Notes under the pieces: generated by a model | Databases searched by the model: none | What the model was told of the DNA's origin: nothing | Seen by the model: the letters and a program-made list of their open reading frames with translations, nothing else | Shown here: positions 1 through 38,708 of the stretch, piece by piece | Layout: the number at the start of each line of letters is the position of its first letter | Position numbering within the stretch: the stretch's first letter is position 1 | Made by a program: the position numbers and the translations under genes | Origin: an uncultured Pseudomonadota bacterium | GTDB lineage: Bacteria; Pseudomonadota; Alphaproteobacteria; UBA9219 | Direction of reading: 5' to 3' | Length of the DNA stretch: 38,708 bases | Assembly: GCA_903875345.1 (NCBI GenBank) | Contig: CAIQVS010000202.1 | Coordinates: 1 to 38,708 of the forward strand

Positions 1-1
1 A

Positions 2-91
2 ATCTTTATCGACGGACAGCATATCGGTGGCTGCGACGATCTCTACGCGCTGGACGCCGCCGGTAAACTGGACGCGATGCTAAAGCGATGA
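2..91 (+). CDS. grxC: Glutaredoxin 3, C-terminal end (partial)
   Basis: Only the last 29 codons are inside the window. They read IFIDGQHIGGCDDLYALD and end at TGA 89-91. The pattern V/IFI-G-HIGGCDDL is the glutathione-binding C-terminal part of dithiol glutaredoxins (GrxC), which reduce disulfides with glutathione in the cytoplasm. The active-site CPYC lies upstream of the window and cannot be checked. The stop overlaps the ATG of the next gene (ATGA), so the two are translationally coupled. A grxC-Nit amidase pair is common in alphaproteobacteria, which supports the call. Confidence 0.85.
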   Translation: MFIDGQHIGGCDDLYALDAAGKLDAMLKR

Positions 92-915
92 AACAAAACC
101 TGATCGCCGCGTGCTTGCAGACCAGCGCCGGACCCGTCATCGAAGACAATCTGGCCAGCATTGCGCCTATGATCGCCGAAGCGCGGAATATGGGCGCGGA
201 CTTGATCGTCCTACCAGAGACTTGCGATTTTCGAACCGGCGACCGCGCCAAGCAATTCTCCACCGCGCGCGACGAAGACAGCCATCCGGCGATCACGTTT
301 TTCAGCAACGCGGCGCGGCAACAGGGAGCGTGGATTCTGGCGGGAAGCCTTATCATAAAAACCACGCACGACAGGCTCGCCAACCGCAGCTTTCTGTTCG
401 CGCCGGATGGCGGCATCGCCGCGCGGTACGATAAAATCCACAGGTTCGACGCCGATCTCGGCAAGGACGCCGTCTATCACGAGTCCGCCAGCTTTCAGGC
501 GGGCGACAAGGCCGTCCTCGCCGAAACGCCTTGGGGCAAGATCGGGTTGACTATTTGCTATGATGTGCGCTTCGCTGCCTTATACCGGACGTTGGCTCAG
601 GCCGGAGCCAATATCATCACCGTCCCCGCCGCCTTCACCGTGCCGACCGGCAAGCTGCATTGGCATGTGCTGCTGCGCGCGCGCGCGATCGAAACCGGCT
701 GTTTCATCCTCGCCCCCGGCCAGTGCGGCGAGCATGACGGCGGACGCAAAACCTACGGCCATTCCCTGATTATCGCTCCATCGGGTGAAATCCTCGCCGA
801 AGCCGGAGAGACTCCCGGCATCATCGCCGCCAAGCTTGATCTGGAACAGGTCGCCGACGCCCGCCGCATGGTGCCGAGCCTGCAGCATGATCGGGAATTC
901 AGGTTGCAAAGTTAA
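88..915 (+). CDS. Carbon-nitrogen hydrolase, Nit-type amidase
   Basis: A 275-residue nitrilase-superfamily hydrolase. The catalytic triad is visible: Glu44 in VLPE, Lys116 in YDKIHRFD and Cys157 in ICYDVRF. Family members of this Nit1/Nit2 type act as omega-amidases, and the glutaredoxin neighbour suggests deaminated-glutathione amidase, a repair enzyme that hydrolyses glutathione whose amino group was lost by side reactions of transaminases. The length (about 270) is normal and the domain is complete. It starts at ATG 88, overlapping the grxC stop by 4 bases. Its end overlaps the end of the convergent ubiG by 4 bases. The substrate is inferred from family and context only; other small amides are possible. 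Confidence 0.87.
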   Translation: MKQNLIAACLQTSAGPVIEDNLASIAPMIAEARNMGADLIVLPETCDFRTGDRAKQFSTARDEDSHPAITFFSNAARQQGAWILAGSLIIKTTHDRLANRSFLFAPDGGIAARYDKIHRFDADLGKDAVYHESASFQAGDKAVLAETPWGKIGLTICYDVRFAALYRTLAQAGANIITVPAAFTVPTGKLHWHVLLRARAIETGCFILAPGQCGEHDGGRKTYGHSLIIAPSGEILAEAGETPGIIAAKLDLEQVADARRMVPSLQHDREFRLQS

Positions 916-1670
916 GTTGCCGACTGAATTTTCACCGCCGTCATCAGATAATTCACCGCAACTTTGCCTTGGCGGAATTCGAATTGGCCGCTGCAGGGAT
1001 TGAAAATCGCGCCGGTCAAATCGGAAACCTGAAGACCGCGCGATTCCAGACGCTGCGCCAGCTCCGACGGACGAACGAATTTGTTCCAGTCGTGCATGCC
1101 GCGCGGCACCCAATTCAGGACATATTCCGCCGCAACGACGCCCAGCGCGAAGCTTTTTATTGTGCGGTTCAACGTGGACAGGATGAGAACCCCATCCGGT
1201 TTCAGCAGCGCCGCCAGCGAGCGTACAAAAGAATCCATATCCGCGACATGCTCGACGATCTCCATCGCCGTAATAAGGTCGAAACGCGCCGGACTTTCGG
1301 CCACTTCTTCAACGCTCCCCGTCCGATAACAGATCGACAATCCCATCGCGGCGGCATGTCGGCGCGCCTCGACAATGGCCGCACCCGAGGCATCGACGCC
1401 CGTAACCTCCGCGCCCATTCGCGTTAGCGGCTCGGCAAGCAATCCGCCGCCGCAGCCGACATCGAGCGCATGAATGCCCCTGAGCAGCTCCTGCGCCGGT
1501 GCCGCGCGCCCGAAATGGGCGATGGCCTGATCGCGGATATAGGCAAGACGCAAGGGGTTTAGCTCATGCAGCGAACGGAATCCGCCGGACGGGTTCCACC
1601 AATCCTCTGCCTGCGCAGAGAAACGGTTAACGTCCTCGGTGGAAACACTGGCGGATCGGGATTTGGACAT
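912..1670 (-). CDS. ubiG: Ubiquinone biosynthesis O-methyltransferase
   Basis: A class I SAM-dependent methyltransferase of 252 residues that methylates both hydroxyl intermediates of ubiquinone biosynthesis at the membrane. The N-terminal signature RFSAQAEDWWNPSG followed by LHELNPLRL is typical of UbiG. The SAM-binding loop is ALDVGCGGGLLAEPL, and post-motifs include ITAMEIVEHV and WNKFVRPSEL. I start it at ATG 1670 (MSKSRSAS), which gives the usual length. The frame stays open upstream to a TTG at 1733, adding 21 residues not expected in the family. A TATAAT box on this strand (1750-1745) would give a leader of about 70 bases. It is divergent from lysC and convergent with the Nit amidase. 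Confidence 0.93.
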   Translation of the reverse strand: MSKSRSASVSTEDVNRFSAQAEDWWNPSGGFRSLHELNPLRLAYIRDQAIAHFGRAAPAQELLRGIHALDVGCGGGLLAEPLTRMGAEVTGVDASGAAIVEARRHAAAMGLSICYRTGSVEEVAESPARFDLITAMEIVEHVADMDSFVRSLAALLKPDGVLILSTLNRTIKSFALGVVAAEYVLNWVPRGMHDWNKFVRPSELAQRLESRGLQVSDLTGAIFNPCSGQFEFRQGKVAVNYLMTAVKIQSAT

Positions 1671-1784
1671 ATCGGGGCTTGCCTTGACAAGGGATCTGAC
1701 GTTATCAATAACCCTTGCCTGATTTAGTAACAAGCTTTTCGGGCATTATACCGCAGCGCACAAAGATGGGGTTTTAAGGTATCG

Positions 1785-3020
1785 ATGTCTCTTCTGGTTC
1801 TTAAATTTGGCGGCACGTCCGTCGGCGATATTGAACGGATCAAAAACGCCGCAGCCAAAGTCGCCGCCGAAGTCAAGCTTGGTCACAAAGTCGCCGTCGT
1901 TGTTTCGGCAATGGCAGGGGTGACCGACCAGCTGATTAACTATTGCCGCAGCATCACGCCGCACCACGATCCGCGCGAGCAGGACGCCGTCGTCTCGACG
2001 GGGGAAATGGTCACGGCGGGACTGATGGCTATTGCGCTGCAGCAACGCGGGCTGAACGCCCGTTCGTGGCACGGTTGGCAAGTGCCGCTGCGCACCGACT
2101 CGTCGCACACCAAGGCGCGAATCATGGAGTTCAACGCCGACGCTCTGCGCCAGCGTGTCATGGACGGAGAGATCGCCGTCATGGCCGGGTTTCAGGGCGT
2201 CACCGCCGACGGCAGCATCAGCACCTTGGGACGCGGCGGATCAGATACCTCAGCCGTGGCGCTGGCGATTGCAGTCAAGGCCGAACGCTGCGACATCTAC
2301 ACCGATGTCGACGGCGTTTACACCAGCGATCCGCGCATCGTCGCCAAGGCGCGCAAAATGCCGCGCATCGCCTATGAAGAAATGCTGGAACTGGCCTCGC
2401 TCGGCGCAAAAGTCCTGCAAACCCGCTCCGTCGAACTGGCCATGCGCTACCGCATGCCCATTCAAGTCTTGTCCACATTCGCCAACGCCATCGGCAGCGA
2501 ACTGCCCGGCACGCTTGTCACCGAAGGAAATGAAATCATGGAACAGAATACCGTCACCGGCCTCGCCCATACAAAGGATGAAGCCAAGATCACGCTCGTC
2601 AAGGTCGCCGACCGTCCCGGCATAGCAGCCGCCGTGTTCGTGCCGCTGGCGCAGGCCAACATTATCGTCGACATGATCGTGCAGACGGCGGCGGACGAGG
2701 AACAAACGACCGATATGACCTTCACCGTCTCCAGAAACGATCTGGAACGCACCAAGAAGATTCTGGAAAGCGAACGCCAGAAAATCAACTACAAGAACCT
2801 GCTCGCCGACAGCGGCGTGACCAAGGTCTCGCTGGTCGGCGTCGGCATGAAGAGCCACGCGGGCGTCGCCGCGACGATGTTCAAGACGCTGGCGGAAAAA
2901 GGCATCAACATACAGGTTATAGAAACCTCCGAGATCAGCACATCGGTACTCATCTCCGAAGAATATACCGAATTGGCGCTTCGCGCCCTTCACACAGCCT
3001 ATGGGCTGGATGCGCAATAG
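1785..3020 (+). CDS. lysC: Aspartate kinase
   Basis: A 411-residue aspartokinase that phosphorylates aspartate, the first step to lysine, threonine, methionine and diaminopimelate. The kinase signature LKFGGTSVGD is at residues 6-15, and STLGRGGSDTSAVALA forms the aspartate/ATP site. The C-terminal third (about 265-411) carries two ACT domains (VADRPGIAAAVFVPLAQANI and VGVGMKSHAGVAATMFKTLA), the usual feedback sites for lysine and/or threonine. This is the monofunctional LysC type without a homoserine dehydrogenase domain. AAGG at 1775-1778 precedes the ATG. An inverted repeat lies between it and ubiG. It ends 10 bases before the next gene, so the two probably share a transcript. Confidence 0.95.
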   Translation: MSLLVLKFGGTSVGDIERIKNAAAKVAAEVKLGHKVAVVVSAMAGVTDQLINYCRSITPHHDPREQDAVVSTGEMVTAGLMAIALQQRGLNARSWHGWQVPLRTDSSHTKARIMEFNADALRQRVMDGEIAVMAGFQGVTADGSISTLGRGGSDTSAVALAIAVKAERCDIYTDVDGVYTSDPRIVAKARKMPRIAYEEMLELASLGAKVLQTRSVELAMRYRMPIQVLSTFANAIGSELPGTLVTEGNEIMEQNTVTGLAHTKDEAKITLVKVADRPGIAAAVFVPLAQANIIVDMIVQTAADEEQTTDMTFTVSRNDLERTKKILESERQKINYKNLLADSGVTKVSLVGVGMKSHAGVAATMFKTLAEKGINIQVIETSEISTSVLISEEYTELALRALHTAYGLDAQ

Positions 3021-3030
3021 GGACAGACGC

Positions 3031-4050
3031 GTGATTTCTGTCTCCCCTCCCCTGCAAAGTCTCTGGCAACGCGGCTGCGATTTTCTTGGCTCTCCGCTGG
3101 CCATTCTCGGCGGCGCGATGAGCTGGGTGTCCGAGCGTCATCTGGTCGCCGCCATTTCGAACGGCGGCGGTTTCGGCATCATCGCCAGCGGCGCGATGCC
3201 GCCCGATTTGCTGCGGCAGGAAATACGCGGCACGAAAGCTCTGACCGCATGTCCCTTCGGCGTCAACCTCATCACGATGCATCCGCAACTGGATGAGCTG
3301 ATCGACATCTGCCTGAATGAAAAGATTGGGCATATCGTCCTCGCCGGGGGACTGCCAAGCGCCGCCGCGATCAAACGCGTCAAGGACGGTGGAGCAAAGC
3401 TCATTTGCTTTACCCCTACAGCCCCATTTGGGAAAAAACTGGTACGCATGGGCGCCGATGCGCTGGTGATCGAAGGCATGGAAGCGGGCGGACATATCGG
3501 TCCGGTCAGCACCTCCGTCCTCGCGCAGGAAATTCTGCCGCAAATCCGTGATGTGCCGGTGTTCGTCGCTGGCGGCATCGGGCGCGGCGAAGCCATCCTG
3601 TCCTATCTGGAAATGGGCGCGGCGGGCGTTCAACTCGGCACGCGTTTTGTTTGCTCAACCGAATGCATCGCGCATCCGAAATTCAAACAGGCTTTTATCC
3701 GCGCCGCCGCACGCGACGCCGTGCCGTCGATTCAAATCGACCCGCGCTTTCCGGTCATCCCCGTTCGCGCCCTCGCCAACGACGCCAGCAAGGGATTCAT
3801 CCAGAAGCAGCGTGACGTCATCGACCGTTTTGATCGCGGCGAACTGACGAAGGAACAAGCGCAACTGGAGATCGAGCATTTTTGGGCTGGAGCCTTGCGC
3901 CGCGCCGTGATCGAGGGCGACGTCGAGAACGGCTCGGTCATGGCCGGTCAAAGCGTCGGCATGGTGGCCAAGGAACAACCTCTTGCTGAAATCCTCGCCG
4001 AGCTGATGGAACAAGCGGAGACCGCGCTGAGGCGAAGAAACGGCAGGTAA
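3031..4050 (+). CDS. Nitronate monooxygenase (2-nitropropane dioxygenase family)
   Basis: An FMN-dependent TIM-barrel enzyme of 339 residues that oxidises alkyl nitronates, commonly seen as detoxification of propionate-3-nitronate. Visible landmarks are GGAMSWVSERHLVAAISNGGGFG near the N-terminus, the catalytic histidine in EAGGHIGP (His155), and the FMN-phosphate loops GGIGRGEAI (181-189) and GVQLGTRF. I start it at GTG 3031 because AGGGACAG lies just upstream and this start avoids overlap with lysC; an upstream in-frame ATG at 3001 overlaps the lysC end. It is probably co-transcribed with lysC. Some family members are instead enoyl-ACP reductases of the FabK type, which cannot be ruled out. 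Confidence 0.85.
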   Translation: MISVSPPLQSLWQRGCDFLGSPLAILGGAMSWVSERHLVAAISNGGGFGIIASGAMPPDLLRQEIRGTKALTACPFGVNLITMHPQLDELIDICLNEKIGHIVLAGGLPSAAAIKRVKDGGAKLICFTPTAPFGKKLVRMGADALVIEGMEAGGHIGPVSTSVLAQEILPQIRDVPVFVAGGIGRGEAILSYLEMGAAGVQLGTRFVCSTECIAHPKFKQAFIRAAARDAVPSIQIDPRFPVIPVRALANDASKGFIQKQRDVIDRFDRGELTKEQAQLEIEHFWAGALRRAVIEGDVENGSVMAGQSVGMVAKEQPLAEILAELMEQAETALRRRNGR

Positions 4051-4085
4051 CCGCGCAGCCGCCTCGACGCAAGATATAAAATAGG

Positions 4086-4113
4086 TTGCTTTTTTATACA
4101 TTTTCTATATAAT
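4086..4113 (+). promoter_or_regulatory. Likely sigma-70 promoter of brnTA
   Basis: A TTGCTT -35 box at 4086-4091, a 16-base spacer and a perfect TATAAT -10 box at 4108-4113, in a locally AT-rich stretch. Transcription would start at about 4120, two bases before the brnT ATG, so the toxin message may be leaderless. Confidence 0.6.
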
Positions 4114-4121
4114 CTACGTTC

Positions 4122-4400
4122 ATGGGTTTCGAGTATGATCGGCGCAAAAGCGCGTCCAATAAACGCAAGCACGGGATCAGTTTCAGCGAGGCTTGTGCGC
4201 TATGGGATGATCTGGACGCCATCATTCTGCCCGCAATAGATTGCGACGAATCCCGCTATATGGTGATCGGCACGATCGGAACCAAACACTGGACGGCTGT
4301 TGTAACGGATCGTAATGACAATGTTCGTCTGATTTCCGTTAGACGTTCGCGAACAAAGGAGGTCTTGTTTTATGAAAAAAATCAAAGCGGCGACTCTTGA
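4122..4400 (+). CDS. brnT: BrnT-family toxin
   Basis: A 92-residue protein with the BrnT hallmarks: N-terminal FEYDRRKSASNKRKHGISF, where BrnT has F-D/W-KA--N--KHGVSF, a central strand RYMVIGTIG, and the C-terminal RLISVRRSRTKEVLFYE. BrnT toxins adopt a RelE-like RNase fold and inhibit translation. The gene overlaps the antitoxin by 29 bases, typical for this toxin-first pair. No Shine-Dalgarno sequence precedes its ATG, whereas the antitoxin has a strong one, which would keep toxin synthesis below antitoxin synthesis. In brnTA systems the antitoxin or the complex represses the promoter. Confidence 0.88.
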   Translation: MGFEYDRRKSASNKRKHGISFSEACALWDDLDAIILPAIDCDESRYMVIGTIGTKHWTAVVTDRNDNVRLISVRRSRTKEVLFYEKNQSGDS

Positions 4401-4608
4401 TAAAAAATTCGACGCTGGCGCTGAGGATGTGCTGCACCATTTTGACCAGCGGAGCGTGCGCAAAGTTAACCTTGCTCCCAAGCGCGTCAATGTCGATTTT
4501 CCGGCATGGATGGTCGGTTCACTCGACAAGGAAGCGACTCGTCTCGGCGTGACGAGGCAATCCCTTATTAAACTCTGGCTCAGTGAAAGATTGGCGGCAA
4601 AATCCTGA
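4372..4608 (+). CDS. brnA: BrnA/CopG-like antitoxin
   Basis: A 78-residue protein with a variable N-terminal toxin-binding half (DKKFDAGAEDVLHHFD) and a C-terminal ribbon-helix-helix segment, KRVNVDFPAWMVGSLDKEATRLGVTRQSLIKLWL. The strand VNVDFP would contact DNA. This form of antitoxin is the usual partner of BrnT-like toxins. An AAGGAGG sequence at 4357-4363 lies at ideal distance from the ATG. It likely neutralises BrnT and represses the promoter at 4086-4113. The gene is intact. Confidence 0.85.
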   Translation: MKKIKAATLDKKFDAGAEDVLHHFDQRSVRKVNLAPKRVNVDFPAWMVGSLDKEATRLGVTRQSLIKLWLSERLAAKS

Positions 4609-4715
4609 TCTCTTTCGGATCGTGGATTCAAATGCAGCCTTCCCTTTGCCAAAAGAAAATCCCGCGCACATATCGAGCTTATGTCGAAACAGCGCTTTAA
4701 ATGCCAAGAGTTTCG

Positions 4716-4744
4716 TTGCAATTCCGTAAGGAGTTGATTACACT
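4716..4744 (+). promoter_or_regulatory. Candidate promoter of the rodZ-like gene
   Basis: TTGCAA at 4716-4721, a 17-base spacer and TACACT at 4739-4744. The expected start is about 4751, essentially at the ATG (4753). The match is moderate (4 of 6 in each box). The only Shine-Dalgarno-like AAGGAG nearby (about 4728-4733) lies inside the spacer, too far from the ATG to serve it. Confidence 0.45.
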
Positions 4745-4752
4745 CCGGCGTC

Positions 4753-5832
4753 ATGGCATCCCCTATTCGCAGAGCAAAAATTCCTGTTGCCGAGCCCACG
4801 GAACAACAACCCCAGAACGCGGTTGTGTTGCCGTTGCCGTTTCCGCCACAGCCGTCCGAGCGCGAATCCGAAGCCAGAGTTCCGGCAGAGCGCATCGGCA
4901 TCATTCTGCGCCGCGAACGCGAACGACGCGGTGATGATTTGCAGCAAATCGCCGATTATCTTTGCATCCGCAAAGGATTTCTGGTCGCGCTCGAAGCCGG
5001 TCGTTACGACGAATTCCCCGTCGATGCCTATGTCATCGGATTTTTACGATCATACGCTGAGTTTCTTGGCCTCAAGGGTCAGGAGGCTATCGATTATTAC
5101 CGCCATGAAATGGCCGGACGGCGGAACAAGCCTTCGTTGATGATGCCGACCCCGATTTCAGAAGGGCGCACGCCTTCGGCCTTTATTTTGATCGGCGCAA
5201 CGATTGCCGCCTTGGTGATCTATGCCCTTTGGTATGGGTTGTCTTCCTCCGATCGCGCTGTCGTCGTCGCGCCACCGTCGCTAACGTCAACGACAATTAG
5301 CGACAATCATTCCAGTGAAGCTGCAACGATCGCTCCCGCCCAGTCTTTGCCTGAAACGGCAGCCCCGACGACGACGCCCACAGTCAATCAAAGCGAGCCG
5401 CCTACAGCGATCGCTTTGGCAGCGCCCGCTCCTGCTCCGATACAGATGCCTGCGCCTACTGTCGCGCCGCCATCGACGGCTTCCCAGCCGCAGCAACCGG
5501 CGGGGAACCCTGTCGCAGCGCCCCTGCCTCAACCCACGCCCCCGACCATTTCAGCCACGCATATCGTCGTCAAAGCCGATCAAGCCAGCTGGGTGCTGAT
5601 AACCGATGCGAAAGGTCATACCGTATTTGATCGCGTGCTTAGGTCCGGCGAGACTTATGACGTTCCCGACACGCGCGGCCTGAATTTGACCACCGGCAAC
5701 GGCAGCGGAATCACCATTACGCTCAACGGGGTTGAGCTACAAAAACTCAGCACCGCTCCATCGCATGTCGTTCGAAACATTCCGTTGAATGCCGCGACAT
5801 TGAAGACGCTGTTGCCACAAACATCGGAATAA
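4753..5832 (+). CDS. rodZ: RodZ-like cytoskeletal/membrane protein
   Basis: A 359-residue protein with the RodZ layout. An N-terminal Cro/HTH-like domain (about 47-120: IGIILRRERERRGDDLQQIADYL..., then the ESGRYDEFP-like EAGRYDEFPVDAYVIGFLRSYA) would bind MreB in the cytoplasm. One membrane helix follows at about 142-162, then a long Pro/Ala/Thr-rich periplasmic linker (about 195-275). The C-terminal beta domain of the DUF4115 type contains QASWVLITDAKG, LRSGETYDVPD and ITLNGVE. RodZ links MreB to the elongasome and rod shape. An in-frame stop lies just upstream, so ATG 4753 is the first start. It converges on rarA with 12 bases between stops. Confidence 0.82.
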   Translation: MASPIRRAKIPVAEPTEQQPQNAVVLPLPFPPQPSERESEARVPAERIGIILRRERERRGDDLQQIADYLCIRKGFLVALEAGRYDEFPVDAYVIGFLRSYAEFLGLKGQEAIDYYRHEMAGRRNKPSLMMPTPISEGRTPSAFILIGATIAALVIYALWYGLSSSDRAVVVAPPSLTSTTISDNHSSEAATIAPAQSLPETAAPTTTPTVNQSEPPTAIALAAPAPAPIQMPAPTVAPPSTASQPQQPAGNPVAAPLPQPTPPTISATHIVVKADQASWVLITDAKGHTVFDRVLRSGETYDVPDTRGLNLTTGNGSGITITLNGVELQKLSTAPSHVVRNIPLNAATLKTLLPQTSE

Positions 5833-5844
5833 AACGGCAGAATG

Positions 5845-7146
5845 TCAGGTTGCGCGCTTTCGCCGCAACTCGTTCCAGTAATCCAGACGTTTCTTGATCT
5901 CGCGTTCGAAGCCGCGTTCGACCGGCGCGTAGAAATTCTGTCTCGCCATATCGTCCGGAAAATAATTCTGTCCTGAGAACGCGTCCTCGGCATCGTGATC
6001 ATAGGCGTAGCCTTCGCCGTAGCCCAAATCCTTCATCAACTTCGTCGGCGCGTTCAGGATATGCTTCGGCGGCATCAGCGAACCGTGTTCGTTCGCCGCG
6101 CGTTTCGCGGCACCGAGCGCGACATAAGACGCGTTCGATTTCGGCGCGGTGGCGAGGTAGATCACAAGCTCCGCCAGAGCCAACTCGCCTTCGGGACTGC
6201 CGAGCCGTTCATAGGCTTGCCACGCCGCTAGCGCTATGGAAAGGGCTTGGGGATCGGCCAACCCGACATCCTCGCTGGCGAAACGCGTCAAGCGGCGAGC
6301 GATGTAACGCGGGTCTTCGCCACCCGCCAGCATCCGCGCGAACCAGTAGAGCGCCGCGTCGCAATCGGAACCGCGCAACGATTTATGCAACGCGCTGATG
6401 AGATTGTAGTGGCTTTCCTGCGCCTTGTCATAAACTGGACGGCGGCGCTGCACGAAATCGGCCAGCTGCGCCGGATCAAGTTTTGTATCGGGAGGCAGGG
6501 TCAGCAATTCTTCCGTCATCACCAACGCGTAACGCCCGTCGCCATCGGCCATCGCTTTCAGCGCCGCACGCGCTTCGTCGGTCAACGGCAACGCGTGTTC
6601 GGCTTGTTTCTCGGCGCGTTCAAGCAGCAATTCCAGCGCCGCGTCATCGAGCCGTTTTAACACCAGCACCTGACAGCGCGACAGAAGCGCGGCGTTCAGT
6701 TCGAACGACGGATTTTCCGTCGTCGCGCCGATCAGCACCACCGTGCCATCCTCGACATAGGGCAACAGCACATCCTGCTGCGCGCGATTGAAACGGTGGA
6801 TTTCGTCGATGAACAGAAGCGTGCCCTGCCCCATCGCGCGGCGCTCGGCGGAGGCTTCGAAAATCTTGCGCAAATCGGCGATGCCGGAGGCAACCGCCGA
6901 GACGGCCTCGAAATGCAGATTGGCCGTGTCGGCGAGCAAACGCGCGATCGTCGTTTTGCCGCAGCCGGGAGGTCCCCAAAGAATGAGCGAAGCGAGACGA
7001 TGCCCCTCGACCATGCGTCCCAAAGGCGCGGTCGGCGCGAGCACATGATCCTGCCCGACGACATCGGCCAGCTCACGCGGCCTCAACCGATCCGCCAATG
7101 GTTTTGCTACCGCAGTCGAGAAGAGGGAAGGCGAGGCCTTGCTCAC
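5845..7146 (-). CDS. rarA: Replication-associated recombination protein A (AAA+ ATPase)
   Basis: A 433-residue AAA+ protein (RarA/MgsA/WRNIP1 family) that acts at stalled replication forks with SSB and RecA. Residues 58-65 (GPPGCGKT) are Walker A; LFIDEIHRFN (about 111-120) is Walker B; GATTENPSFELNAALLSRC is the sensor-1/Arg-finger region. The N-terminal PLADRLRPRELADVVGQDH is characteristic. The C-terminal half (MLAGGEDPRYIARRL, ASEDVGLADPQAL) is the tetramerisation domain. It starts with GTG 7146, overlapping the htrA stop as GTGA, so the two genes are translationally coupled. Order rplQ-...-htrA-rarA is common in alphaproteobacteria. Confidence 0.95.
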   Translation of the reverse strand: MSKASPSLFSTAVAKPLADRLRPRELADVVGQDHVLAPTAPLGRMVEGHRLASLILWGPPGCGKTTIARLLADTANLHFEAVSAVASGIADLRKIFEASAERRAMGQGTLLFIDEIHRFNRAQQDVLLPYVEDGTVVLIGATTENPSFELNAALLSRCQVLVLKRLDDAALELLLERAEKQAEHALPLTDEARAALKAMADGDGRYALVMTEELLTLPPDTKLDPAQLADFVQRRRPVYDKAQESHYNLISALHKSLRGSDCDAALYWFARMLAGGEDPRYIARRLTRFASEDVGLADPQALSIALAAWQAYERLGSPEGELALAELVIYLATAPKSNASYVALGAAKRAANEHGSLMPPKHILNAPTKLMKDLGYGEGYAYDHDAEDAFSGQNYFPDDMARQNFYAPVERGFEREIKKRLDYWNELRRKRAT

Positions 7147-8555
7147 CCGCCCACCATCACCGTTATAACATTTTCACCGCGTTGGAGCGTCATGCGCCAC
7201 GCCCGTTGCGGCATTCTGACGGCGTTCAGGACATCGCTGACGCTGGCGACCTTTGCTCCATTGATGCTGGCCAGAACATCACCCACCTGAATGCCGAGGC
7301 TGGCTGCAACGGCATTGGCTTGCATGGCGCTGACGACGACGCCACTTGTGACACCATGTAGGCCGGTTTCCTCGATCACGGCGGGAGAAATATTTTCGAT
7401 CGTGACACCGGCGAGCGGGTTCCGACCGGTTACAACCGTTTTTTGACGTGGAGGATCTTCAGGCGGAGCCGTCATAGTCACATGCAAGGTCATGCCCTGA
7501 CCTTTACGTAGAATGCCAAGATCCGACGCCGAGCCCAACGGCAAAGTGTCGATGCGATAACGGAAATCGTCAGGGTCTTCGATAGCATGACCATTCAACG
7601 AAACGACGACATCGCCGACCTGCAAGCCTGCTTGCGCCGCAGGGCTGGCTTGATGGACGGCGTTAATCAGAACCCCGGTAGGCTGCGCCATGTTCATCGA
7701 CGCGGCGAGTTCCGCCGTTACCGCTTGCCCATCCGCGCCGAACCACGGACGGACGATATTCTTCTTGCCGTGGTCAACGGCGGCCAGAACAACACGCACC
7801 ATATTCGACGGCACCGCGAACCCGATGCCCATGTTGCCGCCGTCGCGCGAAAAGATCGCGGAATTGATACCGACCAGCTTGCCGTCCATCGTCACCAGAG
7901 CGCCGCCGGAATTTCCGGGATTAATCGCCGCGTCGGTCTGGATGAAATAATTGAGATCGCTCGACCCCACCGCCGCATGAGTCACCGCAGAAATGATCCC
8001 GCTTGTGACCGTCTTGCCGACGCCGAAAGGATTGCCAATAGCGATCACCAGATCGCCAATCTGCGCATCATCGGAATCTTTCAGCTCCAGATAGGGAAGG
8101 TTCTCGCCCTTGGTGTCGACGCGCAGGACAGCGAGATCCGAATGCTCATCCGTGGTCACCACCGTCGCGTCGAACTCACGGTGATCTGACAACACAACGC
8201 GAATCTGGTCAGCATCGCGGATGACGTGATTGCTGGTAACGATCAAGCCGTCAGGCCGAACGACGACGCCTGAGCCAAGAGAATTCTCCAACCGCTCGTG
8301 GCTGAAGCCGGGCGGCAACATATTGCCGAACATCTGGCTGAACATCGGATCGGCGAACAACGGCGAGACGCGCTGCTGCACGACGCGTTGGGTATAGATA
8401 TTCACCACGGCGGGCGCGGTCTGCTTAACCAGAGGCGCGAAACTGAGCGTAATCTGCTCACGCGTTTGCGGGACCGCGTCAGCGGCATGGACGCCGGAAG
8501 CCGACATCAGACCCGCGACCAGAGCAAGCGCGACAATGAAAGCGAATGACCTCAT
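7143..8555 (-). CDS. Periplasmic Do/HtrA-family serine protease
   Basis: A 470-residue DegP/DegQ-type protease-chaperone that degrades misfolded periplasmic proteins. With the start at ATG 8555, the protein has a classic signal peptide (MRSFAFIVALALVAGLMSA, cleaved near VHAADA). The catalytic triad is His110 (TSNHVI), Asp140 (EHSDLAVL) and Ser216 (NPGNSGGAL). Two PDZ domains follow (about 265-350 and 385-465). An in-frame ATG at 8573 is possible, but it would put a hydrophobic extension before the signal peptide and lies inside the promoter spacer. It is the first gene of an htrA-rarA unit with its own promoter. Confidence 0.92.
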   Translation of the reverse strand: MRSFAFIVALALVAGLMSASGVHAADAVPQTREQITLSFAPLVKQTAPAVVNIYTQRVVQQRVSPLFADPMFSQMFGNMLPPGFSHERLENSLGSGVVVRPDGLIVTSNHVIRDADQIRVVLSDHREFDATVVTTDEHSDLAVLRVDTKGENLPYLELKDSDDAQIGDLVIAIGNPFGVGKTVTSGIISAVTHAAVGSSDLNYFIQTDAAINPGNSGGALVTMDGKLVGINSAIFSRDGGNMGIGFAVPSNMVRVVLAAVDHGKKNIVRPWFGADGQAVTAELAASMNMAQPTGVLINAVHQASPAAQAGLQVGDVVVSLNGHAIEDPDDFRYRIDTLPLGSASDLGILRKGQGMTLHVTMTAPPEDPPRQKTVVTGRNPLAGVTIENISPAVIEETGLHGVTSGVVVSAMQANAVAASLGIQVGDVLASINGAKVASVSDVLNAVRMPQRAWRMTLQRGENVITVMVGG

Positions 8556-8562
8556 GACCGCT

Positions 8563-8591
8563 AAGATAGGCATTCGCGGACGGATTGTGAA
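8563..8591 (-). promoter_or_regulatory. Candidate htrA promoter
   Basis: On the minus strand TTCACA (8591-8586), a 17-base spacer and TATCTT (8568-8563). The start would fall at about 8556, right before ATG 8555, so htrA may be leaderless. It sits in the 54-base gap after the lipoprotein gene and so gives htrA-rarA a promoter separate from the ribosomal genes. Confidence 0.45.
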
Positions 8592-8609
8592 GGGGTACGA
8601 AAAACCGTT

Positions 8610-8903
8610 TTACCTTGACTTGCATCCCGGCAAGCAGTCGCTGAGCGCCGAACGGCAATCGGAGCTGGCGCCGAACATGCCGGAGGGGGCACCCGTGACA
8701 GGACTGTTCTGGGCGGGTTCGGTATCCATGCAGCGGCTATAGCTGTCGTTGCATGCGCGTTCGCACTGCTCGCGATCGCTTTCGATCACGGTCGTCTTTC
8801 CCGCATGATCGGTATAGGTGCTGGAAGCAGGCTTACCGGAAATGCACCCCGTCATCATTCCCATGACTGCGATCATCAGGAATGTCGGGAGAGCATAACG
8901 CAT
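8610..8903 (-). CDS. Small cysteine-rich lipoprotein
   Basis: A 97-residue predicted lipoprotein. The signal peptide MRYALPTFLMIAVMGMM ends in the lipobox MTGC with the lipidated Cys20; Ile21 and Ser22 follow, with no Asp at +2, consistent with outer-membrane sorting. The mature part has six further cysteines in two mirror-image groups (C47-x3-C51-x6-C58 and C83-x6-C90-x3-C94), suggesting three disulfides or a small metal-free fold. I do not recognise the family. The ATG lies four bases after the rplQ stop, with AAGG inside the end of rplQ, so it is probably the last gene of the alpha operon transcript. Confidence 0.72.
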   Translation of the reverse strand: MRYALPTFLMIAVMGMMTGCISGKPASSTYTDHAGKTTVIESDREQCERACNDSYSRCMDTEPAQNSPVTGAPSGMFGASSDCRSALSDCLPGCKSR

Positions 8904-8907
8904 CGGG

Positions 8908-9342
8908 TTAGACCTTTTCGGGTTGAGCGGCTTCGGCTGCGGCTTCAGTTTTACGGCTGCGATCCTTCAGCCCACGGGCTTCGACATCGCGGTCGACCAA
9001 TTCGATCATAGCCATTGCCGCCGCATCGCCATAGCGAAATCCGGCCTTGAGAACGCGGGTATAACCACCCGCACGCTTTTCATAACGCGTGGCCAGTGTA
9101 GAAAAAAGCTTCTTGACGCTCGAATCATCCCGCAACATCGCGTGAGCGCGGCGGCGATTCGCCAAGCCGCCCTTTTTGCCGAGGGTAATCAACTGCTCGA
9201 CGACAGGGCGCAATTCCTTGGCCTTGGGCAGAGTCGTCTTGACCTGCTCATTCTCAATCAGCGCCACAGCCATATTGGCGAGCATGGCTTTGCGGTGGCT
9301 GGCGGTCACGTTCAACTTACGGTGGGCATTGGTATGACGCAT
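8908..9342 (-). CDS. rplQ: 50S ribosomal protein L17
   Basis: A 144-residue L17 (bL17), a large-subunit protein near the tunnel exit side. It opens [20 protein letters not shown], the conserved L17 start, and continues with [26 protein letters not shown]-terminal tail of about 20 residues rich in Glu/Ala/Lys goes beyond the E. coli length, as in other alphaproteobacteria. GAGGAGAG lies just before ATG 9342; the open frame upstream is not used. It is the last ribosomal gene of the alpha operon. Confidence 0.96.
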
Positions 9343-9468
9343 GGTCTGCTCTCCTCTATGACTTGGCTCTGTGCTTTCGTCCACCAAGGACGCTCATGCA
9401 GAAACCGATTGCTTTATTCCCCGACCTGAGGTTGCCCTGCAGTATCGGCGGAATTAAAAACGTAAGAC

Positions 9469-10482
9469 TTAAAACGGCTCTTCCAGACGCTTGGCCAGAT
9501 CTTCGATATTTTCCGGCGGCCAGTTGGGAATCTGCATACCCAACGTCAAGCCCATCTGCGTCAGCACTTCCTTGATTTCGTTCAAGCTCTTGCGGCCAAA
9601 ATTCGGCGTGCGGAGCATTTCGCCTTCGCTCTTTTGAACCAGATCGCCGATATAGACGATGTTGTCGTTCTTGAGGCAGTTGGCGGAACGCACCGACAGC
9701 TCCAGCTCATCGACCTTACGCAGCAGATTGCGGTTGAAGGGCAGATCGCCGAGCGTTTCTTGCGCCACCGAAGCCTTCGGTTCTTCAAAGTTGATGAAGA
9801 ACTGCAGCTGATCCTGAAGGATGCGCGCGGCGATCGCGATCGCGTCTTCCGGCGTCACCGAACCGTCGGTTTCGACCGTCAACGACAGGCGATCATAGTC
9901 GGTCACTTGACCGACGCGGCTGTTTTCGACCTTGTACGCGACCTTGCGGATCGGGCTGAACAGAGCGTCAACCGGCAAAAGGCCGATCGGCGTGTCTTCC
10001 TTGCGCAACGCGCTGGCCGGAATATAGCCACGACCGGTTTCGACCGTAAGTTCCATCGCCAAATGCGCCGCGTTATCGAGCGTGCAGATGACGAGATCGG
10101 GATTCATGATCTCGATGTCGGCGCTGACCTCAATCTGCTTGGCGGTGACGACGCCCGGACCTTCGGCGCGGAGTCTGATCTTGCGCGGTCCTTCGCTGTG
10201 CATGCGGATCGCCAGCGCCTTGATGTTGAGGATAATGTCGGTCACGTCCTCGCGCACGCCGGGGATTGAGGAGAACTCGTGCAGCACGCCTTCGATCTGG
10301 ATCGAGGTGATGGCGGCGCCTTGCAGCGACGACATCAGGACGCGACGCAACGCGTTGCCGAGCGTCATGCCGAAGCCGCGTTCCAGCGGCTCGGTGATCA
10401 GGACAGCAAGATTGGCATTGCTCTCCGAAACCTGAATTTGCTTGTTCGGCTGAATGAGGGATTTCCAGTTTTTCTGCAACAC
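9469..10482 (-). CDS. rpoA: RNA polymerase alpha subunit
   Basis: A 337-residue alpha subunit that dimerises to nucleate RNA polymerase. The N-terminal domain contains [21 protein letters not shown], and the C-terminal DNA/UP-element-binding domain (about 250-330) contains [13 protein letters not shown] and [13 protein letters not shown] start it at GTG 10482 ([14 protein letters not shown]), because AGAGG lies upstream and homologues begin here; an ATG 36 bases upstream would add a non-conserved extension. rpoA follows rpsK after 69 bases and precedes rplQ. As in most alphaproteobacteria, rpsD is not in the operon. Confidence 0.97.
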
Positions 10483-10551
10483 GTTCGGGCCTCTTTCGTT
10501 GGATGTCGTCAAATTCAAAAAATCAAAGCTCGGTTCGAAATAACCTGAGGA

Positions 10552-10983
10552 TTAGACGCGACGGCGCTTTCTCGGCCTGCAACCGTTATGCGGGATCGGC
10601 GTCACATCGCGTATCGAGGTGATCGAGAATCCAACCGACTGCAAAGCGCGCAAAGCCGATTCGCGGCCTGCACCGGGACCTTTCACTTCGACTTCCAGCG
10701 AGCGGACGCCATGTTCGAGCGCTTTGCGCCCTGCGTCTTCGGCGGCCATCTGCGCGGCGTAGGGCGTCGACTTGCGCGACCCCTTGAACCCCATCAGCCC
10801 CGACGACGACCAGACAATCGTGTTGCCCTGCGTGTCCGCAATGGTGATGATCGTGTTGTTGAAGCTGGCGTTGACGTGGCAAATACCATTGACGATATTC
10901 TTGCGTTCCTTGCGGCGACGCGCCGGAGCGCCCTTCTTGTCGGCGCCTTCGGTTTTCGATTCTTTTTGCTGTTCCGTAGCCAT
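10552..10983 (-). CDS. rpsK: 30S ribosomal protein S11
   Basis: A 143-residue S11 (uS11) of the 30S platform, next to the mRNA exit. Conserved parts include [37 protein letters not shown] and the C-terminal [24 protein letters not shown]. The N-terminus is about 15 residues longer than in E. coli and highly charged. It follows rpsM after 17 bases. Confidence 0.97.
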
Positions 10984-11000
10984 TACTCAATCCATTCCGC

Positions 11001-11381
11001 TTATTTCTTCGTTGCAATCTTCTTACCCGCGATCGGCTTCGCCTTGCCCTTGCGCGTGCGCGCATTGGTGTGCGTGCGCTGACCACGCACCGGAAGCCCC
11101 TTACGATGACGCAGACCACGGTAGCAACCGAGATCCATCAAACGCTTGATGTTCATCGCCACTTCGCGGCGCAAGTCGCCCTCGACCTTATAGTTCTTGT
11201 CGATGTCTTCGCGGATCTTGAGGATTTCGCCTTCGGTCAACTGATTGACCCGCTTGGTCGGCTCGACGCCGACGCGCGCGCAAATCTCCAGCGCATTGGT
11301 CGGGCCAACGCCATAGATATAACGCAACGCGATGTGTACCGGCTTTGCGGTGGGGATATTCACGCCTGCAATACGTGCCAC
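11001..11381 (-). CDS. rpsM: 30S ribosomal protein S13
   Basis: A 126-residue S13 (uS13) of the 30S head, which contacts 50S through the B1 bridges and the P-site tRNA by its C-terminal tail. Conserved stretches are [43 protein letters not shown] and the basic tail [16 protein letters not shown]. The start codon is GTG 11381 with GAGGAGA upstream. It is the first gene of the alpha operon, behind a strong promoter and a leader of about 185 bases. Confidence 0.97.
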
Positions 11382-11566
11382 TATGTCTCTCCTCAGTTCA
11401 GCTGCGCGTCGGCGATGACCACCGCGCGGTCCACGCTACGCGCAGACGCAATAACAACCCCGGCACCAAAAAACAACACGAATCCCGTAGCGTCATACAA
11501 AGACGCTCAGGCAACGTCTGTTACAAGGCGTAAAAATGGGCTCAGCCCCGCCCTTCGGGAACCGAG
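11382..11566 (-). promoter_or_regulatory. Long structured leader of the rpsM-rpsK-rpoA-rplQ operon
   Basis: About 185 bases lie between the predicted transcription start (about 11566) and the rpsM GTG. On the minus strand the leader can form small hairpins, for example GGGCT/AGCCC and AGACG/CGTCT (about 11503-11521). No open frame of note is present. Ribosomal operon leaders often bind a ribosomal protein for feedback control; here S4 is not encoded in the operon, so the regulator, if any, is unknown. The 185 further bases up to the kinase gene show only the promoter. Confidence 0.4.
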
Positions 11567-11572
11567 GTGCGC

Positions 11573-11600
11573 AGTATAGTCATCGACCGAAGAGAGTCAA
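11573..11600 (-). promoter_or_regulatory. Strong sigma-70 promoter of the alpha operon
   Basis: On the minus strand TTGACT (11600-11595), a 16-base spacer and TATACT (11578-11573), each 5 of 6 to consensus. It lies downstream of the signalling module and upstream of rpsM, so the alpha operon need not depend on read-through from the spc operon. Confidence 0.7.
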
Positions 11601-11751
11601 GCACAACGAAAGAAACCGGAACAATCCATTTATTAAGACATTACAATAAGATAAATCAGCCGCCGATTTGGCACCAGCGATACCAAACAGGGAATCGCGA
11701 TCGGAGCAATAGGACCGCAGGGATATAAGCACAAAACACCTTGGCGCCCCA

Positions 11752-13536
11752 TCAAAACAGGGACTGATCCGGCAATGAGTTTAACGATAATTCCTCATCG
11801 GTCAATTCAAGGCTGTAAGGGATTTTTATGTCAAATTTTGTTCCGTGATAAAGCTCGGAATACACGCGAATCGAACCGCCGATCAAACGAACTTCGCGCT
11901 CGACCGCTTCCAGCCCGACGCCTCGTCCCGAAATTTCCGTGACGCTGTCGCGCGTCGACAAGCCCCATGTAAAAATGCGTTGAATGACTTCCTGATCATC
12001 TTCGACGCGCCACGACCCCAACGGATCGAGGTTGGCCAATCTGGCGCGAACGGTCATCGGATCGATACCAGCGCCATCATCGCTGATGATAATATGCAAC
12101 CACTGTTCCTGATTTTCGTCGGCGACCGTTAATTCCGCGTGAACCGAAACCTGTCCCTGCGGATCCTTGCCGCGCGAAAGACGAGTCACAGACGGCTCGA
12201 TACCATGATCGATAATGTTGCGGCTGATATGGCTCAGGGAAACCAGAAAATCCTGAACCATTCGCGCCAGAATTCTGGGGTTCGACCCCGTATAGCGTAC
12301 CGGCTTCATGCGTTTGCCCATGATCTCGGCCAATTCCATCAGCTCGCGCTCGAAAGGTTTGAAACATTCATGGATCGGAACGGCCACGATATCGATGAGA
12401 TATTCCCGAACCAGATCCGGATCGGCGTTGCGCTCTTTCATCGTGTTGACAAAACCATACAGGATGGCTTCCTCAACTTCGTGTAAATGGCCGCGCCCTT
12501 CGTAATCATGCCCAACGATGTCGCGCACTTGCTTCATGACATCCTCAAGCTGGCTTTGCAGAACGGCCTGTCCCGCCTTCAGGGTTTTCTGGAAATCCGC
12601 TTCCGAAGTGATCGACAGGCTCCGCAAATCGCCTTCGAGGCGTTCGACGGTTCGTCCCATCTCGTCAAGGTGGAAATGCTTGACCGCCGCCTTAAGCGTA
12701 TGCAGCGCGCGTAGAATATTGGGAACATCCGCAGACTGCACCGGCAATCCGGCTTGTTCGAGAAACCTCCGGATCTGCGTCACGGTCGTGAGGAATTGAT
12801 TACGTTCCTTGAAAATGCGGCAAATCATATCGGCGAAGTTTTGCTGGCGCTGCGCGTTCTGCTGCGCTTCATGCTCATCGGTGCGATCTGTGGCAATGAC
12901 GACAATGCTCGTCAGTTGGCCGGATTCCGCACGAATGGGACGATACATCAGGCTCACTTGCCGTCCATGATTGTGGATATACGACTGCGGCAAAAATTTG
13001 ACGACGTCATCAAACCCTAACGCATGATTGGGCATAAAAAGAACATCCAGCCAATCCTTGAAATCCACACGTTGATTTTCAGGAATTTTCAGGACATCGA
13101 CGATGTTCTTGTCCGAAGGTTCCGTTTCCAGCAAATCAAGGCAGGCTTGGGAATAAACGCGGCCGCAGACTCCCTTGACATCAAACGAAAGAAAGCCCTG
13201 ACCGAGACTGTTGACCAGAACCTCGGTCAACCGCGCCTGATTGCTGACATGCTGATGCACGCGGTAATTCAGATAGTATAGATAGCCGATGCCGGCCAAA
13301 GCCGTGCCGACCATCACGCCAAAAGCCCAGAGATACCGCACCGGCTCTCGGCCAAAAACCGGCAACGCCACGGCATACAACAGCACCATGACAATCGCCG
13401 TCATGCCGACAAGGGTTATGTGAATGATGTCCGCGTGGCGATTGGCTTCCGTGAGGGCGGCGCGTCCAGCGGAGGCGCGCGATAGCAAATCCGTTTCAGC
13501 CGGAATAGGTGGAGGATTTTTTTTGAAAAGGAACAT
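11752..13536 (-). CDS. Membrane histidine kinase with HPt and CheA-like ATPase domains
   Basis: A 594-residue protein. Two membrane helices (about 38-60 and 68-90) are followed by a PAS-like sensor region (about 103-220), an HPt-like helix bundle with candidate phospho-acceptor His279 in ILRALHTLKAAVKHF, and a CheA-type ATPase domain. In the ATPase, N440 in SRNIIDHGIE is the N box, ISDDGAGID is G1 and SGRGVGLEAV is G2, with GGSIRVYS following. Unlike CheA it has no CheW-like P5 domain and no clear separate dimerisation domain, and the HPt and ATPase are covalently joined to membrane helices. It is the third gene after a CheY-like and a CheX-like gene and likely phosphorylates that CheY. The signal sensed is unknown. 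Confidence 0.8.
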   Translation of the reverse strand: MFLFKKNPPPIPAETDLLSRASAGRAALTEANRHADIIHITLVGMTAIVMVLLYAVALPVFGREPVRYLWAFGVMVGTALAGIGYLYYLNYRVHQHVSNQARLTEVLVNSLGQGFLSFDVKGVCGRVYSQACLDLLETEPSDKNIVDVLKIPENQRVDFKDWLDVLFMPNHALGFDDVVKFLPQSYIHNHGRQVSLMYRPIRAESGQLTSIVVIATDRTDEHEAQQNAQRQQNFADMICRIFKERNQFLTTVTQIRRFLEQAGLPVQSADVPNILRALHTLKAAVKHFHLDEMGRTVERLEGDLRSLSITSEADFQKTLKAGQAVLQSQLEDVMKQVRDIVGHDYEGRGHLHEVEEAILYGFVNTMKERNADPDLVREYLIDIVAVPIHECFKPFERELMELAEIMGKRMKPVRYTGSNPRILARMVQDFLVSLSHISRNIIDHGIEPSVTRLSRGKDPQGQVSVHAELTVADENQEQWLHIIISDDGAGIDPMTVRARLANLDPLGSWRVEDDQEVIQRIFTWGLSTRDSVTEISGRGVGLEAVEREVRLIGGSIRVYSELYHGTKFDIKIPYSLELTDEELSLNSLPDQSLF

Positions 13537-13604
13537 GGGCGTTTGCGAACATCATTTCAATCGACAGCATTCAAGAACGCATCCCGGCAAATGACGGCGT
13601 CACG

Positions 13605-14135
13605 CTAGGAGGCTTTTCCGTTATCATGCAAGGCCACATGGACCTGGAACACCTGCCCGTCAAGATTGAACGGCACAATCATGTACTTGCCACGGTGGAA
13701 GTGGCTGACAAAGTGGCCTTTGCCGGTCACGACGCATGGAATACCAAGCTTCAGCTGAAAGCCCCGCTCGCTCATGTCGCGCTTGATCTGGCCGAAAATC
13801 ATATTCGTGATTTCACCGACCGCATCCACCGCCATTTCATGGGTAATCGCTATGGAACGCCCCATAACCTGCGGCAGGATGTTACGAACGGTTTCGAAGG
13901 TTAGGCACAAGGTCAGCGCGCCTTCCAGCTGCGATTGCACCATGCCGATGACGCCTGAGACGTCGCCGACCAGCGAAACCATGCCTTCGCCAACTTCGAA
14001 AGCTCCCGGCGTAACGTCAACGCTGAACGTTTCACGCATAACGCCGCCGACGGCATTCACGATTTCCTGCGCGAGCTTGTCATCAAGCGTCAATACACCC
14101 TGTGTCATTTTGTAAAGTTCCGTCCCATTGCTCAT
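13605..14135 (-). CDS. CheX-like chemotaxis phosphatase domain protein
   Basis: A 176-residue protein of the CheC/CheX/FliY phosphatase group. The catalytic E-x2-N motif is E108-I-T-N111 in DAVGEITNMIFGQIKRDM, preceded by the typical GMVSLVGDVSG-like strand. CheX dephosphorylates CheY-P by inserting Glu and Asn beside the phospho-aspartate. The start ATG 14135 overlaps the stop of the CheY-like gene as ATGA, so the two are coupled; an upstream frame extension is ignored. A single motif is present as in CheX (CheC has two). The kinase follows 68 bases later. No MCP, CheW or CheB is in the window. Confidence 0.82.
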   Translation of the reverse strand: MSNGTELYKMTQGVLTLDDKLAQEIVNAVGGVMRETFSVDVTPGAFEVGEGMVSLVGDVSGVIGMVQSQLEGALTLCLTFETVRNILPQVMGRSIAITHEMAVDAVGEITNMIFGQIKRDMSERGFQLKLGIPCVVTGKGHFVSHFHRGKYMIVPFNLDGQVFQVHVALHDNGKAS

Positions 14136-14578
14136 GGCGTGTTCCCGACGGTCTGCGACGATTGCCGCTTGCGTTTGATCCATTCGTGAATCTCGATCAG
14201 CTTCTTGCTGAGATCACCCGGCGAGACCGGCTTGATGATATAGGATGTCGCGCCGGCCTTGATGGCTTTCATGATATTCTGCTGTTCCGACTCTGCGGTC
14301 AGCATCACAAACGCCGTCGTTGCGTATTCGGGTTTGGCGCGAAAATAGCTCAACACCTCAAGCCCTGAAATCGTCGGCATGTTCCAGTCGAGAAAAACCA
14401 CATCATAGGGTTGGCTGGCGTCATAGGCTTTTTGCACAAGATCAATCGCCTCGTTCCCATCCGCCGCAGTCTGGACGTTGGTAACCTTGGCTTCCTGCAG
14501 CGTGTTGCGAACGAATTGCCGAATGAGAAAATGGTCATCGGCGACGAGAACTTTGAGACTTGCCAATTGACTGCTCAC
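14132..14578 (-). CDS. CheY-like single-domain response regulator
   Basis: A 148-residue receiver domain without output domain. The acid pocket is Asp14/Asp15 (VADDH), the phospho-acceptor Asp64 (VFLDWNMP), the switch Thr94 (VMLTAES) and Lys117 (IIKPVSP). A basic tail of about 20 residues follows. I start it at GTG 14578 because AAGGAGGA lies seven bases upstream; the longer frame has no such signal. It is the first gene of the cheY-cheX-kinase unit and is presumably phosphorylated by the kinase and dephosphorylated by the CheX-like protein. The 276 bases between it and adk contain no clear gene or terminator. Confidence 0.88.
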   Translation of the reverse strand: MSSQLASLKVLVADDHFLIRQFVRNTLQEAKVTNVQTAADGNEAIDLVQKAYDASQPYDVVFLDWNMPTISGLEVLSYFRAKPEYATTAFVMLTAESEQQNIMKAIKAGATSYIIKPVSPGDLSKKLIEIHEWIKRKRQSSQTVGNTP

Positions 14579-14854
14579 ACTACGTCCTCCTTCAGCATCA
14601 GCCTCGTAACGGCGGGGGTACGCAAGTCCCGCCCCAAGAATCCGACTAACCCGCCGAAACCCCGGTTGACAGGCAGAAACTATGACAGGCGATTCTGCGC
14701 ACAAAAACCTTGCTGTAAGGTTAAAACGCTAAAACAAGGCAGAGGAAGTTTAGGATTTCAATCTAGCGATCAGGTAAGCATTTTTAAAGTTTTTTTGCAA
14801 TCACCGGCTAGTCCCGCGCCGGGAACAATGACGTTGACGCAGGATTGCCGAGAC

Positions 14855-15499
14855 TCATTGCAGGATCGAAACAAGAGCAGCCTGTACATGGTCCATCGAT
14901 GCCATGCCATCAACCGTCTTTAGTAGACCTTTTTGGCGATAGAACGGCAAAATCGGAGCGGTCTGATCCGCAAAAGCCTTGAGGCGCGCCTTCATCGTTT
15001 CCGGATTGTCGTCGGGACGGAAAACAAATTCCTTTCCGCCGCATGCATCGCAAGCGCCCGCCTGTTTCAGAGGCTTGAACTTTTCATGATACCCGGCGCC
15101 GCATTTGGCGCAGGTAAACCGCCCGACGACTCGCTCAATCAACGCGGCATCGTCAACCTCAAGCTCAATGACGGCATCAAGCTTTTTGCCGCTCGCGGCA
15201 AGCATCGCATCCAACGCTTCGGCCTGCGGCACAGTGCGTGGGAATCCGTCGAGAATAAATCCCTTGGCGCAATCGGGTTCGGCAATACGCGCGGCAATCA
15301 TGCGGATCATGAGTTCGTCCGGCACCAGTTTGCCTGACTCCATGATCGCTTTGGCCTCTTGACCGATCGGCTCGCCACGCTTGACGGCGGCGCGCAGCAT
15401 ATCTCCGGTCGATAGCTGGATCATGCCGAAACGCTCCTCCAGCAATCGCGCTTGCGTTCCCTTGCCAGCTCCGGGAGGTCCGAGAAGAATGATGTTCAT
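14855..15499 (-). CDS. adk: Adenylate kinase with zinc-type LID
   Basis: A 214-residue long-form adenylate kinase (ATP + AMP = 2 ADP). The P-loop is [12 protein letters not shown] (5-16), the AMP site includes [10 protein letters not shown], and DGFPRT is conserved. The LID carries four cysteines (C130-x2-C133 and C150-x2-C153), a structural zinc site found in Gram-positive and some proteobacterial enzymes but absent from E. coli Adk. It follows secY after 10 bases, its usual place at the end of the spc operon. Confidence 0.97.
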
Positions 15500-15509
15500 G
15501 GAACGCCCG

Positions 15510-16844
15510 TCACTTGTTGCGGAGTTTGGATTTTTTCAGCAAGCCTTCATATTGGTGGGCGATCAGATGCGACTGGATGCGCGAGATCGTATCGATGGTC
15601 ACGCTGACGACGATCAATAGAGATGTTCCACCGAGATAGAACGGGATCGCGCCCTTGTTCATCAGGAATTCGGGCAACAAGCAGACGAGGACAAGGTACC
15701 CTGCGCCCAGAACCGTCAACCGCGTCAAGACATAATCGAAATAATCGGCGGTGCTTTTGCCCGGCCTGACGCCCGGAACGAAGCCGCCGTATTTCTTGAG
15801 ATTGTCGGCGGTTTCCACCGGATTGAACACGACGGCGGTATAGAAGAACGCGAAGAAAATGATCAGCGCCGCGTACAGTATCATGAATAAGGGCTTGCCA
15901 TGCCCAAGCGACGCGACAAGATCAGCCGCCCAGCCGCCCTTCTGTTGCAGGTTGGTGAAGCTGGCCAACGTCAGGGGAAAGAGCAGCAGCGAACTGGCGA
16001 AAATCGGCGGAATAACGCCGGAGGTATTGATCTTGAGTGGCAGATGCGACGCGTCTCCGCCGTACATCTTGTTGCCAACCTGACGCTTCGGATACTGCAC
16101 CAAAATGCGACGTTGCGCCCGTTCGCAAGCGACGCAAATCGCCAGCACGGCGAAAACCAGAACGCCGATCAATAGGATAAACCAAGGCGACAAAGCACCT
16201 GTGCGCCCCTGTTCAAGAGTTTGCGCCAGCGCATGCGGCAGATTGGCGACGATACCGGCATAGATGATCAACGATGTGCCGTTGCCGATGCCACGCGCCG
16301 TAATCTGCTCGCCAAGCCACATCAGAAACACCGTACCGCCGGTCAGAGTCGCAACCGTGCTGGCGATAAAGAATCCGCCGGGAATTATTACGGCGCCGCC
16401 GCCCATCATGTTTTGCAGGCCGATGGCCAAAGCCCACGATTGCACAAAAGCGAACGCCACCGTCAGGTAGCGCGAATATTGGTTAAGCTTGGCGCGACCG
16501 GATTCGCCTTCTTTCTTCAAAGCTTCGAACTGCGGCAGAATCGCCGACAGTAACTGAACGATGATCGACGCGGTGATATAGGGCATGACGCTGAGAGCGA
16601 AAATCGTCATACGCTTCAAGGCGCCGCCTGAAAACATGTCGAACATGCCGAGAATACCGCCGCCATGCTGACGGAACAGCTCGCCAAGCGCGACCGGATC
16701 AATGCCGGGAATGGGAATATAGGTTCCAAGGCGATAAACGATAAGCGCCAGCAACGTGAACCAAAGGCGGCTTTTCAGCTCGGTCGCCTTGGAAAAAACC
16801 GAAAGATTCATATTCGCCGCAAGGGCTTCGGAAGTGTTGGTCAT
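15510..16844 (-). CDS. secY: Preprotein translocase subunit SecY
   Basis: The 444-residue channel protein of the SecYEG translocon, with ten membrane helices. Conserved parts are the N-terminal [31 protein letters not shown], the plug region [29 protein letters not shown], and the cytoplasmic loop [19 protein letters not shown] that contacts SecA and ribosome. The start is ATG 16844 without a good Shine-Dalgarno sequence. An unusual 187-base gap separates it from rplO and holds a possible promoter. No rpmJ follows. Confidence 0.97.
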
Positions 16845-16915
16845 AGGGGACGTTCACACGGAAAGAGAAAAGGCGAAGCAGGACATATTCATCGCAAACA
16901 AAATGTTGCGCTAAC

Positions 16916-16944
16916 TATATAGTGTGTTGCCACAGCCAAAACAA
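16916..16944 (-). promoter_or_regulatory. Possible promoter for secY-adk
   Basis: On the minus strand TTGTTT (16944-16939), 17 bases, TATATA (16921-16916), in the 187-base gap between rplO and secY. It would give a leader of about 65 bases and allow export genes to be expressed separately from the ribosomal genes. Moderate match only. Confidence 0.35.
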
Positions 16945-17031
16945 GCGAGAGATGCGGCATGACGCTATCGGGCACGATACGCCAGCCAAGCGAAAAAGAC
17001 ATCCATCAACCACAAACTTGCAGTTCAGAGA

Positions 17032-17517
17032 TTAAGCCGCTTTCTTTTCTTTCTTCGGCTTGGCCGTGAGCTCAACCTTGCCTCCGGCCTTTTCGATCGC
17101 GGCAATGGCCGATTTCGAAGCGCCCGCAACGGTCAGTTGCAGCTTGGCTTTCAGTTCGCCCTTGCCGAGCAAACGCACGCCATCCGCCGAGGCTGCAACG
17201 ATGCCCGCCGCGACCAGAATTTCGGTTGTAATCGGTTTGGCCGCATCAAGCTTGCCGTCTTCAATGGCGCGTTGCAAACGCCCCAGATTCAATTCAGCAT
17301 ATTCTTTGGCGAAAATATTGTTGAAGCCGCGCTTCGGCAAACGGCGATGCAACGGCATCTGGCCGCCTTCAAAGCCGCGCAGGGCGACGCCGGTACGCGC
17401 CTTCTGTCCCTTGACGCCGCGACCGCAGGTCTTGCCCTTGCCAGAGCCGATGCCACGGCCAACAATCATGCGCTTCTTGCGCGCGCCTTCATTGTCACGG
17501 AGATCGTTGAGTTTCAT
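17032..17517 (-). CDS. rplO: 50S ribosomal protein L15
   Basis: A 161-residue L15 (uL15), a late-assembling large-subunit protein that helps organise 23S domains. The N-terminal [20 protein letters not shown] followed by [18 protein letters not shown] is diagnostic, with [17 protein letters not shown] after it. The C-terminus ends in a Lys-rich tail (KPKKEKKAA). It precedes secY, but with a larger than usual gap. Confidence 0.97.
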
Positions 17518-17559
17518 GTCTTTGTTCCTTCTCGGTATCTTTTCAATCAGGGCATTCGA

Positions 17560-17772
17560 TTACTTGGATTTCAAAGCCTTGGTTTCGCCTTCGATCGCGA
17601 CCAAATGCTTGACGCGGTTGAGCATCCCGCGCACCGCCGGAGTATCTTCCAGAGTGCGGCGCGATTCACGACGGCCAAGGCCGAGGCCAGCCAACGTCTC
17701 GCGCATGCCGGGCTTCTGGCCAGCGGAGCTGAACATTTGAACTATGGTTAAAGTCTTTTTCGCGGCTGGCAT
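17560..17772 (-). CDS. rpmD: 50S ribosomal protein L30
   Basis: A 70-residue L30 (uL30), a small protein of the large subunit. The core KTLTIVQMFSSAGQKPGMRETLAGLGLGR and the C-terminal TPAVRGMLNRVKHLV are diagnostic. I start it at ATG 17772 (MPAAKKTL), nine bases after AGGAG; an ATG at 17781 directly abuts the AGGAG and would be too close. It lies between rpsE and rplO as usual. Confidence 0.95.
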   Translation of the reverse strand: MPAAKKTLTIVQMFSSAGQKPGMRETLAGLGLGRRESRRTLEDTPAVRGMLNRVKHLVAIEGETKALKSK

Positions 17773-17796
17773 CTCACTCATCTCCTAACGGAATTC

Positions 17797-18360
17797 TTAA
17801 CCCTCTTTACCTTCGACCTCGGCGGCTTGCTTCTTGCCGAGAATTTCGTTGACCTTCTTGCCGCGACGCATCGCAACCGAGCGCGGACTGGAGACATGAT
17901 CGAGCGCGTCAAACGTCGCCTTGATCATGTTATGCGGATTCGACGAACCGACCGACTTGGCTACCACGTCGTGAATGCCAAGCGCTTCGAACACAGCGCG
18001 CATAGGGCCACCGGCGATGATACCCGTACCGGCGGGAGCCGTACGAAGGACAACCTTGCCCGCGCCATAACGGCCACGCACATCGTGATGCAGCGTACGA
18101 CCTTCGCGCAACGGAATGCGGCGCATACGGCGCTTGGCGGCTTCCGTCGCCTTGCGGATGGCTTCCGGCACTTCGCGCGCCTTGCCCGTCCCAAGTCCTA
18201 CGCGGCCTTTGCCATCGCCTATAACGACGATTGCCGCCATGGCAAAGCGCTTGCCGCCTTTGACCACTTTGGCGACGCGATTGATGCCAACGAGCTTCTC
18301 AATCAGCTCATTGCCTTCGCGTTCATCGTTATCGTCTGTTTTCTTCGCTGGTTTTGCCAT
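17797..18360 (-). CDS. rpsE: 30S ribosomal protein S5
   Basis: A 187-residue S5 (uS5), important for translational fidelity and the mRNA entry site. The double-stranded-RNA-binding part contains [19 protein letters not shown] and the second domain contains [21 protein letters not shown] and [17 protein letters not shown]. The loop VVKGGKRF is unmutated at positions linked to spectinomycin resistance elsewhere. N- and C-terminal charged extensions make it about 20 residues longer than in E. coli. Confidence 0.97.
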
Positions 18361-18396
18361 TGCGTTTGTCCTTAAGGTGTATCGTGATTCAATACG

Positions 18397-18759
18397 TTAG
18401 AAAGAAAGCCCCGCTTCGCGCGCCGCTTCGGCCAATTCCTTGACCCGTCCATGATAGAGATATCCGCCGCGATCGAACACGACTTCCTTGATACCGGCCT
18501 TGATCGCGCGCTCGGCCACCAGCTGGCCAATCGCCTTGGCTGCCGTTTTGTCAGCGCCGGTTTTGAGCTTGCCGCGCAGGTCCTTTTCGATGCTGGACGC
18601 AGCGACGAGGGTCTTGCCCGCCTTGTCATCGATGATCTGAGCATAGATATGATGCCCCGAACGATAGATCGACAGACGCAAGCGACTGTTCGATTTCTGG
18701 CGAATCTGGTAGCGGTTGCGAACCGAGCGGCGATTATGAAGTGCGCGAGGCGATAGCAT
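18397..18759 (-). CDS. rplR: 50S ribosomal protein L18
   Basis: A 120-residue L18 (uL18) that binds 5S rRNA with L5 in the central protuberance. Conserved segments are [31 protein letters not shown], and the C-terminal [26 protein letters not shown]. It sits 12 bases after rplF. Confidence 0.97.
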
Positions 18760-18771
18760 GGTCGTTGATCC

Positions 18772-19305
18772 TTATTTCTTCTTGCCTTCTTTACGGCGAA
18801 TTTTTTCGCCCTGATACTTGATGCCTTTGCCCTTGTACGGCTCCGGCTTTTTCAAAGCGCGGATTTCGGCGGCGACCTGACCGACTTTCTGCTTGTCAAT
18901 TCCGGTAATGGTGATGACCGTCTGCTTGTCCACCTTAGCGGCAATCCCCTGAGGCAAATGATATTTGACCTCGTGGCTGCAACCGATTTGCAGGGTCAAT
19001 TCCGTACCGGCGACGGCGGCGCGGAAACCGACACCTTCGATCTCCAACACTTCCTTGAAGCCTTCGGTCACGCCCTTGACCATATTGTTGATGTTGTTGC
19101 GGGTGGTCCCCCACAACACACGGGCGCGCGGCGTGTCATGATGCATCGACACCGCGACCTTGCCATCGGCAACCTTGACCTCGACCTCAGCCGGGAACGC
19201 GAGCGCAAGATTACCCATCTTGCCCTTCACGGCCACTTCCGAACCTTTCACTTCCACCGAAACGCCTTGCGGCAGAGCGACGGGATATTTGCCAACGCGG
19301 GACAT
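18772..19305 (-). CDS. rplF: 50S ribosomal protein L6
   Basis: A 177-residue L6 (uL6) near the sarcin-ricin loop and factor-binding site. It opens MSRVGKYPVALPQGV and ends with the second RNA-binding repeat, PEPYKGKGIKYQGEKIRRKEGKK, the invariant L6 tail. The length equals that of E. coli L6. Confidence 0.97.
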   Translation of the reverse strand: MSRVGKYPVALPQGVSVEVKGSEVAVKGKMGNLALAFPAEVEVKVADGKVAVSMHHDTPRARVLWGTTRNNINNMVKGVTEGFKEVLEIEGVGFRAAVAGTELTLQIGCSHEVKYHLPQGIAAKVDKQTVITITGIDKQKVGQVAAEIRALKKPEPYKGKGIKYQGEKIRRKEGKKK

Positions 19306-19348
19306 GTTAAACCTCTGTTTCTCCGACTGTCTTTGTCTCTCTCAAACT

Positions 19349-19747
19349 CTAGAATATCCGGCACAGAATTTCGCCGCCGACATGCTGCGCGCGCGCTTCA
19401 TTATCCGACAGAACCCCACGTGGAGTCGACAGGATCGAAATGCCGAGACCGCTGAACACGCGTCCCAGATCCTTGATTCCCGCATAGACGCGACGGCCCG
19501 GCGTGGACACGCGCTCAATGCGACGGATCACGCCTTCGCCTTCGTGGTACTTAAGCTCAATCTCCAGCACCGCCTGCGCGCTGCCTTTCTGAACTTCCGT
19601 GTAGCCACGGATATAGCCTTCGCGCTGCAGGGCTTCAAGAACACTCTTGCGCAATTTGGATGACGGACAAGCGACCACAGGCATATTGGCCATCTGGCCA
19701 TTACGGATGCGGGTCAACATATCGCCTAGCGTATCGGTTACGGGCAT
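19349..19747 (-). CDS. rpsH: 30S ribosomal protein S8
   Basis: A 132-residue S8 (uS8), an early 16S rRNA-binding protein and, in E. coli, the repressor of spc operon translation. MPVTDTLGDMLTRIRNGQ is the conserved start, and VLSDNEARAQHVGGEILCRIF the conserved end (STPRGVLSD before it). ATG 19747 is preceded by AAGGAGG; the longer upstream frame overlaps rpsN and is not used. Confidence 0.97.
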   Translation of the reverse strand: MPVTDTLGDMLTRIRNGQMANMPVVACPSSKLRKSVLEALQREGYIRGYTEVQKGSAQAVLEIELKYHEGEGVIRRIERVSTPGRRVYAGIKDLGRVFSGLGISILSTPRGVLSDNEARAQHVGGEILCRIF

Positions 19748-19760
19748 TCGGTTCGCCTCC

Positions 19761-20066
19761 TTACCAACTCGATTTCGTGACGCCGGGAATCTGGCCAGCC
19801 GAGGCCAGTTCACGCAGCTTGATACGGCACAATTTGAACTTGCGATAATAGGCGCGCGGACGCCCCGTCAGCTCGCAGCGGTTGTGGATGCGCGTCGGGC
19901 TTGAATTACGCGGCATCTTGGCCAGCTTCATCACCGCAGCAAAGCGATCCTCCATCGAGGTCTCCTTGTCCATGATAACCGCCTTCAACGCATCACGGCG
20001 CGGCTTCGCCTTTTTCGTCATACGACGACGGCGTTTATCTTTTTCGATCATGCAAAGCTTGGCCAT
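19761..20066 (-). CDS. rpsN: 30S ribosomal protein S14 (zinc-free form)
   Basis: A 101-residue S14 (uS14) of the 30S head. The C-terminal [20 protein letters not shown] and [16 protein letters not shown] are diagnostic. It lacks the paired CxxC motifs of the short zinc-binding S14, so it is the long, zinc-independent type. It lies between rplE and rpsH in the normal spc order. Confidence 0.97.
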
Positions 20067-20077
20067 ACTTTATCTCC

Positions 20078-20644
20078 TTATTGCTGAAACGGCATATCGA
20101 AGGCGCGCAGCAATTCGCGCGCTTCGTTGTCGGTCTTGGCGGTGGTGCAAATGACGATGTCCATGCCGCGAATTTCGTCGATCTTGTCGTAATCGATTTC
20201 AGGGAACACGATCTGTTCCTTAAGACCGAGGGCGTAATTGCCGCGCCCGTCGAAGCTTTTGACCGACACGCCGCGAAAATCGCGCACGCGCGGCAAAGCG
20301 ATGTTCACCAGACGGTCGAGGAATTCGTACATCTTCTCGCGACGCAAGGTGACCTTGCAGCCGATGCCGAGACCGCCGCGCAACTTGAACGAGGCAATCG
20401 CCTTACGCGATTTGGTGATGACCGGCTTCTGTCCCGCGATCAGCGTCAGCTCTTCCGCCGCGTTCTTGGTCTTCTTGCTGTCGTTGACGGCTTCGCCGAC
20501 GCCCATATTGATGACGATCTTGTCAAGGCGCGGCACCTGAAAACCGTTGGTGTAGCCGAACTTCTTCATCATGTCGGGCTTGACCGTTTCCTGATAGCGC
20601 TGTTGCAAGCGCGGCACGTATCTATCTTTCTTCGCTGCGGTCAT
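20078..20644 (-). CDS. rplE: 50S ribosomal protein L5
   Basis: A 188-residue L5 (uL5) that binds 5S rRNA and contacts P-site tRNA. Conserved parts are [39 protein letters not shown] and [20 protein letters not shown] use ATG 20644 ([13 protein letters not shown]), with GAGGAA upstream, rather than an in-frame start 15 bases earlier. Confidence 0.97.
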
Positions 20645-20655
20645 TGTTCGGTTCC

Positions 20656-20976
20656 TCAATCAATCACTTCGCCGGAGCGCCGTGCGAAACGCACTTTCAC
20701 GCCCTTTTCAACCTTGAACCCGACGCGGGTCGGTTTGCTGTCCTTCGGGTCGATATGCGCGACGTTCGACACATGGATCGACGCTTCCTTGCGCACGATT
20801 CCACCCTGCGGATTCGCCTGCGACGGCTTCGTGTGACGGGCAACGGTGTTGACCCCCGACACAAGCACGCGGTTTTCCTTAGGCATCACGCCGATGACTT
20901 CACCGGTTTTGCCCTTGTCCTTGCCCGCGATCACAATGACGCGGTCTTTCTTTTTAATTTTCATTTTCGCGCTCAT
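20656..20976 (-). CDS. rplX: 50S ribosomal protein L24
   Basis: A 106-residue L24 (uL24), an assembly initiator at the tunnel exit. The KOW motif lies in [20 protein letters not shown], followed by [24 protein letters not shown] 20976 shares one base with the rplN stop and follows AGGAGG at seven bases, so it is translationally coupled to rplN. Confidence 0.97.
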
Positions 20977-21344
20977 CACAGCACCTCCTCAGCGAGAGAG
21001 ATGATTTTCATAAAACCAAGGCTGCGCAGTTCGCGTGTCACCGGTCCAAAGATGCGGGTGCCGATCGGCTCCTTTTCCTTGTTGATGATGACGGCGGCGT
21101 TGCGATCAAAACGGATCAGACTGCCGTCGGCACGATGCAGGGCAAATTTCTGGCGAACGATGACGGCCTTATGCACGTCGCCCTTCTTGACCTTGCCGCG
21201 CGGAATAGCTTCCTTGATCGAGACGACGATAACGTCGCCGATCGAGGCCACGCGGCGCTTGGCGCCACCGAGAACCTTGATGCAACACACGGATTTTGCG
21301 CCGCTATTATCCGCCACATCAAGAACTGTTTCAACTTGGATCAT
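20976..21344 (-). CDS. rplN: 50S ribosomal protein L14
   Basis: A 122-residue L14 (uL14) at the subunit interface. [19 protein letters not shown] and [20 protein letters not shown] with FGPVTRELR are diagnostic. It is classically the first gene of the spc operon. Here an unrelated ORF ends 23 bases upstream, between rpsQ and rplN. Confidence 0.97.
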
Positions 21345-21367
21345 CGCTCTGTTTCCTCAAAACCAAT

Positions 21368-21640
21368 TTAGCCTAAAACAGGCACGTAACTAACGCGACC
21401 ACCTCTAGCTGGCCAGATAACACCGCTCACAATTTCACGAATAGTCCTCACCCCTGCTGGACAAAGTGAGACGTCTGCCGCCAATGAAAACCCTGCACGA
21501 TGTTGATGAATTGCAGCGTCGGACACCCTACCATTCAGTCGTTTCACAACTTCGCACAGTTCACCATAGATACGCCGAACTGCATCTGCATCAGACCCTT
21601 CCACCAACAACCGTCTCGTGTCCATCATCCCGTCAAACAT
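21368..21640 (-). CDS. Unrecognised 90-residue ORF between rpsQ and rplN
   Basis: An ORF from ATG 21640 to TAA 21368, starting eight bases after the rpsQ stop with GGAG and AAGG upstream, and ending 23 bases before rplN. The protein begins MFDGMMDTRRLLVEGSDADAV and has a helical, charged N-terminal half (AVRRIYGELCEVVKRLNGRV), a middle AAIHQHRAGFSLAADVSLC and a beta-like end. I do not recognise it. Codon use differs from the flanking ribosomal genes (AGA, AGG, CGA, CGG, TCT, TTG are frequent), which points to recent acquisition or a poorly expressed gene. It sits at the S10/spc operon seam and would be co-transcribed with it. It could also be a decaying remnant. Confidence 0.55.
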   Translation of the reverse strand: MFDGMMDTRRLLVEGSDADAVRRIYGELCEVVKRLNGRVSDAAIHQHRAGFSLAADVSLCPAGVRTIREIVSGVIWPARGGRVSYVPVLG

Positions 21641-21648
21641 TTTCTGCC

Positions 21649-21888
21649 TTACGCTCCTTTACCTTCCACCACCGTCCAGCGCTTGCGCTTGCTGATCGGC
21701 GCGCATTCGATGATCTCGACCACGTCGCCCGTCTTGTGGACGTTCTTTTCGTCGTGCGCGGCGTACTTCTTCGACTTGCGCACATACTTTTTATAAATCG
21801 GATGCATGACGCGACGTTCGACCAAAACCGTAATGGTCTTGTCGCCCTTATCGCTCACAACGGTTCCCTGCAATACACGACGCGGCAT
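21649..21888 (-). CDS. rpsQ: 30S ribosomal protein S17
   Basis: A 79-residue S17 (uS17), an early-binding 16S rRNA protein. [40 protein letters not shown] and the OB-fold end [17 protein letters not shown] are diagnostic. It is the last gene of the S10 operon. Confidence 0.97.
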
Positions 21889-21898
21889 TGTTATCCCC

Positions 21899-22126
21899 TT
21901 ATGATCCTTTTTGGCCTGTGGCCTTGCGTTTACGCTGACCCGCCACGGTCACGATCTTGGCAATTTCCTTGCGCACATGACGGACACGCGCGGTGTTCGC
22001 AAGCTGTCCCGTCGCCTTCTGAAAACGCAGATTGAACTGCTCCTTGCGCAGCTCAGCCAGACGCGTGTCCAGCTCCTTGTCCGTTTTCGCCCGCACATCG
22101 GCGGCCTTGACTGTGTTCTTTGCCAT
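21899..22126 (-). CDS. rpmC: 50S ribosomal protein L29
   Basis: A 75-residue L29 (uL29) at the tunnel exit, a docking site for trigger factor and SRP together with L23. The two-helix core is [19 protein letters not shown] and [18 protein letters not shown]. It has a short N-terminal extension and a basic tail. It precedes rpsQ by 10 bases. Confidence 0.96.
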
Positions 22127-22138
22127 CGTCCTGCCCCT

Positions 22139-22552
22139 TTACGCCGCTAGCCGTTTCACAAACTTGGTCTTGATCGGCAACTTGGCTGCGGCCAGCTCAA
22201 ACGCTTCCTTCGCCACCGTGATCGGCACGCCGTCCATTTCGAACATGATGCGTCCGGGATGCACGCGGCAGACCCAGAATTCCGGGTTGCCCTTGCCTGA
22301 GCCCATGCGCACTTCGGCGGGCTTCTGCGACACGGGAACATCCGGGAACACGAGAATCCAGAGGCGCCCCTGACGCTTCATCGTGCGCGTGATGACGCGG
22401 CGCGCGGCTTCGATCTGACGCGCGGTCACACGTTCCGGCTCCAGCGCCTTCAGGCCAAACGCGCCGTAGCTAAGACGGAAGCCGCCCTTCGCCGCGCCGT
22501 GAATGCGCCCCTTGTGAGCCTTGCGATATTTTGTGCGTTTCGGTTGTAACAT
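22139..22552 (-). CDS. rplP: 50S ribosomal protein L16
   Basis: A 137-residue L16 (uL16) close to the A-site tRNA and the peptidyl transferase centre. It begins [17 protein letters not shown], and contains [17 protein letters not shown] and [17 protein letters not shown], where the Arg in EVRMGSGKG is the site hydroxylated in some bacteria. It follows rpsC by 20 bases. Confidence 0.97.
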
Positions 22553-22572
22553 GTTACGTCTCGCCTATGACC

Positions 22573-23256
22573 TTATGACCTTTGCGGCTGACCTTCGATC
22601 GCGCGCTTGTCCTGCGCCATCGGGTCATGTTCCAGAATCTCGCCGCGGAAAATCCATACCTTGACGCCGCAAGTTCCCATCGTCGTGAACGCGGTCGAAG
22701 TGCCGTAATCGACATCGGCGCGCAGCGTATGCAACGGCACGCGGCCTTCGCGGTACCATTCCATACGCGCAATTTCCGCGCCGCCCAAACGACCGCCGCA
22801 ATTAATACGAATGCCGAGAGCGCCCGCCCGCAAGGCCGACTGGACCGCGCGCTTCATAGCGCGGCGGAAAGCGATGCGGCGTTCGAGCTGATCGGCGATG
22901 CTGGCAGCGACCAGCTTGGCATCGACGTCCGGCTTGCGGATTTCGACGATGTTGAGGCTGACTTCGCCGCTGGTCATTTTCGTAATCGCCGAGCGCAGCT
23001 TCTCGATGTCCGCGCCCTTCTTACCGATGATGACGCCCGGACGCGCTGAATGAACGACGACGCGAACTTTCTTGGTCGGACGTTCGATCACGATCTTGGA
23101 GACGCTGGCGAGCTTGCCGATCTTTTCCTCAAGGAATTTACGGATGCGGAAATCCTCGTGCAGAAGATTGCCGTACTCCTTGCCCGCGAACCAACGGCTA
23201 TCCCAAGTGCGGTTGATGCCGAGGCGCATGCTGATCGGATTGACTTTTTGACCCAT
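22573..23256 (-). CDS. rpsC: 30S ribosomal protein S3
   Basis: A 227-residue S3 (uS3) of the 30S head with mRNA helicase function at the entry channel. [20 protein letters not shown], the KH-domain loop [18 protein letters not shown] and the C-terminal [28 protein letters not shown] region (split across residues 160-190) are diagnostic. It lies four bases after rplV. Confidence 0.97.
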
Positions 23257-23259
23257 GGT

Positions 23260-23715
23260 TTAGGCTCCCGTCGCGGCTTGAGCCGCCTGTTCAGATTTCG
23301 TCTTGGACAACCCGCGCGCGCGCTTGGCCGTCATCTTTTTTTCGCCTTCTTCGCGTTCCTTGACGACGATCGTCAAGTTGCTGAAGGGCTTCTCGATGCT
23401 GGAACTCTTGCCACGGCCACGCGCATGAAAACGCTTCATCACAAAGGCGCGACCGACCCACGCTTCGGCGACGTACAAACGGTCGACGTCGAGACCATGA
23501 TTATTCTCGGCGTTGGCGATGGCGGCCTGCAGGACGCGACCGACTTCGCGCGCCACGCGGCGCTTTTCAAAGCGCAGTTGCGTCAGCGCTGCGGCTGCTT
23601 CCTTGCCGCGAATGCTTGCCGCGACCAGATTCAGCTTGCGCGCGCCGGAACGCACGGCCTTAGCCTTGGCCAATGCGCCCTTTTCGCTTCGCAGTTTTTG
23701 TTTCAGCATTACCAT
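23260..23715 (-). CDS. rplV: 50S ribosomal protein L22 with a long C-terminal tail
   Basis: A 151-residue L22 (uL22) whose beta hairpin lines the exit tunnel. [21 protein letters not shown] and [24 protein letters not shown] are conserved, the latter being the tunnel hairpin. About 40 residues beyond the E. coli length form a Lys/Ala-rich tail ([18 protein letters not shown]), as in several alphaproteobacteria. I start at ATG 23715, with GGAG six bases upstream. Its upstream neighbour rpsS, normally adjacent, is 478 bases away because of the repeat-flanked GIY-YIG insert. Confidence 0.95.
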
Positions 23716-23746
23716 CCTGTACTCCGTTAACTGCCACCCACTCCAC

Positions 23747-23794
23747 TGTCATCCCCGCCTTGTGCGGGGATCCAGCATCGCGCGTCCGCGCGAT
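23747..23794 (-). repeat. Palindromic repeat, left copy, flanking the GIY-YIG ORF
   Basis: Two hairpins in tandem. The first has arms ATCCCCGC (23751-23758) and GCGGGGAT (23764-23771) with a 5-base loop; the second has arms ATCGCGCG (23777-23784) and CGCGCGAT (23787-23794). The outer TGTCATCCCCGC is repeated inverted at the right copy (24163-24174), so together they form terminal inverted repeats around the nuclease gene. Confidence 0.85.
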
Positions 23795-23803
23795 AAAAAT
23801 CCA

Positions 23804-24097
23804 TTACTGCAAGAGAATATCGTTGTACAAATCCCGCCAATCAGGATTCATTTCTTCGATAATTCTCAACTTCCAACTTCTTTCCCACTTCTTCAGCCGT
23901 TTCTCCCGAGCTATCGCATCTTCAATGCGACCATAAACCTCGTAATAAACCAGCCTATTCACTCCATACTTAGCCGAAAAACCTTCGGCTTTCTTGTCTT
24001 TATGCTCTTTGATACGACGCACTAAATTATTCGTAACGCCAACATAAAACGTTCCATTTCTTTGACTTGCGAGTATGTAGACAAAATATCCACTCAC
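23804..24097 (-). CDS. GIY-YIG nuclease superfamily protein
   Basis: A 97-residue single-domain GIY-YIG protein. The motif strands are YFVYIL (4-9) and FYVGVT (17-22), the catalytic arginine is in NLVRRIKEH, and the metal-binding glutamate is in VYYEVYG (Glu53). REKRLKKWERSWK and NPDWRDLY are typical of the small stand-alone bacterial subfamily. The start is GTG 24097. It lies between rplV and rpsS, on the operon strand, inside a pair of inverted palindromic repeats, so it is transcribed with S10 genes yet is clearly an insert. GIY-YIG domains cut DNA; the target and role of this subfamily are not known to me. Confidence 0.88.
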   Translation of the reverse strand: MSGYFVYILASQRNGTFYVGVTNNLVRRIKEHKDKKAEGFSAKYGVNRLVYYEVYGRIEDAIAREKRLKKWERSWKLRIIEEMNPDWRDLYNDILLQ

Positions 24098-24127
24098 TCT
24101 CTCGTCCCCTGCTTCTTATCGTCATAT

Positions 24128-24174
24128 GCCTCGCTGACGCTCGGCGCTGGATCCCCGCCTTCGCGGGGATGACA
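24128..24174 (+). repeat. Palindromic repeat, right copy, inverted
   Basis: Arms ATCCCCGC (24151-24158) and GCGGGGAT (24163-24170) around a 4-base loop, with GATCCAGC-equivalent sequence shared with the left copy in inverted orientation. An imperfect second hairpin occupies 24128-24145 (GCC...GC TGAC GC...GGC). The core is the same as in the left copy, but loop and second hairpin differ, so the copies have diverged or come from different family members. Confidence 0.82.
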
Positions 24175-24192
24175 CACCAGTATTACTTAGCC

Positions 24193-24471
24193 TTATTTCT
24201 CGACCTTCTTTTCGGCGGCGCTATGCGCCTTGAACGTGCGCGTAGGCGCGAATTCGCCGAATTTATGGCCGATCATATTTTCCGTGACCGACACCGGCAG
24301 AAACTTGTTGCCGTTGTAGACGCCGAAGGTCAGTCCGACGAATTGCGGCAAAATCGTCGAGCGGCGCGACCAGATCTTGATGATCTCGTTACGGCCTGAT
24401 CCGCGTGATTTATCCGCCTTCTTCAGCATGTAGCTGTCGACAAACGGACCTTTCCAAACTGAACGTGTCAT
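24193..24471 (-). CDS. rpsS: 30S ribosomal protein S19
   Basis: A 92-residue S19 (uS19) in the 30S head, partner of S13. [20 protein letters not shown] and the end [16 protein letters not shown] are diagnostic, and the length equals that of E. coli S19. It follows rplB by 13 bases; the next ribosomal gene (rplV) is displaced by the nuclease cassette. Confidence 0.97.
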
Positions 24472-24484
24472 CTCTCAGCCTCCC

Positions 24485-25330
24485 TTACGCCGCTTGCCGG
24501 TCGCGGCGCTTATTAGCACGGCGAATGATCCAGCGGTCGGTGCGTTTGTTGTTACGAGTCTTAGTGCCCTTGGTGCCCTTGCCCCACGGCGTGACCGGAT
24601 GACGGCCAGCCGTCGTCTTGCCTTCGCCGCCGCCATGCGGATGATCGATCGGGTTCATGACCACGCCGCGAACGGTCGGGCGGATACCCTTCCAACGATT
24701 GCGACCGGCCTTGCCAACCTTGACGTTCAGATGATCGGCGTTCGAAACAGCGCCAACCGTCGCCATACATTCTTGCGGCACGCAGCGAAGCTCGCCCGAC
24801 GACAACTTGATTTGCGCCACGCCCGAGTCACGGCCAACCAACTGCGCATAAGCTCCAGCCGAACGCGCGATCTGCCCACCCTTGCCGACCTTCATTTCCA
24901 CATTGTGGATAATCGTGCCGACGGGAATGTTCTTCATGCGCATGGCGTTGCCGGGCTTAACGTCAACCTTATCGCCAGCGACGACGGTGTCGCCCTTCTG
25001 CAAACGCTGCGGCGCCAGAATATAGGCCTTCTCGCCATCCTTGTAGATAATGAGAGCGATAAAAGCGGTGCGATTGGGATCGTATTCCAGACGTTCGACC
25101 ACGGCCTCGATACCATGCTTGCGACGCTTGAAATCGACGAGGCGATAACGACGCGCATGACCGCCGCCGATATGGCGCGTTGTAATGCGACCGGTGTTGT
25201 TGCGGCCACCCGTGCGCTTCAGACCTTCGGTCAGCGCCTTGACGGGCTTGCCCTTCCACAATTCGGAGCGGTCAACCTGAACGGCATGCCGCAGGCCGGG
25301 GGTTACGGGGCTGAATCTTTTAAGTGCCAT
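24485..25330 (-). CDS. rplB: 50S ribosomal protein L2
   Basis: A 281-residue L2 (uL2), essential for subunit joining and peptidyl transfer. Landmarks are [31 protein letters not shown], and the C-terminal [17 protein letters not shown], which contains the conserved His (HPHGGG) near the active centre. It is slightly longer than the E. coli protein, mainly in loops. Confidence 0.97.
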
Positions 25331-25342
25331 GATCTATCCGCC

Positions 25343-25669
25343 TCACAATCCAGTCGTCACGTCGATACGGCTGCCTTCGGCAAGCGTAACAACGGCAAAT
25401 TTGACATCCGCGCGAAAACCGACGCGTCCCTTGAAACGCTTGGTCTTGCCCTGACGGTTATGGGTATTGACCGCCTTGACCTTGACGTTGAACAGCTTCT
25501 CCACCGCCGACTTGATAACCGGCTTGGTCGCGCTCTTCTGCACGCGGAAGGTCACCTGATTATGTTGCGAACCGTTGGTCGCTTTTTCCGTAATGACCGG
25601 CGAGAGAATGACCTGATAATGCGAGGTCAAATCGCCTGCCGTTTTGGCGGCTTTGTTGTCTTTGCTCAT
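25343..25669 (-). CDS. rplW: 50S ribosomal protein L23
   Basis: A 108-residue L23 (uL23) at the tunnel exit, docking site for trigger factor and [25 protein letters not shown] and [21 protein letters not shown] are diagnostic. ATG 25669 overlaps the rplD stop by four bases. Confidence 0.97.
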
Positions 25670-26286
25670 TTCAGCCTCTCTTGCAACTGCTCGACCGCGT
25701 TCTTGGTCAAGACCAGAACGTCGCGGCGCAGAATGTCATACACGTTCGCGCCCTGCTCCGGCAGCACATCGACATGCGGCAGGTTGCGCGCCGCCTTGAC
25801 GAAATTCGCGTCGAGGTTCGCGCCGTCGATGATCAACACACTCGCCAGACCGAGCTTGGCAAATTGTTCAGCCAGCGCCTTGGTCTTGTGGCTATCGACC
25901 TTTGCGGCGTCGAGGATGATCAGCTTTCCATCCTGTTGCTTGGTCGAAAGCGCCATGCGCAACGCCAGTTGGCGAACCTTCTTCGGCAGATCATGGGCGT
26001 GATCGCGAACGACCGGCCCGAAAATCACTCCGCCCTTGCGGAATTGCGGCGAACGCAGGCTGCCCTGACGCGCGCGGCCTGTGCCCTTTTGCGCCCACGG
26101 CTTCTTGGTCGTGCCGGAAACGTCGCTGATTCCCTTGGCCTTGTGATTGCCCGAGCGACGCTTGGCGAGCTGCCAATTCACGGTGCGGGTCAGGATATCG
26201 CGGCGCGGCTCGATAGCGAAAACGCCATCCAACAGCTCAATCTCGCCGATGTCCTTGTTCTCAAGATTTTTAATCTTCGCTTTCAT
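25666..26286 (-). CDS. rplD: 50S ribosomal protein L4
   Basis: A 206-residue L4 (uL4). The tunnel loop segment [20 protein letters not shown] and the following GGVIFGP are diagnostic. In E. coli L4 also represses the S10 operon; whether that holds here is unknown. The gene ends overlapping rplW and follows rplC by 10 bases. Confidence 0.97.
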
Positions 26287-26296
26287 GATTCAATCC

Positions 26297-27043
26297 TCAA
26301 GCCGCCTTCGCGGGTTTCTTGTCGGCGGCCTTTTTGTCGCCCTTCTTGTCGGCGACAAACACGGGCTTCGGCGCCTTCGGCTTCTTGTTCTGGATATTGT
26401 CGCGCAGCAAAACGTACGTACCTTCGCTGCCCGGAACCGCGCCCTTGACCATGACGACGCCCAATTCGACATCGACGGCCACAACCTGCAAATTCAACGT
26501 CGTAACGCGGTCAACGCCCATATGTCCCGCCATCTTTTTGTTCTTGAAGACGCGACCCGGATCCTGACGGCCACCGGTTGAACCGTGGCTGCGGTGACGG
26601 ATCGACACGCCGTGCGTGGCGCGCAATCCTTTAAAATTCCAGCGCTTCATCGGACCGGCAAAGCCCTTACCGATCGTGGTCGAGATCACGTCTACCAGCT
26701 GACCGGCCTTGAAATGATCGGCCTTGAGTTCGGTACCGACGTCCAGAATCGCATCGTCATCGACGCGGAATTCGACCAGCTTCATCTTCGGCTCGACCTT
26801 TGCTTGGGCATAAACCCCGCGCATCGCCTTCGACACGTTCTTGACCTTGGCCTTGCCGTAACCGACCTGAACGGCGCTGTAGCCATTCTTGTCCTTGGTA
26901 CGCACGCCCGTGACCTGAACATTGTCCAGCTTCAGAACCGTAACCGGAACATGCTCGCCATGTTCATCGAACACGCGGGTCATACCGATTTTCTTGGTGA
27001 GCAAACCGGCGCGGAGAGCTTTTGTTTTTGTTGTCGTTGTCAT
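26297..27043 (-). CDS. rplC: 50S ribosomal protein L3 with Lys/Ala-rich tail
   Basis: A 248-residue L3 (uL3), an early assembly protein whose loop reaches the peptidyl transferase centre. [23 protein letters not shown] and [21 protein letters not shown] (with the conserved Gln of the methylated loop) are diagnostic. About 35 C-terminal residues rich in Lys, Ala and Pro extend beyond E. coli L3, as seen in alphaproteobacteria. It starts three bases after rpsJ. Confidence 0.97.
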
Positions 27044-27046
27044 GGC

Positions 27047-27355
27047 TTACACCCTGATCTCAACATCGACGCCAGCGGCGAGGTCGATCTTCGACAACGC
27101 GTCGATCGTCTGCGGCGTCGGCTCCAGAATATCCAGCAAGCGGCGATGCGTGCGGATTTCGAACTGGTCACGCGATTTTTTGTCGACGTGCGGACCGCGA
27201 TTGACCGTGAATTTTTCGATCCATGTGGGCAACGGGATGGGGCCACGCACCTGCGCGCCCGTGCGCTTCGCCGTGCTGATGATCTCGCTGGTCGCGTGAT
27301 CGAGCATGCGATGATCAAACGCTTTCAAGCGTATCCGTATCGTCTGCGTGTCCAT
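27047..27355 (-). CDS. rpsJ: 30S ribosomal protein S10
   Basis: A 102-residue S10 (uS10, NusE), a 30S head protein that also joins NusB in antitermination. [19 protein letters not shown] and [22 protein letters not shown] are diagnostic. It heads the S10 operon. AAGG precedes the ATG. A small ORF lies in the 309-base gap between it and tuf. Confidence 0.97.
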
Positions 27356-27427
27356 GTTCCGTTACCTTATTCCAGTCTTCAATTCCGTTTCTGCGCTGCA
27401 ATTTTTCTTGCTTTACCAAAGACGCAT

Positions 27428-27598
27428 TCAGCCTTGGTTCAGTTGACCGCTGGGAGAAACTATCCCGTACCAAATAATTTGTTGCCGCTCGGGACGGTAA
27501 TCCCCCTGCTCAGGTAACCGCGATCGACCTTGCGATACCGCCCCCCTCTGCTTGGCCAAATATTCTCTGCCTTCTTCGGTCTCAAACCAGCTCTTCAC
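27428..27598 (-). CDS. Small ORF between tuf and rpsJ, possibly frameshifted
   Basis: A 56-codon ORF from GTG 27598 to TGA 27428, with GAAGGAG nine bases before the start. It begins MKSWFETEEGREYLAKQRG. At codons 18-20 is a run of six G. If one G is removed, the frame continues as RYRKVDRGYLSRGITVPSG and ends at a TAG after 46 residues, and that alternative frame has codon choice more like the genome (CGC, GTC, CTG, AGC). So this may be a small gene with an error, a frameshift site, or a broken gene. I do not recognise it. The rest of the tuf-rpsJ gap holds a hairpin and 72 bases before rpsJ without evident feature. Confidence 0.4.
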   Translation of the reverse strand: MKSWFETEEGREYLAKQRGAVSQGRSRLPEQGDYRPERQQIIWYGIVSPSGQLNQG

Positions 27599-27624
27599 AG
27601 CACTTAACTCCTTCGCTTAGTTAG

Positions 27625-27652
27625 TCCCGCATCCCGTCGCCGGAATGCGGGA
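27625..27652. repeat. Hairpin repeat downstream of tuf
   Basis: Arms TCCCGCAT (27625-27632) and ATGCGGGA (27645-27652), extended inward by CCG/CGG after one mismatch. It lies 12 bases after the tuf stop on the tuf strand. No T run follows in that direction, so it is a weak candidate for an intrinsic terminator and looks more like a palindromic repeat of the sort common in alphaproteobacterial intergenic regions, or an mRNA 3'-end stabiliser. Confidence 0.6.
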
Positions 27653-27664
27653 ACTTAATTTTTC

Positions 27665-28852
27665 TTACTCCACAATCTTCGCCACGACTCCGGCGCCGAC
27701 GGTGCGACCGCCTTCGCGGATAGCGAAACGCAGGCCTTCGTCCATCGCGATCGGCGCAATCAAATGCACTTCGACCGAAATGTTGTCGCCGGGCATCACC
27801 ATTTCCGTACCCGCAGGCAGGATCACTTCGCCGGTCACATCCGTCGTGCGGAAGTAGAACTGCGGGCGATAGTTGGTAAAGAACGGCGTGTGACGGCCAC
27901 CTTCATCCTTGGTCAGGATGTAGCATTCAGCCTTGAACTTGGTGTGCGGCGTGATCGAGCCGGGCTTGGCCAAAACCTGACCACGCTCGACTTCTTCGCG
28001 CTTCGTACCGCGCAGCAGAGCGCCGATATTGTCGCCCGCTTCACCTTGATCGAGCAGCTTGCGGAACATTTCGACGCCGGTCACGACCGTCTTCTGCGTC
28101 GGACGGAGGCCGACGATTTCGACTTCTTCGTTGACCTTAATAATGCCGCGTTCGACGCGACCGGTAACAACGGTACCACGACCAGAGATCGAGAACACGT
28201 CTTCGACCGGCATCAAGAAGGGCTTGTCCTTCGGACGATCGGGTTGCGGGATGAACGCATCAACGGCTTCCATCAGCTTGAGGATCGCTTGCTCGCCCAG
28301 TTCCGGATTCTTGTCTTCGAGCGCGCAAAGCGCCGAACCGCGAATGATCGGGGTCTTGTCGCCGGGGAACTGATACTTGGTCAGCAGGTCGCGAATTTCC
28401 ATTTCGACCAGCTCGGCCAGTTCCGGATCGGCCATATCCATCTTGTTCATGAAGACGACGATCGAAGGAACACCAACCTGACGGGCGAGCAGGATATGCT
28501 CACGGGTCTGGGGCATCGGACCATCGGCAGCCGACACAACGAGGATCGCGCCGTCCATCTGCGCCGCGCCGGTGATCATATTCTTGACGTAGTCGGCATG
28601 GCCGGGGCAATCGACGTGCGCGTAATGGCGGTTCTTGGTTTCGTATTCGACGTGCGCTGTCGAAATCGTGATGCCGCGCGCGCGTTCTTCCGGCGCCTTG
28701 TCAATCTGATCATAGGCGGTGAACACCGCGCCGCCAGTCTTGGCCAAAATCTTGGTGATCGCTGCCGTCAGCGATGTTTTACCATGATCGACGTGACCAA
28801 TGGTACCAATGTTGCAGTGCGGCTTGTTACGTTCGAACTTTGCTTTTGCCAT
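27665..28852 (-). CDS. tuf: Elongation factor Tu
   Basis: A 395-residue GTPase that delivers aminoacyl-tRNA. G motifs are GHVDHGKT (19-26), DCPGHADY and NKMD, and the effector loop carries [15 protein letters not shown]. The C-terminal beta barrels include [17 protein letters not shown] and [15 protein letters not shown]. It follows fusA by 55 bases in the str operon. Only this copy is in the window. Confidence 0.98.
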
Positions 28853-28907
28853 TTTACTCTCTCCGTTTTCCCCAGTTTGTTGAGAACGACTGCTTAAAAA
28901 CCGCCAG

Positions 28908-31010
28908 CTAACCCGCCAGCTTCAACTTGATTTCCGCCGCGATGGACGACGGGACTTGTTCGTAATGATCAAATTCCATCGTGTAGCTACCGCGACCCTT
29001 GGTCATGCCGCGCAGTTTTCCGACATACTTGAACATCATTTCTAGCGGCACCATCGCCGGAATCGTGCGGGCGATGCCACGGCTGCCCTGTTCGCCGATA
29101 ACGGCGCGCTTCGAGGACAAATCACCGATAACGTCGCCGACGAATTCATCCGGCACGGTCACTTCGACCTTCATGATCGGTTCCAGAAGCACCGGACCCG
29201 CCTTGGCCATGCCTTCGCGGAAGGCGGCGCGCGCCGCGATTTCGAACGCCAGCGCCGACGAGTCAACATCGTGATACGCGCCGTCGATCAAAGTTGCCTT
29301 GAAATCGATAGTCGGAAAGCCCGCCATCACGCCGGTATTGAGAGCCGCCGCGAGGCCTTTCTCAACGCCCGGAATAAATTCCTTCGGAATAGCGCCGCCG
29401 ACAACCTTGCTTACGAACTCATAGCCAGCGCCCGGTTCTTGCGGCTCAAACTCAATAATGACGCGCGCGAACTGGCCTGAACCGCCCGATTGCTTTTTGT
29501 GCGTGTAATCGACCGTGTATTTCTTGGTGATGGTTTCGCGATACGCAACCTGTGGCGCGCCGACATTGACTTCGACCTTATAGGTACGCAACAGAATGTC
29601 GACCTTGATGTCGAGATGCAGTTCGCCCATGCCCTTGATCGTCGTCTGCCCGGTTTCCGCATTGGTGGCAAGACGGAAGGACGGATCTTCGCGCACGAGA
29701 TCAAGCAAGGCGCCTGTCATTTTGTCCTGATCGCCCTTGGTCTTCGGCTCGATCGACATTTCGATAACCGGCTCTGGGAAATCCATACGCTCAAGGATGA
29801 TCGGGTTCTCGATATCGCAAAGCGTCTGGCCGGTCGTCGTATCCTTCAGCGCCGCGAGAGCGACGATGTCGCCTGCGAAAGCTTCCTTGATTTCTTCACG
29901 GGTGTTGGCATGCATCAACAACATGCGACCGACTCGTTCGCGCTCGTCCTTGATGCTGTTCTGAATATAGGTGCCGGTATTCAACGTGCCGGAATAAATG
30001 CGCACGAAAGTCAACGAGCCGACGAACGCGTCCTTGATGACCTTGAACGCAAGACCGGCAAACGGCTCCGAGTCCAGAGGCTTGCGGCTGATCGTATTCG
30101 CTTCTTCGTTTTCCGCCGTGATGGTCACGCCCGGCTTGAAGCCCTTGACCGCGCCAATGTCCTGCGGCGACGGCAGATAATCGACAACGGCATCGAGCAG
30201 AGGCTGCACGCCCTTGTTCTTGAACGAGGCGCCGCAAAGGATCGGCACGAACTTCATGCTGATCGTACCCTTGCGGATACACGCGTCCATCAGTTCAACG
30301 GTAGGCTCCGTGCCGCCGAGATACGCTTCCAAAGCCGCGTCGTCGCATTCAACCAGCGTTTCGATCATCATCTGACGATACTTCAGCGCTTCATCCATCA
30401 TGTCGGCGGGAATGTCTTCGTCGTGATAGTTCGCGCCGAGCGCTTCGTTTTCCCAGATCACGGCCTTCATGCGGCGCAGATCGACGATACCCTTGAAGTC
30501 GCTGCCGTTACCAATCGGCAACTGCAGAATAATGATGTCCGGCGTCAGCTGCTTCTTGATCATTTCGACGCAGCGATAGAAATTGGCGCCGGTGCGGTCC
30601 ATCTTGTTGACGAACACCATGCGCGAAACATCGTACTTGTCGCCTTGACGCCACACGGTTTCGGTTTGCGGCTCTACGCCAGCGACGGCGTCAAGCAGGC
30701 ATACGGCACCGTCAAGCACGCGCATCGAACGTTCGACTTCAATCGTGAAGTCGACGTGTCCGGGCGTATCAATAATGTTGATGCGATGATTCTTCCAGAA
30801 GGTCGTCGTCGCGGCGGACGTGATCGTGATGCCACGCTCCTGCTCCTGCTCCATGTAATCCATGGTTGCAGTGCCTTCGTGAACTTCACCGATTTTGTAG
30901 GACTTGCCGGTGTAATAGAGAATACGCTCGGTCGTCGTCGTTTTGCCGGCATCGATATGCGCCATGATGCCGATATTGCGATACTTCTCGATGGGAGTTT
31001 GACGAGACAT
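28908..31010 (-). CDS. fusA: Elongation factor G
   Basis: A 700-residue translocase GTPase. The P-loop [19 protein letters not shown], the switch [23 protein letters not shown] and [10 protein letters not shown] are intact, and domain IV contains [16 protein letters not shown] and the loop region [13 protein letters not shown]. It is the bacterial housekeeping EF-G type. It starts 12 bases after rpsG. Confidence 0.98.
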
Positions 31011-31022
31011 AACGTGTTTTCC

Positions 31023-31496
31023 TTACCAACGGAAATGGGAGAAGGCTTTGTTGGCCTCTGCCATGCGGTGCGTGTCTTCGCGTTTCTTGACCGACGCGCC
31101 ATTCTGGTTGGCGGCGGCATAAATTTCCCCCGCCAGCCGATCCGTCATCGTGTGTTCGGAACGGGCGCGAGCTGCCGTAATGATCCAGCGCATCGCCAGA
31201 GCAATACCGCGATCCATACGCACATCGACCGGAACCTGATAGGTGGCACCACCGACGCGACGTGAACGCACCTCCAGATGCGGACGGACGTTTTCGATAG
31301 CCGTCTTGAAAATTTCCAGCGCGTTGCCGTTCTTGGCCTGACGCTGAATCTTTTCCAGAGCGCCATAGATGATCTGTTCGGCGGCAGACTTCTTGCCGTC
31401 ATACATCAGGACGTTCATGAACTTGGTGATGAGAATCTCGCCGAACTTGGGATCCGGGAGAACTTCACGTTTTTCTGCGCGATGACGACGAGACAT
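31023..31496 (-). CDS. rpsG: 30S ribosomal protein S7
   Basis: A 157-residue S7 (uS7), the head assembly initiator that also, in E. coli, represses the str operon. [19 protein letters not shown] and [18 protein letters not shown] are diagnostic, with NKAFSHFRW at the end. It follows rpsL by 12 bases. Confidence 0.97.
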
Positions 31497-31508
31497 GTTG
31501 AGATCCCC

Positions 31509-31880
31509 TTACTTCGGCCGCTTGGCGCCATATTGCGAACGACGCTTCTTGCGATCCTTAACGCCTTGCGTGTCGAGCACGCCACGGATGATGTGGTAAC
31601 GAACGCCGGGCAAATCCTTAACGCGGCCGCCGCGAATCATGACGACGCTGTGTTCCTGCAGATTGTGACCTTCGCCCGGAATGTAGCTGATGACTTCGTG
31701 ACCGTTGGTCAGGCGCACGCGCGCGACCTTACGCAAAGCCGAGTTCGGCTTCTTCGGCGTCGTCGTGTAAACGCGGGTGCAGACGCCGCGCTTCTGCGGG
31801 CATTCCTGCAAAGCCGGAACCTTGTCGCGCGCACGCTGCGGGCGGCGCTTCTTGCGTATCAGCTGGTTAACTGTAGGCAT
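31509..31880 (-). CDS. rpsL: 30S ribosomal protein S12
   Basis: A 123-residue S12 (uS12) at the decoding centre. The loop [19 protein letters not shown] carries Lys43, and [14 protein letters not shown] carries the second decoding-site lysine; both are the streptomycin-sensitive wild-type residues. ATG 31880 ([13 protein letters not shown]) follows GGAG; an upstream in-frame start is not conserved. It is the first gene of the str operon. Confidence 0.97.
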
Positions 31881-32296
31881 CCGATCTCCGTTTATCCGTC
31901 GTTCCACACGTAAAAAACACAAAACCCCGTCCGAGCACGCCCATTCGCGCTCTGAAGAGGACTATTACCTAACACCTTGCAACCCGCTCGCCGCCAAACT
32001 TCCGGCGACAGCCGTTTCATTGCCAGAGGCTATGTAACTTTTGCGACATCCGGAACCGCGTCTGGATTGATGATCCACCACCGACTCCGAAAAGGCAGGC
32101 GGTTTCTATGATCTTTTTCCCAACGCGTCAAGCCAATTTAATGGTTTCTTGAGGAATTTCTTATCCGGTTTCACGGATTTTCTTATGATTGGAGAAATCT
32201 CGAAAAGACTTTCGCTTAATTTTTCAGGCCAACCTATTGAAAGCCATTCCCGAAACGGGCTACAAAGACAGATTGTCCAGCCAAAGCGAGCCGCTC
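31881..32296. other. Divergent intergenic region rpsL/fabZ
   Basis: About 415 bases between the divergent rpsL and fabZ. I see no credible gene. On the plus strand a candidate fabZ promoter lies at 32161-32189, overlapping a small inverted repeat (ATCCG/CGGAT, 32163-32178). On the minus strand the str operon promoter must lie here, but I find no convincing pair of boxes. An in-frame upstream extension of fabZ to TTG 32189 is judged not translated. Confidence 0.5.
32161..32189 (+). promoter_or_regulatory. Candidate fabZ-lpxA promoter
   Basis: TTATCC (32161-32166), 17 bases, TATGAT (32184-32189). The -10 is 5 of 6, the -35 is weak. It would give a leader of about 100 bases before fabZ. Confidence 0.35.
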
Positions 32297-32800
32297 ATGA
32301 CCAAGCCTAAAACTGATGTCGCCCCGACGAACACGATTGATGTCGCCGGGATTATGGCACGAATCCCCCACCGTTACCCAATGTTGCTGATCGACCGAGT
32401 CGTCGACGTCGTGCTTGGCGAGAGCTGCACCGGAATCAAGAACGTCAGCGCCAACGAGCCCGTATTTCAGGGGCATTTCCCCGGCCACCCGATCATGCCG
32501 GGCGTGTTCATCATCGAAGCGATGGCGCAAACTTCGGCGACTCTGGTCGTCGCTTCGCTGGAAGGCGTAAGCTGCGACACGCATGTCGTGTACTTTATGA
32601 CAATCGAAAGCGCGCGTTTCCGCAAGCCGGTCGTCCCCGGCGATCGCCTCCATATCAAAGTCAAAAAAGACCGTCAGCGCGGCAGCGTCTGGAAGTTTCG
32701 CGGCGAAGCCTACGTTGGCGATGTTCTGTGCGCCGAGGCGGTTTACACCGCGATGCTGGTTCCAAAAGGCGACACTCAGCCGGAATCCACGGCAGGATAA
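32297..32800 (+). CDS. fabZ: 3-hydroxyacyl-ACP dehydratase FabZ
   Basis: A 167-residue hot-dog-fold dehydratase that removes water from (3R)-hydroxyacyl-ACP in fatty acid elongation. The catalytic His60 is in GHFPGHPIMPGV and Glu74 in FIIEAMAQ; IPHRYPMLLIDRVVD is the typical N-terminal segment. I start at ATG 32297 (MTKPKTDVAP), since the upstream extension is not like the family. lpxA follows after six bases, the usual pairing, but lpxD, which normally lies upstream, is replaced by the rpsL end of the ribosomal cluster. Confidence 0.95.
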   Translation: MTKPKTDVAPTNTIDVAGIMARIPHRYPMLLIDRVVDVVLGESCTGIKNVSANEPVFQGHFPGHPIMPGVFIIEAMAQTSATLVVASLEGVSCDTHVVYFMTIESARFRKPVVPGDRLHIKVKKDRQRGSVWKFRGEAYVGDVLCAEAVYTAMLVPKGDTQPESTAG

Positions 32801-32806
32801 CCCGGT

Positions 32807-33607
32807 ATGGCAACGCACATTCACGCGACGGCGATCGTCGATCCGGCAGCGCAGATTGGCGCGAACGTCTCCGTAGGCCCCTATTGCGTTATCGGCGCGA
32901 ATGTCCGGTTGGACGATGGGGTTCAGTTGCTCTCGCACGTCGTTATCGACGGACGCACGAGCATCGGCGCGAACACCGTCGTCTATCCTTTCGCCTCGCT
33001 CGGCCACCGTCCGCAGGATTTGAAATACAAGGGCGAGCCCTCGACGCTTGAGATCGGCGCGAACAATCAGATTCGCGAGCATGTGACGATGAATCCCGGC
33101 ACCGAAGGCGGCGGCATGATCACGCGCGTCGGCGACAACTGCCTGTTCATGATGGCGGCGCACGTCGCGCATGATTGCCAGCTCGGCAACAACGTCATCC
33201 TCGCCAACAACGCCACGCTCGCGGGGCATGTCACGATCGGCGATTTCGTCATCATCGGCGGCCTGTCCGCCGTGCATCAATTCGTGCGCATCGGCTCCTA
33301 CGCGATCATCGGCGGCATGTCGGGCGTCGAAAGCGACGTCATTCCCTTCGGCCTCGTCAAAGGCGAACGCGCGCATCTGGCCGGTTTAAATATGGTCGGT
33401 CTGGAACGCCGGGGATTCAGCCGCGACGATGTCCGCGCCTTGCGCAGCGCCTACCGCATGTTGTTCGCGCCGGAAGGCACGCTCGCCGAACGGCTTGAGG
33501 AAACGGCAACGCACTATAAGAATCAGGAACAGGTTGGGCGCATCGTTGAATTCATCCGCGCCGACTCCAGCCGTCCGCTCTGCCAGCCGAAGAGCGACGA
33601 GGATTAG
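32807..33607 (+). CDS. lpxA: UDP-GlcNAc acyltransferase LpxA
   Basis: A 266-residue left-handed beta-helix enzyme that adds the 3-hydroxyacyl chain to UDP-GlcNAc, the first step of lipid A synthesis. Hexapeptide repeats run from about residue 5 to 185. The active-site histidines are in AAHVAHDCQLG (His119 and His122; the latter matches the catalytic His). LNMVGLERRGFS and ALRSAYRMLF mark the C-terminal helical domain. Its product is made in the cytoplasm from the FabZ pathway substrate. lpxI and lpxB, which often follow, are absent here. Confidence 0.96.
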   Translation: MATHIHATAIVDPAAQIGANVSVGPYCVIGANVRLDDGVQLLSHVVIDGRTSIGANTVVYPFASLGHRPQDLKYKGEPSTLEIGANNQIREHVTMNPGTEGGGMITRVGDNCLFMMAAHVAHDCQLGNNVILANNATLAGHVTIGDFVIIGGLSAVHQFVRIGSYAIIGGMSGVESDVIPFGLVKGERAHLAGLNMVGLERRGFSRDDVRALRSAYRMLFAPEGTLAERLEETATHYKNQEQVGRIVEFIRADSSRPLCQPKSDED

Positions 33608-33647
33608 GCGGAGACAGGGGCTGCAGCTTCTTGAGAAAGTCTGCGCC

Positions 33648-34136
33648 TCACAACGTTGGGGCAGACCTCGCACCAGAAACGCCGACAACCGCCGATGCCC
33701 CCCCATAATTCCTCCCCTTTGGAACGGCAGGACTGGCCGCAACACGTCCTCCATCTACTTGGACTGAATGGCCATATCGATTCCTGTCCCATGCTTCCTG
33801 TCTCACATCCATACCGACAGCATCGGCTACAGTTTGCGCCATCTTTCCGGCTTCTGCTCGCCGACATCCCGTCACAAAGAACCGCACCATGTACCAGCGA
33901 TCAACCGGACAGCCACTGTAGGGGCCATCGCCAAAGACATCCGAGTCGCGGTGGTTTGCCACACTGGCTGTTATCCCTAGAACTCCCCGCACTTGATCGG
34001 CAATTTCCCGCTTTTTTGCCTCTGTCAATCCATCAACAACTATATAGAAGTGGGGAAAATTGTCTCTGTGGAACCAAAAACCGGAATCACCATCAAGCCG
34101 AAACTCAGGGTTGTCTGGATGGACGGCAACAGCCAT
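33648..34136 (-). CDS. Unrecognised 162-residue protein
   Basis: I do not recognise this protein. ATG 34136 is preceded by AAGGAG at eight bases, which favours it over an upstream in-frame start at 34175. There is no signal peptide or membrane helix. Two similar strand-helix units are visible: HFYIVVDGLTEAKKREIADQV (30-50) and YMVRFFVTGCRRAEAGKMAQ (82-101), suggesting a duplicated alpha/beta domain. Aromatic residues cluster at 20-31 (FWFHRDNFPHFY). The last 30 residues are Gly/Ala/Ser-rich and probably disordered. It lies alone between lpxA (convergent) and the lytic transglycosylase. Confidence 0.65.
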   Translation of the reverse strand: MAVAVHPDNPEFRLDGDSGFWFHRDNFPHFYIVVDGLTEAKKREIADQVRGVLGITASVANHRDSDVFGDGPYSGCPVDRWYMVRFFVTGCRRAEAGKMAQTVADAVGMDVRQEAWDRNRYGHSVQVDGGRVAASPAVPKGRNYGGASAVVGVSGARSAPTL

Positions 34137-34229
34137 AATAAGAACTCCTTCATATACAAGGGAAACGTTTCGCAAGCGTAAGCTTGGCGGAATTGCCCCG
34201 TCAAGCGGAAACGTTCGTTAAATATTGAC

Positions 34230-35873
34230 CTACCGCCCGTCATTACTCGCGAGCTTGACGTCTGACACAGCGTCACGCTGCGTATCCATAATGTCGTCAC
34301 GCAAGGCAAAGCTCGGCCATTCGCCGCGCGCGAGCTGCGCCAAAGCCGAGGCCGGTTGCCCAAGGCGGGCGCGATAGATCACATAGTGCATCAACACCTG
34401 CTGCACGTAGTCGCGCGTTTGGCGCACAGGCAGGCTTTCGATAAACAGCAAAGGATCGTGTTGCGTCGTTTCATTCAGCCAATGCGCCGCGCGATTCGGC
34501 CCTCCGTTATAGGCCGCCAGCAACAACAATAGATTGTCGCCGATATTTGGCTGCGCCGCGAGACTCTTCACATAGCCCTGCCCCAAAGCCAGATTTATTG
34601 TGGGATCGAGAAGCCGTCCTGAGCATGTGCCGATCGAAGCGCCTTCTCCGGACACGGAACGCGCCGTCGAAGGCATCAGCTGCATCAAGCCGCAAGCGCC
34701 GCGATCGCTGATCGCCATTGGATCGAATTGGGATTCATGCCGCATCACGGCAAAAAGCAAGGCGCGATCGACCTGAAATCCTTCGGTCGGACGCCATTCC
34801 GGAAGAGGATACAAAGCGGCATCGTAGAATTTGCCGTTATCATTGACCGCTATCGCGCCGAGCTTGAGCGCCAAAGACGGCATATGCGCAAGATCAGCCA
34901 AGGCCACCATTGCGTCCTGAACATCGCGCCGTCCTTGCGGATTCAGGTTATGCAATTCGGCCTCCGCCAGATCCGGCTTGCCGATTTGCATCAACGCCAA
35001 AGCCCGCCAACCGGACGCATAAGAGATAAGGACTTTCTTTTGCGTTTCGCCGAATTGCGGCAAACGCCACGACCACGCGGCATCCCGCCCCAGAAGATTG
35101 TTGGCGATCATGCCGTAGAAACTATGGGGTTGATCGCCCGCCTGACGGAGCCAGTAATAGGCATCCTCCGTATCGCCGGAGCGTTTCAAGGAACGGTAAG
35201 CCCAGAAAGCCGCAGCGGCGCGATCCCAAGACGACAAGCCCTTCTGGATCGCCAGCCGCGAAAAAATCAGACTCGCCTTGGACGCGTCGCCCTGTTTCCA
35301 TGCCTTGATGCCGCTGACCCAGACCGAGCGAAAGGCGTGATCGCCATCCTCGGTCCAAAACCCAAGCGGACCGCCATAACCGGCTCCAGCCCATAATCCG
35401 CTGGCGGCAGGCTTGGTCAGGTTAACGCCTTGTCCGGCAGACGCCTTCTGCGCCAACCGGTAAATCTGACCGGCTTCCGGCAAGCTTCCATAGGAGAGAA
35501 GCCAAGATTGCAGTTCCCCGGATGTAGCAGCGCGGCGCCGATACCGATCCGCCAGAACATGGCCAAACAACCGCCGCTCGGAAAGAAGCGCGCTGTCTTG
35601 ATCCGCCGTCTTCCAATCGCCTTTGGCCTGCGCCCCGAAGATAGCGCGATAGAGGTCAGCGTCTTGAGGGGAAAGAACTTGCAGATTAACGGTAACGTCC
35701 GATTGGATCTGCGGCAAGCCGACCGCTCCTTGTTGCGGCGCATGCTCGGCAACAAGAGAAGTATTCATAGCTTCAATTCGAGTATTTGATCCCATCAGGA
35801 AAAAAAATACCGTGGCCGTCGTCAATCGTGAAAGACGGATTCGCAAACGCTTCTGGGCTGTAGTCTGTTTCAT
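34230..35873 (-). CDS. Soluble lytic murein transglycosylase (Slt family)
   Basis: A 547-residue periplasmic peptidoglycan-cleaving enzyme. An N-terminal hydrophobic stretch (about 17-30) preceded by Arg/Lys residues acts as signal peptide. A long helical superhelix-like region (about 60-360, with TPR-like segments such as AAFWAYRSLKRSGDTEDAYYW) is followed by the SLT catalytic domain: catalytic Glu380 in VMRHESQFDP, GLMQLMPSTA, and AAYNGGPNRA. It splits the glycan with formation of anhydromuramic acid. The layout matches Slt70 rather than short MltC/E types. It is upstream-independent with no clear promoter; UDG lies 71 bases away on the same strand. Confidence 0.92.
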   Translation of the reverse strand: MKQTTAQKRLRIRLSRLTTATVFFFLMGSNTRIEAMNTSLVAEHAPQQGAVGLPQIQSDVTVNLQVLSPQDADLYRAIFGAQAKGDWKTADQDSALLSERRLFGHVLADRYRRRAATSGELQSWLLSYGSLPEAGQIYRLAQKASAGQGVNLTKPAASGLWAGAGYGGPLGFWTEDGDHAFRSVWVSGIKAWKQGDASKASLIFSRLAIQKGLSSWDRAAAAFWAYRSLKRSGDTEDAYYWLRQAGDQPHSFYGMIANNLLGRDAAWSWRLPQFGETQKKVLISYASGWRALALMQIGKPDLAEAELHNLNPQGRRDVQDAMVALADLAHMPSLALKLGAIAVNDNGKFYDAALYPLPEWRPTEGFQVDRALLFAVMRHESQFDPMAISDRGACGLMQLMPSTARSVSGEGASIGTCSGRLLDPTINLALGQGYVKSLAAQPNIGDNLLLLLAAYNGGPNRAAHWLNETTQHDPLLFIESLPVRQTRDYVQQVLMHYVIYRARLGQPASALAQLARGEWPSFALRDDIMDTQRDAVSDVKLASNDGR

Positions 35874-35944
35874 AGTGTCGGGTTGTTAGTCGGGATATTA
35901 ATTCTGGGCAAGAGAAATCGAACGCTGATTATAGTTAACGCTGT

Positions 35945-36775
35945 TTATTCTTTATTTTTCAAATCATTCGTTTCGCGTAACCTTTTGACTAATTGCAGAA
36001 TATCGCCCCAAGCCTGCCGTTTGGCCGCAGGCGTGCGCAACAAATAGGCCGGATGATAGATCGGAAGGCAAGGAATGGGATGATCGAGACCGCTGCCGAC
36101 AGGGGGAACATAATCGACCCAACGCCCACGCAACCGGGTAATACCTTCCTTGGTGTGCAACAGGCTTTTCGCCGCAACGCCGCCGAGCAAAACCAAAAAC
36201 TTCGGCTTAATCAATGCGATATGACGTTCTGTAAATGGCAAACATGCGGAAATTTCAGCGTCGGTCGGCGAGCGATTACCCGGAGGACGCCAGAAAATGA
36301 TGTTACTTATATAGACATTCTCGGTGCGGCTCAGGCCGACATAGCTCAACATCTGGTTGAGAAGTTGGCCGCTAACCCCCACAAAAGGAAGGCCTTGCCG
36401 ATCTTCATCTTCACCCGGAGCTTCACCGATCATCATGACGGAAGCGGCGGGATTGCCATCGGCGAAAACCAAATTCATCGCCGTATGACGCAACGCACAA
36501 CCGTCGAAATTCTTAACCTCTTCGCGCAGAGCCTCGACAGAGTTGGCCGAGGAACGAAACGTGGATGTCGGCCTCGGTTCAGGCTTCGGGGCTGCAGAAA
36601 TCACGGAAGCAGGAATGACGGTCGCCGCCGGAGACCCTTGACCAGCCTTTGCGGCGATGTCGTCCGGCCTCCGCTGTCCCCATTGGGAAAGGGTAGGAAC
36701 GTCCCCTACGGCCTCGTCGGCGCCAAAGCCGACTTGCCATTCCAAATCCGCCAGTAATTTCCGTGCATCCGTCAT
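35945..36775 (-). CDS. Uracil-DNA glycosylase, family 4 type
   Basis: A 276-residue UDG. Motif 1 is [17 protein letters not shown] (118-134) and motif 2 HPAYLLR (241-247), with [14 protein letters not shown] between. About 80 N-terminal residues, Pro/Ala-rich, precede the domain, as in alphaproteobacterial members. The family 4 enzymes hold a 4Fe-4S cluster by four cysteines; here only C93, C178 and C236 are obvious in the domain, so the cluster is uncertain, which I believe is not unusual in alphaproteobacteria. It removes uracil arising from cytosine deamination. It starts at ATG 36775. Confidence 0.9.
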
Positions 36776-36818
36776 GCCAAGGGTTTAGCAGAAAGATTGC
36801 CGTATCACAAAATGCCGA

Positions 36819-37142
36819 TCAACATGGCCTCGCGGTCTGCGCGACTGAAGGAGCAGGAGGAGGAGTAGTGGGGCGATCAGATTTATTATGTTTAGCCCCA
36901 ATCGTTGGTTGTCTTGGAATATATAATTGTGGCGCATGTGGATCGGGAGCCTCATTCTGCCCTCTAAACCTCAGGCTATTAATACACCCTAACCCAGCCG
37001 GGTCATTATCCGGATTTGCTACCAAAGTCACAGTTGCAGCGGCACCAACAAGAAGTAATCCTAAGGCAGCGATCCCTATTTTTTGGCCACGAGTTAAAAC
37101 AATTCGACCTTCGGTACGCCAATCTTGAACTGGGTCTGACAT
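36819..37142 (-). CDS. Small single-pass membrane protein of unknown function
   Basis: A 107-residue ORF with AAAGGAGG before ATG 37142. One membrane helix at about 22-43 (IGIAALGLLLVGAAATVTLV) follows a short charged N-terminus, suggesting N-in, C-out topology. The outer part is Pro-rich (RPTTPPPAPS) and has two cysteines. I do not recognise it. The region is more AT-rich than its neighbours, which hints at foreign origin. It lies 43 bases before the UDG on the same strand. Confidence 0.65.
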   Translation of the reverse strand: MSDPVQDWRTEGRIVLTRGQKIGIAALGLLLVGAAATVTLVANPDNDPAGLGCINSLRFRGQNEAPDPHAPQLYIPRQPTIGAKHNKSDRPTTPPPAPSVAQTARPC

Positions 37143-37226
37143 TTAAATGCCTCCTTTAAAAAAGCCTGATCGATGACACGAAAAACATACGCGATGGACT
37201 CGCGCCGTGTCACCCCCCGTAATTAG

Positions 37227-37255
37227 TTGCAAGGAATTTTCGGCTCTGCTATTCG
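37227..37255 (+). promoter_or_regulatory. Candidate atpH promoter
   Basis: TTGCAA (37227-37232), 17 bases, TATTCG (37250-37255). It lies about 55 bases before the atpH TTG start, in the divergent gap with the small membrane protein gene. Moderate match. Confidence 0.35.
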
Positions 37256-37308
37256 TCGCACAGGCGGAATTGGCCTTCCAAGCAACGCATTAACCATACG
37301 AGGATTCC

Positions 37309-37893
37309 TTGTCCCACGCTGCCAAAGGAAAGATTGTTTCGGGTGATGCCGCCATACTCGCGCGGCGTTATGGCGGGTCGCTGTACGAACTGGCCGATGA
37401 ACAGAACCAGATAGACTCGGTGACGGCTGATCTGCGCCTTCTGAAGAATCTGGTTGCGGAAAGCCGGGAATTCCAGACGATTGCGAATCATCCGCGCCTG
37501 ACGCGAACCCAGCTCGTCACAGCAGCAAAATCGATTGCCGCAAGCGCCAAGCTGGGCAAGCTGACCGGCAATTTCCTCGCTCTTGTGGCGCAGAATCGGC
37601 GGCTCGACATCCTCGGCGCCGTTATTGAATCTTTTCTGGCCGAACTGGCGGCACGACGCGGCGAACACACGGCTGAAGTTTACGCGGCCTTCCCGCTCAC
37701 GCCCACCCAGCAGGAACAGATTTCCGCAAGATTGCGGCAGATCGCGGGCGGCGAAGTCCATTTGTCCTTGCATGAAGATAAATCCCTGATCGGCGGATTT
37801 AAGGCGCGTATCGGTTCGCGCCTGATCGACGCGTCGATCAAATCCAGGCTTGACCGGCTTGAACGCCACATGAAGGCTGGCAAGGCCGCCTGA
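37309..37893 (+). CDS. atpH: ATP synthase F1 subunit delta
   Basis: A 194-residue delta subunit (OSCP), which joins the F1 head to the b-subunit stalk. The N-terminal six-helix domain (ILARRYGGSLYELADEQNQID) and the C-terminal DKSLIGGFKARIGSRLIDASIKSRLDRL are diagnostic. The start is TTG 37309 with GAGGA upstream. Normally atpA follows in an atpHAGDC operon; here bolA begins 12 bases later and no other ATP synthase gene is in view, and priA is not upstream. The gene appears intact, so the partner genes must be elsewhere. Confidence 0.94.
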   Translation: MSHAAKGKIVSGDAAILARRYGGSLYELADEQNQIDSVTADLRLLKNLVAESREFQTIANHPRLTRTQLVTAAKSIAASAKLGKLTGNFLALVAQNRRLDILGAVIESFLAELAARRGEHTAEVYAAFPLTPTQQEQISARLRQIAGGEVHLSLHEDKSLIGGFKARIGSRLIDASIKSRLDRLERHMKAGKAA

Positions 37894-37904
37894 AGGATAT
37901 ACCT

Positions 37905-38141
37905 ATGCCGATGAACGCCGACGAAATCGAACGCCTGATCAAGGACGCCCTGCCCGACGCGCGAATCGAACTTAAGGATTTGCGCGGCGACGGCGATCAT
38001 TATCAAGCGCATGTCGTCAGTTCCGCCTTCACGGGCCGGACGCGCGTGCAGCAGCACCAGATGGTCTATGCCGCATTGCAGGGACGCGTCGGCGGCGTTT
38101 TGCATGCGCTGGCATTGACGACATCGGCTCAGACCGAATAG
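37905..38141 (+). CDS. bolA: BolA family protein
   Basis: A 78-residue BolA-like protein (MPMNADEIERLIKDALPDARIEL, then GDGDHYQAHVVSSAFTGRTRVQQHQMVYAAL). The conserved His in RVQQHQ and the HYQAHVV strand fit the BolA2-like form that binds an iron-sulfur cluster together with a monothiol glutaredoxin. It follows atpH by 12 bases, with AAGGA before the ATG, and precedes grxD, its usual partner. Confidence 0.93.
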   Translation: MPMNADEIERLIKDALPDARIELKDLRGDGDHYQAHVVSSAFTGRTRVQQHQMVYAALQGRVGGVLHALALTTSAQTE

Positions 38142-38184
38142 CCTGCGCGTCACGCTTGAAACAAGAGATAGCAAGGAGAACATC

Positions 38185-38526
38185 ATGGATCCCGTCGTCG
38201 CCGAACGCATTCGCAACGATATCGAGAGCAATGATATTGTTCTGTACATGAAGGGCACGCCCGTTTTCCCGCAATGCGGATTTTCGGCACAGGCGGTGCA
38301 AATTCTGAATATGCTCGGCACGCCGTTCAAGGGCGTCGATGTCCTCGCCGATCCGGGCATCCGCCAAGGCATCAAGGATTACAGCAACTGGCCGACCATT
38401 CCCCAACTCTACGTCAAGGGGGAATTCATCGGCGGCTGCGACATCATGCGCGAGATGCTTCAGAGCGGCGAGCTGCAAAAGACCCTTGCCAGAAAAGGCA
38501 TCGCCACCAATCCGGCGGCGAAGTAG
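38185..38526 (+). CDS. grxD: Monothiol glutaredoxin (Grx4 type)
   Basis: A 113-residue CGFS glutaredoxin. The active site QCGFSAQAV has Cys31, the glutathione-binding WPTIPQLYVKGEFIGGCDI is intact. Family members carry a 2Fe-2S cluster shared between two monomers or with BolA and pass it to target proteins. AAGGAG precedes ATG 38185. The bolA-grxD pair supports an iron-sulfur trafficking role. Confidence 0.96.
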   Translation: MDPVVAERIRNDIESNDIVLYMKGTPVFPQCGFSAQAVQILNMLGTPFKGVDVLADPGIRQGIKDYSNWPTIPQLYVKGEFIGGCDIMREMLQSGELQKTLARKGIATNPAAK

Positions 38527-38585
38527 GCGGCGAGTCACCCGGGCTACGGGTTTGAGTGTAACGGGAATCATAGAAAACACGTGTC

Positions 38586-38694
38586 ATTCCGGCGAAAGCC
38601 GGAATCTAAGGACGCGCTTTCATCAGCGTCCTTTGCCGCGAAGCGGCAAAACGCCGTAAGCGCTTTCTTGCGGCGTTTTGATGCTTCGCATCAA
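38586..38694. repeat. Array of five consecutive perfect hairpins
   Basis: Five inverted repeats follow each other with almost no spacing, after grxD. (1) ATTCCGGC / GCCGGAAT with a GAAA loop (38586-38605); (2) AAGGACGC / GCGTCCTT with a 10-base loop (38608-38633); (3) TTTGCCGC / GCGGCAAA with a 3-base loop (38632-38650); (4) AAAACGCCG / CGGCGTTTT with a 14-base loop (38648-38679); (5) TTGATGC / GCATCAA with a TTC loop (38678-38694). Neighbouring hairpins share two or three bases. The first has the GTCATTCC...GGAATC form of alphaproteobacterial palindromic repeats. Hairpin 4 followed by TTTT could also terminate grxD transcription. Confidence 0.8.
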
Positions 38695-38708
38695 GCGCCC
38701 CCTTAAGA

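Follow-up and report, generated by a model that had tools for sequence, protein, structure and literature searches.

A cheY-cheX-kinase gene trio kept across an alphaproteobacterial order probably encodes a CheW-independent phospho-signalling circuit

The CheW domain links the chemotaxis kinase CheA to chemoreceptor arrays. In the available passages of a survey of CheA proteins (PMC10782961) it is a defining domain, present in 100% of CheA, and of the genomes whose single CheA carries a CheY-like domain 93% lack chemosensory phosphatases. CheX phosphatases are known from Thermotoga, Borrelia, Shewanella and Vibrio. We have analysed a window of 38,708 nucleotides, being the whole stretch of contig CAIQVS010000202.1 under study, from an uncultured bacterium of the order UBA9219. 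Here genes for a CheY-like protein, a CheX-like protein and a membrane kinase lie in that order of transcription between adk and rpsM, all on the minus strand. The kinase shares with CheA an Hpt phosphoacceptor and a CheA-type P4 ATPase, but it is without CheW/P5 and P2, has only short helices at the place of P3, and carries its own transmembrane (TM) and PAS-like sensor. The CheX-like protein has the fold and ExxN motif of the known CheX phosphatases, but its gene accompanies those of a CheW-free kinase and of a CheY other than the motor type. Comparison of the sequences leads us to conclude that the trio probably constitutes a dedicated kinase/regulator/phosphatase circuit that is independent of CheW.

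The first gene (14132-14578, minus strand) has a GTG start preceded by GGAGGACGTAGTGTG, and encodes a CheY-like single-domain response regulator of 148 aa (Pfam Response_reg, 2.6e-27). It shares an ATGA overlap with the second (13605-14135, minus strand), which encodes a predicted CheX-like phosphatase of 176 aa (Pfam CheX, 4.3e-18; PDB 3h2d, 2.3e-21). The membrane kinase (11752-13536, minus strand; 594 aa) matches HATPase_c (5.5e-14) and Hpt; the latter match, at 24.6 bits, falls exactly at the Pfam cut-off and is a point against the circuit. Upstream is adk (14855-15499, minus strand; Pfam ADK, 8.5e-56) at the end of an spc-type cluster, and downstream is rpsM (11001-11381, minus strand; Pfam Ribosomal_S13, 3.4e-33) at the start of the alpha operon. 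The intergenic gaps are wide, 276 nt between adk and cheY and 370 nt between the kinase gene and rpsM. The sequence-only reading of this DNA had described these three genes and their position, the ATGA overlap and a Shine-Dalgarno sequence before the first gene, and the Pfam matches and coordinates bear it out. Its statement that no other chemotaxis genes are nearby holds for the window ORFs scanned with Pfam, which are a part of the total. Elsewhere in the window a 380-aa ORF (32234-33376, minus strand), between a str-type cluster and a transglycosylase-like gene, has no Pfam match at E 1e-5.

The kinase comprises two TM helices, a PAS-like domain, an Hpt domain with H279 and a CheA-type P4 ATPase. 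In the AlphaFold model (mean pLDDT 78.9, pTM 0.53) the TM segments fall within helices 15-57 and 69-111, and are followed by the PAS-like segment at 113-217, Hpt at 245-341 and P4 from ~388. The PAS-like assignment comes from the model and the sequence pattern, with no PAS family match in Pfam. P4 contains N440, D486 and G537/539/541 and matches the P4 of CheA in the PDB (1i58, TMt 0.81), and the active-site residues, including H279, are invariant in an alignment of 20 sequences. The protein thus combines an Hpt with a phospho-acceptor histidine and a CheA-type ATPase, as in CheA. However, a CheW/P5 domain is absent in the Pfam scan, and the protein ends after P4 in the model; neither P2 nor a full P3 was found. 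H-kinase_dim has no Pfam match, and the model shows only short helices at 356-384, although passages of PMC10782961 note that HMMER often misses this domain. Since it has no CheW domain, the kinase is not a CheA.

The CheX-like protein has a catalytic-type ExxN motif (E108/N111), both residues being invariant in 20 orthologues. Its predicted model resembles solved CheX structures (3h2d, TMt 0.77), so that by motif and modelled CheC/CheX fold it is classed as a CheX. The CheY-like protein has an acidic pair D14/D15, the phospho-acceptor D64, T94 and K116, and all five are invariant in a 19-sequence alignment. It is a receiver with DD, D, T and K that lacks an output domain, i.e. a single-domain CheY-type response regulator. 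Outside the active-site loops its most conserved elements are alpha4 (10/14 positions invariant) and beta5 (5/7). An orphan CheY-like sister, 42-56% identical to the trio CheY, is encoded beside an rph-like gene in L197 (2811-3305, minus strand) and beside an rdgB-like gene in L198 (7522-7938, plus strand) and L199 (7085-7501, minus strand). It may use the trio kinase too.

These features suggest the following circuit. The kinase would sit in the inner membrane and sense through its TM/PAS part, and its P4 domain would autophosphorylate H279 of the built-in Hpt. The phosphoryl group would pass from H279 to D64 of the neighboring CheY-like protein, and CheX would remove it through the ExxN motif. 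It is plausible that the output is by protein contact of the single-domain regulator, as the sequence-only reading had supposed; phospho-CheY would bind another protein, most likely via the alpha4-beta5 face, and the target would probably be reached outside the canonical che pathway. The conservation of the alpha4 face could alternatively stem from CheX binding rather than from binding an output target. Other kinases, CheA included, might also feed the trio CheY.

The trio might instead be an accessory of flagellar chemotaxis, with its CheY binding the motor or competing for phosphate and its CheX acting as a system-wide CheY-P phosphatase. FliM is found in 30 of the 33 genomes of the order, but G030, which has the trio, gave no FliM hit, although its assembly is in ~290 contigs. 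Among solved structures the trio CheY matches chemotaxis CheYs best, and it retains DWNMP as well as the Tyr/Lys of the face that binds the motor. Against this, two other CheYs exist separately. One belongs to the canonical che operon, whose CheA has Hpt, H-kinase_dim, HATPase, two CheW and REC domains; the other is a fliM-linked motor-type CheY, ~80-88% identical across most genomes compared. The latter is only ~31% identical to the trio CheY, and the two are separate genes that are not orthologous. Each genome has a single CheX, module paralogues aside, which would suit a system-wide role. Yet a REC-bearing CheA is a setting in which, according to the same passages of PMC10782961, CheX, CheZ and CheC are usually absent, and CheX is therefore better explained by the trio. 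Finally, G002 has intact trio CheY and CheX, but no CheW hit and an altered acidic pocket in its motor-type CheY. Its kinase gene has a broken frame in the second TM region (genuinely or by assembly error), so that it provides no demonstration of a working circuit. Taken together we regard an accessory role in chemotaxis as improbable.

A second alternative concerns the input. C124 and C132 of the PAS-like domain are present in 19/20 orthologues and C239 in 18/20, and the GxC-x7-C motif reappears in paralogues and in several Bdellovibrionota kinases. Available passages on E. coli ArcB describe redox detection with two PAS cysteines (PMC11620690), and the loop between the TM helices of our kinase is short in the model. 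The kinase could be mainly an ArcB-type respiratory or redox sensor, and the CheY a phosphate shuttle to other Hpt domains or receivers instead of a contact effector. The resemblance to ArcB is no more than an analogy, and we consider this explanation as a whole unlikely, if a little less so than the chemotaxis role. Its input half is compatible with the CheW-independent circuit, to which the PAS cysteine pair would perhaps provide a redox input.

Orthologues of the kinase are present in 31/33 genomes of the order, three of them as fragments only; the two without one (G011 and G014) are 69% and 80% complete. The matches listed from other members of the class are to the ATPase domain only. The trio CheX profile matches 29/33 genomes, and 21/21 when only genomes with completeness of 90% or more and contamination of 5% or less are counted. 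Given completeness of 69-89%, its absence from G011, G014, G015 and G032 is not read as loss. Class-wide, it finds weak matches in two other alphaproteobacteria. Mean identity to the window proteins in families f1 and f3 is 85% for CheY (and likewise for rpsM), 67% for CheX and 54% for the kinase, and in f2 it is 56% (rpsM 80%), 51% and 40% respectively. One record of the order, L035, is labelled Micavibrio sp., a name that NCBI taxonomy places under Bdellovibrionota; the order may be Micavibrionales.

Wherever the three genes of a locus could all be read, they stand in the order cheY-cheX-kinase. An identical trio in identical order across the order indicates that the arrangement is not due to chance. 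Both adk and rpsM flank it in 10 genomes (G000, G001, G005, G006, G007, G017, G025, G026, G027 and G030) from all three families. The adk side is kept in G004 and G009, where rpsM was checked and is absent nearby, and the rpsM side in G021 and G029, where the same is true of adk; in several further genomes rpsM is present and adk lies beyond the stretch covered. The trio stands with neither gene in G002 (adjoining degP- and ftsZ-like genes), G003, G010 and G020, and on the short contigs of G008 (adjoining a pth-like gene), G019 and G023. Apart from those backed by a family search, gene names at the relatives' loci were assigned by reading the sequence. Because the adk-rpsM position occurs in all three families, adk-trio-rpsM is likely the ancestral order, and the departures from it later. 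To call the trio "inserted" at this seam, as had been done, is thus only partly apt: it lies between adk and rpsM here, likely by ancestry, and is later found elsewhere. The comparison of gene order proposed at the same time shows a trio that is not scattered, even where the seam is broken.

Related modules occur as paralogues. Those in L122 and L123 are cheY-cheX-kinase and that in L121 is cheX-FIST-kinase; the existence of such paralogues with other sensors, in some cases linked to FIST, supports a modular circuit. The proposal of a self-contained circuit is supported by these modules, from the invariant active sites and from linkage of the trio throughout the order, including away from adk-rpsM. 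A cheY-cheX-FIST-kinase module is also present in an alphaproteobacterium outside the order (L118:6788-10801, plus strand). In a kinase tree the trio kinases form one clade (100/99); the remaining groupings are more weakly supported and have long branches flagged. PAS-Hpt-CheA-type kinases of Bdellovibrionota (L039-L047, L049, L050 and L060) are similar in PAS, Hpt and P4 at ~26-31% identity, but fall outside the trio clade in the tree, where support is modest and branches are long. No CheX match was found in the ORFs of the fetched loci of these kinases, and we reject a predator-specific trio held in common with Bdellovibrionota, since the kinases match but CheX was not found alongside. CheX relatives fetched from other proteobacteria are solitary or adjoin a CheY, with no match to the trio kinase within ~1.5 kb. 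In its PAS segment the trio kinase also aligns at 44% with a 772-aa protein encoded beside a NosP-like (FIST) protein (L267:1615-5081, plus strand, FIST gene first), in the manner of NosP/NahK. The 772-aa protein is a HisKA hybrid kinase carrying REC domains, whereas the trio has a CheA-type ATPase and no FIST protein.

The position among translation genes had been taken to tie expression of the trio to growth rate. Transcription by read-through from adk, as a passenger of the spc operon, would accord with the likely ancestral position in all three families, and we found no terminator-like site after adk. However, within the 276-nt gap lies a conserved cis element, TTAACCTTACAGCAAGGTTTTTGTG (14700-14724, minus strand), with a single match in the window and 0 in 100 shuffles. 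At most loci of the order an element aligned with it lies ahead of cheY. The 25-bp pattern was tested in 10 genomes and occurs exactly once in each of the 10 (reversed control 0); as it was drawn from the upstream alignment of these loci a match there is expected, and it is the lack of other copies that is informative. It is retained in four of the six relocated trios that could be checked (G010, G019, G020 and G023) and unrecognisable in G002 and G003. The element is likely the promoter or operator of the trio. A sigma-54 reading of it did not fit by eye. Full CtrA boxes in three genomes numbered 5, 11 and 9, against 1, 8 and 4 respectively for the reversed control, too few for us to claim a link to CtrA. 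The alpha operon has its own predicted sigma-70-type promoter downstream of the kinase gene (TTGACT-N16-TATACT, 11573-11600, minus strand), and a similar site is found in most relatives that keep rpsM beside the kinase. Directly after it is a terminator-like hairpin (11541-11566, minus strand), a possible leader or attenuator, and rpsM has a weak Alpha_RBS-like leader match (11349-11453, minus strand; Rfam RF00140, 32.5 bits against a gathering threshold of 38, E 1.4e-4). With the trio's own upstream element, the separate alpha-operon promoter and the location of the block elsewhere in several genomes, coupling to growth rate is not supported, and we consider it very improbable.

In a non-exhaustive search, judged from titles, abstract openings and passages, we found no description of the trio module. 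In the passages available on M. aeruginosavorus (PMC3189940), chemotaxis and two-component genes are upregulated in the attack phase, ribosomal genes in the attachment phase. That the trio represents an undescribed two-component class, of a CheW-free CheA-type sensor kinase with CheY and CheX, the core copy acting as a lifestyle switch throughout the order, e.g. between attack and growth in predators, is a speculative and rather doubtful extension. The more likely dedicated circuit would be a compact one, assembled from chemotaxis parts without the CheW domain and retained in all the well-sequenced genomes examined from the order. With a cultured member of the group, what the trio controls could be tested directly.
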